Of a stretch of DNA of 63,770 bases, positions 1 through 63,770 are shown one piece after another. Numbering within the stretch: position 1 is the first letter of the stretch; each line of letters begins with the position of its first letter. The position numbers were made by a program, and so were the translations under genes. The stretch lies in assembly GCA_021323535.1 (NCBI GenBank), contig JAJONO010000017.1:1-63770 (forward strand). Direction: 5' to 3'. The notes under the pieces are model-generated. The model had not been told where the DNA came from. It did not search any database and saw only the letters and a list, made by a program, of their open reading frames with translations. The stretch is from Bacteroidota bacterium (GTDB taxonomy: Bacteria; Bacteroidota; Bacteroidia; B-17B0; Aurantibacillaceae).

Positions 1-711
1 GGTCATTTTCTTTTCTTTAATATCAATCCCGGTTGGTTTTCCAATATCGTCGGTTCCAAAATCAAAAAGATCGTCTTTGATCTGGAACGCGATTCCTGTA
101 AGAGTTCCGAATTCTTTAGTGAGATCAATGATCTTCTTGTCGTTAGTCACCGAGGATGCTCCCGCTGCACAGCATGCCGCAATAAGAGCAGCGGTTTTCT
201 TTGTAATGATCTCAAAATATACATCCTCTGAAATATCAAGTCTTCTGGCCTTTTCGATCTGAAGCAACTCTCCTTCACTCATTTCACGAACTGCCTGATT
301 AGTGATTCTCAAAAAATGAAAATCATCATATTCAAGCGCTAGCGAAAGACCGTTCGTAAGAAGAAAATCGCCAACAAGCACCGCTATTTTATTTTTCCAG
401 AGTGCGTTAATACTAAAAAGTCCACGGCGTTCGTTGCTATCATCCACTACATCATCATGAACAAGGGACGCCGTATGCAGTAATTCAATCAAAGCCGCAG
501 CGCGATATGTACTGTCGTTGATCTCGCCATTAACCTGGGCAGATAAAAAAACAAACATGGGACGAATTTGTTTCCCTTTTCTTTTAATAATATAATTGGT
601 GATCTTGTCGAGTAAAGGCACCGATGTTTTCATAGCACCTTTGAATTTTTCTTCAAAAGCCAACATGTGATTGGCAACGGGCTGTTTTATTTCATCAATG
701 GCTTTCGACAC
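1..711 (-). CDS. Polyprenyl synthetase family protein (partial, 5' part)
   Basis: Trans-isoprenyl diphosphate synthase, which condenses isopentenyl diphosphate onto an allylic diphosphate to make the quinone or carrier-lipid side chain. The visible 237 residues start at a GTG codon and run off the left edge. The first aspartate-rich motif is DDVVDD (residues 86-91), preceded by GKQIRP; the second is DDLFDFG (213-219). Usual family length is about 320 residues, so roughly a quarter is missing. The GTG start was chosen because the first in-frame ATG is residue 16 and would cut into the N-terminal helix. It sits just downstream of rlmN on the same strand. Substrate chain length cannot be judged from this part. 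Confidence 0.9.
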   Translation of the reverse strand, partial: MSKAIDEIKQPVANHMLAFEEKFKGAMKTSVPLLDKITNYIIKRKGKQIRPMFVFLSAQVNGEINDSTYRAAALIELLHTASLVHDDVVDDSNERRGLFSINALWKNKIAVLVGDFLLTNGLSLALEYDDFHFLRITNQAVREMSEGELLQIEKARRLDISEDVYFEIITKKTAALIAACCAAGASSVTNDKKIIDLTKEFGTLTGIAFQIKDDLFDFGTDDIGKPTGIDIKEKKMT

Positions 712-767
712 AAACCTTAAATATAGGTTTTATTTTAATTGTTGATCGGCTAATTTATTTTTATTGG

Positions 768-1766
768 CTAATTGCCCGCATTTCTCACATTGCAGATAAC
801 GCCATTTTCTTCAAGATAGTTTGTAAATGCATTTAAACGTTCGTGAGTTGTTTGCCTGAACTCGCTGTCACCAATAGGATTGTATTCAATGATGTTTACT
901 TTTCCCTTTACTTTCCTGCAAAAATCAACGAGATCCTGCGCATCCTGTAACGAATCATTAAAATCTTTAAACACAATATATTCAAAGGTAGGACGGGTTC
1001 TTGTTTTCTTAATGAAATAGTTCAGCGCCTCAGCAAGATTTTCAAGTGAATTGGTTTCGTTGATAGGCATGATGTGATTTCTTTTCTCATCATTTGCAGC
1101 ATGTAACGATAATGCAAGATTAAACTTTACATTATCATCGGCCAGCTTAATGATCATCTTCGCCACTCCCGCGGTAGAAACCGTGATGCGTTTTGGCGAC
1201 ATTCCTAATCCTTTCGGACTCGTGATCTTTTCTACCGATTCTATCACTTCGTTATAATTGAGAAGAGGCTCTCCCATTCCCATGTAAACAATATTTGTAA
1301 GAGGCGCGTTGTATTTTTCGGCAGCGGTTTTCTTTACAAGAACCACCTGGTCGTAAATTTCATCGGCGTTAAGATTACGCATACGTTTGAGTTTTCCGGT
1401 GGCGCAGAATTTACAGGTAAGACTACATCCTACCTGTGAAGAAATGCAGGCCGTCATGCGCGACTCGTGCGGAATAAGAACACTTTCCACCACATACGCG
1501 TCGTGCAGTTTCATGGCGCATTTTATGGTACCATCAGAACTGATCTGCTGTTCGTTGATCTCAACAGCGTTGATCACAAAGTTTTCTTCGAGGTATTCCC
1601 GCAGCTTTTTAGAGAGGTTCGACATCTGGCTGAAATCCGTTTCGCTTTTGCTCCAAAGCCATTCATAAATTTGTTTGGCACGAAAAGCGGGCTCACCAAT
1701 GTCCTTAAAGACAACTGTAAGTTCTTCAAGTGTAAGTGCTCGTATATCTCTTTTCTTTACGCTCAT
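768..1766 (-). CDS. rlmN: RlmN 23S rRNA/tRNA adenine-C2 methyltransferase with disrupted C-terminus
   Basis: Radical-SAM enzyme that methylates C2 of A2503 in 23S rRNA and A37 in some tRNAs. The Fe-S motif is CSLTCKFC (C114, C118, C121), and C107, seven residues before it, matches the resolving cysteine (C118 in E. coli). The protein is 332 residues and ends abruptly in CNVRNAGN. Intact members continue with an SRG-x-DI segment and end in CGQLA, whose Cys carries the mobile methyl group (C355 in E. coli). Here CGQLANK is encoded immediately afterwards in another frame, with its codons overlapping the stop. About 28 bases seem to be missing. The protein as encoded lacks an essential catalytic residue, so it is either a recent pseudogene or a sequencing or assembly error. 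Confidence 0.88.
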   Translation of the reverse strand: MSVKKRDIRALTLEELTVVFKDIGEPAFRAKQIYEWLWSKSETDFSQMSNLSKKLREYLEENFVINAVEINEQQISSDGTIKCAMKLHDAYVVESVLIPHESRMTACISSQVGCSLTCKFCATGKLKRMRNLNADEIYDQVVLVKKTAAEKYNAPLTNIVYMGMGEPLLNYNEVIESVEKITSPKGLGMSPKRITVSTAGVAKMIIKLADDNVKFNLALSLHAANDEKRNHIMPINETNSLENLAEALNYFIKKTRTRPTFEYIVFKDFNDSLQDAQDLVDFCRKVKGKVNIIEYNPIGDSEFRQTTHERLNAFTNYLEENGVICNVRNAGN

Positions 1767-1902
1767 TGTAAGAAGTCAGAAGTTTTAAAATCAAAACTCA
1801 AAAGTAAAGTGATGATGCTTTTGAATTTTGACCTAACTCTCTTTGACTTAATTAAGGTCACAAAGATACCAAACCAACGCGATATTTTGATACATTTACT
1901 GC

Positions 1903-3057
1903 ATGCAATTTTTAAGGGCCGACAGGGTTTTTAACGGTGTGGATTTTCTTCCGAACGAATCTGTTCTTATAATAGACGAACACGGTGCTCTCCACGATAT
2001 ACTTGACGTAGCGGCCATTGACCCAGGAAAAATCCAAACGTTAAAAGGTGTTATTTGCCCCGGATTTGTAAACGCACACTGCCACACGGAGCTTAGTCAC
2101 CTTAAAAACAAGATCCCTCAAAAAACAGGATTGGCAGGATTTGGAAAACAGATTATCTTTCAAAGAAACACCTCTTCCAAAGAAGAGATCAAAGAAAAAA
2201 TAAAGCAGGCCGACAACGACATGTGGATCAATGGCATTGTTGCCGTTGGCGATATCTGTAACACCGACGACAGCCTGGAAACCAAAACACAAAGTAAGAT
2301 TCATTACCACTCTTTCATTGAATTGCTGGGCCTGCATCCCGACCGTGCTGCTCTTGTTTTTGAAGCAGGAGTTTTATTATACAATCAGATCAAGGGCCTG
2401 GGACTGAATGTTAGCCTGGCCCCTCACGCGCCTTATAGCACTTCTAAAGATCTGATCGAAAAGATAAGCGCTTTCAATAGCGAAAGAGGTCTTCCTTCCA
2501 GTATTCATAACCAGGAAACAGAAGATGAAACAAAATTCTTTCACGGAATAGAAAACGGCTTTTACGATCTGTATAAATTTCTTCAACTTGATATCAGCTG
2601 GTTTAAGGCGCCAATGATGAGCAGTTTAAAATATTATCTCGAAGCTCTGGGCTCACAAAGAACTATTCTCGTTCATAATTCATTCAGTACAAAAGAAGAT
2701 ATTGAATTGGCTTCCAAAAAAAATGTGTACTGGTGTTTTTGTCCCAACGCCAATAAATACATTGAGGACAGGCTCCCTGGTTTTGATCTTTTTACTTCCC
2801 TTAAAAACAGAATTTGCCTGGGTACCGATAGCCTTGCCAGCAATACACAACTCGACCTTGTAAGGGAAGCCGATCTGTTTTTTTCAAATTCCGGTTATTC
2901 TGAAGAAGATGTGTTGAGAAGCATGACCAGCATACCGGCGGAAGCATTAGGCATACAGGATGAATTTGGTAAACTGATCAAAGGAAAAAATGCCGGACTA
3001 AACTTAATAGAATTTAAAAACAGGAACATTCGCTTCGTAAAAAAGTTAATTCCTTAA
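1903..3057 (+). CDS. Amidohydrolase-family metal-dependent hydrolase (deaminase-like)
   Basis: Metal-dependent TIM-barrel hydrolase of the amidohydrolase superfamily, close in layout to the chlorohydrolase/SAH-deaminase branch. The metal site starts with HCH (residues 59-61) in FVNAHCHTELSH. Later metal or catalytic positions are the HNQETEDE segment (about 196), ILVHN (about 256) and LGTDSLASN (about 306). The 384-residue length is normal. Cytoplasmic, with no signal peptide. It is divergent from rlmN and is followed 9 bases later by the MBL-fold gene, so the two may be co-transcribed. The substrate cannot be named: related enzymes act on adenosine derivatives, guanine or triazines. Confidence 0.8.
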   Translation: MQFLRADRVFNGVDFLPNESVLIIDEHGALHDILDVAAIDPGKIQTLKGVICPGFVNAHCHTELSHLKNKIPQKTGLAGFGKQIIFQRNTSSKEEIKEKIKQADNDMWINGIVAVGDICNTDDSLETKTQSKIHYHSFIELLGLHPDRAALVFEAGVLLYNQIKGLGLNVSLAPHAPYSTSKDLIEKISAFNSERGLPSSIHNQETEDETKFFHGIENGFYDLYKFLQLDISWFKAPMMSSLKYYLEALGSQRTILVHNSFSTKEDIELASKKNVYWCFCPNANKYIEDRLPGFDLFTSLKNRICLGTDSLASNTQLDLVREADLFFSNSGYSEEDVLRSMTSIPAEALGIQDEFGKLIKGKNAGLNLIEFKNRNIRFVKKLIP

Positions 3058-3066
3058 TTTTGCACC

Positions 3067-3702
3067 ATGCTTTATTTAAAATCTTTTTGCTTCGGGCCTT
3101 TCCAGGAAAACACCTACATTATTTACGATGATAAAGGCGAAGCTTTCATAATTGATCCGGGAAATTCTACCAATTCTGAAAATGAATCCGTAAAGAATTT
3201 TATTGCAGAAAAAAACCTGAAGCTTACACGCTTATTGCTTACACATGCGCATATCGATCATATTCTTGGCAATAAATTTATTTTTGATACTTATGGTTTA
3301 CTTCCCGAAGTAAATAAAGAGGATTTGTTTTTCATTGACAGAATGGCTCATAGTGCAAACCTTTACGGATTAAATTTTGAGCAATCTCCCGATCCGGTTT
3401 CTTACATTAACGAAGGAGATAAAATACAATTAGGAGAATATATTTTTGATTGCATTTATACACCTGGGCATTCACCTGGAAGCATTTCGTTTTACAATGC
3501 TAAAAATAAAATACTGATCAGTGGCGACGTGTTATTTAATGGAAGTATTGGCCGTTATGATCTGCCAAAAGGCGATTTAAATACGTTGATGAGTTCGATT
3601 ACAGAAAAATTATTTGTGTTACCCGATGATGTAAAAGTGTATAGCGGACATGGACCGGCTACAACCATTGGCCACGAAAAAGCCACCAATCCTTTTTTTT
3701 AG
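3067..3702 (+). CDS. MBL-fold metallo-hydrolase (YcbL / glyoxalase-II-like)
   Basis: Metallo-beta-lactamase fold hydrolase of 211 residues. The HxHxDH metal motif is HAHIDH (H60, H62, D64, H65); further ligands lie in GHSPG, in GDVLF and in the C-terminal SGHGPAT. Length and motif order match the single-domain YcbL group, close to hydroxyacylglutathione hydrolase but without its C-terminal substrate domain. Cytoplasmic. A TAATTTTG element ends five bases before the ATG, so a leaderless transcript is possible besides read-through from the amidohydrolase gene. The substrate is not determinable. Confidence 0.85.
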   Translation: MLYLKSFCFGPFQENTYIIYDDKGEAFIIDPGNSTNSENESVKNFIAEKNLKLTRLLLTHAHIDHILGNKFIFDTYGLLPEVNKEDLFFIDRMAHSANLYGLNFEQSPDPVSYINEGDKIQLGEYIFDCIYTPGHSPGSISFYNAKNKILISGDVLFNGSIGRYDLPKGDLNTLMSSITEKLFVLPDDVKVYSGHGPATTIGHEKATNPFF

Positions 3703-3861
3703 AAGACATCTCAAAAATAATTTTTGAATTTAAAAGGAAGTATTTTTTGGTCAAACAAGGCGCTTTTTGAAGGCCATACCATAGGTGTCTGGTCAAAAAA
3801 GGCAACGAAGTATGACCGAAAAAGACTCATTTTAAACCATAAGGTATTTTTAAGATGGCTT

Positions 3862-4380
3862 CTAAGAACCTTTGATCCTTACAATAGTGAATTCCTTCAA
3901 TTTTTCTTTCTGATCCTCAAATCCGCGTTCCATAATATTAATAGCGGTATCGCCTTGTAATTTGTAACGCATCACGCTTGGGAAACCTCCGAACGGGTTT
4001 TCAAAAACGAACAGGCCTTTTTCCTGCTTTGTAAGCGCGAACTCGGTTCTTTTATCTCCTGTTTGTCCTTTTACTTCATAGGTCATTTTAATCATCCCAT
4101 AATCCGCAAAAAGTTCCATGCGCATCAGGTACGAAGTATCTCCTTTATGAAGAAAATAACCTTTTCCCGAATATTCGGTATTATTACGTCTTCGCCAGAA
4201 CTCGCGGTAAATTCCATCCTCCGAAATGTATTCGTAATTTCCCTGGAACCAGTTAATATTAGTGATCTTATTGGTTTTGTCATCAACCATAACAGCTTCT
4301 CCTTCCAATTCCTTAGCAGAAGGGGTACATGTTACCAGTAGAAAAGCAAAATAAACCGGATATAGAGATTTCGTTACCAA
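3862..4380 (-). CDS. Putative lipoprotein, DUF6265-like
   Basis: A 172-residue protein whose N-terminus has a hydrophobic stretch ending in LLVTC, a plausible lipobox with Cys at residue 18, so probably lipid-anchored. The mature part contains INWFQGNYEY, FWRRR and a repeated strand pattern like the small beta-rich domain DUF6265, which starts with a similar W-x-x-G motif. The function of that domain is unknown. The gene is isolated on the minus strand between two plus-strand groups, and its start lies close to the divergent gene beginning near 4409-4475. The domain assignment is from memory of the pattern and moderately uncertain. Confidence 0.65.
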   Translation of the reverse strand: MVTKSLYPVYFAFLLVTCTPSAKELEGEAVMVDDKTNKITNINWFQGNYEYISEDGIYREFWRRRNNTEYSGKGYFLHKGDTSYLMRMELFADYGMIKMTYEVKGQTGDKRTEFALTKQEKGLFVFENPFGGFPSVMRYKLQGDTAINIMERGFEDQKEKLKEFTIVRIKGS

Positions 4381-4474
4381 TTACTATAAATTTAAGAAAA
4401 AAAACGATATTCTGCTTATCTTTGGAGGTATCAGACAGCTCTTATTAATATTTACGATTCTTGCCTCTTTTCAG

Positions 4475-5119
4475 ATGTTTTCACAAGAGAAAACGGGGAA
4501 AGAAATGCCCGAATATTACCGTAAGGAAGAAATTCTTCATGAAGGAAAACGTTATCGCCTCCACAATGGTTATTTAACAATTGGCGGAGGTTACGTAGCC
4601 AGTGCCATTCATGCCGATCAACGTAATGTTGGTTTCGATATTCACATTCCGTTATACAAGAACACCCACTTACAGGCGGGCGCCATGATGAACGGACCAT
4701 ATTTTCTTGGTAACAACAATACACAATTACATTTAGGTTATGGTCTCCGTAAAGAAACCGCGAAAACACATTTTGCCGGATATGGTGGGCTTTCATTTTT
4801 TAATGGTGTAATTGGTCGCAGCGACACCGCGGGCATACCGTTTCCTGAATATTACAGCGGTGGCGGGATTTATTTTTGCGCCCAGGCCGTAACAAAACTT
4901 TCTTACGACATTGGGATCGGACTTGAAGGCTTTATAGAACTTGGAAAATACCAGCAGGTTCCTTCAACGTCGAATTGGTACGACGGCGCGCCAATTTTCA
5001 GTAAGTCGGGTAATTTCAGCCAGGTTGCGGGCATCAGACTCATTGCATTTTTCTCGAGTGCTTACCGTGGTGTTAAACGTAACTACAATCCAAACGTAAG
5101 AACGGAATACGGAAAATGA
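4475..5119 (+). CDS. Predicted secreted/outer-membrane beta-rich protein; true start probably upstream
   Basis: Unrecognised protein of 214 residues from the first ATG, glycine- and aromatic-rich with alternating strands, as in small outer-membrane barrels. The frame stays open upstream to 4355 and encodes a hydrophobic run (ILLIF, then LLLIFTILASFQMFSQ), which looks exactly like a signal peptide cleaved after FSQ. No ATG, GTG or TTG exists in that extension; candidate rare starts are ATT at 4409 or CTG at 4412. The listed ATG at 4475 therefore falls at the end of the signal peptide and is probably not the real start. The gene ends with a 4-base ATGA overlap with the next gene, so they are translationally coupled. 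Confidence 0.6.
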   Translation: MFSQEKTGKEMPEYYRKEEILHEGKRYRLHNGYLTIGGGYVASAIHADQRNVGFDIHIPLYKNTHLQAGAMMNGPYFLGNNNTQLHLGYGLRKETAKTHFAGYGGLSFFNGVIGRSDTAGIPFPEYYSGGGIYFCAQAVTKLSYDIGIGLEGFIELGKYQQVPSTSNWYDGAPIFSKSGNFSQVAGIRLIAFFSSAYRGVKRNYNPNVRTEYGK

Positions 5120-6186
5120 CCGATTTTATCATTGTGGGACGCGGCCTCGCAGCTCATGTTCTTGCCAATACATTTTATCAGAATAATATTTCCTTTCAGA
5201 TCATAGGCTCCTCCGAAATGAGCCAATGTTCCAAAGTTGCTGCCGGTATCTGGAACCCCATCGTATTTAAGAGGCTTACTTCAAGCTGGCTCGCTAACGA
5301 ATTGGTTCCTTTTTTAAATTCATTTTATAATGATTGTGAAGTCCGTCTTGGGAGAACTTTTCTGCATCATCGTAATATAATAAGACCGTTCTCTGAAGAA
5401 CAGGAAAAAAATCTCTGGATAAAAAAATCGAAAAACGAACTGGATCAATTTCTTGATGAAAACGTACAATCCAATTACGATATTTTAAAAAACTGCAGGG
5501 TCAACGGAGAATTCGGATTTGTGAAACAATGCGGGAACCTTGATGTACCAGCATTTCTGGAAGCATCGGAACTCTTTTTTAAAGAAAAAATAACTAATGA
5601 CTTTTTTGATCATTCTCAATTGATCATTGAGGAAAACGGCGTGAGTTATAAAAACGTAAAAGCCAGAAACATTGTTTTTTGTGAAGGATACCTGGTAAAA
5701 AACAATCCTTATTTTAACTGGTTGCCGCTTAAACCCGCCAAGGGCGAAATCTTTACAATTACAGCAAAAGATCTTAGCTTAAACAACCACATCTTCAACA
5801 AAGGTGGTTTTATTCTTGAAACTTCTGAGGGTATTTTTAAAAGTGGCGCCACTTATGAATGGAACGATCTTTCTGACTTACCTACGAAAAAAGGTGAAGA
5901 AGAACTCATACAAAAACTCGAAAATCTTATCTCCTGTAATTATTCAGTTGTAAAACACCAGGCTGGTATCAGGCCCTCAAGTGTCGACAGAAGGCCTCTT
6001 GTGGGTCAGCATCCCGAAAAAAAGAACCTTTACGTATTTAACGGACTTGGTACAAAAGGCGTTATGCTGGCTCCTTATTTTGCAAATAATTTCGTACTTT
6101 TCATGCAACAAAAACAAAACCTGAATCCCGAAGTGGATGTAAAACGGTTTTATTCATTGTATAAAAGTGAATCCTCCAAAAAATAA
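5116..6186 (+). CDS. FAD-dependent oxidoreductase, DAO (D-amino-acid-oxidase-like) family
   Basis: Flavoprotein of 356 residues with an N-terminal Rossmann dinucleotide-binding motif (IIVGRGLAAHVLA, residues 5-17) and the C-terminal DAO signature GIRPSSVDRRPLVG followed by FNGLGTKGVMLAP, which closes around the flavin. Enzymes of this family oxidise amines or amino acids such as glycine or D-amino acids. The start overlaps the previous stop (ATGA), and the last 20 bases overlap the next gene, so it belongs to a tight + strand run that includes RimK. Its substrate cannot be deduced from the sequence. Confidence 0.85.
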   Translation: MTDFIIVGRGLAAHVLANTFYQNNISFQIIGSSEMSQCSKVAAGIWNPIVFKRLTSSWLANELVPFLNSFYNDCEVRLGRTFLHHRNIIRPFSEEQEKNLWIKKSKNELDQFLDENVQSNYDILKNCRVNGEFGFVKQCGNLDVPAFLEASELFFKEKITNDFFDHSQLIIEENGVSYKNVKARNIVFCEGYLVKNNPYFNWLPLKPAKGEIFTITAKDLSLNNHIFNKGGFILETSEGIFKSGATYEWNDLSDLPTKKGEEELIQKLENLISCNYSVVKHQAGIRPSSVDRRPLVGQHPEKKNLYVFNGLGTKGVMLAPYFANNFVLFMQQKQNLNPEVDVKRFYSLYKSESSKK

Positions 6187-6640
6187 TCTCCGGCTCATTG
6201 GCAGAAGAGAGTTTGTTAGCTTTCCGGAACTGGAAATAGGTCCGTTTGAAGCTAAGATCGATACAGGTGCTTACACATCGGCGCTTCATTGCGAAGAAAT
6301 TTCACTTAAGAAAAACGGCGCTTCCACTGTGTTGTATTTTACTATACTATCTAACCCCAACGATCCTTCCAGTAAAAAAGAATTTAATCTCACAGAGTTT
6401 ACCACCAAGAGCATTAAAAATTCTTTTGGCGAGGTCGAAGAGCGATATATCATTCGCACTATTCTTAAAATAGGGAGGAAGAACATCAGGGCCAGCATTT
6501 CATTAACCGACCGTGGCACCATGCGTTACCCTATCCTTATTGGCAGAAAGCCTTTAAAAGGCAAATTTCTTATTGATGTAAACCAGCTTCATCTTGGTGG
6601 ACCAATGGCCGGAAAAGCCCTCAAAAAAATCTTATTGTAA
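6167..6640 (+). CDS. Retropepsin-like aspartic protease (RimB / ATP-dependent zinc protease family)
   Basis: A 157-residue cytoplasmic protein of the family often labelled ATP-dependent zinc protease, which has a retropepsin-like fold. The catalytic DTGA motif is present (IDTGAYTSALH), as are the conserved IGRREFVSFPE start and the LIGRKPLKGKFLIDV end. It begins at a GTG inside the preceding gene (20-base overlap). Homologues lie next to rimK in many bacteria; in Pseudomonas the neighbour RimB modulates RimK. Here the next gene is rimK, 48 bases away, which supports the same link. Whether it trims glutamate tails or other peptides is inference. Confidence 0.8.
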   Translation: MNPPKNNLRLIGRREFVSFPELEIGPFEAKIDTGAYTSALHCEEISLKKNGASTVLYFTILSNPNDPSSKKEFNLTEFTTKSIKNSFGEVEERYIIRTILKIGRKNIRASISLTDRGTMRYPILIGRKPLKGKFLIDVNQLHLGGPMAGKALKKILL

Positions 6641-6688
6641 GAAGTAATTCTCTATCTTTAATTCTAGTAATCTGACAAATATCTCCTG

Positions 6689-7585
6689 ATGAAAATAGCA
6701 GTCTTATCCCGGAACAAAAACCTGTATTCTACAAAACGAATTATCGAAGCAGGTGAAAAACGTGGCCATGAAATGGTTCTTCTCGATCACATGAAATGTG
6801 TATTGGTAATTGAACAGGGTCGTCCGCATATTTACTTCAACGGAAAAGAAGTTACCGATATAGGCGCTGTAATTCCAAGAATTGGCGCCAGTGCCACGTT
6901 CTATGGAAGCGCGGTGGTTCGTCAGTTTGAAATGATGAAAATTTTTACGGCGGTTGAATCGCAGGCACTCGTTCGTTCACGCGATAAATTGCGCAGCCTC
7001 CAGATTCTTGCACGCGCGGGAATAGGAATTCCGAAAACAGCATTTGCGTCTTCTCCAAAAGATAAAGACATTGACAATGTGATCGAAAACATTGGCGGCG
7101 CCCCTTGCGTTATTAAACTTTTAGAAGGAACACAAGGCATTGGCGTTATTCTGGCCGAAAACCAAAAAGCTGCTAAAAGTGTGGTAGAAGCATTTTTAAA
7201 ACTCGAGGCCAACATGTTGGTCCAGGAATTTATACAAGAAGCAAAAGGAGCCGATCTTCGTGTTTTTATTGTAGATGGGCAAGTTATTGGCGCTATGAAA
7301 CGCCAGGCAAAAGAAGGTGAATTCAGAAGTAATTTACATCGCGGAGGTTCGGCCACGGTGATTCAACTTAGCCATGAAGAACGCGCCACGGCGCTTAAAT
7401 CCGTAAAGAAACTCGGACTTGGAATCGCCGGTGTTGATCTGTTGCAATCCAGCCGCGGACCTTTGGTGATGGAAGTAAATTCTTCGCCGGGATTAGAAGG
7501 CATTGAAGGCGCCACCGGAATTGATATTGCCGGAAAAATAATAGAGTACGTAGAGCGTAACGAATTTAATAAACCAGGAGAATAA
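6689..7585 (+). CDS. rimK: RimK-type alpha-L-glutamate ligase
   Basis: ATP-grasp ligase of 298 residues that adds glutamate residues to the C-terminus of ribosomal protein S6 in E. coli. The N-terminal pre-grasp domain starts MKIAVLSRN; the ATP-binding core shows the [11 protein letters not shown] loop, VQEFIQE and [28 protein letters not shown] (nucleotide and Mg contacts), and it ends in [14 protein letters not shown], which carries the metal-binding Glu and Asn. Length and motifs match RimK throughout. It sits between a RimB-like protease and a desuccinylase-like hydrolase. RimK relatives elsewhere ligate amino acids to other carriers, so the S6 target is likely but not proven. Confidence 0.9.
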
Positions 7586-7589
7586 TTTT

Positions 7590-8540
7590 GTGCAGAAATC
7601 GATTGTTATAAACGGCCACACCATTGAGCCTGGAGAAAATAAAACTGTAGTTCTTAACTCCTATGAACTTCACACAAAAACCAACATCGAAATTCCTGTT
7701 CATGTTATTCATTCAAAACATCCGGGCCCTTCGTTACTCTTAAGCGCCGGAATGCATGGCGAGGAAACCAACGGCATTGAAATTGTAAGAAAGATCATTT
7801 CCCGCGATGAGGTTCAGGCTTTAAAATGCGGAACATTGATCGCCATTCCTGTTATTAATATTGTTTCATTTTTGTATGGTAGCCGCGATCTGCCCGACGG
7901 GCGCGACCTTAACCGTTGCTTTCCCGGCACGAGAAACGGATCGCTGGGAAGCCGAATCGCTTATGATTTAATGAAACACATTTTACCGATCATTGATTTT
8001 GGAGTGGATTTTCATACCGGTGGATCAAAGATCAATAACTATCCACAGTTACGCTGTGTGTTTGAGTTTCCGGACAATGTGGCCCTCGCCGAAAAATTTG
8101 CCGCGCCTCTCATCATCGACAGTAATTACCGCGAAGGAACTTTCAGACATGAAGCTTCAAAAAAGAATAAACCTATCCTGGTATACGAAGGCGGCGAAAG
8201 CATGCGTTTTGATTATCTCGCCATTAATGAAGGCATTAATGGCTGTTTAAGGCTAATGAAGGCTTACAACATGATAGATGTTGAGTTTGCCGACAATCCT
8301 TCAGTAAAGATCAAAAAGGATACCTGGATCAGGGCCAACGCCAGTGGCTTGTTTCATATGAATGCCAGCAACGGCGCTTTTGTGAATAAAGGCGACCTCT
8401 TGGGGGTTATCTGCAACCCTTTCGGGGACATTGAGAACAAGATCCTTAGCACGGTAGACGGCTATATTGTGGGTACGAATAACCAGCCTGTGGTAAACGA
8501 AGGAGATGCATTAATTCATTTAGGAATTGAAGGAGATTGA
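7590..8540 (+). CDS. Succinylglutamate desuccinylase / aspartoacylase family zinc hydrolase
   Basis: Zinc carboxypeptidase-like hydrolase of 316 residues. Zinc ligands are in GMHGEE (about 54-59) and in DFHTGG; the arginine-rich substrate loop is PDGRDLNRCFPG; the catalytic Glu is likely in VYEGGES. The C-terminal third forms a barrel-like extension (GLFHMNASNGAFVNKGDLLGVI), like the extra domain of aspartoacylase-type AstE relatives. Starts at GTG four bases after the rimK stop. The recurrent rimK-desuccinylase pairing suggests it removes or edits an acyl or amino-acid group added by the ligase, but that is inference. Confidence 0.87.
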   Translation: MQKSIVINGHTIEPGENKTVVLNSYELHTKTNIEIPVHVIHSKHPGPSLLLSAGMHGEETNGIEIVRKIISRDEVQALKCGTLIAIPVINIVSFLYGSRDLPDGRDLNRCFPGTRNGSLGSRIAYDLMKHILPIIDFGVDFHTGGSKINNYPQLRCVFEFPDNVALAEKFAAPLIIDSNYREGTFRHEASKKNKPILVYEGGESMRFDYLAINEGINGCLRLMKAYNMIDVEFADNPSVKIKKDTWIRANASGLFHMNASNGAFVNKGDLLGVICNPFGDIENKILSTVDGYIVGTNNQPVVNEGDALIHLGIEGD

Positions 8541-8553
8541 TTAACTTTGTAGC

Positions 8554-8658
8554 ATGAGAGCGGAAATCAGTGATTATTTTATTCTTCTGTTTATCGGCGC
8601 TGTTTTCGTAACAGGCGCAATTGTTGTATATAAATTTATGAGGGCCGGAAAAAAATGA
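8554..8658 (+). CDS. 34-residue single-span membrane protein overlapping tatA
   Basis: A short gene starting MRAEISDYF, with one hydrophobic helix of about 20 residues (FILLFIGAVFVTGAIVVYKF) and a basic tail ending RAGKK. It has an ATG 13 bases after the previous stop and a TAACTTTG promoter element (8542-8549) directly upstream; its TGA overlaps the next ATG (ATGA at 8655-8658), so it is translationally coupled to tatA. No family is recognised. A helper in the Tat complex, or merely a leader ORF for tatA, are both possible. Real coding is likely because of the coupling and the clean membrane-helix composition. Confidence 0.55.
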   Translation: MRAEISDYFILLFIGAVFVTGAIVVYKFMRAGKK

Positions 8659-8909
8659 TGAACCAGTTTATTTTATTTCTGAATTTGGGTGGAGGGGAAG
8701 TTGTACTCATCATATTTGTAATTCTGTTAATGTTTGGAGGAAAAGGAATTCCCAATATTGCACGCACCTTAGGAAAAGGCATGCGTGAGTTTAAAGATGC
8801 AGCCAGTGGTTTGCAAAAAGACATTCAGCAAAGTACAGGTGGGCTCACTGATCAGGTGAACGAACACATCCAGGAAATTAAAAAAGAAATAGATAAGGAA
8901 CCTTCGTAA
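8655..8909 (+). CDS. tatA: TatA/TatE-family twin-arginine translocase subunit
   Basis: Pore-forming subunit of the twin-arginine translocase that exports folded proteins across the inner membrane. It is 84 residues: an N-terminal membrane helix (VVLIIFVILLMFGG), the conserved FGG-x-x-x-P hinge (FGGKGIPNIA), an amphipathic helix with the family hallmark LGKGMREFK, and a charged tail. Length is normal for TatA. tatC is not in this window. A Tat substrate is: the superoxide dismutase at 49046 has an SRRKFIK signal. Confidence 0.92.
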   Translation: MMNQFILFLNLGGGEVVLIIFVILLMFGGKGIPNIARTLGKGMREFKDAASGLQKDIQQSTGGLTDQVNEHIQEIKKEIDKEPS

Positions 8910-8938
8910 CCTTTCTTTATCCTTGCCATTACAATACC

Positions 8939-9415
8939 GTGAGAATTTTAAAAACTTTTATTTTTGCGGCACTTCTCTTAACGTGTTTACGGTTGAACGC
9001 TCAACCTCTTAAAAAGATCAAGGTAAAAAAGAACCAAACCAAAGTAGTTTATTTTTATCAGAAAGGTTTAAAATCCGATACTATTGTAAAAAGCAAAAAC
9101 GATCTGTTTTATCTTTTGCTCAGCGATACTTTAAAAGATCATATTATCATTCAGATTGAAAATGGCCAGCTTCAGAAAACAGCTAATGACAGTCTATTCA
9201 GATTGGTTTATATCCGTGGTATTAATTACGAATCTTCTTATACAAAAACGCTGATTGTTCTTGATGAAATGGAAGCGCACCCAAAAAAACGCTACGATTT
9301 TAAAACCGCTGTTAATGGTACTTCGTCTGCGCCCGCTAATGAAATTCATATTCAGTTTAAGGTGAAGAATATGGTAAAGCCATTATTGGAGAATGTGTTT
9401 TATTATAAGTCGTAG
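8939..9415 (+). CDS. Secreted protein of unknown function
   Basis: A 158-residue protein starting at GTG, with an N-terminal signal peptide (FIFAALLLTCLRLNAQ) and a lysine-rich, strand-forming mature part. No domain is recognised. It contains no cysteines after the signal and no catalytic-looking motif. It follows tatA by 29 bases on the same strand and may share its transcript. An envelope or periplasmic location is expected from the signal peptide alone. Confidence 0.6.
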   Translation: MRILKTFIFAALLLTCLRLNAQPLKKIKVKKNQTKVVYFYQKGLKSDTIVKSKNDLFYLLLSDTLKDHIIIQIENGQLQKTANDSLFRLVYIRGINYESSYTKTLIVLDEMEAHPKKRYDFKTAVNGTSSAPANEIHIQFKVKNMVKPLLENVFYYKS

Positions 9416-9515
9416 AATTTATCAATCTCTTAAAATCGAAACTGGTCCTTTGCGTCTTTGCGGTTTATACTTCTAACATTCCCAAAATTTCCCTATCTTT
9501 AATTACCCTTTAACT

Positions 9516-10598
9516 ATGAGTGATTTTTTTATTGATACCAATATTGCCAAGGCAAAAACCATCTCGACGGATTATTACACCAGCGAAAAATATTTTGAGT
9601 TTTCCAAAGAAAAAATATTCGCCAACTCATGGCAACTGATTGGCGATACCGATAAAATTAAAGATGCTTCATCTGCACATCCATTTATTTTACTGGAGAA
9701 TTACCTCGACGAACCTCTTGTTCTTACAAAAGATAAAGAAGGAAAAATAAGCTGCCTCAGTAATGTGTGTACACATCGTGGAAATTTACTTGCGTACAAA
9801 CCGTGTAAGCTTCATTCTTTGGTTTGTAAATATCACGGCAGGCGTTTTTCTCTAGATGGAAAATTTGTTTCTATGCCTGAGTTTAAAGAGGTAGAGAATT
9901 TCCCGACAAAGGACGACGATCTCCATTCGCTTTCGCTTTTCCAATGGGGAAAGTTTTTATTTACCAGTCTTGATCCAAAAATTCCTGCAGATGAAATTTA
10001 CGGCGATATTCAAAAACGCTTGGATTGGTTTCCAATGGACAAGCTTGTTCTCAACGAAAAATTGTCTAAAGATTATTTTGTAAAAGCAAACTGGGCATTA
10101 TACTGTGAAAATTACCTCGAAGGTTTTCATATTCCTTTTGTTCATGCCGGATTAAACGATGTGCTTGATTTCGGCGAATACACAACGGAAGTGTTTCGTT
10201 ATTCTAATTTGCAGATCGGGATCGCTAAGGAAGGGGATAGTTGTTTTGATCTTCCTCAGTCGTCGCCCGATTACGGAAAAAACATTGCGGGTTATTATTT
10301 CTGGGCCTTCCCCAATGTAATGCTCAATTTTTATCCATGGGGAATTTCCGTTAATTATATTCAGCCAATCAGTGTTAACGAAACAAAAGTATCTTTTTTA
10401 ACTTATGTGAGCGACGAAAGTAAATTAAACACCGGCGCAGGAAGTGGCCTGGATGCTGTAGAAATGGAAGATGAAGAAGTGGTGGAAAATGTTCAGAAAG
10501 GCGTGCGTTCACGTTTTTATAAACACGGACGATATTCGCCTAAGCACGAAAAGGGAACACACCATTTTCATTCTCTTATTGCCGAATTTATTGGCTAG
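9516..10598 (+). CDS. Rieske non-heme iron oxygenase, alpha-subunit family
   Basis: Aromatic-ring-hydroxylating-dioxygenase-type protein of 360 residues. The Rieske [2Fe-2S] site is CTHRG followed by CKYHGRRF (C-x-H, then C-x2-H, residues about 87-110). The mononuclear iron site shows ENYLEGFHIPFVHAG, giving the two histidines. No dedicated reductase or beta subunit is adjacent, so it is probably a single-component oxygenase of the type acting on glycine betaine, choline or similar small substrates. The substrate is not determinable. Its last bases overlap tail-to-tail with the next, opposite-strand gene. Confidence 0.88.
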   Translation: MSDFFIDTNIAKAKTISTDYYTSEKYFEFSKEKIFANSWQLIGDTDKIKDASSAHPFILLENYLDEPLVLTKDKEGKISCLSNVCTHRGNLLAYKPCKLHSLVCKYHGRRFSLDGKFVSMPEFKEVENFPTKDDDLHSLSLFQWGKFLFTSLDPKIPADEIYGDIQKRLDWFPMDKLVLNEKLSKDYFVKANWALYCENYLEGFHIPFVHAGLNDVLDFGEYTTEVFRYSNLQIGIAKEGDSCFDLPQSSPDYGKNIAGYYFWAFPNVMLNFYPWGISVNYIQPISVNETKVSFLTYVSDESKLNTGAGSGLDAVEMEDEEVVENVQKGVRSRFYKHGRYSPKHEKGTHHFHSLIAEFIG

Positions 10599-11163
10599 CC
10601 TGTCCCGATTTATTAAAGGAAAAATACGTTACGTGTGTCCAGTATGGTTCCAGTATTTTCGGATCTTCTTTTAATTCTCTTAACCAGTAAGCATCTTTAA
10701 AGCCATATATGCTTTCAGGTTTTTTAGCAAGAATCTCGGTAATATCTTTTGAAATAGAAACAATTTCTTCGTAAAGAGACTCATTTTGTTTTTCAATCGG
10801 ATCTATGTCAGCTATGAGATCAAAAACTTCTCCGCCTTCAAGAAAAAATAAATCAAGTACGCGGTCAGATTGTTTCTCGAAAAACTCTTTCGTCTGCTTT
10901 TTATATTCTGCTATTTCAGAGGAATTAAATCCCGCTTGAGTTTCCAGGTAACTGTAAAATTCATAGAGGCGATTCAGGCCCTTCGCAAAGTCTCCCTGGA
11001 TGGCAATAGGATGTTCAAAATCCCAGATCCTGGAATTAGATAGTTTTGTATCTGCTCCAAGAATGATCCTGTAAATTAACGGAATCGGATGCCTCGACTC
11101 TGAAAGATCCCTGAGCTTTGAAAAATCATTGGTTGCACTATATAAATATGCTCTGTTTGCCAT
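10588..11163 (-). CDS. Conserved hypothetical protein (MANRAYLYS family)
   Basis: A 191-residue soluble protein from the ATG giving MANRAYLYSA. The frame is open further upstream, but MANR-x-YLYS is how I recall this uncharacterised family (probably DUF7822) beginning. It is acidic and helical, with many aromatic residues near the end (YWLRELKEDP, YWTHVTYFS), and has no signal peptide or membrane span. Convergent with the Rieske gene, with an 11-base stop-to-stop overlap. The function is unknown. Confidence 0.6.
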   Translation of the reverse strand: MANRAYLYSATNDFSKLRDLSESRHPIPLIYRIILGADTKLSNSRIWDFEHPIAIQGDFAKGLNRLYEFYSYLETQAGFNSSEIAEYKKQTKEFFEKQSDRVLDLFFLEGGEVFDLIADIDPIEKQNESLYEEIVSISKDITEILAKKPESIYGFKDAYWLRELKEDPKILEPYWTHVTYFSFNKSGQASQ

Positions 11164-11302
11164 GGCATTTCTTTTATACAAATCTAATAAAAAAGTCATT
11201 CCGATGCCGTAGGGGTCAAACATGTATAGCAAAAAATGTATTTTTTGCCACAACCCCCAAGGGGATTGAATGTGTAAATACGAATTCTTATATTAGAGAT
11301 TC

Positions 11303-12724
11303 ATGAATCAATTTAACCGTACAATTTCATTAAACACCACTATTGCAATTGTGATTGGTGGCGTTATTGGTTCGGGTATTTTTATGAAGCCTTCTTTAAT
11401 GGCTTCGCAATTAGGTTCTCCGCTTCTTTTGCTGAGTGTTTGGTTGGTGGCCGGAATGATTTCGCTTTTTGGCGCGCTTTCAAATTGTGAACTGGCAACT
11501 ATGTTTCCCGAGACAGGCGGACCGTTTGTTTTCTTCAAAAAAATTTACGGGAACGGGTTCGCGTTTCTGTATGGCTGGGCTGCCTTCGCTGTTTCTAATA
11601 CTGCGGGCAACGCTTCCATTGCGTACGTGTTTTCAGAATACACAAATTATTTTGTGGAGCTTCCTCGTTTTTCGGAAGTAACTGAACAAAGCGTTCATTT
11701 TACAATTCCACTCATTGGTACTATTTTTCTTCTGAAGAATTTTGGAGTGAAGGTACTTACAGTGATTATTGTGCTGCTTCTTACCGGCGTAAATTACAGG
11801 GGCGTGAAAGAAGGAGGCGCTTTACAAAGAATTCTTACAGCCATGAAGGTTGTTGCAATGATCTTATTGATAGGAGGAATTTTATTTTCTTCAAAGGGAT
11901 CCTCTTCCAACATTTTAACTTCGTCGCCAATCATGTCTTCGGGATGGGCGCTTGTCGCCTCATACATGGCTGCTTTATCAGGGGCATTCTGGGCTTACGA
12001 TGGATGGAACAATATTACCTTTCTTGCGGGAGAAATACAAAACCCTCAACGTAGTATTCCTCGCGGATTATTTACCGGCCTATTTACCTGCGTGATCATT
12101 TATGCATTGATCAACCTTGCATATATCTATGTTCTTCCTATCGAAAAAATTTCAGGCTCTTCGTTTGTAGCCTCCGATGCTGCGACTATTGCATGGGGAA
12201 GTATAGGAGGATCGGTAATTGCTCTTCTTGTTATGCTGTCAACTCTCGGAGCTACCAACGCAAACATTCTCGCTACTGCAAGAACGACTTATGCTTTAGG
12301 TGAGGGAAATAAATTATTTGCGAAGGCGGGGCAAATTCACCCGAAGTTTAAAACACCTGGCAAAGCATTACTATTGAATGCCTTCTGGAGTTCCATTTTA
12401 ATTTTCAGTGGCTCATTTGATATGCTTACCGATATGCTCGTTTTTGTAAGTTGGTTCTTTTACGGAATGAGCGCGCTTGGCGTTATCATTCTAAGAATTA
12501 AAATGAAAGATGTACATCGTCCTTACAAAGTATGGGGTTATCCTGTGGTTCCTGTTCTGTTCGTAGCGTTCGTGACTTTCTTTTTAATATCTACTTTATA
12601 CAATGATATTTGTAATTATAAGAATGAAACCAGCCCGGTTATTAATTCCCTGTTAGGCATGGTAATTACTTTAATTGGCTTACCTGTTTATTATTTCTCA
12701 AGAAAAACTAATACATCTCTTTAA
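11303..12724 (+). CDS. APC-superfamily amino acid permease (LAT-like)
   Basis: Inner-membrane amino acid transporter of 473 residues with about twelve hydrophobic segments. The first helix carries the APC substrate-binding motif (IGGVIGSGIFMKPS, about residues 18-31), and another conserved motif is WAYDGWNNITFLAGEIQNP with the ensuing IPRGL. This pattern is that of the L-type/LAT or SteT family, which exchanges neutral amino acids. No regulator or enzyme is adjacent to suggest a specific substrate. It stands alone between the hypothetical gene and the sirtuin gene. Confidence 0.88.
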   Translation: MNQFNRTISLNTTIAIVIGGVIGSGIFMKPSLMASQLGSPLLLLSVWLVAGMISLFGALSNCELATMFPETGGPFVFFKKIYGNGFAFLYGWAAFAVSNTAGNASIAYVFSEYTNYFVELPRFSEVTEQSVHFTIPLIGTIFLLKNFGVKVLTVIIVLLLTGVNYRGVKEGGALQRILTAMKVVAMILLIGGILFSSKGSSSNILTSSPIMSSGWALVASYMAALSGAFWAYDGWNNITFLAGEIQNPQRSIPRGLFTGLFTCVIIYALINLAYIYVLPIEKISGSSFVASDAATIAWGSIGGSVIALLVMLSTLGATNANILATARTTYALGEGNKLFAKAGQIHPKFKTPGKALLLNAFWSSILIFSGSFDMLTDMLVFVSWFFYGMSALGVIILRIKMKDVHRPYKVWGYPVVPVLFVAFVTFFLISTLYNDICNYKNETSPVINSLLGMVITLIGLPVYYFSRKTNTSL

Positions 12725-12821
12725 TAATTTAATACTTTAGATATACAGTTACATGTAGAATTTAATTTCATAAGTAATAAGCATTTAAAATTTATCACTT
12801 AACATTTACCGTTTCAAAATC

Positions 12822-13658
12822 ATGATAGATCCAAAAATAACTGAGCGCTTAAAATTTTGTATTGAGCGGGATAAGAAAATTTCCTTCCTCGTTGGCGCCG
12901 GTATTTCGGCCGACAGTGGTATTCCAACCTTCAGAGGAAAAGATGGCTATTGGGTGTCTGGCTCCAAAAATTATAAAGCGCAGGAAATAGGAACATATAA
13001 TATGTTTTCTCTTGCTTCACAGGAGGTATGGAAATGGTTTTTATACCGTAAGGCTATCACCAGCAAAGCGGAACCTAATCCCGGGCATTTCATGCTTAAA
13101 GAAATTGAGGATCTCCTGCAGGATAATTTTGCACTTATCTCGCAGAATATAGACAGTCTACATAAAAAAGCCGGTAATACTGAAAACAGAACCTATCTCA
13201 TCCATGGTGATTTTGATTTTGTAAGGTGTGGTGGCGAATGTTCAAACACGCTTTATCCATTTCCAGAAAAAATTGGTTTAAACGATCGCAACAAAGATGT
13301 GATCACTGAAGAAGAATGGGAATTATTAAGATGTCCCAGATGTAATGATGATTTACGTCCGCACGTGTTGTGGTTCGATGAATCTTACGATGAAAAATAT
13401 TATAAGTTGAATATCGTTCTCCGCATTTCGGAGGAAACAGGTATACTTTTTATTCTGGGAACTTCAGGAGCCACTACTCTTCCAAGGAGAGTTACTGAAA
13501 ATGTTCTTGCCCACAGCGGTATGGTGGTGGAAGTAAACATCGACGAGACATATTTCAGCGATGTGTTAGTTGACAAAAAGAACGGAATTATAATCAGAGA
13601 GAGCAGCAGCTCGTTTCTCACAAAATTAAAAAATGAAATTCAGCAAATGGTTCTCTGA
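12822..13658 (+). CDS. SIR2-family NAD-dependent protein deacylase (sirtuin-like)
   Basis: A 278-residue sirtuin core. The NAD-binding segment is GAGISADSGIPTFRG (about 26-40), followed by SQNIDSLHKKAGN with the Gln-Asn-Ile-Asp signature, and a catalytic His in YLIHGDFDFVRC. Zinc-binding cysteines occur as CGGEC and CPRC, spaced by an insertion. Nucleotide-binding ILGTSGATTLP and VEVNIDET complete the Rossmann part. All catalytic residues are present, so activity is expected. The downstream gene starts within its last 26 bases, or 10 bases after its stop if the second ATG is used, so they form a pair. A general deacylase is the simplest reading; a role in defence is a possibility raised only by the pairing. 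Confidence 0.88.
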   Translation: MIDPKITERLKFCIERDKKISFLVGAGISADSGIPTFRGKDGYWVSGSKNYKAQEIGTYNMFSLASQEVWKWFLYRKAITSKAEPNPGHFMLKEIEDLLQDNFALISQNIDSLHKKAGNTENRTYLIHGDFDFVRCGGECSNTLYPFPEKIGLNDRNKDVITEEEWELLRCPRCNDDLRPHVLWFDESYDEKYYKLNIVLRISEETGILFILGTSGATTLPRRVTENVLAHSGMVVEVNIDETYFSDVLVDKKNGIIIRESSSSFLTKLKNEIQQMVL

Positions 13659-14319
13659 TTTTTTAACAATGAAAAACCCTCTGCAACAACTCGAACAAAA
13701 AATAAGTCAATGGTCAGAATCATCTGCCTTGAGTAAAGAAACACTTTCAAAACTTCCGGTAGAGATACAGGAAATACACCGTTACAAACTATTTGGCGAT
13801 GATTTACTAGCCATTCCCGCCGAAGTTATTTTTGAAGGTGATGAAGATGAGTCTGAGCACACATTTCAGTTTACTGACGATGATGAAGCATTCAGCATTT
13901 TTGAAAGTGAGTACAGGGAACTTGTTCCTGAAAAATTTATTCAGATCGGGATGTCATTCGGTACAGATATTGTCCTTTTAGATACAAAAAGGGGTACCAT
14001 TCATAAATTTCACGTGGCTGATGTTGTTGATGAAGAAATGATGGAATACCATCTCGAAACAGAGTTAACAGATCTTAAAACGTTTCTCTCTAAATTACGG
14101 CCGCAATCTGTAGCCTGCTTCATAGATCCAAAGAATGCTTCAAAATATGAAATGTTGCAGATCAATGGAACCAATGTGGTTCATGATGGAGATATTATTG
14201 AAACTTCCAACAACGAAGAGGCGCGTTCGCGTTATACCGAAATAGCCAGAAAATGTTTAGAGAAGGGTTATGAATTACATTATGCGCCAAAGTGGTTAAA
14301 GATTTCTTTAGGGAAATAG
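13633..14319 (+). CDS. SUKH/SMI1-KNR4-like protein
   Basis: A 228-residue soluble acidic protein. The middle (PVEIQEIHRYKLFGDD, then ELVPEKFIQIGMSFGTDIVLLDTKRG) resembles the SMI1/KNR4 (SUKH) layout, in which a Pro-x-Asp/Glu entry is followed by a FIQIG-type strand and a conserved DLL-type strand. SUKH proteins are often immunity or binding proteins. The start may be the ATG at 13633 inside the sirtuin gene or the ATG at 13669 (MKNPLQQL). The domain call is tentative because the similarity is weak and judged by eye. Confidence 0.55.
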   Translation: MKFSKWFSDFLTMKNPLQQLEQKISQWSESSALSKETLSKLPVEIQEIHRYKLFGDDLLAIPAEVIFEGDEDESEHTFQFTDDDEAFSIFESEYRELVPEKFIQIGMSFGTDIVLLDTKRGTIHKFHVADVVDEEMMEYHLETELTDLKTFLSKLRPQSVACFIDPKNASKYEMLQINGTNVVHDGDIIETSNNEEARSRYTEIARKCLEKGYELHYAPKWLKISLGK

Positions 14320-14325
14320 TCTCTA

Positions 14326-15231
14326 TTAATATCCGTTGCTTTTTAACCAGTTATTACATTCTTGGGTTAATGGTTCCTGAATACTATTACTCTTATAAAA
14401 TTTTACTGATAATTCTCCACCAGTAAAATCAAGCATCGCCCAATTGTGCCTCTCTCCAAAAAGTTTTATTGCCTTGCCTGAAGAAATAATCTGTGGAGGA
14501 GTTTTGACACCATTCTTTAATTTTTTTGGTTTTACAAAAACATTTTTATGAATGTCACCTGCAAGAAATAAAACACGTTCTTTTTCAGCAAGCATTTCCG
14601 ACAAATATTGTAATTCATTGGGATAATCCTGCCAGTTCTCAGTCATTTCGGTTAGTGTTAAACCACCGCAGATAATCGTATATTTTAAATTATGACTCAG
14701 TTTTTCATGCAAATAGCTAAACTGCTTAGTACCCAGCAACTTTCTATTTTTACCTGAGCGTTCGGCATAATACCTGTTGTCAAGAAATATCACTCTTGCA
14801 TGCGGAGTGTCTATTGCATAATATAGTTCCGGTAAATTTGTGGAGCAGTTATAAAAATATTCGTGGAATGTAGCCCGTGAAAACTCTTTCTTGAGTTTTT
14901 CCCTGTTAGAAATCATTTCAGCTCCTTTAGCATTATTCCAGGCAAAGTCATGATCGTCCCAGGTACCAAATAAGCCGTTTTTGTTTCTCATTTTTTCTAT
15001 CAAGGCTTTAAAATGCGGTTCGTTCCATTGATTCTCGTACTTAATTTTCATTTCGGCCTTGAACTTTACGAAAGTATAATTCTCCGGCTCGCCCAGGTTG
15101 CCTGTCCAATCCATATAAATATGGTCTCCCAGCAAAAACAGGTAATCCGGATCGGCATTATTAATGTGTTGCCAACCTGGCTGAATGTTATACGATTCGT
15201 ATCTCATGCAGGACGTAAAAGCAATCTTCAT
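14326..15231 (-). CDS. PhoD-like metallophosphatase/phosphodiesterase
   Basis: A 301-residue hydrolase of the alkaline phosphatase D type in the calcineurin-like superfamily. Metal motifs are SCMRYE near the start, LLGDHIYMDW (about 31-41), GTWDDHDFAWN (about 87-98) and FLAGDIHKN (about 225). No signal peptide is visible, so it is predicted cytoplasmic, unusual for PhoD proper, which is exported by Tat. It is therefore better described as a PhoD-like phosphatase of unknown substrate. Convergent with the SUKH-like gene, with only six bases between stops. Confidence 0.82.
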   Translation of the reverse strand: MKIAFTSCMRYESYNIQPGWQHINNADPDYLFLLGDHIYMDWTGNLGEPENYTFVKFKAEMKIKYENQWNEPHFKALIEKMRNKNGLFGTWDDHDFAWNNAKGAEMISNREKLKKEFSRATFHEYFYNCSTNLPELYYAIDTPHARVIFLDNRYYAERSGKNRKLLGTKQFSYLHEKLSHNLKYTIICGGLTLTEMTENWQDYPNELQYLSEMLAEKERVLFLAGDIHKNVFVKPKKLKNGVKTPPQIISSGKAIKLFGERHNWAMLDFTGGELSVKFYKSNSIQEPLTQECNNWLKSNGY

Positions 15232-15266
15232 AAAATTGTCGGTTATTTATATAAATGTAACGAAAT

Positions 15267-15758
15267 TCAATTAAACCTTATAAACACAACATCGTCCTCT
15301 TTACATTTTGTTTCTATGAACAAGGTCTTGTTACTGTTAATGTATTCAGTGCTTATCATGACGCTGCTTTTATTGATCATTCCCGCGGTAAACTTTGCTT
15401 CTTCAAGTTGCGAAAGAATTACAGATCGTTTCATAAAGTTATCGCTGTTAAACCGGACTTTAATGGATTGTATTCTACCATTCACAAAGCACACCTGTGT
15501 GATCATATCAGGATTGATGAAATTTAAAACTTCGTCGGGAGTGTTGTTATTACACTTACCTGCTACAGTTCCTTTATCACCCGAATAATATTTGTTGGAG
15601 ATGAATGAAAGCTGACTTGTATCATTTGAAATGAGCGAATAAAAATCGGCAATTTCAAAAACGTAAGGCCTTTTTACTTTAATTGTTTTGAGAGAATCCT
15701 TTTGTGAAAAGGAGAAAAAGAAAGAGGACATTAAAATTAAAAACAACAGGTTTCTCAT
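15267..15758 (-). CDS. Secreted protein of unknown function
   Basis: A 163-residue protein with a clear signal peptide (LLFLILMSSFFFSFSQ, cleavage after FSQ, typical of this phylum). The mature part has three cysteines (in AGKCNN, VCFVN and TKCKE) and no recognised domain. It lies 35 bases upstream of the PhoD-like gene on the same strand and may share a transcript. A periplasmic or cell-surface location is expected. Confidence 0.6.
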   Translation of the reverse strand: MRNLLFLILMSSFFFSFSQKDSLKTIKVKRPYVFEIADFYSLISNDTSQLSFISNKYYSGDKGTVAGKCNNNTPDEVLNFINPDMITQVCFVNGRIQSIKVRFNSDNFMKRSVILSQLEEAKFTAGMINKSSVMISTEYINSNKTLFIETKCKEDDVVFIRFN

Positions 15759-15799
15759 TCTAAAATCCTCGTTTAAAATTTATAATTCAACATTTTTAA

Positions 15800-16615
15800 T
15801 TACATCCTTCTAACAAGCTCCTTCACAATCAAACTCATCTTAGGTTCCTGCAATTTCGCAATGTGTTGCACTTCTTCGTGTGAAACAGTCTGAACAACTC
15901 CTTCCACTCCAAGATCGGTAACAATGCTAATCCCAAAACAATCCATGCCTGAATGTTTCGCTACAATAACTTCAGGAACAGTACTCATGCCAACTACATC
16001 GGCGCCCATTCTCCATAAGTAACGGTACTCGGCAGGTGTTTCAAAACACGGACCAGTTAATCCTGCGTAAACTCCTTCGCTTACTTTAATGTTATTTTCT
16101 TTTGCTACTTCGTGTGCAAGCTTTATGTATGATTTTTTATACGGCTCGCTCATATCAGGGAAACGTGGCCCTAGCGAATCAATATTTTTTCCGATCAACG
16201 GATTTGTTGGAAATAAATTAATGTGATCGTTAATGATCATTAGTTCTCCTACTTCAAATTTCGGATTCATTCCGCCACTCGCGTTACTTACAATAAGTGT
16301 TTTAATTCCCATAGCTTTCATCACGCGAACCGGAAATGTAACCTGCTGCATGGTGTATCCTTCGTAAAAATGGAAACGCCCCTGCATAGCCATTACTTTT
16401 TTGCCGCCAAGTTCGCCAAGAATTAATTTACCATTATGTCCTTCAACAGTACTTACAGGAAAATTAGGGATTTCGTTATATGGTATCGCGTATTCTACAG
16501 TTATTTCTTTTACCAGTCCGCCAAGTCCTGTTCCTAAGATAATTCCCACTTCAGGTCTGAAATTTTTTGTTTTATCACATATACTTTTGGTGGTGAATTC
16601 TATTTGTTCTAACAT
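15800..16615 (-). CDS. Purine-nucleoside phosphorylase (class I, trimeric type)
   Basis: Phosphorolytic cleavage of guanosine/inosine (and deoxy forms) to base and ribose-1-phosphate, in purine salvage. It is 271 residues, normal for the family. Phosphate-binding GTGLGG (about 28-33), the VSNASGG segment, and the purine-binding region GLTGPCFETPAEYR followed by MGADVVGMSTVPEVIVA all match. The gene starts inside the last 41 bases of lpxK on the same strand, so expression is coupled to that gene. Confidence 0.93.
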   Translation of the reverse strand: MLEQIEFTTKSICDKTKNFRPEVGIILGTGLGGLVKEITVEYAIPYNEIPNFPVSTVEGHNGKLILGELGGKKVMAMQGRFHFYEGYTMQQVTFPVRVMKAMGIKTLIVSNASGGMNPKFEVGELMIINDHINLFPTNPLIGKNIDSLGPRFPDMSEPYKKSYIKLAHEVAKENNIKVSEGVYAGLTGPCFETPAEYRYLWRMGADVVGMSTVPEVIVAKHSGMDCFGISIVTDLGVEGVVQTVSHEEVQHIAKLQEPKMSLIVKELVRRM

Positions 16616-17633
16616 ACTTTAGTATTAAATTATTAAATTCTTCTTCTTTGTCTTTAAATGTTACTTCAATTGGAAGCACAAAAATATTCATTCTTTCGGC
16701 AATTTTCCATATCGAATTATTTTTAAGCCGCATGAGGTCCTTTTCAGTGGTGACCAATATCTTATTACCCCCTTCTATGGAGTTATAATAACGCTCAATG
16801 TCTTCGAGGTGTTTTGGCGAATATTCCTGGTGATCGGCAAAAGGAAGGTGTTTAACATCGGCCGAGTATTCCTTCAGGTAGTTGATCATTGGATTGGCAT
16901 TTGCGATTCCTGTAAACGCCACAATTCTGAAACGGAAAAGATCTTTGAGCGTATCAATTTTTTCTTCAGGGTTACTGATAGAATACAGTTCGCCATACCT
17001 GATATAACTGAAGAAAACATTCTGATGCGCACGGGGCTTAATATCTTTTAAAACATTCCTGATCTCAACGGGCGAGGTCCTGTCGGGAGTTTTGCTTACA
17101 ATGATCACGTCAGCTCTGTTGATGCCGCTTTTAAATTCGCGCAATCTTCCAGCGGGTAACATCATATCGTTAAAGTAAAGATTATTAAAATCGCTCACAA
17201 CTATATTCAGTCCGCATTTAATAGCGCGATGCTGAAATACATCATCCAGCAGAATAATTCCGGGAGGTTTTTCAAGGGCCAGTAGTTTTTTTACACCGCC
17301 TACTCTGTTAGCGTCGGCCGCCACTTCAACTTTGTATTTGAATTTATACATCAGGGGCTCGTCGCCAATGTCTTCTGCGGTGCTGTTTTCATCAGCTAAT
17401 ACAAATCCACTCGTTTTGCGTTTATAACCACGGCTAAGCGTTGCCAGTTTTACGTCTTCTTTTTGTAAAAGACGGATGAGATATTCTACAAGTGGTGTTT
17501 TTCCCGCGCCGCCAACGGCCAGGTTTCCAACACCAATGGTGTGTATATCGAATTTTTTTTGTTTGAAGAAATGCCAATCGTATAAGGCATTACGAATGGC
17601 CGTAATAAGGCCATACAGTCCAGCAAAAGGCAA
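16575..17633 (-). CDS. lpxK: Tetraacyldisaccharide 4'-kinase (LpxK)
   Basis: Inner-membrane-associated kinase that phosphorylates the 4' position of the lipid A precursor. It is 352 residues with an N-terminal hydrophobic anchor (MPFAGLYGLITAI) and the P-loop VGNLAVGGAGKTP (about 37-49). LLDDVFQHR contains the conserved Asp and His of the lipid kinase, and VVDFSNLYF-like segments follow. This shows a lipid A-containing outer membrane. Overlaps the phosphorylase gene by 41 bases. Confidence 0.92.
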   Translation of the reverse strand: MPFAGLYGLITAIRNALYDWHFFKQKKFDIHTIGVGNLAVGGAGKTPLVEYLIRLLQKEDVKLATLSRGYKRKTSGFVLADENSTAEDIGDEPLMYKFKYKVEVAADANRVGGVKKLLALEKPPGIILLDDVFQHRAIKCGLNIVVSDFNNLYFNDMMLPAGRLREFKSGINRADVIIVSKTPDRTSPVEIRNVLKDIKPRAHQNVFFSYIRYGELYSISNPEEKIDTLKDLFRFRIVAFTGIANANPMINYLKEYSADVKHLPFADHQEYSPKHLEDIERYYNSIEGGNKILVTTEKDLMRLKNNSIWKIAERMNIFVLPIEVTFKDKEEEFNNLILKYVRTNRIHHQKYM

Positions 17634-17711
17634 TAAAAGTATTTTCAGCCCTGAATTCAGTCAGGCTAAATATGGTTATTTTTTTCTTAAGAATGAAATT
17701 TATACGACGGG

Positions 17712-18494
17712 TTACTTACCCTCATCGGCGGCGGCGTTATTACCACTTTGTATACCTAGTTCGGGTTTCTGCGGGTCGAACTTAATATCGTAGAAGGTTG
17801 AGCCTCTATGATAGCTAACCACTAGTGGCGCACTCTTATCCCAGTTAACAATAGGTTCTTTAGTCATGTTGGTGATTCCTTTTGTACAAGAAGTGATGGT
17901 CTTTTGTTTCCATTTTGCACGGTTTTCCTTGATGTTCCAACGGGCAAAGAACAATTTGATTTCTTTTCCGCTATTACATAATCCTCCGTCATTTCTTGAC
18001 TTGCTGAAAGACTCGACATATACAAGCGCAAATGTTGTATCTCCTTTGGTTTGTTCGAAAAGTAATTTCGAAACTTCAGGATCGCGTAACACCGAATCGT
18101 TTACGCAATAAACCAGGTTAGTGTCTTTATTTGCCAGGTTAATGCATAACTGAATTCTTTCTTTCGATCCTTTCTTTGGATATTTGGTAGAAACGTTAAA
18201 TGTTGCTGTTTTTCTTTTTATCTCCATTCTTAAAAGATTACGGAGCGAATCATTACTTCTTTTACGATCCTTATAATACACCTTTTTACCGGTCATGGCA
18301 TCAATTTCCATTTCCAGCGGAAGTGTTAGTTCCAGCTTAGCCATTGGATCAAGTTCTTCTTCTGGTTGATTGGCAGTAGAATCTACCGGGGCCGTGGTTT
18401 TACCTTTGGGGTTTTTACCACCTTTTTTGGTTTGTGCATCAACACCAATAGCTAATGTGCACAGAAATAAAACAAAAAATATCCTTTTAATCAT
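17712..18494 (-). CDS. Secreted protein of unknown function
   Basis: A 260-residue protein with a signal peptide (FFVLFLCTLAIGVDAQ). The next 40 residues are a low-complexity Lys/Pro/Glu linker, and the mature domain is basic and strand-rich, with cysteines in QLCINL, VYCVND, GLCNSG and TSCTKG that could form disulfides. No family is recognised. It begins divergently from the NTF2-like gene, 35 bases away, and is followed on the same strand by lpxK. Periplasmic or surface location is expected. Confidence 0.6.
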   Translation of the reverse strand: MIKRIFFVLFLCTLAIGVDAQTKKGGKNPKGKTTAPVDSTANQPEEELDPMAKLELTLPLEMEIDAMTGKKVYYKDRKRSNDSLRNLLRMEIKRKTATFNVSTKYPKKGSKERIQLCINLANKDTNLVYCVNDSVLRDPEVSKLLFEQTKGDTTFALVYVESFSKSRNDGGLCNSGKEIKLFFARWNIKENRAKWKQKTITSCTKGITNMTKEPIVNWDKSAPLVVSYHRGSTFYDIKFDPQKPELGIQSGNNAAADEGK

Positions 18495-18529
18495 GGTATG
18501 AAGTTAAATAATAAAATTAATTTTAAAAA

Positions 18530-18892
18530 ATGAATTCTCATAAAAACAAAGTCATTGCGCAGCAGTGGCTAAATGCCTTTAACATCAAGGATATTGAGGC
18601 TCTCCTGTCACTTTACAACAATAATGCCAATCATTATAGTCCTAAACTAAAACAACGAATTCCTGAAACAAAAGGATTGATCAAGGGTAAAGACGCGCTA
18701 CGTGAGTGGTGGCTAGATGCATTTGAACGTTTGCCAAGCCTGAATTACGAGCCTGTTAAACTGACTGCCGATGATGAGCAGGTTTTTATTGAGTATATAA
18801 GGCATGTTAACGGAGAAGAGGATTTAAGAGTTGGCGAAGTATTACAAATAGAAAACCAATTGATTGTTTTTTCGCGTGTTTATCACGGTTAG
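18530..18892 (+). CDS. SnoaL-like / NTF2-like nuclear-transport-factor-2 family protein
   Basis: A 120-residue single domain with the NTF2 cone layout: a first helix (QQWLNAFNIKDIEALLSLY), the start of the sheet (NANHYSPK), a loop with GKDALREWWLDAFERLP, and a closing strand pair (VFIEYIRHVNGEE, VGEVLQIENQLIVFSRVYHG). SnoaL-type proteins include cyclases, isomerases and binding proteins; no catalytic assignment is possible here. Cytoplasmic. Confidence 0.75.
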   Translation: MNSHKNKVIAQQWLNAFNIKDIEALLSLYNNNANHYSPKLKQRIPETKGLIKGKDALREWWLDAFERLPSLNYEPVKLTADDEQVFIEYIRHVNGEEDLRVGEVLQIENQLIVFSRVYHG

Positions 18893-18934
18893 CGAAGAGT
18901 TAACAGAAAGAATGAACAGTACGGCAAGTAGTAA

Positions 18935-19570
18935 TTAAAACTGCCCGGATTCTACAAGCTTTACAGCTCGTTCAATCATAACATCTCTTTGCGCCCCATC
19001 GTATTCATGTTTCATGGTGTTTCCGAACAAGCGTGCCAGCGCCTGCCACATAGCGGCCTGGAAAGCGCCGCGCATTTCTTTTACAATTTCGTAAGTGGTT
19101 TTGCCGCTTTCCCTGTCTATGAGTTTCATTAATATCTCGCCCTGAGGAACCGTTAATTCCTTTAACACACCTTCAAATTCTTTACGAAGATCTTTTTCGC
19201 ACATTTTCAAATATGTTTTTCTCATTTCTTCATTGGGCATTTTTTCAAGTACCATGTCGTACTCTTTTAGTTTTGCAGCGGCAAGAATAGCATAAGGATA
19301 ACAGATCTTCACGTCTTTTTTTACACGTGTCCAGAGAATATATTCTTTCGGAGTTTTATAGATATAATTGGTTTCTACCGAAATGGTGTTGAGATCAAAA
19401 ACAGGAATGGTATCGCCGTCTACTATTTCGGCACGGCAACGATAACCTTCTTCGGGAGCTATTGTAAGATCGTGTATGTTGGCGCTTTGAGACATACAGG
19501 AAGCAGCGCTCACAAACAGATCAAAAACAATGATAATGATTTTTATATGTTTGAAAAAACTCCCCGGCAT
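18935..19570 (-). CDS. DUF4294 family secreted protein
   Basis: A 211-residue protein with an N-terminal hydrophobic segment and a probable signal peptide or lipobox ending in SAASC. The core matches the pattern I recall for DUF4294, a Bacteroidota-restricted family: YPYAILAAAKLKE, EKDLRKEFEGVLKELT, QGEILMKLIDRESGKTTYE and then FQAAMWQALARLFGN. Function unknown; the family is usually found in the envelope. Same strand and directly upstream relation to no obvious partner: the next gene, accC, starts separately. Confidence 0.8.
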   Translation of the reverse strand: MPGSFFKHIKIIIIVFDLFVSAASCMSQSANIHDLTIAPEEGYRCRAEIVDGDTIPVFDLNTISVETNYIYKTPKEYILWTRVKKDVKICYPYAILAAAKLKEYDMVLEKMPNEEMRKTYLKMCEKDLRKEFEGVLKELTVPQGEILMKLIDRESGKTTYEIVKEMRGAFQAAMWQALARLFGNTMKHEYDGAQRDVMIERAVKLVESGQF

Positions 19571-19618
19571 ACAATCATTTATATAATTATACTCGAAAAG
19601 TAACCCTCAAGTTTCGTG

Positions 19619-21103
19619 CTAATTCAAGCGGCTGCTTTTCCATTTACTTTTTTTAACAGCTTCGGTAGACGTTTTAGCCACTGTTTTTCCTGAATTGTTA
19701 AAAGCAAGGGCCCCCGCAAGAGCGGCTATTTCATCCATTTCGCCCGAAAGAGCGTTGAGCATTTCAGGTTTAAAGTATTTACCTATAAAACCGGTATCGA
19801 ACTTTCCACTGGTAAAGGCTTCGTGTTTTAACACAAATGTGCAGAAGTCTAATGTTGTTTCAACACCAATTATTTTATAATCGGCAATAGCTCTTAACAT
19901 TTTATCAATGGCATCTTTACGGTCCTTTCCGTGAACCACCAACTTAGCAATCATTGGGTCATAAAAAATAGGAATATCCATTCCTTCTTCAAAGCCATCA
20001 TCCACACGAACACCCGGCCCGGCCGGTTTGCGGTAAACCAGTAGTTTTCCAATATCGGGTAAAAAATTATTGGCAGGATCCTCGGCACAAACACGTACTT
20101 CAAGTGAATGCCCTTTTATTTTAAGATCTTCCTGCGCGAAGCTCAGCTTTTCATTGCGCGCCACTTTTATCTGCTCTTTTACAAGATCTAGTCCCGTGAT
20201 CATTTCCGTAACCGGATGCTCTACCTGTAAACGCGTATTCATTTCGAGGAAATAAAAATTCATCTGGTCGTCGAGTAAAAACTCAACCGTACCGGCGCCG
20301 CTGTAATTACATGCTTTTGCAACATCCACAGCGCATTTACCCATTTTTTCGCGAAGCTCGGGAGTAAGCACGCTACTTGGAGCTTCTTCAACAACCTTCT
20401 GGTGACGGCGCTGAATGCTGCATTCGCGTTCGAAAAGATAAACACAATTGCCGTGATTATCCGCTAAGATCTGTATTTCAATGTGACGTGGCCCGCTGGC
20501 ATATTTCTCAATGAAAACAGCTCCGTTTCCGAAAGCGGAAATAGCTTCGCTCACAGCCAGCTTCATCTGTTCCTCTATTTCAGATTCTTTTTCCACCAGG
20601 CGCATTCCCTTTCCACCGCCACCTGCGCTCGCTTTAATAAGAAGAGGAAAACCCGTTTCCTTAGCTATTTTAACAGCCTCTTTCATATCACTGATGGCTC
20701 CATCTGAACCAGGGATCATTGGAACTTTATATTTTTTTGCGGTGGCTTTCGCGCTGAGTTTATCACCCATCATGTCCATGCTTTCGGCACTCGGACCAAT
20801 GAAAGTGATTCCCGCCTTCTTTACTTTTCTTGCAAATTCTGCATTCTCACTTAAGAACCCATAACCAGGGTGAATACCATCTACTCCTAATTGCTTACAT
20901 ACTTCCAGGATCGTATCACCTTTGAGATATGATTGCGCGCTTGGCGGTGGACCAATACAAACAGCTTCATCGGCATATTTTACAAATGGAGCGTTGCGAT
21001 CGGCCTCAGAAAAAACAGCAACTGTTTTAATTCCCATTTCACGTGCACTGCGCATCACTCTTAAAGCAATTTCTCCGCGGTTGGCTACTAAGATCTTCTT
21101 CAT
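19619..21103 (-). CDS. accC: Biotin carboxylase subunit of an acyl-CoA carboxylase
   Basis: ATP-grasp enzyme that carboxylates biotin on a carrier protein, the first half-reaction of acetyl- or propionyl-CoA carboxylation. It is 494 residues. N-terminal domain starts KILVANRGEIALRV; the ATP loop is KASAGGGGKGMR (about 156-167); the family site EMNTRLQVEHPVTE (about 288-301) and the VCAEDP segment follow. The C-terminal extension (about 40 residues, Lys/Ser/Thr-rich) is longer than the 450-residue housekeeping AccC, resembling subunits of propionyl-type carboxylases. A matching biotin carrier lies at 48524; carboxyltransferase is not in the window. Confidence 0.9.
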   Translation of the reverse strand: MKKILVANRGEIALRVMRSAREMGIKTVAVFSEADRNAPFVKYADEAVCIGPPPSAQSYLKGDTILEVCKQLGVDGIHPGYGFLSENAEFARKVKKAGITFIGPSAESMDMMGDKLSAKATAKKYKVPMIPGSDGAISDMKEAVKIAKETGFPLLIKASAGGGGKGMRLVEKESEIEEQMKLAVSEAISAFGNGAVFIEKYASGPRHIEIQILADNHGNCVYLFERECSIQRRHQKVVEEAPSSVLTPELREKMGKCAVDVAKACNYSGAGTVEFLLDDQMNFYFLEMNTRLQVEHPVTEMITGLDLVKEQIKVARNEKLSFAQEDLKIKGHSLEVRVCAEDPANNFLPDIGKLLVYRKPAGPGVRVDDGFEEGMDIPIFYDPMIAKLVVHGKDRKDAIDKMLRAIADYKIIGVETTLDFCTFVLKHEAFTSGKFDTGFIGKYFKPEMLNALSGEMDEIAALAGALAFNNSGKTVAKTSTEAVKKSKWKSSRLN

Positions 21104-21196
21104 ATAATCGGTATAAAACGGTGTTTGGTTAACCCGTTAAAGATAAAATTAAATAGAGTAAAAGCATTGATTTCTTTTCATTATTTTTAGTGCGAT

Positions 21197-21964
21197 TTGT
21201 TTTTCTACCTGTCTAAAATATTAGCCTTTCTTTTCTCACCACTGGTATGGGTTTTTATCCTTTTGTTGTGGTCTTTCCGTACAAAAATCGAAGGGCGTGG
21301 CAGAAAACTCAGAATTACCGCAGTTAGCATTCTTTACCTCTGCTGTAATTCTTTTTTTGTGGACGAATGTTTCAGAATGTGGGAACCAACTACCATTGAT
21401 CACGACCTTACACCAACAAAATATGATGGCGCTATAGTTTTAGGTGGAATAGGAGAAATAGATATGCGGCTCGAGAAAATTAATTTCGGATGGAGCGGCG
21501 ACAGATTGTTCCAGGTGATTCCGCATTACTATAGCGGAAAAATTAAAAAAATTATTTTTACAGGAGGTTCGGGCAGCATAGAGTTCCCGGAAAAAAAAGA
21601 AGGTTTTTACGTACAAAAATATCTGAAAAGCATTGGCGTTCCGGATTCTGCAATGGTGATAGAATCACAAAGCAAGAACACTTATGAGAATGCCATATTC
21701 ACAAAAAAAATGATGGACAGCCTGGGATTAAAAGGCAATTATTTACTGGTTACGTCGGCTTACCACATGCCGCGTGCCATGGCTGTTTTCAAAAAAGCGG
21801 GATATACCAATCTTACGCCTTACCTCACCAATCGGATGAGTGGCGCAAGAAGGTTTACACCGGATCATTTACTGATACCGAACCCGAATGCACTCTTTAG
21901 CCTGCAGTTCCTTATCCACGAATGGATGGGGTACATTACTTACAAGCTAAAGGGATATGCATAA
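21197..21964 (+). CDS. YdcF/ElyC-like membrane protein (DUF218)
   Basis: A 255-residue protein with two N-terminal membrane helices (FLSKILAFLFSPLVWVFILLLW and ITAVSILYLCCNSFF), then a soluble DUF218 domain. Domain signatures include DGAIVLGG, FTGGSGS, ESQSKNTYENAIF and LLVTSAYHMPRAMAVFKKAG. Family members such as ElyC act in envelope or peptidoglycan precursor homeostasis. The start is TTG in a weak context; an alternative start cannot be excluded. The next gene starts 8 bases before its end, so translation is coupled. Confidence 0.8.
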   Translation: MFFYLSKILAFLFSPLVWVFILLLWSFRTKIEGRGRKLRITAVSILYLCCNSFFVDECFRMWEPTTIDHDLTPTKYDGAIVLGGIGEIDMRLEKINFGWSGDRLFQVIPHYYSGKIKKIIFTGGSGSIEFPEKKEGFYVQKYLKSIGVPDSAMVIESQSKNTYENAIFTKKMMDSLGLKGNYLLVTSAYHMPRAMAVFKKAGYTNLTPYLTNRMSGARRFTPDHLLIPNPNALFSLQFLIHEWMGYITYKLKGYA

Positions 21965-23240
21965 TTTTAAAGAAGACTTACTACAATTTATCTGGCAATA
22001 CAAATTACTAAAACCTCTTCCGCTGATCACCCGATCGGGAAAAGAAATTGCCGTGCTTCATCCGGGAGAACTGAACAAGGATTCTGGTCCCGATTTTTTT
22101 AACGCAAAGATCCGTATTAACGACATTATTCTTGCCGGAAATATTGAGCTACACATTCGCAGCAGCGACTGGATGAAACACAACCATCAACATGATAAGA
22201 ATTACGACAATCTTATTTTACATGTAGTGTATGAAGATGACAAAGAAGTTCATCAGAACAAAAATCATAATGTAGAAATACTGGAGATAAAATACCTGGT
22301 GCCTCAACGCCTCCTTAACAATTATAGTTCCATGATGGGTTCAAAGCAAACCCTGGCCTGCGGCAATCAGTTGGCGCATGTGAACGACCTTAAATTTACT
22401 TCGTGGCTTCAACGTATGTTTGTAGAGCGACTTGAGCACAAGCTCGAGTGGATAAATGATGTATTTGAAAGTTTTGAAGGCAATTATGGACAAACGTTTT
22501 ACATTCTATTAATGCGCAATTTTGGCTTTAAGGTCAATTCCGTTCCGTTCGAATTACTTGCGCGTCAGCTTCCATTAACAACACTCTTAAAGCATTCCGA
22601 TAACCTGGTTCAGTTAGAAAGTCTGCTGTTTGGCATGGGAGGTTTGCTTGAAGAGCAATTTACCGATCCTTACATTCTAAAACTCCAGAATGAATTTGAA
22701 TACTTACGAAACAAATACCGTTTAACACCTCTAAGGAAAGAACTTTTCAAATTCTCTAAACTTCGTCCTGCCAATTTTGCCACGGTAAGACTCGCGCAAC
22801 TGGCCCGGCTCATTCATCTGCATCCGGAAATGTTTCAGGGGCCGCATTATTTTAACACTTTCGAGAAAATTGAAGTCTGCCTCAAAATGCAGCCTGAGGG
22901 TTATTGGAAAAACCATTACATGCCCGACGGAAAAAAGGTAAACAAGGCATTAAACTTTGGCTATGAATCTGTATCCAATATTATCATTAATACTTTTGCG
23001 CCTTTCTTTTTCTTTTATTGGAAAAAAACAGGTTTAGGTGAGTTTGAAAATGTGCCATTTGAGCTGATGGAACGTTGCGGATTTGAAAAAAACGTTAAAA
23101 CAAATGTGTTCAGCGCCAGGAAAGAAATGTATAAAAATGCGGGTGACAGTCAGGCTTTAATCCATTTACTGGACAACTATTGCACAAAGCGTAAATGTCT
23201 GAATTGCGGTATTGCGGCAGCCATTTTAAAATCTCCATGA
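21957..23240 (+). CDS. DUF2851 family protein
   Basis: A 427-residue soluble protein of a family widespread in Bacteroidota, with unknown function. Recognition rests on the N-terminal block (EDLLQFIWQY, then LHPGELNKDSGPDFFNAKIRI), on GNIELHIRSSDWMKH and on YDNLILHVVYE. The C-terminal part ends with a cysteine motif (CTKRKCLNCG) compatible with metal binding. Overlaps the YdcF-like gene by 8 bases. No interaction partner can be named. Confidence 0.85.
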   Translation: MHNFKEDLLQFIWQYKLLKPLPLITRSGKEIAVLHPGELNKDSGPDFFNAKIRINDIILAGNIELHIRSSDWMKHNHQHDKNYDNLILHVVYEDDKEVHQNKNHNVEILEIKYLVPQRLLNNYSSMMGSKQTLACGNQLAHVNDLKFTSWLQRMFVERLEHKLEWINDVFESFEGNYGQTFYILLMRNFGFKVNSVPFELLARQLPLTTLLKHSDNLVQLESLLFGMGGLLEEQFTDPYILKLQNEFEYLRNKYRLTPLRKELFKFSKLRPANFATVRLAQLARLIHLHPEMFQGPHYFNTFEKIEVCLKMQPEGYWKNHYMPDGKKVNKALNFGYESVSNIIINTFAPFFFFYWKKTGLGEFENVPFELMERCGFEKNVKTNVFSARKEMYKNAGDSQALIHLLDNYCTKRKCLNCGIAAAILKSP

Positions 23241-23261
23241 TTTTACTTATTTTTGTTTATT

Positions 23262-23498
23262 ATGATCAGTAAGATAGTTCAGTGGTTTGAACAAAAGGCA
23301 TTTGGTGTTTGTGCATGGTGGGGGAAAAAACTCGGCATCGACACAACAACCATTCGCATGTATTTTATTTATCTCTCCTTTTTTACGTTCGGAAGTCCGA
23401 TCATTATTTATTTTATAATGGCGTTTATTCTTGAACATAAAAATTACTTCAAACCTTTTTACATGAAAAAACGCAGAAGCGTTTGGGACATTGAATAA
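23262..23498 (+). CDS. PspC-domain small membrane protein
   Basis: A 78-residue inner-membrane protein of the PspC (phage-shock) family. After a basic start it has the pattern WGKKLGIDTTTIRMYFIYLSF, then FGSPIIIYFIMAFILEH, which is the PspC signature of a helix entering the membrane followed by a hydrophobic helix. The ATG at 23262 is preferred to a TTG nine bases earlier. In other bacteria PspC senses membrane stress; no PspA is nearby, so the role here is unclear. Confidence 0.75.
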   Translation: MISKIVQWFEQKAFGVCAWWGKKLGIDTTTIRMYFIYLSFFTFGSPIIIYFIMAFILEHKNYFKPFYMKKRRSVWDIE

Positions 23499-23512
23499 TT
23501 TAAACAAATTCT

Positions 23513-24403
23513 ATGCAAAAACTTTTTACACTTTCGCTTGCAGTTGCAACTACCTTTTGCTTCGGCCAATCTGTTTCTGTTAGAGAAACCAACGAGAAAT
23601 TCAGTACTGGCAATCAAAGCGCCGTTGGTACAACTATCCTGGAAAACAATGCCGATGATGTAATTAACGAATGGAAAAAAGTGTTGAAAGATTTTAAATA
23701 TGAAAAGGTGAAGGACAAAGACAATGAAGTTTTTGGCGATAATATCCTGATCAAAGACTGGGGAAATAATCCGGTTGACTTCTACACAAAATTTGAAGAA
23801 GATAAAAAAGCGAAAACCGTAAAAATGGCGGTGGCTGTTGACCTTGGAGGAACTTACCTTACTTCGGCGGGCGACAAAGAAAAATACAAGTTCGTTGAGA
23901 AAATGGTAAAGGACTTTGCAATAAAAATGACAAAGGCCCCAATGGAAGAAGCTGTAAGAGCTGCTGAAAAAACCTTAGGTAAGCTGGAGGACGATCAGAA
24001 AGATTTAGAAAAGGATAAGAAGAATTTACAGGAAGACATTGTTAACTACAAAAATAAAATTACCAAAGCTGAAAAGGATATTACGGTAAAAGACGGTGAG
24101 ATTGAAAAGAAAAAAGCGGAGGTAAACGTTCAGAAAAAAGTTGTGGATGCAAGTTCCGACGCTGTTAGCGAACAGGCTAAGTCATCTAAAAAAATCTACG
24201 AAAAATTACAGAACCAACTTGAAGATCTTGAAAAGGACAGAAAAAATCTGAAAGATGATGTTACTGATAATAATAAAAAGATTAAAAAAGCAGAAGAAGA
24301 CATTAAGAAAAACGAAGATGCTCAGGTAAAGAAAAAAGAAGAAATTGAAAAACAAAAAACAAATGTTGCCAACGCCAAAAAGAAACTGGAAGGCGTTAAC
24401 TGA
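23513..24403 (+). CDS. Secreted coiled-coil protein of unknown function
   Basis: A 296-residue protein with a signal peptide (LFTLSLAVATTFCFGQ), an N-terminal folded region of about 130 residues (VINEWKKVLKDFKYEK; KMAVAVDLGGTYLT), then about 150 residues of strongly charged heptad-like sequence (Lys/Glu/Asp rich), predicted as a long coiled coil. Two copies of a related stretch are visible: DLEKDKKNLQEDIVNYKNKI and DLEKDRKNLKDDVTDNNKKI, suggesting an internal duplication of about 75 residues. Follows the PspC gene by 14 bases, likely in one transcript. No family recognised. Confidence 0.65.
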   Translation: MQKLFTLSLAVATTFCFGQSVSVRETNEKFSTGNQSAVGTTILENNADDVINEWKKVLKDFKYEKVKDKDNEVFGDNILIKDWGNNPVDFYTKFEEDKKAKTVKMAVAVDLGGTYLTSAGDKEKYKFVEKMVKDFAIKMTKAPMEEAVRAAEKTLGKLEDDQKDLEKDKKNLQEDIVNYKNKITKAEKDITVKDGEIEKKKAEVNVQKKVVDASSDAVSEQAKSSKKIYEKLQNQLEDLEKDRKNLKDDVTDNNKKIKKAEEDIKKNEDAQVKKKEEIEKQKTNVANAKKKLEGVN

Positions 24404-24836
24404 TTTCTTTTATTAGATAAGTTGTGCCGTTAATTTCAGCCTTATCATTCTGTTCTAATCCCATTAATTTATTTCCGAGAGGAGATTGCGGTGAAATAAC
24501 ATAAACACCCGTATCTGTTTTTCCCAATGCAATTGCAATAAAGAAAGATCCTTTGTCTGTTTTCACAAGACTCCCCTTTACTACCTTTTCAGAAAATAAA
24601 CTAATATCAATCCTTTCCAGTTCTGTTTTCTGGCTTGAAAGTTCCTTTAACTGATTACCCAGTTTTTCGCGCTCCAACTGCATCATGGCCCGCGATGTTT
24701 CATGTTTGTCTCCCGCAGTACTTTTAGTTTCGTTTTGAATAGCTTCTTCAATTGCATTTATGGAATTACCGAGTTCCTGCATCTTAACATTAAGAAGCGA
24801 AACACATTGACTGAACAGAGCTTGTTTGGGCGACAT
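24396..24836 (-). CDS. GreA/GreB C-terminal-domain-like protein
   Basis: A 146-residue cytoplasmic protein: N-terminal helical hairpin-like region (AIEEAIQNETKSTAGDKHETSRAMM split by loops) and a C-terminal beta domain with VISPQSPLGNKLMGLEQND, which matches the GreA/GreB C-terminal pattern ISP-x-SPLG. The canonical transcript-cleavage acidic tip is not clearly recognisable, so it may bind RNA polymerase as a Gre-like regulator without cleavage activity. Such genes are often misannotated as 3-oxoacyl-ACP synthases. Convergent with the coiled-coil gene, with an 8-base overlap. Confidence 0.7.
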   Translation of the reverse strand: MSPKQALFSQCVSLLNVKMQELGNSINAIEEAIQNETKSTAGDKHETSRAMMQLEREKLGNQLKELSSQKTELERIDISLFSEKVVKGSLVKTDKGSFFIAIALGKTDTGVYVISPQSPLGNKLMGLEQNDKAEINGTTYLIKEIS

Positions 24837-24868
24837 TTTGCTACAAAAATAATATTATCTTAGTATAC

Positions 24869-25387
24869 ATGGAAACAGAACGTAAATACCAGTATGAACA
24901 AGGTTGGTTTTTTATAATTGTGGGTATTTTATTCTGCGGACCAGCGGTTCCATTTCTTGTGGTAACTGCCATAGAGAATAGAACCGAGCTTTTGATTAAT
25001 GGCTTTATTCACCTATCGGAAATTCCAACTTCCATTCTTTTTCTTTTGGGAGCGTCGCTTTTTGCATTCATGTTCCTTTCTGCAATAAGGTCTTTATTCT
25101 TAAAACTGAGAAGTAAAAATTACCTGGTCATTAATTCAACTGAAATTATAATTCCGCCCAAAGATTCATCGTTTGGAGCAAGGCGTATCCCGGTAATTGT
25201 TCCTTTCAAAGAAATTACAAACGTAGAAGAAATTCAATTGAGTAAGAAACAATTTATGTTGTATGTTACTTCCACAAATGTAAAAGCAACAATTTCTTCA
25301 GGAAAAATGAAAGCTAAACAGGAGTATGAAGAAGTAAAAACAATTATTTCAGGGCGCCTGCACAAAGAAGGTAGCGTTAAATTTTAA
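24869..25387 (+). CDS. Two-span membrane protein of unknown function
   Basis: A 172-residue protein with two hydrophobic helices (WFFIIVGILFCGPAVPFLVV and TSILFLLGASLFAFMFLSA) and a C-terminal cytoplasmic domain (STEIIIPPKDSSF; VPFKEITNVEEIQ; YVTSTNVKATISS) reminiscent of PH-like bPH domains of bacterial membrane proteins. That likeness is by strand pattern only. It is divergent from the Gre-like gene and stands alone. Confidence 0.55.
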   Translation: METERKYQYEQGWFFIIVGILFCGPAVPFLVVTAIENRTELLINGFIHLSEIPTSILFLLGASLFAFMFLSAIRSLFLKLRSKNYLVINSTEIIIPPKDSSFGARRIPVIVPFKEITNVEEIQLSKKQFMLYVTSTNVKATISSGKMKAKQEYEEVKTIISGRLHKEGSVKF

Positions 25388-25501
25388 TTCTAATAGCTGT
25401 AACATCATCTGGTTGTCCTTATTCACCGCACCATCCAGAAAACTGCCTCCCTGTTTTCTTTTTCCAATATGGATCGTTATATTTGAGTAAACGCTTTACC
25501 T

Positions 25502-26470
25502 ATGAAACATCTTATTATAACAGCAGACGATTATGGGGTTTTTCCGGCCATTAACCAGGCAGTTATTGAAGCGGCACAAGCCCGGAAATTAAATTCTGTG
25601 GCAGCTCTGATGAATTATGATAGAGAAGATGGCAAGAGCTATAACAGCTCCATTGAAAATCTTAAACTACTCCTTGATCAAACCAGTGGCGACATTGAAG
25701 TTGGTTGCCATCTTACAATTACTTCGGGCAAACCTGTTACCGGAGATAAAATGGCTTTTGCCTGCGATAATGAGGGGAATTTTCTGACGTATACTGAAAT
25801 GCGCAACTATAAGCAGCCTGAAGAACTTAAAGCTTTAAAAGAGGAGTTGTGTGAGCAGATAAAACGAATGGAAATAAACTCGTTTAAACCTAAGCATCTA
25901 ACGAATCATCACAACTCGCTTACATTATTCCGCCATCATTTTGACATTTACATGGAAGTGGCGCGGCTGTTTAACCTTCCGATGCGCTCAACTGTTGTTG
26001 AGCCAACCGGGAAACAGAATTTTTATCTTAAATTTTTAAATCACACACTACAGGATGATATTCACGCTATTGATCGTAATGAAATGAAGAAGTTTGCTGA
26101 CGAAATAAATGAGCACTTTACCAAGAATGCCAATGGCATAAAATCTCCTCATAAAGTTGATAGTCGTCATTATGGCCCGTTGAACTTTCTTCCTCTTGTA
26201 CGAATGGCGGAGTTGGCTTTTGTGGCTCAGAAAAAAAATCAACTTGATAGTTTATATCAATCTTTTAATTCATCGGAAGCTTCAAGCCTGGAGCTAATGT
26301 TACATCTCGCTAAAGCGACCGGCATAAAAGTGGAGCGGGATAACGAGTTAAAATATACGGGTATTGATAAAAGTTATTTCGATAGCCGCGCCATTGAGTT
26401 CCGATCCATTATGAATTACGATATGAGTTCGTGGAACGGCGTTGAAGTAAAAGGCTGGGGGCAGCTATAG
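25502..26470 (+). CDS. ChbG/HpnK (YdjC)-family carbohydrate deacetylase
   Basis: Metal-dependent deacetylase of 322 residues. The N-terminal signature LIITADDYGV (Asp-Asp metal pair, residues 8-9) is diagnostic, with further metal and catalytic positions in GCHLTITSGKPV and in HLTNHHNSLTLF. Family members remove N-acetyl groups from chitobiose-type sugars, or act in hopanoid synthesis (HpnK). No sugar-uptake or hopanoid genes are adjacent, so the substrate is unknown. A TATATTTG element at 25478-25485 precedes it. Confidence 0.85.
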   Translation: MKHLIITADDYGVFPAINQAVIEAAQARKLNSVAALMNYDREDGKSYNSSIENLKLLLDQTSGDIEVGCHLTITSGKPVTGDKMAFACDNEGNFLTYTEMRNYKQPEELKALKEELCEQIKRMEINSFKPKHLTNHHNSLTLFRHHFDIYMEVARLFNLPMRSTVVEPTGKQNFYLKFLNHTLQDDIHAIDRNEMKKFADEINEHFTKNANGIKSPHKVDSRHYGPLNFLPLVRMAELAFVAQKKNQLDSLYQSFNSSEASSLELMLHLAKATGIKVERDNELKYTGIDKSYFDSRAIEFRSIMNYDMSSWNGVEVKGWGQL

Positions 26471-26490
26471 ATACTTATTGTATCTTATTT
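26469..26490. terminator. Weak bidirectional hairpin over convergent stop codons
   Basis: A 6-bp stem AGATAC / GTATCT with a 5-base loop, T-rich on the plus-strand side (TTATTTATT). The deacetylase stop TAG lies in its left arm and the kelch stop begins at its right arm. Short, so its strength is doubtful. Confidence 0.4.
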
Positions 26491-28416
26491 ATTCACTAAT
26501 AACTTAAAGGTCTTTGATGAAGTTGGAGTTTCGATCTTTACAAAATAAATTCCTTTTATTAAATCAGTTGAGGGCAGAATTATTTTACCTGGCTTAAGTA
26601 CAACATCATTCTTAGAGTATCTCATAAGTTGTTTTCCATCACATGTTAACACGAGTACTTGTTCTACTAAATCAGTTTGAGATTCTCTGATACTAATACT
26701 TTGGTTTTCATCCATAAAAATATTAGCGGCATAATTGCTATTATCTGCCTTTACTGCAAGTACTTTTGAATAGATGCATTTGTCTTCTGCCTCATTTATT
26801 TTAAGACGGTAATACGTTTCACAGGATGGCGATTGAAGATCATTGAATGTATATTTTTTGTCTCCTGCATTTTCTTTTGCTTCAACAATGCCTATTGACA
26901 AAAAGTGAACGGCATCTTCAGATCGTTCTACCTGGAAATTCTTAATATTTGTTCCGACAGCAGTTTCCCAAAGAAGATTTACTTCGGAATTCTTTTTTTT
27001 GTCATACCCAAAATTTTTGATTTCAATTGGTAGAACAAGATTTGTAAGGGTTAATTTCCAAAGGTCGTTGAGCCAGGAATCAGATGTGGCAGATGCATAA
27101 CCATACCCTCCAAACAACCAGATATTACCTACAGGGTCTGTCCAGTTAGATGATAACCACCTTGCGCCCGGCCTGTTGGTTCCTGACGCTACCAGAATGG
27201 TTCCATAGGAAGAAACCTGATTAAGAGTATTACTTCCTTTTGCCCACATCCATTGATTAGTTGATATATCGTATACCCACACATCGTTAATATAATACTG
27301 TGCGGTGCCGGTGGCTGAATTTCCAAAACCTCCAAATAACATTATGTTTCCGGTAATATCCTTCCACATGACATGTCCTTCTTTTGACCCCGGGGTATTT
27401 GTAGGAGCGAATGTTCCGAGTCCGCCAAAAGTTCCATTTTGATTAATTGCATTCCCTCCTTTCATCCATGTCCATTGATTAGAAGCAATATTGTATCTCC
27501 ACAGATCATTCAACGGCCCCATTGTTCCGCCTGTCGCTGGAAAGCCACGTCCGCCAAACAGCCAGAGATTCCCGAAATTATCGGTAATACCTTTTGTTCC
27601 ATATCTTCCACCAGGAACATTTCCTCCACCTCCGACTCCCTGCGCCCCATAGGTTCCATTCTGATTAAGTGCATTCGATCCGCTTACCCAAGTCCATTGA
27701 TTTGATACAATGTCATATTTCCAAAGGTCATTTAAGTTGCCAATAGTAGCTGAGGTAGAATAACCATAGCCACCGAATAACCAGAGGTTTCCTGAGTTAT
27801 CGGTCCACGTTACACCATGATGGCGCGCCCCCGGAACATTTGCCGCTGCCGGAACGCCTTGTGTTCCATAGTTACCTTGCTGATTGACACTCGTCGATCC
27901 TTTCATCCAGGTCCACTCATTTGTAAGGGGATTATACTTCCAGAGATCATTCAGGTCATCTAGTATTGAGGAGCCTGAATATCCCATCCCGCCGAAGAGC
28001 CAGAAATTTCCACTATTATCGATCCAAGAGGAAGAATAGTATCTTCCTCCGGGAACATTCGCCGAGGATGAAACTCCCTGCGTTCCATAAGTGCCGCCTT
28101 GATTAAATGTATTGGGTCCTTTCACCCATGTCCAGTTGTTTGTTGGAATATCATATCTCCACAAATCAGAATATAAAGTGAAGGGGAAAACATTGCCGCC
28201 AAAAAGCCAAAGACTCCCGGTATTATCTGCCCATGTATTGCTTCCAAAGCGAGCGCCGGGAACATTGGTTGCAGCGCTTATACCAACCGTTCCATAACTA
28301 TTTGCCTGGTTCGTGGTATTAGCACCTTTCATCCACGTCCATTGGTTAAGTTGTGATTTACCAAAATAAATACAAAGCAATAATATTATAGTCAATTTGA
28401 GACGATTGAGTTCCAT
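26485..28416 (-). CDS. Secreted six-blade kelch-like repeat protein, T9SS tail (paralog A)
   Basis: A 643-residue protein: signal peptide (LTIILLLCIYFGKSQ), six tandem repeats of about 70 residues from residue 26 to about 445, then an adaptor-type domain (FGYDKKKNSEVNLLWETAV, QVERSEDAVHF) and a T9SS C-terminal sorting tail (KGIYFVKIETPT, KLLVNK). Each repeat has N-x-PGAR, W-x-D-x-x-GNLWLFGG, LNDLWKY and a closing WTW. Six units suggest one closed beta-propeller like galactose oxidase or kelch. Copper or enzyme residues are not evident, so adhesion or binding is the likelier role. Third gene of a tandem series; only 17 bases after paralog B. Its tail differs from those of B and C. Confidence 0.85.
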   Translation of the reverse strand: MELNRLKLTIILLLCIYFGKSQLNQWTWMKGANTTNQANSYGTVGISAATNVPGARFGSNTWADNTGSLWLFGGNVFPFTLYSDLWRYDIPTNNWTWVKGPNTFNQGGTYGTQGVSSSANVPGGRYYSSSWIDNSGNFWLFGGMGYSGSSILDDLNDLWKYNPLTNEWTWMKGSTSVNQQGNYGTQGVPAAANVPGARHHGVTWTDNSGNLWLFGGYGYSTSATIGNLNDLWKYDIVSNQWTWVSGSNALNQNGTYGAQGVGGGGNVPGGRYGTKGITDNFGNLWLFGGRGFPATGGTMGPLNDLWRYNIASNQWTWMKGGNAINQNGTFGGLGTFAPTNTPGSKEGHVMWKDITGNIMLFGGFGNSATGTAQYYINDVWVYDISTNQWMWAKGSNTLNQVSSYGTILVASGTNRPGARWLSSNWTDPVGNIWLFGGYGYASATSDSWLNDLWKLTLTNLVLPIEIKNFGYDKKKNSEVNLLWETAVGTNIKNFQVERSEDAVHFLSIGIVEAKENAGDKKYTFNDLQSPSCETYYRLKINEAEDKCIYSKVLAVKADNSNYAANIFMDENQSISIRESQTDLVEQVLVLTCDGKQLMRYSKNDVVLKPGKIILPSTDLIKGIYFVKIETPTSSKTFKLLVNK

Positions 28417-28433
28417 GGTCTAAAAAAGTGTCG

Positions 28434-30542
28434 TTACTGCTTAATTATTTTCTTCAGTATAATTTCTTCGTTGTTTTTTAATCTTATAAAATATACTCCG
28501 TTTGCTAGTGAGTTAACATCGATTACAGTTTTCTCATCTATAATATTTGAAGAGTATACAAGAGCTCCCAGAGAATTATAAATATCGAGTACGTAGTGTG
28601 TTCTCGAAGAAACTGATATTGTTATTTTAGAAGACACAGGATTAGGATACACGTTCACCTCATTGTTTGCAATTAATTCATTTAATGCTGTACAAGCTGA
28701 AACTGATTGTGTAATCGTTGCTGTGTTCGTGCATCCGGCTGACGATGTACCTGTGACCGTATAGTTTGTTGTTACGGCAGGACTAACGACTTGCACTGTT
28801 GCGTTCGTTCCCGGGTTCCATGTATAATTTGACGCTCCGTTTGCTGTAAGAGTCGCAGATTGGCCTACGCACAATAACGAACTTGAAGATGTTGCATTCA
28901 CAGAAGGCAATGGATTTACCGTTACGGTAATTGGCGTTCTTGTGGCACTTGGAGCGCATGTAAATGCTTCGGCATAATAAGTATAAGTTGAGGGCGCGCC
29001 CGAGGCATTTAAGACAGGCGTGTTATAAATTACTCCACTTCCTAAAGGAGACCCTCCCGTTGGCGCCGAAAACCAATTAATGTTTCCACCTCCTACAATA
29101 CCGGTTAAACTCGTAATTGTGTTGCTACAGATTGTTAAGTTAGCTGCCGGAGTTCCATTCGACGGAGCTGCAGGTGGCGTACAAAAACTTATTCTCCAAA
29201 GATCGTTGAGAAACCCGCTTAAGAGTGCTGAGTTACCGAAACCAACTCCTCCGAAGAGCCATAGATTATTATTATCTGCCCAGGTAGGCTGAAAACCACG
29301 AGAGCCTGGGAGGTTTGTAGCAGTTGTAACATTTTGCGTTCCGTAATTTCCCGCCTGATCAAGTAAAGTTGTTCCTCCTATCCAAATCCATTGATTTGAA
29401 GCAATGTTATATTTCCAGAGATCCTGGAGGAGGGCATCGCTGATTGCATTGAATCCGAATCCTCCATACACCCATAATTCTCCGTTATTGTACCATGCGT
29501 TTGCAAATTGTCTTGCACCCGGATCATTAGAGCTTGCTCCAACTCCCTGTGTTCCATAAGTTGCTACCTGATTAACCGAATTGCTTCCGCGAACCCAGGT
29601 CCACTCATCAAGAGCTACATTATATTTCCAGAGATCGTTGAAATAGCTATTTGCGTAAGGAGTTCCTCCAAATAACCAAAGGTTATTGTTATTATCTGTC
29701 CAATAAGAAGCGCCGTCGCGTGCTCCGGGGGCATTAGTTGCTGCGCCTACTCCAAGTGTTCCATAAATTCCTGTCTGGTTATAAGTGTTTGCGCCTTTTA
29801 GCCATGTCCACTCATTGGTTAAAGGATTATATTTCCAGAGATCATTCAGATAATCGGGGGCGCTTGTTACAGCGAGGCCGTATCCACCGAAAATATAAAA
29901 GTTACCGTTATTGTCTTTCCAATAAGTTGTTACGTGCCGGCCGCCCGGACTATTGGTTGATGCCGCAACGCCTTGTGTTCCGTAAACGCCATATTGGCTG
30001 CCAAGGTTACTTCCACCCATCCATGTCCATTCGTTGGTTAAAGGATTATATTTCCAAAGATCATTCAGGAGTTCGCCTGTCATAAAAGAATCGCTTCCTT
30101 CACCACCAAACAACCAGAAATTTCCAGAGTTATCAACCCACGAAGCGCACCATGCACGTGCGCCCGGTGAATTTGTTGTTGCCGGTACGCCCATTGTCCC
30201 ATAAACCCCAAGTGAGCTAATGGTATTTGGTCCGCTTATCCAGATCCACTGATTCAAATTTATATCATACTTCCAAAGGTCATTTAAATAGTCTTGTGAA
30301 TTGGCATCAAAGCCGTATCCGCCGAATAACCACAGGTTACCATTATTGTCTTTCCAGGTCGCTGAGCCTAGTCTTGCTCCGGGGTTATTGGCAGCTGCGC
30401 CTACACCAAGTGTTCCGTAGATTCCTCCCTGATCGATTGTATTGGACCCTTTCATCCAGGTCCATGACGGAGCCTGAGCATTAATTGTAAAAAAACAAGC
30501 TAATAATAAGCCTGTAATACATAAGCGTAAACTTTTTTTCAT
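28434..30542 (-). CDS. Secreted six-blade kelch-like repeat protein with Ig-like domain, T9SS tail (paralog B)
   Basis: A 702-residue protein. Signal peptide (ITGLLLACFFTINAQ), six kelch-like blades of about 70 residues, then a short disulfide-like segment (CTPPAAPSNG), an Ig-like/PKD-like domain with NPLPSVNATSS and CVGQSATLTANGAS, and a T9SS sorting tail (VYPNPVSSKITI, NGVYFIRLKNNE). The middle gene of the series. It follows paralog C after a gap holding a terminator, and is only 17 bases before paralog A, so B and A probably share a transcript. Shares its C-terminal half with C but not with A. Confidence 0.85.
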   Translation of the reverse strand: MKKSLRLCITGLLLACFFTINAQAPSWTWMKGSNTIDQGGIYGTLGVGAAANNPGARLGSATWKDNNGNLWLFGGYGFDANSQDYLNDLWKYDINLNQWIWISGPNTISSLGVYGTMGVPATTNSPGARAWCASWVDNSGNFWLFGGEGSDSFMTGELLNDLWKYNPLTNEWTWMGGSNLGSQYGVYGTQGVAASTNSPGGRHVTTYWKDNNGNFYIFGGYGLAVTSAPDYLNDLWKYNPLTNEWTWLKGANTYNQTGIYGTLGVGAATNAPGARDGASYWTDNNNNLWLFGGTPYANSYFNDLWKYNVALDEWTWVRGSNSVNQVATYGTQGVGASSNDPGARQFANAWYNNGELWVYGGFGFNAISDALLQDLWKYNIASNQWIWIGGTTLLDQAGNYGTQNVTTATNLPGSRGFQPTWADNNNLWLFGGVGFGNSALLSGFLNDLWRISFCTPPAAPSNGTPAANLTICSNTITSLTGIVGGGNINWFSAPTGGSPLGSGVIYNTPVLNASGAPSTYTYYAEAFTCAPSATRTPITVTVNPLPSVNATSSSSLLCVGQSATLTANGASNYTWNPGTNATVQVVSPAVTTNYTVTGTSSAGCTNTATITQSVSACTALNELIANNEVNVYPNPVSSKITISVSSRTHYVLDIYNSLGALVYSSNIIDEKTVIDVNSLANGVYFIRLKNNEEIILKKIIKQ

Positions 30543-30748
30543 TTGATTGAATGGTTTCTTATAGAGGTTATTTTTTTAACTGTCGACTGTTTTTGACAAT
30601 GAAGCAAAATCTCCTCCGGGTTATCATACAAAAATATTGCACATAGTGCTGAGTTTTTTTTCGAGTTAACCAAACCATGTTTTTGATTATTGATCTGGTA
30701 ATTATACTTTATGAAATATATAAATCGATAAAATATGGCAAACAAAAA

Positions 30749-30768
30749 AGCCATTCTTTCGAATGGCT
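30749..30768 (-). terminator. Rho-independent terminator after kelch paralog C
   Basis: An 8-bp stem (AGCCATTC with GAATGGCT) around a TTTC loop. Read on the minus strand it is followed by TTTTTTGTTT, so it ends the transcript of the 30820-32931 gene. It lies 52 bases past the stop and separates paralog C from paralog B. Confidence 0.75.
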
Positions 30769-30819
30769 CTCTTCACATGAAAAGGCAAATGACAGATATT
30801 TGCCCTCTACTACTTGAGT

Positions 30820-32931
30820 TTAGTCTTTTATTACTTTAATGATTTTTGAACCGTATTCTGATTTTAAATTGATAAAATAAACGCCGGAAGGCTGGTTACC
30901 AAGATCGATTTCAGTTTTTTCTGCAGTTAGACTCGCAGTATAAATCAAGGACCCTAAAGTATTATAAATTTTTACTTCCTTATTCCAACCTTGTGTCATT
31001 AAAACAAAACCTGAAGAGAAAGGATTAGGAAAAACTTTAATATGTTCAGAAGCCAATGTTTCAGAAGATAAACCTGTACAGGCAGAAACAGATAAACTAT
31101 ATACTGCGGTATTAATGCAACTACTTGTACTTGTACCTGTTACCGTAAAACTTGTGCTTGTTGCCGGGCTGACTACGATACCGCTGGCAGTGCTTGTGTT
31201 GTTCCATGAATAAGTAGATGCGCCGCTTGCAGTTAAGGTTGCCGACTGTCCCACACAAATTAACGATGAAGATGATGTGATGTTTACATTTGGTAATGGA
31301 TTAACTGTAATAGTAACAGCGGTTCTTGTAATGCTAGGCGCACACGTCAAATCTTCGGCGTAATAAACGTAGGTTGTTGCTGTTGCTCCCGTGGTTAAAG
31401 ATGACGTCGCGAAAGTTGTTCCGCTTGTTATAGCTGTTCCACCTGTTGAAACGTTGTACCATGAAATGGTTCCTGTTCCGGATGCGTTTAGTGTTGTTGT
31501 GTTATTGTTACAAATAGTAAGGTTTGCGAGCGGGGTTGTGTTTGAAGGAGATGAAGGCGCAACACAAATCGGTGGTACAAATTTCCAGAGGTCATTTTTA
31601 AAGCCCGGGTTCATTCCTGAATCAGAACCGTCTCCACCAAACATCCATAAGTTGGAAGCATTATCTACCCACGTCATTTGTGCCGATTTTGTTCCAGGGA
31701 AATTTGAAGCCGCCGCTACTCCCATTGTTCCGTAAGTACCAAACTGATTAAACGCTGTTGTGCCCCCTACCCACATCCATTGATTGAGTGTGACATTGTA
31801 TTTCCAGAAATCATTAAAAATATTTCCTGATCCACCATTACCAGCATAGATCCAGAATTCGTTGTTACTGCTCCAACCATTTAAATATTTTCTTGCGCCT
31901 GGATTATTTGCCGACGCAAAAACACCTTGCGTTCCATAAGTTCCGGGCTGGCCAACTGAATTTGTTCCCTTCACCCAGGTCCACTCACCAGTTGTAATAT
32001 TATATTTCCAGAGATCATCTAAGTTACCAGACATGGTAGAAGAAAAACCACCTCCGCCAAATAACCAAAGATTATTGCTTCCATCATTGAATGCAACACC
32101 AAATTGCCTTCCACCAGGTACATTTGTTGTTGAGGGAACTCCAAGGGTTCCATAAACACCCATTGGATCAACTGTGTTAGATCCGCTTACCCAGGTCCAT
32201 TCGTTTAAAAGAATATCATACTTCCATAAATCATTGAATATTCCTAACGTTGTTGTTCCGTCGTATCCTTTTCCGCCAAACAACCAGAGGTTACCACTGG
32301 CATCTGTCCATCCGATAGCGCCATCGCGGGCGCCGGGTGTGTTTGCGAAAGCGCTGACACCAAGTGTTCCATATGTTCCTGGCTGATCAATTGTGTTTGC
32401 GCCTTTTATCCACGACCATGAATTGGTTGTAGGATTATATCTCCAGAGATCGTTAAGGCGACCCGAAGATCCGAATGCGCCATATCCAAAACCTCCGAAC
32501 AACCATAAATTTCCGTTGTTATCTTTCCAGGTTACGCTGTTGTATCTTCCACCAGGCATGTTATTAGAAGGAATGAAACCACTGTAAACACCATTCATAT
32601 CCACGTTGGTGCTTCCTTTTACCCATGTCCATTCATTCGTTGTTGGATTATACTTCCACATATCGTGTAATAATCCAAGAGTGGTGTTATTGTTTGGATA
32701 TCCTAATCCTCCATGCATCCATAAGTTTCCGCTGTTATCAGTCCAAGTGCCTGAACCGTCTCTTGAGCCTGGTGCATTAGTAGGGGCCGGAGTTCCCATT
32801 GTTCCATAAATTCCTGCCTGGTCAATAGCATTGGTGCCATTGATCCAGGTCCACATATTGGTTTGTGAATTGGATGTAAAAGGCATGCAAAAGGAGAAAG
32901 CAATAATGGTAGCCTTAATAGTTTTTTTCAT
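30820..32931 (-). CDS. Secreted six-blade kelch-like repeat protein with Ig-like domain, T9SS tail (paralog C)
   Basis: A 703-residue protein, first gene of the tandem series. Signal peptide (IIAFSFCMPFTSNSQ), six kelch-like blades with the same motifs as A and B (DLWKYN, N-x-PGAR, NNLWLFGGGGF), then CVAPSSPSN, an Ig-like domain with NPLPNVNITSS and CVGQSATLTASGAS, and a T9SS sorting tail (VFPNPFSSGF, SGVYFINLKSEYGS). The second blade is shorter (lacking about three residues at the YGT-x-GV segment). Two phased dyads lie about 100 bases upstream of its start, and a terminator hairpin follows its stop. Expected at the cell surface. Confidence 0.85.
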   Translation of the reverse strand: MKKTIKATIIAFSFCMPFTSNSQTNMWTWINGTNAIDQAGIYGTMGTPAPTNAPGSRDGSGTWTDNSGNLWMHGGLGYPNNNTTLGLLHDMWKYNPTTNEWTWVKGSTNVDMNGVYSGFIPSNNMPGGRYNSVTWKDNNGNLWLFGGFGYGAFGSSGRLNDLWRYNPTTNSWSWIKGANTIDQPGTYGTLGVSAFANTPGARDGAIGWTDASGNLWLFGGKGYDGTTTLGIFNDLWKYDILLNEWTWVSGSNTVDPMGVYGTLGVPSTTNVPGGRQFGVAFNDGSNNLWLFGGGGFSSTMSGNLDDLWKYNITTGEWTWVKGTNSVGQPGTYGTQGVFASANNPGARKYLNGWSSNNEFWIYAGNGGSGNIFNDFWKYNVTLNQWMWVGGTTAFNQFGTYGTMGVAAASNFPGTKSAQMTWVDNASNLWMFGGDGSDSGMNPGFKNDLWKFVPPICVAPSSPSNTTPLANLTICNNNTTTLNASGTGTISWYNVSTGGTAITSGTTFATSSLTTGATATTYVYYAEDLTCAPSITRTAVTITVNPLPNVNITSSSSLICVGQSATLTASGASTYSWNNTSTASGIVVSPATSTSFTVTGTSTSSCINTAVYSLSVSACTGLSSETLASEHIKVFPNPFSSGFVLMTQGWNKEVKIYNTLGSLIYTASLTAEKTEIDLGNQPSGVYFINLKSEYGSKIIKVIKD

Positions 32932-33282
32932 TGTTAAATAATTTAATAGTGAGGTATAAATTTTTGCAAATTTACTCTATTTAAAAACGCATTTATTGTA
33001 ACCGGCTTGGATTATAATCGTTTTGGTCACTTTCAGTTAATGAAAGGTTACTTTCAATGAATGAAACAGGCTTATTAATTAACGGATTGTGGAATTTTGA
33101 TTCGGGAATTAATATATTCTGACTGAAATTAATGAGGCAATGTATTTTCCGCTCTTCTTTATTTTTATTTCATTCTCTCTTCGAATAGCTTTTTCCCTGG
33201 TTCAAATTATACCTAATAAACTGCTTTTAAAAATGGTTTTGTGCTATCAAATTCTTTATTTTCTATAATTCAAATTAAAATC
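32932..33282. other. Intergenic region upstream of the kelch block
   Basis: About 350 bases without a gene. AT-rich; no ORF with coding character. It contains two phased dyads (33030-33066), and at its right end it merges with the tRNA promoter. Nothing else was seen. Confidence 0.6.
33030..33066. promoter_or_regulatory. Tandem operator-like dyads
   Basis: CTTTCA-gttaa-TGAAAG at 33030-33046, and a second copy with CTTTCA at 33051-33056 followed by TGAAA at 33062-33066. The two left arms are exactly 21 bases apart, two DNA turns, as for cooperative protein binding on one face. They lie about 100 bases upstream of kelch paralog C (minus strand) and 240 bases upstream of the tRNA. The binding factor is unknown. 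Confidence 0.5.
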
Positions 33283-33290
33283 TATCTTTG
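33283..33290 (+). promoter_or_regulatory. Bacteroidota -7 promoter element of tRNA-Ala
   Basis: TATCTTTG matches the phylum's TAnnTTTG element exactly. It ends 16 bases before the tRNA 5' end, giving a start just upstream of the mature tRNA. No good TTTG element was seen at the -33 position. Confidence 0.65.
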
Positions 33291-33306
33291 TACCTCTCAA
33301 AAAAGC

Positions 33307-33380
<74 letters not shown>

Positions 33381-33395
33381 CTAGTGAAACAGAAC

Positions 33396-33425
33396 AACCC
33401 TGATCTAACTGATTGGGGTTTTTCT
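33396..33425 (+). terminator. Rho-independent terminator of tRNA-Ala
   Basis: A 9-bp stem AACCCTGAT / ATTGGGGTT (two G-T pairs) with a 7-base loop, followed by TTTCTTTAT. It begins 16 bases after the tRNA. Confidence 0.8.
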
Positions 33426-33501
33426 TTATAAACTAAAGTGAACGGCTGGGCGGTTCTATTCAATGAAAATAACAGGGTTCTTACGTTGAAATAGTATTTT
33501 A

Positions 33502-34440
33502 TTATTCTATTTTAACAACTGATTTATTTTTTTTAGACGACCCGCTATCTGTTGCCATTACTAAACATTCTTTCAGAGCTTCAATTATCTTCTTGCGCTC
33601 GAAGTTTTTATGAGTTATAATACTTATTTCACGAACCGGCTCAGGAGCTTTGAATTCTTTAATACGATGCTGTTTATCTTTTGGTAAATACTTTAAAGCT
33701 AATTCAGGCAACAACGTTAAGCCGTAGCCCTCGTCTACCATATTTATCAATGTTTCCAGGCTTCCTGCTTCAAATTTCACTTTTTGTAACCCGCTTGTTC
33801 CTTTTTTTATTTCGCATAGATTTATTATCTGGTTTCTTAAACAATGGCCTTCTTCTAAAAGCAGTAAATCGATAACTTTTATGTCGCCTGGAAGTATGTA
33901 TTTCTTTTTCCACTTACTGTAGAGATTATCCGATGCGTAAACAAAAAAGCGTTCGTAATAAACAGGGTATTCAACTAAATCTTTTTGATGCAATGGTGTG
34001 GCTAATATTCCTAAATCTATTGCTCCTTTACCCAATTTATTAATTATTTGTTGTGTAGTTAACTCTTCAATATTTAATGTGAGATTAGGGTATTTTAATA
34101 CTACCTTATTTAAAAACATGGGTAATAAATAAGGTGCAACCGTAGGAATTATACCTATTCTTAATTCCCCCTCTATGCTTCCTTTAAAATCTTTAACAAA
34201 ATGTTTAAGTTGCTTTGATTGATTTAATATTTGTCTTGCCTGCTTAATGATTTCTTCTCCGATTTGCGTTGCCTTTACCGGGTGTTTTGAGCGATCAAAA
34301 ATTTTTACATCCAACTCCTCTTCCAGTTTTTGAATCATGGTGCTTAGTGTTGGCTGAGTTACAAAGCACTTTTCGGCTGCTAATGCGAAATTTTTATATG
34401 TTTCAATTGCTACAATGTATTCTAATTGTTGAAAATTCAT
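33502..34440 (-). CDS. oxyR: OxyR, peroxide-sensing LysR-type regulator
   Basis: A 312-residue LysR-type activator. The winged helix-turn-helix begins MNFQQLEYIVAIE and includes the recognition segment CFVTQPTLSTMIQKLE. The redox pair is present: C200 in EEGHCLRN and C209 in IINLCE, matching C199/C208 of E. coli OxyR, which form a disulfide on contact with H2O2. It is divergent from katG across 120 bases that hold a matching operator candidate, so it probably activates katG and controls itself. Confidence 0.92.
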   Translation of the reverse strand: MNFQQLEYIVAIETYKNFALAAEKCFVTQPTLSTMIQKLEEELDVKIFDRSKHPVKATQIGEEIIKQARQILNQSKQLKHFVKDFKGSIEGELRIGIIPTVAPYLLPMFLNKVVLKYPNLTLNIEELTTQQIINKLGKGAIDLGILATPLHQKDLVEYPVYYERFFVYASDNLYSKWKKKYILPGDIKVIDLLLLEEGHCLRNQIINLCEIKKGTSGLQKVKFEAGSLETLINMVDEGYGLTLLPELALKYLPKDKQHRIKEFKAPEPVREISIITHKNFERKKIIEALKECLVMATDSGSSKKNKSVVKIE

Positions 34441-34442
34441 GT

Positions 34443-34478
34443 TATAGATTCTATCAATGTAAAGATAGAAAATATCAG
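34443..34478. promoter_or_regulatory. Candidate OxyR binding site between oxyR and katG
   Basis: Two dyads, ATAG-att-CTAT centred at 34449 and GATA-gaaaa-TATC centred at 34470, 21 bases apart. This follows the OxyR consensus of four ATAG-type half-sites spaced one turn apart. It lies right next to the oxyR start, fitting autorepression, and 83 bases before the katG start, fitting activation. Confidence 0.6.
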
Positions 34479-34510
34479 TTTGATTAATAATACTTCTTAT
34501 CGGTAATTTG
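34479..34510 (+). promoter_or_regulatory. Possible katG promoter
   Basis: TTTG (34479-34482) and TAATTTG (34504-34510), 21 bases apart, approximate the phylum's TTTG/TAnnTTTG pair but with one base missing in the -7 element. The position just downstream of the OxyR-like site suits an activated promoter. Moderate to low certainty. Confidence 0.35.
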
Positions 34511-34542
34511 TACCCGAAGTTTATTTACCCGAAAATATTTAA

Positions 34543-36864
<2,322 letters not shown>

Positions 36865-36968
36865 AATTATTACCTGAATTCTAACCGAAATATTATTTTA
36901 TAGCTGGCAGTTCCCACCTTTAAAGCTCCAATGATGGATTTTATTTTTTTAAATAGCTAGTGAAACAA

Positions 36969-36992
36969 AAAAGGCGCCGATCGGCGCCTTTT
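36969..36992. terminator. Bidirectional terminator between katG and the MORN-repeat gene
   Basis: A perfect palindrome: AAAAGGCGCC, a GATC centre, GGCGCCTTTT. T-rich on both strands, so it can end katG on the plus strand and the MORN gene on the minus strand. Confidence 0.85.
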
Positions 36993-36997
36993 GAATT

Positions 36998-37894
36998 TTA
37001 GTTCTCAACTTGTGTGTCTCCGACGTAAACGCCGTTCTTGTAAACTGCTACACGGGTTAAGATCCCATTATCATCATAGATGTAAGCTTTTCCTTCCATA
37101 AAACGGTTATTTTCAAATTTCCCGTCTTTGGTGATTTGCTTGTTCTTGTTATACAAAGTATGTTGTCCATTGAGCACCATTGGACCTGTACCTTTTTTTG
37201 CGGCTTCGTTTGGAGCTTCATCTTTGGTTACAGTAATTTTTGGTGCATTATCGGCCGGAACATCCGATTTTTTCGCAATAGGCTTCTTAGGTGCAAATTC
37301 TTTAATAGAAGCTACATCAACATTTCCGTCGGCAAAATTTTTCTCTGCTTTTGGATCGCCGTTTTCGTGAAACTCTTTAAAAAGTCCGCTTTCTTTACCA
37401 TTCTGAAAATTACCTTCGATGGCAATTTGCCCGTTATCGTAATAATACTTTTGAGCGCCTTCACGTTTACCGGTATTGTTAAACACAAATTCGTGTTGTA
37501 CCTGGCCATTTTCGTAATATAGTTTGTAGTTACCTACCCAGCGTTGATTTTTCCAGTTTCCTTCTTCGCTGATTTTTCCGTTTTCGTGGTACATGATAGC
37601 ATAACCATCCGGGCGGCCCATAACGAAGGTGAGTTTATTTTTCATGTTACCATTGCAGAAATACTCAACCCAGATTCCGGTTTTACGGTTATCCTGGTAT
37701 TTTCCTTCTTCAACTTTTTGGTCAGGTTGGTAACAAGTACCGGGCTTATGTTTGCCCATCAAAATCCATTTACCTTGTTTCTTACCGTCTACATCAATTT
37801 TGTTAATCGTATCTTTTCCAAACACTTCTGAAGATTGTGATTGAGCAAAACCGACCCCGCAAACCGTAATTAAAATGTATAAAAGTTTTTTCAT
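36998..37894 (-). CDS. Secreted MORN-repeat protein (YwqK-like)
   Basis: A 298-residue protein with a signal peptide (LYILITVCGVGFAQSQ). Six or so MORN/YwqK-type repeats follow, for example YHENGKISEEGNWKNQRW, YYENGQVQHEF, YYDNGQIAIEGNFQNG, FHENGDPKAEKNFADG and a final pair after a low-complexity Lys/Pro/Ala linker (LYNKNKQITKDGKFENN, YDDNGILTRVAVYKNG). Such repeats make beta-hairpin ladders that bind partners; in some genomes they are antitoxin-like or wall-associated. No toxin is adjacent. The role is unknown. Confidence 0.8.
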   Translation of the reverse strand: MKKLLYILITVCGVGFAQSQSSEVFGKDTINKIDVDGKKQGKWILMGKHKPGTCYQPDQKVEEGKYQDNRKTGIWVEYFCNGNMKNKLTFVMGRPDGYAIMYHENGKISEEGNWKNQRWVGNYKLYYENGQVQHEFVFNNTGKREGAQKYYYDNGQIAIEGNFQNGKESGLFKEFHENGDPKAEKNFADGNVDVASIKEFAPKKPIAKKSDVPADNAPKITVTKDEAPNEAAKKGTGPMVLNGQHTLYNKNKQITKDGKFENNRFMEGKAYIYDDNGILTRVAVYKNGVYVGDTQVEN

Positions 37895-38057
37895 TCCTAA
37901 TCAAATTTATTAATATTTTCTGTTTAGTTAAATTCTTTTAGATTAATTTTTGAATTTTATCGATCAAAATCCTCAGCTTAATCAGCTCTTTTACTTCTAC
38001 GGCACCACTTTTTAAAGGTTTCAAACACTCTAAAATTTAATACCAAAAAACCTAAAA

Positions 38058-38073
38058 GGGTAAAAAATTACCC
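38058..38073 (-). terminator. Terminator-like hairpin after gcvT
   Basis: A 6-bp stem GGGTAA / TTACCC with an AAAA loop, directly past the gcvT stop. On the minus strand it is followed by CTTTTAGG and then TTTTTTGG, a modest U-run. Confidence 0.5.
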
Positions 38074-38074
38074 G

Positions 38075-39181
38075 CTATTTTTTAAGAAAAGGAATTTTAA
38101 CAATCCGGGCTTTTACAGGCTTGTCGCGGATTACAACGAAAATTTCGTTATCCGCACCACTTAGTTCAGTTTTAACATAACCCATACCGATTGCCTTGTT
38201 TAAACTAGGTGATTGGGTTCCAGAGGTCACTTTTCCTATAATATTACCGTTAGCATCTGCTAAAGGATAATCGTGTCTTGGAATACCTCTTTCAACCATT
38301 TCGAAACCAACCAGTTTTTTAGAAACACCTTTGGTTTTATGCTCTTCGATGGCGGTGCGATTTGTAAAGTTTTTAGTGAATTTCGTGATCCAGCCTAATC
38401 CAGCCTCAATTGGTGAGGTGGTATCGTCGATATCGTTTCCGTAAAGACAAAAACCCATTTCCAGGCGAAGCGTGTCGCGGGCGCCTAATCCAATTGGCTT
38501 TATACCGAATTCAGCTCCTGCTTTAAAGATTTCATCCCACATTTTCTCAGCGTCCTGATTTTTTACATAGATTTCAAATCCGCCTGCCCCTGTATACCCT
38601 GTATTTGAGATGATCACATTATCAATTCCAGCCATTTTACCAACTGTAAACGTATAATATTCCATTTTAGAAAGATCTACATCCGTTAATTTCTGAAGTG
38701 TATTTATGGCTTTAGGTCCCTGAACCGCTAACAGACTTGTTTCGTCGGAAACATCTTTCATTTCAACACCGTACGAGTTGAACTTAGAGATCCAGTTCCA
38801 GTCTTTTTCGATGTTGGATGCATTCACAACCAGGTAATATTCATCGGCTTTAAAACGGTAAACGAGAAGGTCGTCTACAATTCCACCTTTTTCATTTGGC
38901 AGGCAAGAATACTGCACTTTGCCGTCCGTTAGTTTGGAGGCATCGTTTGAAGTTACCTGCTGGATAAGATCAAGGGCTTTGTCGCCTTTTAGCCTGAATT
39001 CGCCCATGTGGCTCACATCGAATACACCTACGCCATTACGTACAGTAAGGTGTTCCTCGTTAAGACCGGTATAAGAAACCGGCATATTATATCCTGCAAA
39101 AGGAACCATTTTAGCTCCTAAAGCAATATGTTTTTGTGTTAAAGCTGTGCTTCTCATTTTTTGTGTGTCGGTTGTACTCAT
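38075..39181 (-). CDS. gcvT: Aminomethyltransferase, T protein of the glycine cleavage system
   Basis: Tetrahydrofolate-dependent enzyme (368 residues) that releases ammonia from the aminomethyl-lipoyl H protein and makes methylene-THF. N-terminal [12 protein letters not shown] and the [10 protein letters not shown] motif, the central VQGPKA and [14 protein letters not shown] blocks (folate binding), [20 protein letters not shown], and a C-terminal [12 protein letters not shown] are all as in GcvT. gcvH and gcvP are not in this window. A strong hairpin is encoded in the leader upstream of its start. Confidence 0.95.
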
Positions 39182-39204
39182 TTTCTTTCCTTTTTAAACT
39201 CCGC

Positions 39205-39226
39205 GTCCGCCGAGGTTTCGGTGGAC
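39205..39226 (-). promoter_or_regulatory. Leader hairpin upstream of gcvT
   Basis: On the coding strand, GTCC-a-CCGA, an AACC loop, then TCGG-c-GGAC: an 8-bp stem with one A-C mismatch, located 24 bases before the gcvT start. It does not resemble the glycine riboswitch consensus. It could be a stability hairpin, a protein site or an extragenic repeat. Confidence 0.45.
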
Positions 39227-39248
39227 AAAAGAGGCAACTAATTTAAAT

Positions 39249-39283
39249 AAAAAACCCCGATAATACCAAGTATCCGGGGTTTA
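39249..39283 (-). terminator. Rho-independent terminator after the thiolase gene
   Basis: A hairpin with AAACCCCG on one arm and CGGGGTTT on the other, a partly paired AT-rich middle, and on the minus strand a T-run (TTTTTT). It lies 22 bases past the thiolase stop and separates it from gcvT. Confidence 0.75.
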
Positions 39284-39304
39284 AATAGTGTATTTTACTT
39301 AAGC

Positions 39305-40486
39305 TTATACGTTCTCAATAATCATTGCGCTTGCACCGCCACCACCGTTACAGATTCCTGCAGCGCCGTATTTAGCATTGTTTTGCTTGAGCACATTGAT
39401 AAGAGTAACAATAATACGTGCGCCACTTGCTCCCAACGGATGCCCAAGTGATACTGCGCCACCGTTTACATTTACTTTAGAACCATCAAGGTTCATGAGT
39501 TTTATGTTGGCTAATCCAACCACGCTGAATGCTTCGTTCAATTCGAAATAATTAATATCACCCATTTTTAAACCAGCTTTCTCAACTGCTTTTGGTACAG
39601 CAAGACTTGGGGAAGTTGTAAACCACTCAGGAGCTTGTTCAGCATCTGCATAAGCTTTGATTTTAGCAATAGGTTTAATCCCCAAAGCATCGGCTTTTTC
39701 TTTGCTCATTAAAATTACCGCTGCAGCGCCATCGTTCATAGTACTTGCGTTTGCAGCAGTAACGGTTCCGTCTTTTACGAAAACAGGTTTTAACGTAGGG
39801 ATTTTTTCGAAGTTTACATTTTTGTATTCTTCGTCTTCAGAAAACTGAATATCGCCTTTTTTGGTTTTTACAGTTACAGGAATAACTTCTTCTTTGAATT
39901 TTCCTGCGCTCCATGCAGCGGCCGAACGTTTGTATGATTCAATCGCAAAAGCATCCTGTTCTTCACGGGTAAATTTCATGTCTTTAGCGCAAAGTTCGGC
40001 ACAGTTACCCATTGGAAAATTTCCGTAAACATCTGTCAATCCGTCTTTCGCTAAACCATCGATTAACGATGTGTTTCCGTATTTTGCTCCCCAGCGTGTG
40101 CTTTCTGAATAGAAAGGTACCGCGCTCATGTTTTCCATTCCACCAGCAACAACAATATCGTTATCGCCCAATAAAATACTTTGAGCTGCGAGAGAAATGG
40201 ATTTCATTCCTGAAGCACATACTTTATTTACGGTTGTGCAGTTTACGCTGTCTGGCAATCCTGCAAATTTAGCTGCCTGGCGGGCGGGGGCCTGTCCCAG
40301 ATTAGCTTGTAAAACCGACCCCATAAACACTTCATTTACAAGTTTAGGATCAAGTTTAATTTTGTCTAGTGCACCTTTAATAGCGGCCGCTCCTAATTGT
40401 GTGGCAGAAACGCCTGCAAGTGTTCCACCAAAAGATCCCATTGCGGTTCTTACTGCTGAAACTATGTATACTTCTTTTGTCATCAT
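39305..40486 (-). CDS. Acetyl-CoA C-acetyltransferase (thiolase)
   Basis: Reversible condensation of two acetyl-CoA to acetoacetyl-CoA, or thiolysis of longer 3-ketoacyl-CoAs. It is 393 residues, normal for the biosynthetic class. The active-site Cys is in NKVCASGMKS (about 90), the second conserved His in NGGAVSLGHPLGASGAR (about 349), and the closing Cys in GICNGGGGASAM (about 379). Other family motifs (ENMSAVPFY, VTAANASTMNDGAAA) are present. No other beta-oxidation genes are adjacent. Confidence 0.93.
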   Translation of the reverse strand: MMTKEVYIVSAVRTAMGSFGGTLAGVSATQLGAAAIKGALDKIKLDPKLVNEVFMGSVLQANLGQAPARQAAKFAGLPDSVNCTTVNKVCASGMKSISLAAQSILLGDNDIVVAGGMENMSAVPFYSESTRWGAKYGNTSLIDGLAKDGLTDVYGNFPMGNCAELCAKDMKFTREEQDAFAIESYKRSAAAWSAGKFKEEVIPVTVKTKKGDIQFSEDEEYKNVNFEKIPTLKPVFVKDGTVTAANASTMNDGAAAVILMSKEKADALGIKPIAKIKAYADAEQAPEWFTTSPSLAVPKAVEKAGLKMGDINYFELNEAFSVVGLANIKLMNLDGSKVNVNGGAVSLGHPLGASGARIIVTLINVLKQNNAKYGAAGICNGGGGASAMIIENV

Positions 40487-40571
40487 ATAGGGTTTAAATC
40501 GCGCCTAATTTAGTATTTTAATTACAAGAACTAAGTTAAATGTTTTAAACCGTAGATAAACAGTTTATTCC

Positions 40572-40579
40572 TAATTTTG
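40572..40579 (+). promoter_or_regulatory. -7 promoter element of rsgA
   Basis: TAATTTTG, a TAnnTTTG match, ends 5 bases before the rsgA ATG. If used, transcription would begin at or within a base or two of the start codon, giving a leaderless or near-leaderless message. Confidence 0.5.
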
Positions 40580-40584
40580 CTTCT

Positions 40585-41523
40585 ATGCAGGGAGTAGTCA
40601 TTAAATCCACAGGAAGCTGGTATATTGTGAGAAGTGAGCCAAACGGGGTTATTTACAATTGCAGGCTCAAGGGCAAGTTAAGGCTTGATGGGCGGAAAAC
40701 CACTAACCCTGTTGCCGTTGGGGATATTGTGGATATTGAACCCGAAGATAATAACGAGGCTTCGATCTCAAACATTCATCCGAGAAAGAATTACATTATC
40801 CGCAAATCCATTAATCTGAGTAAGCAGTCGCAGATACTGGCCAGTAACCTCGATCAGGCCGTTCTAATAGCTACAATCGTGGCCCCGCGTACGAGTCTTG
40901 GCTTCATTGACCGTTTTTTGATCACTGCGGAAGCATATAGCGTTCCTGCGAAAATCATTTTCAATAAAACAGATCTACTCGATGAAGAACTTCTCGAAAT
41001 TCAGAAAGAAACCATGGCGCTTTACCAGAATATTGGTTACGATTGTTTCAGCGTGAGTAGTTTTAATGAAGAGGAAGTAAAAAAATTAAAAGCTATTTTT
41101 AAAGATAAACGCACGCTTATTACCGGACATTCGGGTGTTGGAAAATCTACTTTTATTAATACGCTGGAACCAGGCCTGGATCTTAAAACGGGAGAGATTT
41201 CTTCCGTGCATCTGAAGGGAATGCACACCACTACATTTGCCGAATTACATGCGTTAAGTTTTGGAGGAGATATTATTGATACACCTGGTATTAAAGAACT
41301 CGGACTCGTTGAAATGAAGAAAGAAGAAGTTGGGCATTATTTTCCTGAGATTCGTGAACGCATGAACGATTGCAAATTCAATAATTGTCTGCACGAAAAT
41401 GAACCAAAATGCGCAGTGCGTGACGCAGCTGAAAATGGTGAAATTGCTCCTGAACGTTACGAAAGTTATCTCCGCATTTTACATGGTGAAGAAATGGACT
41501 GGAAAGAGTGGGAAATCAGGTAG
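40585..41523 (+). CDS. rsgA: Small ribosomal subunit biogenesis GTPase RsgA
   Basis: Late-stage 30S assembly factor, 312 residues. N-terminal OB fold (GVVIKSTGSWYIVRSEPNGV), then a circularly permuted GTPase: NKTD (G4) before the P-loop GHSGVGKSTFIN (G1), then DTPGI (G3). The C-terminal zinc module shows MNDCKFNNCLHENEPKC. All motifs are intact. It stands alone and is divergent from the thiolase gene. Confidence 0.96.
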   Translation: MQGVVIKSTGSWYIVRSEPNGVIYNCRLKGKLRLDGRKTTNPVAVGDIVDIEPEDNNEASISNIHPRKNYIIRKSINLSKQSQILASNLDQAVLIATIVAPRTSLGFIDRFLITAEAYSVPAKIIFNKTDLLDEELLEIQKETMALYQNIGYDCFSVSSFNEEEVKKLKAIFKDKRTLITGHSGVGKSTFINTLEPGLDLKTGEISSVHLKGMHTTTFAELHALSFGGDIIDTPGIKELGLVEMKKEEVGHYFPEIRERMNDCKFNNCLHENEPKCAVRDAAENGEIAPERYESYLRILHGEEMDWKEWEIR

Positions 41524-41563
41524 TCTATAGTTTATTGTCAAGAGTTTATAGCTAAGCGTGATC

Positions 41564-42157
41564 TTATTTCCTGACTCTTGATTCTAAGAACACAGCAAGT
41601 TTCTGAACTGCCAAAGCGCGATGACTAATCGTGTTTTTTGTTTCAGCGCTCATCTCAGCAAATGTACTTCTGTAACCGGTTGGAATAAATAAAGGATCGT
41701 ACCCGAATCCATTTTTACCCCGTGGTTCGTACGCGATGGTTCCGGTAATTTCTCCTTCAAAATAAAACGTTTCATTATTATGGATTAAAGTAATGATTGT
41801 AATAAACCTTGCTTTGCGGCTGGTTTTATTTTTTAATTCCTCAAGTAATTTTTTGTTGTTAGCTTCATCGTTTTTAGGAACACCGGCATAACGGGCGCTA
41901 TACACTCCAGGCGCTCCGTTTAATGCTTCCACTTCCAGGCCGCTGTCGTCTGCAAATACGGAAACATTTTTTTCTTTTATAAATTCAAGAACGAATTTTG
42001 CTTTCAGAAAAGAATTTTCTCTGATTGTTGTTCCCGGCTCAGGAATTTCTTCGGTGATGCCAACATCGGTTAATCCTAAAAGTTGTATTTGCGAAGGAAG
42101 AATGGCACTGATTTCTTTTATTTTGTTTTTGTTGGAAGAAGCGAAGATTAATTGCAT
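41564..42157 (-). CDS. rdgB: RdgB/HAM1-type XTP/dITP diphosphatase
   Basis: House-cleaning enzyme of 197 residues that hydrolyses ITP, XTP and deoxy forms to keep them out of nucleic acids. N-terminal FASSNKNKIKEI, the acidic metal site FADDSGLEVEAL (about 66-77), the triphosphate and base contacts in KNGFGYDPLFIP, and SHRALA near the end are all present. Convergent with rsgA, 40 bases apart. Confidence 0.95.
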   Translation of the reverse strand: MQLIFASSNKNKIKEISAILPSQIQLLGLTDVGITEEIPEPGTTIRENSFLKAKFVLEFIKEKNVSVFADDSGLEVEALNGAPGVYSARYAGVPKNDEANNKKLLEELKNKTSRKARFITIITLIHNNETFYFEGEITGTIAYEPRGKNGFGYDPLFIPTGYRSTFAEMSAETKNTISHRALAVQKLAVFLESRVRK

Positions 42158-42175
42158 GATGCAAAGCTACGATTT

Positions 42176-42258
42176 TTTTGAGCCACAGATTTTACAGATT
42201 GACGCAGATCAAACTGCAGAGGTTGGATGCGAATTTCTCAAATTTCCGCAAATCTGTA
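42176..42258. repeat. Degenerate extragenic repeat between rdgB and lptB
   Basis: Short repeated words: gagccacagattttacagatt, then gacgcagatc and ctgcagagg, and a reversed form ccgcaaatctgt. This looks like copies, in both orientations, of a CCRCAGA-type dispersed element related to those at 43060, 43158 and 49857. No reading frame is credible here. Confidence 0.5.
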
Positions 42259-42301
42259 TATAAGAAAACCTCCGCGTACTCATCTTCTTTTGCGAACCAA
42301 A

Positions 42302-43027
42302 TTACTTCCTTAACTCAAAATTCTGTCCAAGGTAAACTTTTCTCACCTGTTCGTCGTTGGCGAGATCTTCGGCTGAGCCTGATTTGATAACACTTCCGGA
42401 GTAAAGTAAGTACGCACGATCGGTGATGCTGAGTGTTTCGTGAACGTTATGATCGGTGATTAGAATCCCGATGTTCTTATCTTTTAATTTTCTTACAACA
42501 TTCTGAATATCTTCTACCGCAATTGGATCAACACCGGCAAAAGGTTCGTCGAGTAAAATAAATTTAGGATCTGTGGCAAGCGCACGTGCAATTTCTGTTC
42601 TTCTTCTTTCGCCACCGCTCAACTGATCGCCAAGATTTTTTCTTACGTGATGCAAAGCAAATTCGTCGAGCAGACTTTCCACTTTCATTTCCTGTTCTTT
42701 TTTGGTGAGCTTGGTCATTTCAAGAACAGCGCGTAAATTATCTTCGATGCTTAACTTACGAAACACAGAAGCTTCCTGTGGCAAATAACCAACTCCCAAT
42801 TGCGCACGCCGGTACATAGGTTCTTTAGTAATATCCAGATCGTCGAGGTAAATTTTTCCGCTGTTCGGCTTCACCATTCCAACGATCATGTAAAACGATG
42901 TTGTTTTTCCGGCGCCATTTGGCCCGAGTAATCCAACGATCTCGCCCTGCTGCACCTGTACCGAAACATTATTGGCAACTGTGCGGCTCTTGTATTTTTT
43001 AATGAGATTTTCGCTGCGAAGGATCAT
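42302..43027 (-). CDS. lptB: LPS export ABC transporter ATPase LptB
   Basis: ATPase of the LptB2FG extractor that moves lipopolysaccharide out of the inner membrane. Walker [12 protein letters not shown] (about 38-48), Q-loop [11 protein letters not shown], signature [15 protein letters not shown], Walker [14 protein letters not shown] and H-loop ITDHNVHET are intact, and the sequence has the typical LptB inserts. The ATG at 43027 (MILRSENLI) is preferred over an upstream TTG. Together with lpxK it shows an outer membrane containing lipopolysaccharide. Confidence 0.94.
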
Positions 43028-43059
43028 GTATTTCAAAGGTAACCAGAATTTTTAATCTG

Positions 43060-43102
43060 ACCGCAGAAAGGCTGACGCGAATTTCATGAATTAACACGAA
43101 TT
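43060..43102 (+). repeat. Dispersed extragenic repeat, copy 1
   Basis: Starts ACCGCAGAAAGGCTGACGCG, continues AATTTCATGAATT and ends ACACGAATT. Copy 2 lies at 43158-43199. The two differ at about seven positions plus a two-base gap. Confidence 0.6.
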
Positions 43103-43157
43103 GTTTTTGTAATTAACAGCCCTACACCTATTGATGTTAAGAATCAACAGAGAATTA

Positions 43158-43199
43158 ACCGCAGAGGCTGACACGAATTTCACGGATTCACACAAATTT
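43158..43199 (+). repeat. Dispersed extragenic repeat, copy 2
   Basis: Starts ACCGCAGAGGCTGACACG, continues AATTTCACGGATT and ends CACACAAATT. It is a direct repeat of 43060-43102, about 98 bases apart, upstream of lptB and downstream of the DUF5686 gene. Related words occur at 42176, 49857 and 57185. Confidence 0.6.
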
Positions 43200-43257
43200 G
43201 GAAATTAACACAGAATCTCTTTGGTAGAAAAAACATCAACGCTTTCTATCGGAAGCG

Positions 43258-45726
43258 CTACAACGCCAACTGGAATCCAAATTTGAGTCCGAAATTGTCA
43301 ATGGCATCCGGCAACTGGTAATTCAGTCGCCAGAAGGCATCTACGCGAAAAATTTTGAATATGTTTTCGACTCCGGCACTGGCTTCAAGATAAGGGCCTT
43401 TATCCAAAGCTTTGAGTGTGCCCGGAAACAATAATGTTTTTCTGTTCTTATCGTTCACTGTTCCATACACACCTTTAATGGTAACCACTTCACGCCATTT
43501 TAATTTCCTTAGAAGCGGGATTTTATTGAGGAACAATCCTTCGAAGTGATGATCGATTGCTGCAGACACGAACTGATCACTTGCAAATTCGTAATAGTTC
43601 ATCATGTTAAACGCAAGGTAATCGTAAATGTAGGTTTCGTTTCCACCGTGAAGTTCCATAAGTGGGTAAGGAACAGTTCCCCATATTTTTCCGCCTTCAA
43701 TGGTATAATCTGTGTAGCCTAGGATTGGCGTAATGCGAATCCTGTCGCTCACATTCACTACCAGTTTCTGATAATCATATTCTCCTTTAAATGCATTTTG
43801 TAATGATTTTGAATAATTCATTTGAAGAATGGGCCATGTTGTTCCAAGGTACACACGTTGAAATCCTTCTCCCACATATTTTTCTTTCCACGCTAACCGC
43901 ACCTGCATTCTTGCTTCTGTATTTACAACATTTTCTTTCTGACCCACTGTTCCGTCTTTCTTTTCATACAAATACGTGTTAGAGCCAAGTGGTGTGAATT
44001 GCCTTCCTGTCATAAACACTTTTGTGATCAATCCCGGAAACCATTCCCGTTCATAATAGGCTTCTGTTTTATCAACACGTGTAAGATTGGTAAGTGGGCT
44101 GGCCCTGAAAATAGAAGCTAATACGTTATCCTGTGAGAAACCATTGGTACTTTGTCCAAGAATTTCATAATCGCTCCGGTAATTCATCCCCACGAGTTGC
44201 CGGTGTGGTTTTTTAGTCAGAAAGCTTTTGAAACCAACAAAATATTTCCATTTTTCATCGAGTGTTCCATAAGCAACATAGCCCGCAAGTTCATACCATT
44301 TACTGAAAATATCACTGGTTCTTCCACCAAAACGAAGACGAACGCCTTCTACCTTGTTATAAGAAACGAGATTTGAGATAGGACCAATTTCAAAGTTGTT
44401 ATACTTTTTATATCCGGCAACGAGCAGATAAAAAATATCTACCCAGGTTGAATAAATTGGTAGCGACTGAATAGTATCAATCATCTTGAAAATCTTTTTC
44501 TCGCGGTCGTTTAAACTGTCGTGACGGTTCTGTGCCCAGAACTCATCGGAACGTTTTGAAACGCTGTCATCCACCACGATCTTATCTCCGAACTCGTAGA
44601 ATTTATCAGGTTTTGGCTGGTTAAGAATTATTTTTTTGTAGGAAGTTGTTTTGCGTCCGTAAAAACCAATGGCTTTTTTTGTTGGCGCGAAATCAATTAC
44701 GAGGCGGTCCTTCGACAAAAACCAAACACTGTCGCTGTAAGTAAATTCCTGAATAACATTTACGCTATTAATGAAGTTGATGTTCGCATCCTTGGGTAAA
44801 CTCATCTCCAAACGTTTAATTCCCCAGGTTGTATCAGCGATCCACATATTACCTGTGAAGCTTAATTCCTGAACACGTTTTGGTTTAAAGCGAATGTGAT
44901 AAATGTATTGATTGTTTTCGAAAGCACTGTCTTCCAGAAAATATTTATAATAGAACAAGCCGTTATCGCTGACAGGGCTCGGCATTTGTTTATTGAATAC
45001 AAGAATATTATTATCGTACACGTTAATGTTTTGATACATATCTCCCAAAACCTGCGACACACTGGCGTTTTCGATACCTGTAATTTTTGAAGCGATTACT
45101 ACTTCCTTTTTTCGTGTTGGATTTTTCTTATAATAAAATTGCGAGAGGTTTTCTACAATGAAAAACGGAAGAGAAGGTTTTTCGCCGCTGTTAACGCTAT
45201 CCACGTTATTAAAAACAAAAGCGATTGGTTTCAATACTTTTTTTTCACGCATTTCTTTTGGAATGCGATTAAGGTCGAACTGAAGTTTATTATAGGTTTC
45301 GTACTCGAATGATTCGAGGTTGTTACGATTATTGACTTCTTTTTTCTTTATGCAATTCCTGACTATACGATGAGCAGGATTGTCTCCCGCCAGAACGGTT
45401 ACTTCGTCAAGAGCTGTGGCTCCTGCATCTTCCATGGGAAGATTAATTTCCTGATCGGTAACACCTTTTTTAATAGGGCGCGAAATGCGTTTATAACCAA
45501 CATAAGTTGCCACAATAGAATCGCCAAGTTTGTTGGTTTTAATAACGAAGTTTCCATCAAAATCGGTTTGGGCGCCAATGGTAGTTCCCTTGATAATTAC
45601 TGGAACAAATGGAAGCGCTTCCTTGTTGGAGGATGCAAATATTTTTCCCTTGATGGTGTATTGTGAAAACACAGAACAGCTTAAGAAAATAAAGAATATG
45701 ACTATTACTGCTCCTCTGTTTTTCAT
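43258..45726 (-). CDS. DUF5686 outer-membrane protein with carboxypeptidase-regulatory-like domain
   Basis: An 822-residue outer-membrane protein: signal peptide (IVIFFIFLSCSVFSQ), an N-terminal carboxypeptidase-regulatory-like domain (KIFASSNKEALPFVPVII, GAQTDFDGNFVIKT, YVGYKRI), then the DUF5686 body with many aromatic-ended strands (W-x-F-type endings, a barrel signature). Domain order is that seen throughout Bacteroidota. No TonB plug or box is seen, so it is not a typical SusC. Function unknown. Downstream on the same strand is lptB; the gap contains two repeat copies. Confidence 0.85.
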   Translation of the reverse strand: MKNRGAVIVIFFIFLSCSVFSQYTIKGKIFASSNKEALPFVPVIIKGTTIGAQTDFDGNFVIKTNKLGDSIVATYVGYKRISRPIKKGVTDQEINLPMEDAGATALDEVTVLAGDNPAHRIVRNCIKKKEVNNRNNLESFEYETYNKLQFDLNRIPKEMREKKVLKPIAFVFNNVDSVNSGEKPSLPFFIVENLSQFYYKKNPTRKKEVVIASKITGIENASVSQVLGDMYQNINVYDNNILVFNKQMPSPVSDNGLFYYKYFLEDSAFENNQYIYHIRFKPKRVQELSFTGNMWIADTTWGIKRLEMSLPKDANINFINSVNVIQEFTYSDSVWFLSKDRLVIDFAPTKKAIGFYGRKTTSYKKIILNQPKPDKFYEFGDKIVVDDSVSKRSDEFWAQNRHDSLNDREKKIFKMIDTIQSLPIYSTWVDIFYLLVAGYKKYNNFEIGPISNLVSYNKVEGVRLRFGGRTSDIFSKWYELAGYVAYGTLDEKWKYFVGFKSFLTKKPHRQLVGMNYRSDYEILGQSTNGFSQDNVLASIFRASPLTNLTRVDKTEAYYEREWFPGLITKVFMTGRQFTPLGSNTYLYEKKDGTVGQKENVVNTEARMQVRLAWKEKYVGEGFQRVYLGTTWPILQMNYSKSLQNAFKGEYDYQKLVVNVSDRIRITPILGYTDYTIEGGKIWGTVPYPLMELHGGNETYIYDYLAFNMMNYYEFASDQFVSAAIDHHFEGLFLNKIPLLRKLKWREVVTIKGVYGTVNDKNRKTLLFPGTLKALDKGPYLEASAGVENIFKIFRVDAFWRLNYQLPDAIDNFGLKFGFQLAL

Positions 45727-45779
45727 TTAGCGGGGGATGATCTTCCTCTTAATGCCTGTGCTGACATTATAAAGTCTGA

Positions 45780-47501
45780 TCAGGGCTTTTTATCTTCTAC
45801 TGTTACCTGGGTAAAATCAAAGTAGCGCAATGGGTTAGAATAAAAATTCTTCATACGCGAGGCAATGAGCCTACAGTTGCTTTCGTACCAAAGCGGAATA
45901 AGGGGCGCATCGTTCAATAAGATCTGCTCTGCTTTTAAGAAATATACTGAAGCGGAATCGCGGTTAAGCGCATCGCGGCCCAGTTTATAATATTTGTCGT
46001 ACTCCGGATTTTTATACTTGATGGTGTTCGGATACGCCATGTGCGTTGTATCGTTTGTAACCGGCTCGCCATAAAAAATAGAGAGGAACGATTCGGGACT
46101 AGGATAATCGGCCACCCATCCGTCACGATACATATTTCCTTTTCCTTTTACCTGGAGCATGAATTTTTCGCCGTTAGGAAGCGATTCAAATGTGATGTTT
46201 ACATTCAGATTGTTTTTTAACTGTTTTTGAATTTCCGCTGCAACCGTATTGTTGCGTGTGTTTCCTGAATTTACATATAGTTGAATTTCAGGGAAGCCTT
46301 TTCCATCAGGGAAACCGGCTTCGGCCAGTAATTTTTTGGCTTTATCAACATCCAGATCATATCCTTTCAGCTCATTTATTTTGTAGAAGTTGAATGTAGG
46401 AGGAACCAGTCCGTTTACTGCAGGACCATAAGCTTGCCCGAATAACACACGGTCAATGATCTTGTTACGGTCTATGGCGTAGTTAAATGCCTGGCGCACT
46501 TTTACATTATCGAATGGTTTTTCGTGTATGTTGAATACATAATAGGCCGAGATCATTTCAGGACGCTGATCGAGTATAAAACGAGGTGGATTTCCTTTAA
46601 ATTCCTTGATATTATCTTCTACGATCTGGCGCAACTGATTACTTGGAACAGAAGTAATAAAGTCGTACTTACCGCTCTGGAAGCCTCTCAGAGCTTCTTC
46701 GGAAGAAGGCACGATGTCGATTATAAGCGAATCGATATACGGCATTGCATTGCCACTTTTATCTTTCGCATAATAGTTGATATTTTTGTAAAGTGCGTAA
46801 TGTGTTTTTGTGGTTGTTTTTTCGTCGAGAATAAACGGACCGGCGCCCACGTTACTATTCTCTTTCTGTGCTTCATAAGCTTCCTGATTAAGAATGGAAG
46901 CCACCGGATTAGCTAAAATTTCGAGGAATATGTTTGGGGAGTTTAGGAGTTCAATAGCGAAGGTATAATTATCAATTAATTTAAAGCCTTTAATCTCACT
47001 TTTCTGACCCTTTCCGCTGGCCAGGTAAAATTCGTTGGCACCTACAACACGATCCTTGCAAACGGTATGAAAATGAACATTTCCGGGGCGATCGGTACAT
47101 AGCAATTCAAAGGTAAATTTTACATCTTTTGCTGTAATTTCTTCTTCCTTTCCGGCTAAGGGTCCGCAGCTCTGGAACTTAACCCCTTTGCGGAGGTGAA
47201 ATGTAATGGTTTTTCCATCAGGTGAGATTTCCCACTTTTCGGCAAGACCTGGTGTGAGGCTCAGGTCTTTAGGATTAATTTTTACAAGTCTTTCGTGAAT
47301 CTGCGAAGCAATAAGCCCTTCAACAGCCTGCGTTAATTTATGAGGAAAAATGCTGGTTGGAGCAGTAACTTCAGCAATTCTGATTACCTTATTACCGCCT
47401 GTATAATTTGAGTGATCTGAAGTGCCGGAACCATCACTTTTACATGACGCGAAAAAGGCTACAAACGCCAATGGGAGCGTGTAAACAAGAGAAAACCTCA
47501 T
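45780..47501 (-). CDS. ABC transporter substrate-binding lipoprotein, family 5 (peptide type)
   Basis: A 573-residue lipoprotein with lipobox-like LAFVAFFASC (Cys about 20). The body matches solute-binding family 5 (DppA/OppA): AEKWEISPDGKTITFHLRKGVKF, ITAKDVKFTFEL, and VRQAFNYAIDRNKII. Likely binds di- or oligopeptides in the periplasm for an ABC importer whose other genes are absent here. It precedes the DUF5686 gene on the same strand by 53 bases, so co-transcription is possible. Confidence 0.9.
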   Translation of the reverse strand: MRFSLVYTLPLAFVAFFASCKSDGSGTSDHSNYTGGNKVIRIAEVTAPTSIFPHKLTQAVEGLIASQIHERLVKINPKDLSLTPGLAEKWEISPDGKTITFHLRKGVKFQSCGPLAGKEEEITAKDVKFTFELLCTDRPGNVHFHTVCKDRVVGANEFYLASGKGQKSEIKGFKLIDNYTFAIELLNSPNIFLEILANPVASILNQEAYEAQKENSNVGAGPFILDEKTTTKTHYALYKNINYYAKDKSGNAMPYIDSLIIDIVPSSEEALRGFQSGKYDFITSVPSNQLRQIVEDNIKEFKGNPPRFILDQRPEMISAYYVFNIHEKPFDNVKVRQAFNYAIDRNKIIDRVLFGQAYGPAVNGLVPPTFNFYKINELKGYDLDVDKAKKLLAEAGFPDGKGFPEIQLYVNSGNTRNNTVAAEIQKQLKNNLNVNITFESLPNGEKFMLQVKGKGNMYRDGWVADYPSPESFLSIFYGEPVTNDTTHMAYPNTIKYKNPEYDKYYKLGRDALNRDSASVYFLKAEQILLNDAPLIPLWYESNCRLIASRMKNFYSNPLRYFDFTQVTVEDKKP

Positions 47502-47628
47502 AAATTGCAGTTTTATTCACAAAACTAACCATTTTACTTTAAAATAAAATGCGTTTTTGGTGAAAATATATTTTGTTATTCAAAAATAACGTTATAATAT
47601 TGCAGCGCTAAGATTTTTTAATTAGTCG

Positions 47629-48447
47629 ATGAAAAAACTCGTTTTATATCTTTTTTTCCTGTCTGCCGGCATCAATTTCGTGCATGCACAAGGTGGTGTT
47701 ATTATCCTCGAAGGTAATTATCAAGGAAAGAATTTGTATGTACAAAACCCTTTTGGTAGCGGCGGGGTTGGTTTTTGTGTGACTGAAGTAAAGGTGAACG
47801 GTAACATCACGGTGGATGAGATCAACTCAAGCGCTTTTGAAATTGATATGAAGCCGCACAGATTAAATATCGGCGACAAAGTTGAGATCAAAATTTTTCA
47901 CAAAGAAGATTGCAAACCCAAAGTATTAAATCCTGAAGTTTTAAAACCAAAAAGTACTTTCGAAGTTGTTAGCATGAGCGCCGACAAAGAAGGAACTGTA
48001 AAATGGACCACCAAATCTGAAACCGGTAAACTGGCTTTCGCGGTTGAACAATTCCGCTGGAACAAATGGGTGAAAGTTGGAGAGGTTGATGGTAACGGAA
48101 CTCCTACAACAAACGATTATTCTTTTAAAGTAACTCCTCACAGCGGCAAAAATATGGTACGTGTCCGCCAGACAGATTATAGCGGGCAACCACGTTTAAG
48201 CAAGCCAGCTGAATTTGTTAGTGATGTTGCAGAGATTGATTTTGCGCCCTTAAAGGCAAGCAGAGACGTGAATTTCTTCGCTAAAGGTAAAAACGATAAG
48301 CCGATGGAAACCATGTACGAAATCTATGATCAGTACGGTAACATCGTTAAAAAAGGATTTGGAAGTAAGGTTGATGTAAGTAACTTACCGAAAGGCGGTT
48401 ACTTCTTAAACTTCGATAATAAAATGGGCGAATTCGTTAAGAAGTAA
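47629..48447 (+). CDS. Secreted protein of unknown function
   Basis: A 272-residue protein with a signal peptide (LYLFFLSAGINFVHAQ), an N-terminal beta-sandwich-like region with two cysteines (GFCVTEVK, HKEDCKPK), then a fibronectin-like middle (GTVKWTTKSETGKLAFAVEQFRW segment; MVRVRQTDYSGQPRLSKP) and a C-terminal tail (SNLPKGGYFLNFDNKMGEFVKK) that resembles a short T9SS-like sorting motif. The last point is weak. Ends with a good terminator hairpin. Confidence 0.65.
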   Translation: MKKLVLYLFFLSAGINFVHAQGGVIILEGNYQGKNLYVQNPFGSGGVGFCVTEVKVNGNITVDEINSSAFEIDMKPHRLNIGDKVEIKIFHKEDCKPKVLNPEVLKPKSTFEVVSMSADKEGTVKWTTKSETGKLAFAVEQFRWNKWVKVGEVDGNGTPTTNDYSFKVTPHSGKNMVRVRQTDYSGQPRLSKPAEFVSDVAEIDFAPLKASRDVNFFAKGKNDKPMETMYEIYDQYGNIVKKGFGSKVDVSNLPKGGYFLNFDNKMGEFVKK

Positions 48448-48467
48448 GCCTCCAAAAAAGAAATTAT

Positions 48468-48497
48468 AAACCCTCTTCAAAAACGAAGAGGGTTTTT
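48468..48497 (+). terminator. Rho-independent terminator
   Basis: An 11-bp stem AAACCCTCTTC / GAAGAGGGTTT with a 6-base loop AAAAAC, followed by TTT. It lies 20 bases after the stop of the 47629 gene and just before the biotin carrier gene. Confidence 0.9.
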
Positions 48498-48523
48498 TGT
48501 TTTAATAAAGTAAATTTGCTGTT

Positions 48524-49033
48524 ATGTATACAATTACCGTAAACGGAAATAAAGCTTTTAAAACCGATATAAAACTTAATGGCTCTTCTTTTGAAGGTAC
48601 ACTTAACGAGAAACAGGTTAAAGGCGATATTATTAAAATAGATGATTACCAATATCACCTCATTTATAATAATACTTCGTATAACCTGGATGTGGTTAAA
48701 CTTAACGCCGAAGAAAAAACTCTGGTGATAAAGATCAATTCGGTAAAATACAATCTTCAATTAAAAGATAAATACGACGAGCTTCTTCACACCCTTGGCC
48801 TGGACAATTTAGCTACGAAAAAAGTAAGCGACATTAAAGCGCCAATGCCGGGAATGGTTTTAAACGTTTTGGTAGGAGAGGGAACCGCTGTGAAAAAAGG
48901 CGACGCGCTTATTATTCTTGAAGCCATGAAAATGGAAAACATTCTGAAAAGCCCCGCAGACGGAATTGTAAAAAAAGTAATTGCCACCAAAGGCAATGCA
49001 GTAGAAAAAAATCAGGTTTTAATTCAATTCTAA
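48524..49033 (+). CDS. Biotin carboxyl carrier protein (acyl-CoA carboxylase type)
   Basis: A 169-residue protein. N-terminal half is a strand-rich region seen in propionyl-CoA-carboxylase-like carrier subunits; the C-terminal 80 residues form the biotinyl domain with APMPGMVLNVLV and the biotinylation motif EAMKMEN. The lysine of that motif carries the biotin. It is likely the carrier for the biotin carboxylase at 19619, 27 kb away. The start at 48524 follows a TAAATTTG element (48511-48518) by five bases. Confidence 0.88.
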   Translation: MYTITVNGNKAFKTDIKLNGSSFEGTLNEKQVKGDIIKIDDYQYHLIYNNTSYNLDVVKLNAEEKTLVIKINSVKYNLQLKDKYDELLHTLGLDNLATKKVSDIKAPMPGMVLNVLVGEGTAVKKGDALIILEAMKMENILKSPADGIVKKVIATKGNAVEKNQVLIQF

Positions 49034-49045
49034 AAACTACACAAT

Positions 49046-49786
49046 ATGGGAAGCAGGAGAAAGTTCATTAAAACAACAGGCGCTCTCGGACTAACTGCAA
49101 TTACTTCGAAACTGATAAGTAACGAGCAGATCAACGCCCTTGAAACATTTGCAAAATTACCCGGAAACGATCCGGCGTTCACTCTTCCTAAACTCCCATA
49201 CTCTTACAACGCCCTGGAACCTTTCATCGATAAACAAACGATGGAGATCCATTATACAAAACATCATCAGGCTTACGTAAATAAGCTCAACGAAACGCCA
49301 AGCACCAACATTGATTACATGAGCAACGATGCTACAAAATGTACGCATGTAGATAAAACAACATCTATGGTGATCAGAAACAACCTGGGCGGACATTATA
49401 ATCATTCCTTATTCTGGCAGCTTTTAAAACCAAATCCTGAGGGTCATAAAAATCCGGCGGAAGGAAAGCTGGCCGACGCCATCCATAAAGAATTTAAATC
49501 GTTCGAAGAATTTCAGAAGCAATTTGCAGAGAAAGCCACTAAAATTTTTGGAAGTGGCTGGTGCTGGCTCATTGAACAAAACAATACATTAAAAATTACA
49601 ACAACGCCTAATCAGGATAACCCTTTAATGAAGCTTGACCACGAGCGCGGAAAAATAATTTTAGGATTAGATGTATGGGAACATGCTTATTATTTAAAAT
49701 ACCAGAATAAACGTGCCGATTATATTTCAAACTGGTGGAACGTTGTGAACTGGAACAAAGCCGAAGAGCTTTTTAATACCAAATAA
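49046..49786 (+). CDS. Fe/Mn superoxide dismutase with twin-arginine signal peptide
   Basis: A 246-residue superoxide dismutase carrying an N-terminal Tat signal: SRRKFIKTTG, then a hydrophobic stretch, so it should be exported folded by the Tat system. Metal ligands: H69 (MEIHYTKHH), a His in GGHYNHSLFW, Asp and His in LGLDVWEHAYY. The catalytic domain begins FTLPKLPYSYNALEP. Fe versus Mn cannot be told reliably. It follows the carrier gene by 12 bases and is the only clear Tat substrate here; tatA lies at 8655. Confidence 0.93.
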   Translation: MGSRRKFIKTTGALGLTAITSKLISNEQINALETFAKLPGNDPAFTLPKLPYSYNALEPFIDKQTMEIHYTKHHQAYVNKLNETPSTNIDYMSNDATKCTHVDKTTSMVIRNNLGGHYNHSLFWQLLKPNPEGHKNPAEGKLADAIHKEFKSFEEFQKQFAEKATKIFGSGWCWLIEQNNTLKITTTPNQDNPLMKLDHERGKIILGLDVWEHAYYLKYQNKRADYISNWWNVVNWNKAEELFNTK

Positions 49787-49856
49787 ACTTTGAATTACCT
49801 GACTATTTCTCTCAAAGTCCACAGAGAAATTTATAAAAGAATAATTTTATATTAGA

Positions 49857-49896
49857 GCCGCAGATTCACACAGATAATTATCTGCGGAAATCTGTG
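49857..49896 (+). repeat. Dispersed extragenic element
   Basis: Begins ccgcagattcacacagat and ends with its near-inverse, atctgcggaaatctgtg. It shares the CCGCAGA word with the repeats at 43060 and 43158. The GTG at its right edge is an out-of-place start for the next gene. Confidence 0.45.
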
Positions 49897-49908
49897 ACTA
49901 AAAAAACC

Positions 49909-50991
49909 ATGAATCACAAAAACTTCAAAAACATTGACAAGGTAACTTATGGAAGAGGTTCCTTCTCACAACTTGCAGCAACTGTTGAACCAATAAGAGC
50001 CGAGAACAAAAACTATTTTGTTTACATCGTCGATAATTATTTCAAAGGAAAAACACTCAGCAACAATCTTCAGAACAAATCTGAAGATCTTGTGTATTTT
50101 ATCGATGTTGATCCTAACGAACCAACTACTGAACAAATAGATTCACTTCGCGACGAAATTCTTTCTAAGAAAGGATTGCCAAGTGGAGTAATTGGAATTG
50201 GCGGCGGAAGTATCATGGATATTGCAAAAGCATTATCGCTCATGCTTACTAACGAGGGCTCTTCTACTTTATACCAGGGATTAAATTTAATTAAGAAACC
50301 CGGAGTGTATCATCTTGGAGTACCAACCATTTCGGGAACAGGCGCCGAAGTATCTATGACAGCCGTTCTCACAGGCCCGGAAAAAAAACTAGGGTTAAAA
50401 TGCGACTGGACAGTTTTTAACCAGGTAATATTAGATCCTGAATTAATTGCGAGCGTTCCTACCGACTGGTGGTTTTATACCGGTATGGATACTTACATTC
50501 ATTGCATCGAATCCCATAACGGAATCCGTAATAACGCGTTCAGTTTAGCTTATGGCGACAAAGCGCTTGATCTTTGCCGTGATGTGTATTTAAATGAAAA
50601 CAGCGGGCAAAATTCAGCCAACGATGATAAACTGATGGTTGCCTCTTTAATGGGCGGCTTAAGTTTAACATACAGCGAAGTTGGAGTTTGTCACGCTTTA
50701 AGTTACGGACTTTCTAAAATTCTTGGAACGAGGCATTGTTACGCGAACTGCATCATTTTTCAGCATCTTGAAGATGTGTACAAAGAAGGTGTTGACGAGT
50801 TTAAACAAATGATCAGAAAACACAAGATCGAGCTTCCTCAAAATTTACATAAAGAATGGAGCGACGATACCATTACCAAAATGGCCAATGTGAGTTACAA
50901 TCTTCCTTTTATGTGGAACCACGCGTTTGGCGATAACTATAAAGAAATTGCGACGATTGATTATATCAAAGATCTTTTCAGGAGGCTTTAA
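49909..50991 (+). CDS. Iron-containing alcohol dehydrogenase, KdnB-like
   Basis: A dehydrogenase of about 360 residues of the Fe-ADH fold. The NAD loop is GIGGGSIMDIAKALSLM (about 96-112); the metal site has DWWFYTGMDTYIHCIES with Asp and His, followed by SLTYSEVGVCHALSYGLSK with a His ligand. The N-terminal NFKNIDKVTYGRGSFSQL pattern resembles 3-deoxy-D-manno-octulosonate 8-oxidase (KdnB), which makes an 8-oxo-Kdo precursor of lipid A sugars; this identification is tentative. ATG at 49909 is preferred to the GTG 15 bases upstream. Confidence 0.78.
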   Translation: MNHKNFKNIDKVTYGRGSFSQLAATVEPIRAENKNYFVYIVDNYFKGKTLSNNLQNKSEDLVYFIDVDPNEPTTEQIDSLRDEILSKKGLPSGVIGIGGGSIMDIAKALSLMLTNEGSSTLYQGLNLIKKPGVYHLGVPTISGTGAEVSMTAVLTGPEKKLGLKCDWTVFNQVILDPELIASVPTDWWFYTGMDTYIHCIESHNGIRNNAFSLAYGDKALDLCRDVYLNENSGQNSANDDKLMVASLMGGLSLTYSEVGVCHALSYGLSKILGTRHCYANCIIFQHLEDVYKEGVDEFKQMIRKHKIELPQNLHKEWSDDTITKMANVSYNLPFMWNHAFGDNYKEIATIDYIKDLFRRL

Positions 50992-51159
50992 TGCCGGCTA
51001 TAGATACATAACTCCTTTATCTGACAACTGTAATAAGCAAAAGTTAATATAGAAAAACAACCTTTGGTATCTACCAATAGAAATCTATGTGATTGAAAGA
51101 AGTATAAAGACTATCAGGAGACTTTAACACTTCGACTACGCCCGCGGGTAACAAAAAAT

Positions 51160-51184
51160 AAGGCAGACCTTTCGGTCTGCCTTT
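51160..51184 (-). terminator. Rho-independent terminator after the PKD-domain gene
   Basis: A 10-bp stem AAGGCAGACC / GGTCTGCCTT around a 4-base loop. On the minus strand the stem is followed by ATTTTTTG. It lies about 50 bases past the stop of the PKD gene. The 240-base gap here also holds a cttcgactacgcccgcgg word, similar to a common dispersed repeat, but no gene. Confidence 0.8.
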
Positions 51185-51230
51185 AGTGGGGATTTTATTC
51201 GATTTGGAAATGAAGAAAATGTCCGCACTA

Positions 51231-52661
51231 TTATTTACTGATGATCAGCTTCGAATTTTTGGAGGCATTTCCTGAAATTACTTTCACAAAATACGTTCCT
51301 CCATTAACGTTGCTCAGGTCTATTTTATTGTGTACGGAAGCATCGGAACTTTCAACAGTTTCGCTGTATACTTCCTGTCCGAGTACATTATAAATTTTGA
51401 TGTACGAAGTCTTTTCAACTCCATTCATCTTTATTTCAAATTCGCCAGAGCTTGGATTCGGGAACATGACAAATTCTATTGGTGTTACATCCGTTTTTGA
51501 AATAGCTGTTGGCGCCGTGGATGCATCCTTGACGTTTACCATCGCAATGGCATTTGCTGCATTATTGCCAGTTGATTTCCAGATATTGGCATTATAGCAG
51601 GCTTGCGCCGTTGCACCGCAGGCTACCGATACTGTTACGCAGATGTTATAAAATCCTGCCGCTGAATAAGTATGTGAAGGGAAAAGTCCGGTTGAAGTAC
51701 TTCCATCACCCCAGCTCCAGATAGTTGAAACCATGTTGTTAGGATAAGTTGCATATGCGTCCCAAGTAATTGCAGGAAGAGCGGAACTGTCTTTCCACAT
51801 CCAGAAATTTACATTTGCAAAACAGTTTCCTGACAAATTAACTTGTTGTGTAATTGTATCAGAACACCAAACAGAATTAGAATCGGCAACCGTTAACGTT
51901 ACATTGAATAATCCGTTATTAAAAAACTGGTGGTTGATAGGAGTACCAACCCATGTGCCGCTACCATCGCCAAAATTCCAATAGTAAATCGCGTTGTTAA
52001 CGGTTCCTGTTGAAGTGCTTGCGAAAGTCACGTTTCCATTAGAGCCCACCGTGTAACTGAAATTTGCATTAATGTTGCAGGCATTCATATTAACGCTAAT
52101 GGTTTGAGTTGTGGTATAATTACAACCTCCCCCACTTGCTACCATAGTTACAGTATAAACTCCACTTGCTGAGTAAGTGTGCGAAGCAGGAAAAGAACCA
52201 GCTTGTGTTGCTCCGTCGCCAAAAGCAACAGAATAAGTAGCGTTTGGAGCGATACCATTTGAACTATTCGTAAACCAAATATTTCCGTTGGCACCGTTAT
52301 AATAATTAAATGATAAGCTTCCTGAACATGTAGCACTTGAGATTGCGAGTGTTTGTGTAATGTTCGACTGACATCCCGGAGTTGAGGTAGAATCGATCAC
52401 CCAAAGTGTAACACTAAAGTTTGAATTGTAAGCATAGGTGTGGTTTACAGAATTAAGATTCATTCCGCTTTGATTGTTCCCGTCACCAAAATTCCAGTAC
52501 ACCATTGTATTGGTACCGGTACCCGTTGATGTATTAAAGAAGAATACTTGTCCGCCTGGTGCGATTGAGTAAGTGAAATTAGCCTGGCATTGTGCCTTTG
52601 CAAAATTGGCTGTTAAAACCAGAAGAATTACAGCTGCGATTTTTTTAAGTGTCATTTTCAT
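51231..52661 (-). CDS. Secreted PKD-repeat protein with T9SS sorting tail
   Basis: A 476-residue surface or secreted protein: signal peptide (KIAAVILLVLTANFAKAQ), four PKD domains each with the xWxFGDG and xHTYxxxGxYxVTL signatures (for example YWNFGDG, AFGDGATQ, NFGDGSGTW, WSWGDGSTSTG), and a C-terminal sorting domain (MFPNPSSGEFEIKMN, GGTYFVKVIS, KLIISK). Odd-numbered cysteines near domain ends suggest disulfides. No enzyme domain is seen, so an adhesive or structural role is likely. Confidence 0.88.
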   Translation of the reverse strand: MKMTLKKIAAVILLVLTANFAKAQCQANFTYSIAPGGQVFFFNTSTGTGTNTMVYWNFGDGNNQSGMNLNSVNHTYAYNSNFSVTLWVIDSTSTPGCQSNITQTLAISSATCSGSLSFNYYNGANGNIWFTNSSNGIAPNATYSVAFGDGATQAGSFPASHTYSASGVYTVTMVASGGGCNYTTTQTISVNMNACNINANFSYTVGSNGNVTFASTSTGTVNNAIYYWNFGDGSGTWVGTPINHQFFNNGLFNVTLTVADSNSVWCSDTITQQVNLSGNCFANVNFWMWKDSSALPAITWDAYATYPNNMVSTIWSWGDGSTSTGLFPSHTYSAAGFYNICVTVSVACGATAQACYNANIWKSTGNNAANAIAMVNVKDASTAPTAISKTDVTPIEFVMFPNPSSGEFEIKMNGVEKTSYIKIYNVLGQEVYSETVESSDASVHNKIDLSNVNGGTYFVKVISGNASKNSKLIISK

Positions 52662-52754
52662 GTTATTAGTTTTTTAGTGGAGATCCTTAACTAATATCAC
52701 TTATACCCGTGAAATCTCAAAATGGTTTGGTATGAACGGCAAAAAATTATGGAT

Positions 52755-53741
52755 TTAGGCTAAAACGAATGTATTTGACACATTATCAAGTACTTCTAAA
52801 ATTTCTTGAGAAGAATTCAGAGTCACTAATTTGGTTCGTGTAGGTTTAAAGTCAGGAATTCCCCTGAAGTAATTGGCGTAATGATTACGCATTTCCAGGA
52901 TGCCGAGTTTTTCTCCTTTCCATTCAACAGATTTCAGTACGTGTGTCTTGCAAACCTCAACACGGTTCTGAATAGTTGGAGCGGGAAGATGTTCCCCTGT
53001 TTTGAAAAAATGTTTTATTTCATTGAAGATCCACGGATAACCAATCGCTGCGCGGCCAATCATTATTCCATCAACGCCATATTTGTTTTTATACTCCAGC
53101 GCTTTTTCAGGAGAATCGATATCGCCGTTTCCGAAGATCGGAATTTTGATGCGCTGATTATTTTTTACTTCAGAAATGTATTTCCAGTTGGCCTCGCCTT
53201 TATACATCTGGGCACGAGTACGCCCGTGAATGGTCAGAGCCTGAACTCCTACGTCCTGCAAGCGTTCTGCCACTTCCATAATATTAATGGTGGAATCATC
53301 CCAGCCCAGGCGTGTTTTTACAGTAACAGGTAGATTAGTAGAATTTACAACGGCCGTTGTTAAACGAACCATTAAATCGATGTCTTTTAATACGCCTGCT
53401 CCTGCGCCTTTACAAACTACTTTCTTAACAGGACAACCAAAATTAATATCTACCAGGTCGGGTTGCGTGGCGTCAACAATTTTTGCGGAGAGTGCCATGG
53501 CTTCTTCATCGCCACCGAAGATCTGTATTCCGATAGGGCGTTCATAATCGAAAATATCCAGCTTCTTTTTGCTTTTAATGGCGTCGCGTATCAATCCTTC
53601 GCTGCTGATAAATTCAGTATACATCAGATCGGCTCCGTATTGTTTACACACATAACGGAACGGCGGATCGCTCACGTCTTCCATCGGCGCAAGCAACAAT
53701 GGAAAATCGGGCAGCTCAATATTATTTCCGATCTTAATCAA
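52755..53741 (-). CDS. dusB: tRNA-dihydrouridine synthase
   Basis: Flavoenzyme that reduces uridines in the tRNA D loop, 328 residues. FMN site APMEDVSDPPFR (about 18-29), the acid-base cysteine in NFGCPVKKVVCKGAGAGVL (about 98-116), VKTRLGWDD and the ITIHGRTRAQMYKG-type block, and GNGDIDS with DGIMIGRAAIG are all intact. DusB is the likely subfamily on overall pattern. Stands alone. Confidence 0.93.
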   Translation of the reverse strand: MIKIGNNIELPDFPLLLAPMEDVSDPPFRYVCKQYGADLMYTEFISSEGLIRDAIKSKKKLDIFDYERPIGIQIFGGDEEAMALSAKIVDATQPDLVDINFGCPVKKVVCKGAGAGVLKDIDLMVRLTTAVVNSTNLPVTVKTRLGWDDSTINIMEVAERLQDVGVQALTIHGRTRAQMYKGEANWKYISEVKNNQRIKIPIFGNGDIDSPEKALEYKNKYGVDGIMIGRAAIGYPWIFNEIKHFFKTGEHLPAPTIQNRVEVCKTHVLKSVEWKGEKLGILEMRNHYANYFRGIPDFKPTRTKLVTLNSSQEILEVLDNVSNTFVLA

Positions 53742-53888
53742 GGCCGTAAAGATACGGAATTAATAGGAAATGGCGATTTGATAAGGGTTAAGGAATGTTA
53801 GGACTTTTTAAGAGTAAAACCGTTACTGATTTTTCTTCCATAAAAATGTAAACGAAATTTCAGAAGTAAGCCTGCCCGATATTTTGAG

Positions 53889-55886
53889 TTATGGCTGTTG
53901 ATAAAGCTTCTTTAATATTACTTCATACTGCGGGTTTCTTATATATAGGAGTAAATCGTGGCCGCTAGTCTCTGAATTACCTTCGGAAAAATTATAAAAA
54001 TCAAAACTATTGTTGCCCTTTTGTTTCTCTAAGAACATTTTTTGAGTGTTCTTGTTTTCTTCTTCACTATAGCCTAGTGTAGTTGAAGAAAAATCTCTAG
54101 TGTGTTTCTTTCCCTTGAAATAGGGATTAAGTTCTCTTTTCAAAGTTAAATCGGCATTATTGAACCCAATAACAAAACTATAATTATTTGAAGAAGCAAG
54201 TTTGTTTATACGTTCATCGAACAGATCGCGAAATGTATTTTCTCCAGGCATAGCCGGAGCAATTAAAGCCGCATGAAAATTTTTCATTACTGGTATAGAA
54301 AACTGTTGAAGTTCCGAGTCATTGGCTTTATAAAATAACTCAGCGTTCTTTTTTAATCTGTCTGGCACTTTAGAAATCTGGTTAAACATGCTTTCACAAA
54401 CAATATTTGCCCCAAGACTATGGGACACAAAATAAATATCCCTTAAATCAACCCGTTTTATGAGTTGCCTGAGTTTATCTCCCACTTCATAAGATGTTCC
54501 GGTTGCATACCTGAAATTACCCGGTAAATGATCTTTCCTGTCATTATCCGACACGTATGTGCCGTCCCATAGTATTTTAACGAATATGTGTTTTTTGTTT
54601 GTATTAAGGTTTGATATCTTATCGATCAAAGAATCAAGTTTTTCGGAAGCCTGCTCCTGGCTATTATTAAAATCAGCAATCAGAAATGTAAGTTTTACAT
54701 TATCGGGGTCTTTATTCAGTTTAGATGTTTCTTCATTAATAGATCGCTGAATGTGCTCTATTTGCTTTTTTTCATATTCGTCGTAGGACTTCGTGGTTTG
54801 GGCCTCATAAAGGGCTCTAAGCGACGCGTAATAGTCGCAAATGTTATTACACTTTGGAGCGAAACCCTTTTCTGACTCTGTAACAGGATAAATGTCACCA
54901 TTCCTGTCAAATGCGATCGAAAAAACAGTATTGTTTTTCCGGTATGCTTTAAAATCTTTTATTGTATTATTGAAAACAACCCTGTATTTGAATTTATTTT
55001 CGCATATGCAGGAGTTATCTGAAGAACCACTATCCAATAACGGAACAATTGGTTCGCATTTTAATGCCCAATCTTGTAGCTGATTATATGTTCTATAGTA
55101 TAACGTGTAAGGATTGGTGGCAAATATTTTATCAGGATTAAATTTCCGATATTCATGGCTCTTAACAGCGGTGCTGTTCCAGTCAGGATTAATGTCGCAT
55201 ATATCAGGTTTCCCGCTTGCGCAACAGTTGATCCTGAAAACTTTTCTGTCGCCAAGAATATTGCAGGGGGTACATAAATTTAGTTGAATATGCCCTTCTT
55301 TATCGAGATCATAAAAATACAATCCCGAGAAATAAGATAAATTGGTGGTAAGCAACATAGAATCCCTTGAGAGGCTGTTGTACTGACCACTTATTATTTT
55401 CATATCTTCCAATACTGTGCCTAAACTCTGCTTTAAAAAAGCATCGGATTGAAAATAAGTCCCAAACCAATCCCCTTTTTTTATTGCCGGAAACCAATAT
55501 ACCTGGTAAGCGTTCCTCAATTTATCCAGAGTATCGTATTCCAGCTCCACCTTACGCAGGGCAAAATGGTAACTCTTCATCGCCAGCGAATCTTCCGGAA
55601 TACAACGTTTAAAAAGGCTGTTTGTCGCACTTTGCATTTCAGGTGTAATACTTCTTAAAACTCTTCTGGCCTTTGCGTTTTCAAAATTGTTTCTTTCAAT
55701 TGTTACATAATCAAATAGGTTCCTGAGTTTATGCTTTTCATCAACGGGGTAATTCGTGTCACGGCTCGCAAGATGCTTATTCAACGCCGCGGCAGAGTCA
55801 ATCGTTTTTTTTAGATAGAACGTTTCACTGCAACCAAAGACAACAATACCTACAGCCAGAAACAAAATATATTTGTAGTTTCTCAT
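53889..55886 (-). CDS. Putative lipoprotein with C-terminal alpha/beta-hydrolase domain
   Basis: A 665-residue protein with a lipobox (VGIVVFGC, Cys 19). N-terminal half is helical; a cysteine-rich patch lies at about 204-227 (LCTPCN, then INCCASG and DICD), with further cysteines in CEPIVP, SCICE and CNNIC. The C-terminal part is an alpha/beta hydrolase: nucleophile serine in VSHSLGAN, catalytic His in the SGHDLLLY segment near the end. No known family is recognised over the whole length. It starts within the previous gene's stop (4-base overlap), so the two are translated together. Confidence 0.65.
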   Translation of the reverse strand: MRNYKYILFLAVGIVVFGCSETFYLKKTIDSAAALNKHLASRDTNYPVDEKHKLRNLFDYVTIERNNFENAKARRVLRSITPEMQSATNSLFKRCIPEDSLAMKSYHFALRKVELEYDTLDKLRNAYQVYWFPAIKKGDWFGTYFQSDAFLKQSLGTVLEDMKIISGQYNSLSRDSMLLTTNLSYFSGLYFYDLDKEGHIQLNLCTPCNILGDRKVFRINCCASGKPDICDINPDWNSTAVKSHEYRKFNPDKIFATNPYTLYYRTYNQLQDWALKCEPIVPLLDSGSSDNSCICENKFKYRVVFNNTIKDFKAYRKNNTVFSIAFDRNGDIYPVTESEKGFAPKCNNICDYYASLRALYEAQTTKSYDEYEKKQIEHIQRSINEETSKLNKDPDNVKLTFLIADFNNSQEQASEKLDSLIDKISNLNTNKKHIFVKILWDGTYVSDNDRKDHLPGNFRYATGTSYEVGDKLRQLIKRVDLRDIYFVSHSLGANIVCESMFNQISKVPDRLKKNAELFYKANDSELQQFSIPVMKNFHAALIAPAMPGENTFRDLFDERINKLASSNNYSFVIGFNNADLTLKRELNPYFKGKKHTRDFSSTTLGYSEEENKNTQKMFLEKQKGNNSFDFYNFSEGNSETSGHDLLLYIRNPQYEVILKKLYQQP

Positions 55887-57073
55887 TTTATGATTGATTC
55901 CGTGCTTATTCCGAAAATAAGTTGTGGTTTGCTGTTAGTATAATTAAAGAGGTGAAGTTTTTCTGCTTTTTTATCTTTATCAAAAACCGTTCTGTTCCTT
56001 TCTTCCGAAACACAGTTATGTATAAGGTGTTGCGACCACGCGTTGGCCATTCCTCCCTGCGAACCAATAAAAAACTCGAAATCTTTTGGAAGATAGCTAT
56101 GTAACTGGGGCAAGCTTCCTTCAAGATCAAAACCCTGATACTCGAACGCGATAAATGTTCGGGCTTTGTTTAATCCCAGCTGCCCGGCATCCTGATAGGC
56201 AAATCGTGTATGATGCTTTTTAAGCGCAAATCGTTTTTCAGGAATTACCAGATCAGGATAATCCTGTTTATCAACATATGAATTACCGCTGTATGTTTCT
56301 GTGTACGCTTTCACTTTATAGTGGTTTAAAAAACGGAAATGCATACTTCCGCCGCCAGTATAAAACCTATCTCTGAGATCTGCAAACGGTTGAACAAAAT
56401 CTCCCAGATAATCTTCGCACATGTTAAATACAAAAGAGTTAAAATATCTTTGCTGAATAGTATCCTTCGCCTGCCCGCCACCAACTTTAAGTTGCACGAA
56501 AACCAACTGTTGGCTCCGGTTTCGTGGTGAGGTAATATTATTATAAGTGCCTTTCGGATAAGTAATAAATGTAGTCCCTAATGTGAACGCGCTTTGATAT
56601 GAATTGTAAACCCCGGATCGGTTACCATAATACATTGGGTTAATTTCTTCATAAAACCATCTTGGATTGCTTCCAAGGTTAACAGTTAACATTGTGCTCA
56701 GGCAAAGATTAACCATATTCCTGTTCAGGTTCTTTAATCCGTTTTTACTGTCTTTGTTCCCAAGTCCTTTCTTTCCTAATACTAAATTGAATGAAACATT
56801 TGCCGAACCTTGAAACCAGTCGCTTCTGGCCCATCCTCCTGCGGCTAAGCTAAGACAAGCTCCGGTATTCCAGGAAAAAAATAATCCTGTCTTAACTATC
56901 AGATTAGAACTTACCCCTGCATCTCCAATTGGTTTATTCATAAGAGCCACGGCTTCAGGACTACCAAACTGATTTTCTCTTGCTGTTTGGGCAAATGAAA
57001 ACTGTGAAGATAAGAAGCACACCAAAAACATTATTTTAAAACCAGGGAATATTTGTTGGAGTATAGTCATCAA
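55883..57073 (-). CDS. Secreted beta-rich protein coupled to the hydrolase lipoprotein
   Basis: A 396-residue protein with a signal peptide (MFLVCFLSSQFSFAQ). The mature part has repeated aromatic and glycine-rich strands (VSFNLVLGKKGLG, TMLTVNLGSNPRW, FTLGTTFITYPKG), as in outer-membrane barrels, and a C-terminal block with EFFIGSQGGMANAWSQHLIHNCVSE. Homology to polymorphic toxin type 23 domains is conceivable from the SFNLVLGK-x-GLG-type pattern but is only a recollection. Its stop overlaps the next start by four bases (ATGA). Confidence 0.6.
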   Translation of the reverse strand: MMTILQQIFPGFKIMFLVCFLSSQFSFAQTARENQFGSPEAVALMNKPIGDAGVSSNLIVKTGLFFSWNTGACLSLAAGGWARSDWFQGSANVSFNLVLGKKGLGNKDSKNGLKNLNRNMVNLCLSTMLTVNLGSNPRWFYEEINPMYYGNRSGVYNSYQSAFTLGTTFITYPKGTYNNITSPRNRSQQLVFVQLKVGGGQAKDTIQQRYFNSFVFNMCEDYLGDFVQPFADLRDRFYTGGGSMHFRFLNHYKVKAYTETYSGNSYVDKQDYPDLVIPEKRFALKKHHTRFAYQDAGQLGLNKARTFIAFEYQGFDLEGSLPQLHSYLPKDFEFFIGSQGGMANAWSQHLIHNCVSEERNRTVFDKDKKAEKLHLFNYTNSKPQLIFGISTESIIK

Positions 57074-57398
57074 AAGATTTTGACTGTGTATCGATTCAAT
57101 TATCTTGTCAAATCTAACAGAAATTCTTAAACGGTTAATCAGTAAAAACCCTGATAAAAGCGTGTTAAAATTTCGATTTTAGAATGTCTCTGCGTTCTCT
57201 GTTTCTCTGTGGTGAATTATAAGACATAACAGCCCAGATCCTGCCTTCGTCAGGATGACAATTCTTTATTATAAGCAAGTAAAGTATGAGCCCACCAAAT
57301 CATTTTTCCTTTTTACCCACACATTTTCCCGTTTAATCAAAACAAAGAATAAACCCGCAATTAAGTATGTAATTTTACTTCAGAAATGAAACAGTTTA

Positions 57399-57494
57399 GA
57401 ACCCCGTAAGGTTCGCTGCTAAAAGAACCGCTCTAGAATCCCGTAAGATTCGGCGGAATAAAAACAAAAAACAGTTTAGAGCCCCGTAAGGCTC
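57399..57494 (+). repeat. Three hairpin repeats with compensatory stem changes
   Basis: GAACC-CCGTAA-GGTTC at 57399-57414, GAATC-CCGTAA-GATTC at 57436-57451 and GAGCC-CCGTAA-GGCTC at 57479-57494. The six-base loop is identical in all; stem position 3 changes A-T to G-C and position 4 changes C-G to T-A, always with the matching partner. Flanks are also similar (ctttta-type before, gctg or gcgg after). Spacings are 37 and 43 bases. Confidence 0.85.
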
Positions 57495-57509
57495 GCTGGA
57501 AAAGATGTT

Positions 57510-57555
57510 GACCCCGCTGCGCCTTCGCAAAGCTTCTGCGTAGCAAGGTAAGGTC
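57510..57555 (+). repeat. Fourth hairpin repeat with an insert in its loop
   Basis: GACC, then CCG, then a 32-base insert (57517-57548), then TAA, then GGTC: the loop CCGTAA is split in two by the insert. The insert itself pairs partly: GCTGCGC near its start with GCGTAGC near its end. Stem is 4 bp. Confidence 0.55.
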
Positions 57556-57584
57556 TCATCGGAAGAACCTAACAAACAAAGATT

Positions 57585-57619
57585 ATTCCCGGATGCAGAA
57601 GATGTAGCCGGGAATTTTT
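57585..57619 (+). terminator. Terminator-like hairpin on the plus strand after the repeat array
   Basis: An 8-bp stem ATTCCCGG / CCGGGAAT with a 15-base loop, followed by TTTT on the plus strand. No plus-strand gene ends here; it would end a plus-strand transcript covering the hairpin repeats. On the minus strand the U-run is weaker (ATAATCTTTG). Confidence 0.5.
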
Positions 57620-57641
57620 ATGAATCAAAAGGAGTGAAGGG

Positions 57642-58370
57642 TTAATTGATCCATTTTACAGGATAATTTCGCTGATATTGCCTGTTAAACATGTATCTTT
57701 TGCCTTTAAGATAAATAAACTTGTTTTGATCAAAATGCAAGAGCACTTCATTAGCATCAGGACTTATTGTTACAGGATCTATTTTGATTATGTTTTCTCC
57801 AAGTTGCAAATCCTGAGAGTAAAAAACTAGTGGATCTGTAGTTGCCCTTAACACTTGCGCTTTATAATTTGCATTATTATTAACCACAGTAAAGCTTGTT
57901 ACAGTTGTTTTACTTAAAGTTAATGTGTCGCCAAAGCTTTGTGAAAATTGCGGAAGAGAATTCGTGGTTTCTATGAAAGAGTTTTGCCCTCCAAGCGATA
58001 CTGAATTAAAAACCACTCGCATTGCTTTAAATTCGGCAAGAGGATTGCTAATATCTGCTTGAAGTGTAAAATATCCAGGAAATCCTGTAAAACTCTCCAG
58101 CAGCTTATTGTTATAAATTACGTAATCAATTTGCGGTGGACTTTTTAAACTATTGTTAGGATAAGAAGCATAAAAACTGGTAGAAAAGCCAAGAGTACAA
58201 GTGTCGGTAGACCCGCTTGCGCCTCTTATAACAAGACCAGAAGAAAAGCCACCGTAAATTTCATCATCGTTTAATACCGATTCATACCGAAGTGTCTCAG
58301 TTTTTTTCTTACACCCTGCAAATGCAATAAAAAGCATGCAACACGCTATAATATTAATATGCTTTAACAT
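57642..58370 (-). CDS. Lipoprotein of unknown function (paralog 1)
   Basis: A 242-residue lipoprotein with lipobox FIAFAGC (Cys about 20) followed by a basic stretch KKKTE. The mature part is beta-rich and ends in GKRYMFNRQYQRNYPVKWIN. It starts inside the last 17 bases of the next gene upstream on the same strand. Its shape, the I/YGGF motif near the start and the GK-R-x(3)-R tail resemble its neighbour, so the two look like diverged copies. Function unknown. Confidence 0.65.
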   Translation of the reverse strand: MLKHINIIACCMLFIAFAGCKKKTETLRYESVLNDDEIYGGFSSGLVIRGASGSTDTCTLGFSTSFYASYPNNSLKSPPQIDYVIYNNKLLESFTGFPGYFTLQADISNPLAEFKAMRVVFNSVSLGGQNSFIETTNSLPQFSQSFGDTLTLSKTTVTSFTVVNNNANYKAQVLRATTDPLVFYSQDLQLGENIIKIDPVTISPDANEVLLHFDQNKFIYLKGKRYMFNRQYQRNYPVKWIN

Positions 58371-59058
58371 GGCGTTTCACTGCTAGCTTTTTAATTACAC
58401 TTAACTTTTTACCTGATACCTCGGTCTTAATTGACTTAAAAGCTGAAACTTCTATCGTTCCGGTTTTATAATATGAAAAAAGTGATTTCAATCTTAGAGA
58501 ATCTATAGTAACCGAATTAAATGGCTGGTAAATCCACTCCACTACCCCGTCATTAAAACTACTGGGATTGCTTTTAGCTTTTAAAGCGACAACAAGAAAT
58601 TCATGATTTTTAAACGCACTTAGATCCAGATTTAAATCCTGGTGCGTGTTGATAGAATCGAAACTTGTCCAATTAAACGTATTTACATAAGGAAATGACA
58701 TCGTATCATTATAGTTAATCTCACTAAACTCGGGCGAAATAAATTTGTAATTGCAGGTTGGGAAAAATAATCCAAGCTTGTTTGAAGGGTAGCTGATATT
58801 ATTAAAAGAAGTTTTATTGTTGCAGGTTACAACAGCATCGTGATCTAAATAAAAGCTATTGTTGAATTGCTTTTCAACATAACCCGCAAAACTTACTGTC
58901 GAATCAAAACTTCCTGAGCTGTTATCGGTGAGATTAATTGCCGTAAAACCGCCAATCATATAGTTGGCGTATATAGGATCAAGAATAACATCTGGAGTTT
59001 TACTTTTTTTGCATGACGATAAAGCCACAACAACTAAGAAAAAGAAAAAATGTTTCAC
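58354..59058 (-). CDS. Lipoprotein of unknown function (paralog 2)
   Basis: A 234-residue lipoprotein with lipobox VVALSSC (Cys about 16) followed by KKSK. The mature part has MIGGFTAINL near the start, two cysteine pairs at VTCNNK and PTCNYK, and a C-terminal basic tail (GKKLSVIKKLAVKRHVKAY). It begins 12 bases after the fabH stop, so it may be transcribed with the fabH operon. No family recognised. Confidence 0.65.
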   Translation of the reverse strand: MKHFFFFLVVVALSSCKKSKTPDVILDPIYANYMIGGFTAINLTDNSSGSFDSTVSFAGYVEKQFNNSFYLDHDAVVTCNNKTSFNNISYPSNKLGLFFPTCNYKFISPEFSEINYNDTMSFPYVNTFNWTSFDSINTHQDLNLDLSAFKNHEFLVVALKAKSNPSSFNDGVVEWIYQPFNSVTIDSLRLKSLFSYYKTGTIEVSAFKSIKTEVSGKKLSVIKKLAVKRHVKAY

Positions 59059-59070
59059 GGTGATTTTATC

Positions 59071-60075
59071 TTACTTCCCAACCTTATCGCCATCATAAGC
59101 CCATTTCACGTAAATGGCACCCCAGGTAAAGCCTCCGCCGAATGCAGAAAGAACAAGATTGTCGCCTTTTTTAAGTTGCTTTTCGTAATCCCAGAGAAGT
59201 AATGGAATGGTTCCAGCGGTTGTGTTTCCGTAACGTTCAATGTTCATCATTACTTTTTCAGGGCCAATGCCCATACGGTTGGCAGTAGCGTCAATTATAC
59301 GTTTATTAGCCTGGTGAGCAACGAGCCATTTTACATCATCAGAAGATAATTTATTTTTCTCCATGATCTTTGCGCTTACCTCAGCCATGTTGTACACCGC
59401 ATGTTTAAACACAGCCTGTCCTTCCTGGTGAACGTAATGCATTTTATTGGTTACGGTATCCATAGAAGCAGGATTCAGAGATCCTCCGGCTTTCATATGA
59501 AGATAGTTCACGCCATTTCCATCGGAGTGTAAAACGAAATCCTGAACCCCCATACCTTCTTCATTAGGTTCCAGTAATATTGCGCCGCAGCCGTCTCCGA
59601 AAATAATACAGGTGGTTCTGTCCTCGTAATTAATAATGCGGCTCATCATGTCCGCTCCAACGATCACAACTTTTTTGTAGCGTCCCGTTTCAATGAATTG
59701 CGAACCTGTTGCGATTCCATAAATAAATCCTGAGCATGCGGCTGAAAGATCATAGCCCCAGGCGTTAACGGCACCTATTTTCGCACAAAGAATATTTGCA
59801 GTGGCAGGAAAAACCATATCAGGAGTTACAGTAGCGCAGATAAGAAGATCTATTTCCTCAGGCTTCATTCCTCTTTTTTTGCAAAGAAGATTTACGGCTT
59901 CAACAGCCATATCGGAAGTTGCTTTCTTTGGATCTTTTTCGAGGTGGCGCTGTTTGATGCCGGTGCGGGTGGTGATCCACTCGTCGGTGGTATCAATTAT
60001 TTTCTCAAGGTCAAAATTAGTTACAATATTCTCCGGCACGTAGCCTGCAACAGCGGTTATGGCAGCTCTGATCAT
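59071..60075 (-). CDS. fabH: Beta-ketoacyl-ACP synthase III
   Basis: Initiates fatty-acid chains by condensing acetyl-CoA with malonyl-ACP. It is 334 residues. The Cys-His-Asn triad is intact: Cys in DLSAACSGF (about 114), His in VAHQANKRI (about 254), Asn in RYGNTTAGTIPLLL (about 284). N-terminal ITRTGIKQRH-type and AFGGGFTWGA end block match FabH. Its start codon shares one base with the plsX stop (position 60075). Confidence 0.95.
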   Translation of the reverse strand: MIRAAITAVAGYVPENIVTNFDLEKIIDTTDEWITTRTGIKQRHLEKDPKKATSDMAVEAVNLLCKKRGMKPEEIDLLICATVTPDMVFPATANILCAKIGAVNAWGYDLSAACSGFIYGIATGSQFIETGRYKKVVIVGADMMSRIINYEDRTTCIIFGDGCGAILLEPNEEGMGVQDFVLHSDGNGVNYLHMKAGGSLNPASMDTVTNKMHYVHQEGQAVFKHAVYNMAEVSAKIMEKNKLSSDDVKWLVAHQANKRIIDATANRMGIGPEKVMMNIERYGNTTAGTIPLLLWDYEKQLKKGDNLVLSAFGGGFTWGAIYVKWAYDGDKVGK

Positions 60076-61013
60076 TATTGAAATACTTGTTTTATTTTTT
60101 CTTCAAGCTTAGCGTTAACCATGTCTTTAGCGAGAAGTAATGCGTTCTTGAAAGCGAGCGGAGTTGATTTTCCGTGGCTGATAAGAACGTTGGAGTTAAT
60201 TCCGAGGATGGGGGTTCCTCCATAGAGTTCGTAATTGAATTTATCGAAATAATCGTCTTTTATCTTTCGTGCTTTCACCATTTTGTAAAACACTTCGGCT
60301 TGTTTAAGCACAACGTTTCCAACAAATCCTTCGCAAACGATCACGTCGGCCTTGTCGTTAAAAATATCATTGCCTTCTATGTTTCCAACAAAATTAAAAT
60401 CTTTAGAATCTTTCATTAAGTTGTAGGCGGCCTGTGAAACCAGGTTTCCCTTTTCAGGTTCTTCGCCAATATTAAGAAGTCCGATTTTAGGATTATCAAT
60501 TTTATAAATTTCTTTTGCGCAGATAGAACCAAGAACGCCGAACTGATATAGTACATCCGGCTTACAATCTGCATTGGTACCAACATCCAGGATAATTCCC
60601 CAGCCGCCCGATTCTTTAGGAATAATTCCTGTGATACACGGACGAATAACGCCTGGAACAGCTTTAACAGTGAACATGGCGCCAACTAACATAGCGCCGG
60701 TATTTCCTGCACTGGCAAAAGCCTGTATCTGTCCTTCTTTAAGATATTTAAATCCAAGAAAAATACTACTGTTAGGTTTTTGAGAAAAAGCTTTTGTAGG
60801 ATGTTCTCCCATTTCGATCACCTCAGTGGTGTGAACATATTCGAATTGATTGGGATCAACATTTTTACCTGTAAAATATTCTTTAGCCACTTCCGAATCG
60901 CCAAACAAAACCAGTTTAACGTCGGAAGGAAGTTCTTTGGAAGCCAGGATGGCGCCATCGAGACAATTTTGTGGTGCATGATCGCCCCCTAAAATATCAA
61001 AGCCTATTTTCAT
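60075..61013 (-). CDS. plsX: Phosphate acyltransferase PlsX
   Basis: Converts acyl-ACP to acyl-phosphate, the donor for PlsY in phospholipid synthesis, 312 residues. N-terminal KIGFDILGGDHAPQNCLDGA is diagnostic, with ASAGNTGAMLVGAMF and the nucleotide-like binding region VDVGTNADCKP-type segments, and CEGFVGNVVLKQAE. fabH follows by 1-base overlap; rpmF lies upstream past a terminator hairpin. Confidence 0.95.
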   Translation of the reverse strand: MKIGFDILGGDHAPQNCLDGAILASKELPSDVKLVLFGDSEVAKEYFTGKNVDPNQFEYVHTTEVIEMGEHPTKAFSQKPNSSIFLGFKYLKEGQIQAFASAGNTGAMLVGAMFTVKAVPGVIRPCITGIIPKESGGWGIILDVGTNADCKPDVLYQFGVLGSICAKEIYKIDNPKIGLLNIGEEPEKGNLVSQAAYNLMKDSKDFNFVGNIEGNDIFNDKADVIVCEGFVGNVVLKQAEVFYKMVKARKIKDDYFDKFNYELYGGTPILGINSNVLISHGKSTPLAFKNALLLAKDMVNAKLEEKIKQVFQ

Positions 61014-61082
61014 TGCAGAGAGAGGAGTTGAGTTAATACAGGGTACAATAATACAATTTTAAGACAGGTTTAAAAAACAAAA

Positions 61083-61103
61083 AAGCAGGTTTTTGACCTG
61101 CTT
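61083..61103 (-). terminator. Terminator or attenuator between rpmF and plsX
   Basis: An 8-bp stem AAGCAGGT / ACCTGCTT with a 5-base loop. On the minus strand it is followed by TTTTGTTTTTTAAAC, a good U-run. It lies between rpmF and plsX, so it can end most rpmF transcripts or reduce plsX-fabH expression. Confidence 0.8.
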
Positions 61104-61125
61104 AATTAACAATCGTTTATGGATA

Positions 61126-61314
61126 TTATGCCTGAGCTTTTTCCATTACTACTTTTCCTTTGTAGTAAAGTTTGCCTTCAAACCAATGAGCACGGTGCAT
61201 TAAATGCGCTTCGCCTGTGGTAGTGTCTTTGGCAATTGTCATAATTGGCGCTTTATACGTTGCACGACGTGAATCTCTTCGTGAGCGCGATAATTTTCGT
61301 TTTGGATTTGGCAT
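61126..61314 (-). CDS. rpmF: Large ribosomal subunit protein bL32
   Basis: Ribosomal protein of 62 residues: [22 protein letters not shown], then [21 protein letters not shown]. The zinc-binding cysteines found in the C+ type are absent, so this is the cysteine-free form. It is preceded by the DUF177 gene with 11 bases between, the usual partner. Confidence 0.96.
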
Positions 61315-61325
61315 GATTTCTTGTT

Positions 61326-61886
61326 TTAATTTTTATTATTCTTTTTTAATTTATTCAGTTGCTCCCACAAGGGGTTGACCGGTACATCTTCATTCTCTGA
61401 ATCAGTACTGATCGTATTTAGTTTATCCAGCGTTTCGTAATCGCATTCGAACTGATCTTCATCAATTTCTTCGCAGGGAACCTTACGAACCGGAATCGCT
61501 AACAGTATGTATTCGTACAAATAGTGTGACACATCAAACTCTGCTTCCTTCTCACCTATGACAAGGATATCGTCTGTGCTTTCTTCAGGATTGCCATGCT
61601 TGATCACAAGATCCCCGCTGGCTTCCACCGGAAAGTCAAAATCTTTGAGGCACCTGTCGCAGGCTATTCCCACCGTTCCGCGGATATCAAAATGCATTTG
61701 CAGCAAATTGTTCTGCTTGGTTAGAATCGCTTTCACATCCAGTTTCGCTCTCTCGATCTCACTATTTTCAACACTTTTAAAGAACTTCTCATTCACTTCG
61801 AATTCAAATTCATGAATTCCTACGGGCAAGCCGGCAAATTGTATAATGTACTGACTTTTGCCCATATCCTTTAAAAAGGGAGACAA
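61326..61886 (-). CDS. DUF177 / YceD family protein
   Basis: A 186-residue cytoplasmic protein. The family motif [12 protein letters not shown] holds the two conserved cysteines, with the preceding [10 protein letters not shown] and following DLVIKHG patterns and a charged acidic C-terminus. The family always lies next to rpmF and is implicated in 23S rRNA maturation in E. coli (as YceD/Rpm-linked). Order DUF177-rpmF-plsX-fabH is the conserved arrangement. Confidence 0.92.
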
Positions 61887-61980
61887 AATTACTGTTTTTT
61901 AGTTAATGTGCAAAAGTTTTTCCCCTGAAAACAAGGCTTTTGGAGGCTCTTTACCGATAATTTAGCTCAATATGGCTGTT

Positions 61981-63770
61981 TTAGCGGATAATCAGCTTTT
62001 TAACCAGCTTAAGCTCATTGATCCTTAATTCTACCAGATACATTCCCTGGCTTAGTTCGGCCGCATTATGCAGCTGTAAAGCGTGTTCTCCCGAAGTATA
62101 CTCCGATGCCTGAATTTCTTTTACCAGAGAGCCTTTTACATCCATTACTTTAACCGAAACTTTTGAAGCAGACTGAATGATAAACTTCACCGTACTACTT
62201 TGCGAAGCCGGGTTCGGATAGATTTCGTAGCCTGCCTGCAGCGACAATTCATTCATACCCACTGAAGCCGGTGTAAAGTTAAGATTGTCGATAAAGATCC
62301 TGTTTCCAAAACCATCTACGCCATCTTCCTTAAAATAAAAACGAAATACTACACTAGACTGATTTACAATAGCAGCATAAGCGGGGTAATTATGAAGTTC
62401 CACCGTTTTCCACTGACTGGCAATAGGTGTAAACCCTCCGGGAGACGTGCCGCCGGTTTGCCCGGCAAGATTAGCCATGGAAGGACTGTAAATATCGATC
62501 CATGTTGCTTCACAATCTTTACTCGCCTGTACTTTAAAAATATCGTTATGTGTAGCCGATGCCCTTGCATAAGAAACATCGAACGTAAGACTTGCAGAAG
62601 GATTTGCCTGTAAGTTGAAAATTCCTGTTTTGAGATAATCTTCCTGTAAAGGGGGATTGTTTTGTCCCTCAATAAAAAAACTGCTACTGCCATTGGAAGC
62701 AATACCGGCGTGTTTGGCCCAGGTGGTTCCGGCATCGGGGTTAATAATGGTCCAATTCGTTGGTTCCGAAATTCCGGTCTCAAAACTTTCTACATAAGCC
62801 GACGCGTAATTGGCAGCGCCGTTAAGTGCGTTTACCGTTTTGGTAGAAATGCTGGAGCCAGCGCTGTTCTGCACCTGCAGGCTCACCGTATACATTCCCG
62901 GATTTGGAAAAAAGATGTTAGTACTACTGAACGTTGGTGTTGTTAAGGTTGCAGATCCTGTGGCTGCCCAACTATAACTTGTTACGGCGCCATTGGTAGA
63001 ATAGTCTTTAAACAATAAACTGTTTCCGGAACATACTTCATAAACTAAGTTGGCTGAGTTGAAATCGCTTACAGGAACGCAGGTAGAAGGATTCATTACC
63101 CCTGTAAAAGCAAGGTTTGGCAGGCTTGAGAGGTTATCGCGGTTAAACCCCGGAAATCCAAGGATGTTTTGCATCAGAGTAGATTGGTCATTGGTAAACA
63201 TGTTCGAGCAATACGCGTATTCCATGTAATTCTGAACGTTTTCAATAATTCCAGGGGTACATATCTGCGAGTTTAAATTGCAGCTCTGGTGCCCTTCTGT
63301 AAGTGGCGTATCCGGAATTCCGTCGTCGCCGCACGAAACACCCGGTGAGTTACTCCAGCCCCAGACATGTTCCAAGCCAAGCCAGTGACCCACTTCATGA
63401 GTAAGCGCACGCGATTTGAACGGTTGTCCGGTTCCAATGCTTCCTGTGTAATCCTGTAAAATAACAATGGCGTCTTCAGGCCCGAATACGGTTCCTGGTA
63501 AATAAGTGTATCCTGCCGCTCCGAAGGTAATGACTCTCACCACATAAATATTGAGGTATTTTGTAGGATCCCAGGTATAAACATAATCCTGCCCGTCCCC
63601 ATCCCATGCATGAGTATTAGGGTCTAAATGATGAATGATGCCATTGGTACAGTTTCCCAGCGGATCCTTCGTAGCGAGTCGGAATTCGATCTTGCAATCA
63701 GTTGCAATGGGTTTAAATGCGGGAACAATATTCGCTGTATCGGTATTCAGTTTTCTGAAATCCAGGTTCA
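61981..63770 (-). CDS. Secreted M43-type (pappalysin-like) zinc metalloprotease with T9SS tail, partial
   Basis: At least 596 residues; the 5' end is beyond the window, since the frame is open through to 63770. Zinc site LTHEVGHWLGLEHVWG (HExxHxxGxxH) and upstream IIHHLDPNTHAW-type segment match MEROPS M43. After the catalytic domain come cysteines (VSCGDDG, QICTPG), a Met-turn-like YMEYAYC, a PKD-like domain (YSWAATGSATL), a jelly-roll-like region, and a T9SS sorting tail (IYPNPASQSSTVKF, QGMYLVELRIN, KLIIR). It is a secreted, surface or released protease. Confidence 0.88.
   Translation of the reverse strand, partial: NLDFRKLNTDTANIVPAFKPIATDCKIEFRLATKDPLGNCTNGIIHHLDPNTHAWDGDGQDYVYTWDPTKYLNIYVVRVITFGAAGYTYLPGTVFGPEDAIVILQDYTGSIGTGQPFKSRALTHEVGHWLGLEHVWGWSNSPGVSCGDDGIPDTPLTEGHQSCNLNSQICTPGIIENVQNYMEYAYCSNMFTNDQSTLMQNILGFPGFNRDNLSSLPNLAFTGVMNPSTCVPVSDFNSANLVYEVCSGNSLLFKDYSTNGAVTSYSWAATGSATLTTPTFSSTNIFFPNPGMYTVSLQVQNSAGSSISTKTVNALNGAANYASAYVESFETGISEPTNWTIINPDAGTTWAKHAGIASNGSSSFFIEGQNNPPLQEDYLKTGIFNLQANPSASLTFDVSYARASATHNDIFKVQASKDCEATWIDIYSPSMANLAGQTGGTSPGGFTPIASQWKTVELHNYPAYAAIVNQSSVVFRFYFKEDGVDGFGNRIFIDNLNFTPASVGMNELSLQAGYEIYPNPASQSSTVKFIIQSASKVSVKVMDVKGSLVKEIQASEYTSGEHALQLHNAAELSQGMYLVELRINELKLVKKLIIR

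Follow-up and report, generated by a model that had tools for sequence, protein, structure and literature searches.

An array of CCGTAA-loop hairpins in the window

The DNA analysed here, which we call the window, is a stretch of 63,770 nucleotides from a Bacteroidota genome. A preliminary description, made from the letters of the window alone, had drawn attention to three short hairpins whose stems covary around an unchanging CCGTAA loop, followed by a fourth copy with stem GACC/GGTC and a loop split by 32 nt. All four are present where they had been located, in a structure that is longer than first noted, as four outer pairs extend each of the first three hairpins and an outer stem GATG/CATC can be added to the fourth. 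The features of the locus are as follows:

57074-57642: intergenic stretch, flanked by two minus-strand ORFs, both without Pfam match
57370-57378, plus strand: promoter-like -7 box TAATTTTAC, with presumed activity
57384-57619, plus strand: putative small RNA gene of about 235 nt, its start approximate, delimited by homology with a unit in genome G058
57389-57418, plus strand: hairpin 1, inner stem GAACC/GGTTC, loop CCGTAA, outer stem CAGT/GCTG
57426-57455, plus strand: hairpin 2, inner stem GAATC/GATTC, loop CCGTAA, outer stem CGCT/GGCG
57469-57498, plus strand: hairpin 3, inner stem GAGCC/GGCTC, loop CCGTAA, outer stem CAGT/GCTG
57504-57560, plus strand: hairpin 4, outer stem GATG/CATC, inner stem GACC/GGTC, loop split into CCG and TAA
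57517-57548, plus strand: self-complementary insert of 32 nt in the loop of hairpin 4
57585-57619, plus strand: terminator-like hairpin ATTCCCGG/CCGGGAAT with a T run; a similar signal closes the G058 array

Hairpins 1 to 3, of 30 nt each, share the same architecture, made of four outer pairs that include a conserved U-G, a 3-nt bulge (UUA/CUA), five inner pairs and a hexaloop. In an alignment of these three rows all 27 of 27 cells are paired and two-sided changes occur at four of the nine pairs, a score that was equalled in 4 of 500 shuffles, and structures slid along the same alignment pair in only 19-33% of their cells. Coming from three rows, the covariation among the window hairpins alone provides modest support. 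Folding of the plus strand at 57380-57625 gave a z score of -3.89, better than 200 shuffles. Bare CCGTAA occurs 47 times in the window against 26 expected and a maximum of 40 in 100 shuffles, and the telling feature is not this count but the clustering of the motif together with paired stems. Because they sit between a promoter-like box and a terminator-like hairpin, the window hairpins appear to form one gene, and the array looks like a small non-coding RNA gene of repeated hairpins.

The same intergenic stretch holds other repeats. Two further dispersed families occupy 57187-57220 and 57226-57275 (TCTCTGCGTTCTCTG... and AGATCCTGCCTTCGTCAGGATGACA, with about 14 and about 16 matches in the genome, respectively), and a repeat around CAGTAAAAACCCTGATAAA..GTGTTAAAATTT at 57108-57173 recurs on contigs 7, 59, 134 and a few others.

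In the genome of the window, a model of the 30-nt hairpin (R2) finds strong matches, with three copies, at the window locus only, the three other matches scoring at most 16 bits. A generic model of the hairpin core (R3) finds, besides the window array, another array on contig 100, a lone hairpin in front of the queA gene and three weaker places. Among 87 genomes of the family, 15 have an R2 match at E ≤0.1, and the only strong cluster outside the genome of the window is found in G058, which belongs to a different genus and carries seven copies. This cluster (L055, minus strand) keeps the order seen in the window, with a promoter-like box first, then the hairpins and, at the end, a terminator resembling that of the window. 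The homology between both loci starts upstream of the promoter-like box and stops at the terminator, in the midst of unrelated flanking genes, so that the conserved unit is one running from predicted promoter to predicted terminator. The counterpart of hairpin 4 in G058 is unsplit (GATGCTGACCCCGTAAGGTCTCATC), and the insert in the window hairpin is therefore probably derived. With further arrays in its own genome, in G058 and in other Bacteroidota, the window array is not the isolated occurrence that, according to the preliminary description, would have suggested chance.

Split loops are abundant in the array on contig 100 of this genome (L206, 1080-1660, corresponding to about 3433-4013 of that contig), which has its own promoter-like box and terminator-like hairpin. 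A scripted count found four 6-bp hairpins with 32-nt inserts and one 5-bp hairpin with a 30-nt insert, to which a sixth, with a 33-nt insert and an imperfect stem, is added by eye; a 38-nt candidate was left out, as it spans one hairpin into the next insert. Four intact hairpins lie between the split ones. The insertion site, C[CT]G^TAA, is the same loop position as that of the insert in hairpin 4 of the window. Palindromes related to the loop inserts are present elsewhere in this genome, and such inserts were not found in 24 other arrays scanned. Altogether, the inserts look like a palindromic repeat that either entered the loop or was copied with it. Splitting may disable the site or leave it as an internal loop, and the occurrence of at least six split-loop hairpins in this genome would be odd if the site were needed, which counts against a reading of the loop as a binding site.

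A family of constant-loop hairpins in Bacteroidota

Arrays of 3-15 hairpins with varied stems, a constant loop and a single orientation recur in Bacteroidota. They were collected with a sequence-only scan for two CCCCGTAAGG 15-45 nt apart, which listed at least 119 stretches; the matches listed comprise 62 Bacteroidota, 27 actinobacterial and 30 other loci, the groups being assigned from record titles. Motifs found in this way were not selected on their outer stems, and among the matches listed the next four outward positions pair in 93, 84, 79 and 66% of the 182 motifs from 62 Bacteroidota loci, compared with 39, 50, 57 and 45% for actinobacteria (56 motifs, 27 loci) and 45, 53, 47 and 27% for other taxa (92 motifs, 30 loci). 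Similarly, a purine-pyrimidine orientation of the first outward pair was observed in 164 of 169 cases for Bacteroidota, 9 of 22 for actinobacteria and 26 of 41 for the others, again among the matches listed. The 100% pairing seen in hairpin sets picked for pairing is circular.

A set of 68 distinct hairpins, selected for at least five pairs, carries the loops CCGTAA (55), CTGTAA (10), CCATAA (2) and CAGTAA (1), and keeps the purine-pyrimidine orientation at the top three pairs in 66, 66 and 68 of its members, on stems that are otherwise free. The loop sequence CCGUAA may also resemble a conserved stretch of 16S rRNA. When hairpins with any loop of 4-8 nt are considered, CCGTAA is found in 131 of 193 inside 49 arrays of at least three hairpins, which were defined by the CCGTAA loop itself, versus 4 of 1823 outside them. 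Strand asymmetry is complete in the 44 arrays scanned, some of them near-duplicates (L073 equals L129 over the whole array), with 245 CCGTAA motifs on the array strand and 0 on the opposite one, and G-U pairs exceed A-C mismatches in these arrays (26 versus 10, p 0.011). Orthologous arrays were compared hairpin by hairpin with reference rows chosen for four pairs. In 40 such comparisons, with 8 gapped cases left aside, 12 pairs were compensated, 6 were changed on one side but kept and 7 were broken, and changes affected 7 of 240 loop sites versus 39 of 400 arm sites. The longest array read (L151) has 12 exact-loop hairpins with at least four pairs in one cluster, a number that rises to 15 by eye if shorter stems and a variant loop are admitted. 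Another array of six hairpins (L152) stands in a record titled Oscillochloris, where mis-binning is possible.

Predicted signals for transcription accompany many of these arrays. The -7 consensus of Bacteroidota is TAnnTTTG, and of the 10 arrays from the order, 8 are preceded by a promoter-like TA[N]TTTTAC at a distance of 14-50 nt from their first hairpin, versus 122 of 8000 random 110-nt stretches that contain it. Downstream, terminator-like sites follow 15 of 37 arrays versus 52 of 740 random stretches, and several more, imperfect ones can be recognized by eye. For 12 of 43 arrays (12 and not 15, a shorter same-strand ORF having probably been missed at L059b and L171), the nearest upstream ORF of at least 100 aa is divergently oriented and at most 650 nt distant, so that these arrays would need a promoter of their own and are unlikely to be 3′ ends. 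No protein family is common to the arrays, as the 21 clusters of neighbouring ORFs of at least 100 aa include none beside more than 6 of 43. Of the readings offered in the preliminary description, that of a structured RNA is well supported by the wide stem covariation, the strand bias, the excess of G-U over A-C and the promoter-like and terminator-like signals.

With regard to its distribution, a close pair of CCCGTAAG was found in 14 of 87 genomes of the order versus 2 of 87 for a reversed control, some of the single pairs being perhaps due to chance. When 395 genomes sampled evenly across the phylum were searched, 10 had the two-copy pattern, as against about 25 for the reversed control, and this count is therefore by itself no evidence for the hairpin family; at least three matches per genome were obtained in G000, G119 and G221, a number that the reversed control also reaches in two genomes. 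The arrays look patchy, accessory rather than core. Cultured strains such as Adhaeribacter aerolatus NBRC 106133 and Chitinophagaceae bacterium LGM1 are among the carriers. They were unmatched in Rfam at the gathering score, and a search of window positions 57250-57650 at E ≤1 returned no RNA family for the hairpins and no preQ1 riboswitch, only tRNAs and one sub-threshold plant miRNA. In the literature searched on Bacteroidota sponge and hairpin RNAs, queA leaders and TGT hairpins, a published description of a CCGUAA-hairpin RNA was not found, and the window hairpins apparently belong to a larger undescribed RNA family.

Hairpins of this kind also occur in viral contigs, where they follow one gene in 13 of 29 cases (L207, L209, L211-L214, L220, L227-L229, L231, L234 and L235), several of them near-identical, with stems that vary. 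In L214, the only contig translated, the pair of hairpins is flanked by a T4-like capsid gene on one side and a phoH-like ORF on the other. The second viral hairpin is next to a T-rich stretch and is thus terminator-like. Among annotated capsids, the closest come from Flavobacterium phages, at 55%, and from a Microcystis phage, at 49%. Hairpins were not found behind the related capsid genes of Flavobacterium phage immuto and Rhodothermus phage RM378, and searches of phages and plasmids with the array DNA, and of phages with the viral hairpin region, gave chance-like matches or none.

Single hairpins in queA leaders

A single hairpin of the CCGTAA type (TAATCCCGTAAGATTA) is found ahead of queA in 9 of the 11 array-bearing genomes searched, which are the genome of the window (locus L239, the gene matching Pfam PF02547) and eight of ten more; as only the best 150 of 454-1020 candidates per genome were scored in this survey, weak hairpins may be missed. 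The pattern extends through the family, where 26 of 30 fetched loci have the hairpin 21-162 nt upstream of queA and a 27th (L337) was recognized by eye. Conservation among the 26 leaders is 1.00 in the hairpin versus 0.59 upstream and 0.56 downstream, a difference that is partly selected because the loci were retrieved by the hairpin sequence. A tally with a pattern allowing three mismatches (82 of 87 genomes) was uninformative, given that the control also matches in many genomes. In many of the family leaders a TAnnTTTG-like box can be seen by eye directly before the hairpin, which would consequently begin the mRNA.

For a test across the phylum, 30 genome handles were picked blind to the leader, 20 of them array carriers, two of which are one genome, and 10 others. 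A queA gene was matched in 29 and, with L370 and L371 being the same genome, 28 distinct leaders were available. A C[CT]GTAA motif with at least three contiguous Watson-Crick pairs within 170 nt (146 nt for the leader of L344) was present in 7 of the 28 (L344, L346, L347, L350, L354, L356 and L362) versus 3 of 323 control ORFs (p 9.8e-7), and the three controls include L337, itself a queA gene, and L303, fetched for its hairpin; 22 ORFs with at least two upstream hairpins had been removed from the control set as arrays. An eighth leader, L351, forms two pairs only. In six of these eight (L346, L347, L350, L351, L354 and L356) the distance from the beginning of the motif to the start codon is 10-15 nt, and L362 has the start codon of queA within the 3′ arm of the hairpin. 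L346, L350 and L351 have similar stems and look related, so the positives are not all independent; the stems of L347, L354 and L356 differ. Variants with 7- or 8-nt loops occur in the queA leaders of L355, L366 and L367. A C[CT]GTAA hairpin with at least two pairs is absent from 20 of the 28 queA leaders, including the three with these variants and those of the array-bearing Chitinophagaceae L358-L361.

Besides QueA, some genomes encode a QueA-like paralogue of about 410 aa that is 34-41% alike; it was seen in 13 of the 19 genomes with arrays and in 3 of the 10 remaining ones. As a second target this paralogue was rejected, since the hairpin was found by script in 0 of 15 of its leaders and by eye in none in one more.

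In the set of family leaders L316-L343, the 3′ half of the queA hairpin (GTAAGATTATGA) can pair with a downstream segment, and this pairing ranks fifth or higher against 100 shuffles for 14 of 25 leaders, all from related species; the queA leader of the genome of the window, taken whole, folds into the alternative downstream pairing. Such models are compatible with a possible two-state switch between a hairpin and an anti-hairpin; as both are mutually exclusive, a factor holding the hairpin would free the downstream segment of the leader. In Rfam the queA leaders had no match, and ten queA loci searched at E ≤1 gave no preQ1 hit and sub-threshold matches that fell off the leaders. Single CCGTAA hairpins were also seen in G058 before genes that by reading are pdxH-like and holin-like (L303 and L304), possible further targets.

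A putative sponge RNA and its candidate partner

The hairpins recur, covary, lie on a single strand between flanking signals and are associated with queA, and we infer that the arrays are transcribed and bound by a common partner. Our preferred reading, to which we give a probability of roughly 0.6, is that the array acts as a sponge, taking up a factor that recognizes the CCGUAA loop and has queA under its control as well. The CCGUAA loop on each hairpin would be the binding site of this trans-acting factor, which would set queA expression by binding to the single hairpin of the leader. In part of the leaders this hairpin would compete with the downstream pairing, and in other lineages it is placed beside or over the start codon. 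The multi-copy array RNA would then soak up the factor, and queA would be released. The suggestion of protein-binding hairpins, also made in the preliminary description, is in this regard kept as a plausible one, to which the fixed loop on free stems and the occurrence of the same loop in queA leaders both point.

Few RNA regulators are known in Bacteroidota, and a fixed-loop multi-hairpin RNA with a matching conserved hairpin in an mRNA leader would offer a straightforward way to identify a new RNA-binding regulator. With QueA or TGT as the partner, the system would show control of queuosine modification downstream of preQ1, as well as a case of tRNA mimicry serving as a sponge.

QueA or TGT (the transglycosylase) is the first candidate for the trans-acting factor because CCGUAA resembles the anticodon loop of tRNA-Tyr, CUGUAAA. 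According to a study on E. coli TGT, a 17-nt tRNA-Tyr hairpin with the loop CUGUAAA suffices for this enzyme, which recognizes hairpins mainly via the loop (PMC10103133). This minimal substrate, the anticodon arm ECY-A1, would resemble the array hairpins in being short and read through the loop, with a minor role of the stem, as DNA hairpins indicate, and its loop C-U-G-U-A-A-A can be aligned with the array loop C-[C/U]-G-U-A-A (PMC10103133). In contrast to it, the array loop has six nucleotides and mostly C in place of U33, and the hairpins are found in natural arrays and in an mRNA leader, not in a tRNA. E. coli TGT needs a U where the array loop mostly has C; UGU is found in 10 of the 68 distinct hairpins (CTGTAA), and CGU in 55 (CCGTAA). 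A six-nucleotide loop with mostly C for U33 makes binding without modification likelier than a role as TGT substrate. A more specific scheme, which we put forward as tentative and with the odds somewhat against it, is one of anticodon-loop mimicry in Bacteroidota, where QueA or TGT would read CCGUAA and CUGUAA hairpins as stand-ins for tRNA anticodon arms. The queA-leader hairpin would in that case provide feedback on queuosine synthesis, the patchy RNAs with 3-15 mimics would be sponges or queuosinylation substrates, and the phage hairpin pair behind the capsid gene would tap the same factor.

Among known systems, the sponge RNAs CsrB and RsmZ are similar as discrete intergenic multi-hairpin RNAs with a common motif and a terminator, the motif being present also in target mRNA leaders. 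As judged by sequence, the window array shares this layout of recurring hairpins that display one loop motif within a single predicted RNA. The array differs from them in its loop, CCGUAA without GGA, and in the suggested target, queA. CsrA, which binds GGA motifs, was rejected as partner, since its family PF02599 was found in 0 of 87 genomes of the order (3 of 14 control genomes) and the loops lack GGA. Riboswitches for preQ1 are also small leader RNAs controlling queuosine genes, with queCDEF, queT and yhhQ as the targets named in the source (PMC11625349), and were discarded, as neither positions 57250-57650 of the window nor the 10 queA loci gave an Rfam preQ1 match at E ≤1. The RbpB and FopS RNAs of Bacteroides are, like the arrays, multicopy Bacteroidota RNAs with a protein partner; FopS differs in being a single-stranded 5′ part plus a terminator, with RbpB favouring single-stranded regions (PMC11697453), and was set aside. 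In comparison with ToxI, the RNA of type III toxin-antitoxin systems, the array repeats differ in their stems, and the 43 arrays have no common downstream gene.

The explanation that comes closest to the preferred sponge for a queA-controlling factor keeps the sponge and changes the factor, which would be a general regulator unrelated to queuosine with queA as one of several targets. The single hairpins before the pdxH-like and holin-like genes of G058 fit this possibility, which we nevertheless find doubtful, as queA was the only recurrent target among the single hairpins read (the best 150 of 454-1020 candidates in each of 11 genomes) and the loop resembles the anticodon loop of queuosine tRNAs. 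Alternatively, C(CCGUAA)G could be an unusually stable cap, and the arrays elements of stability or termination without a dedicated partner. The hairpins after one gene in 13 of the 29 viral contigs, the second of them followed by a T-rich, terminator-like stretch, would agree with such a role, as would the position of some arrays close behind a same-strand gene. However, the CCGTAA loop is found in only 5 of 109 terminator-like sites of Bacteroidota loci, where TACG is the commonest (19 of 109), the listed terminators behind the arrays have other loops, and the hairpins at or over queA start codons are left unexplained, which makes this an unlikely account of the family. Much less probable still is that the hairpins are anticodon-arm decoys shielding tRNAs against anticodon nucleases or comparable toxins, an idea in keeping with the likeness of the loop to GUN anticodon loops, the patchy distribution and the occurrence in phage contigs, but one for which no common neighbour family was found beside the 43 arrays and in which the queA leader hairpin finds no place. 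Mobile DNA hairpins of the REP type, spread by a Y1 (RAYT) transposase as had been considered in the preliminary description, are likewise short intergenic palindromes, and a palindromic insert does recur at one loop position in the genome of the window, yet hardly any weight can be given to them when the copies are clustered and not dispersed (one locus with the 30-nt model; two arrays and a few single places with the core model), no neighbour family accompanies more than 6 of the 43 arrays, and the stems are diverse within and between arrays around a fixed loop in a single orientation.
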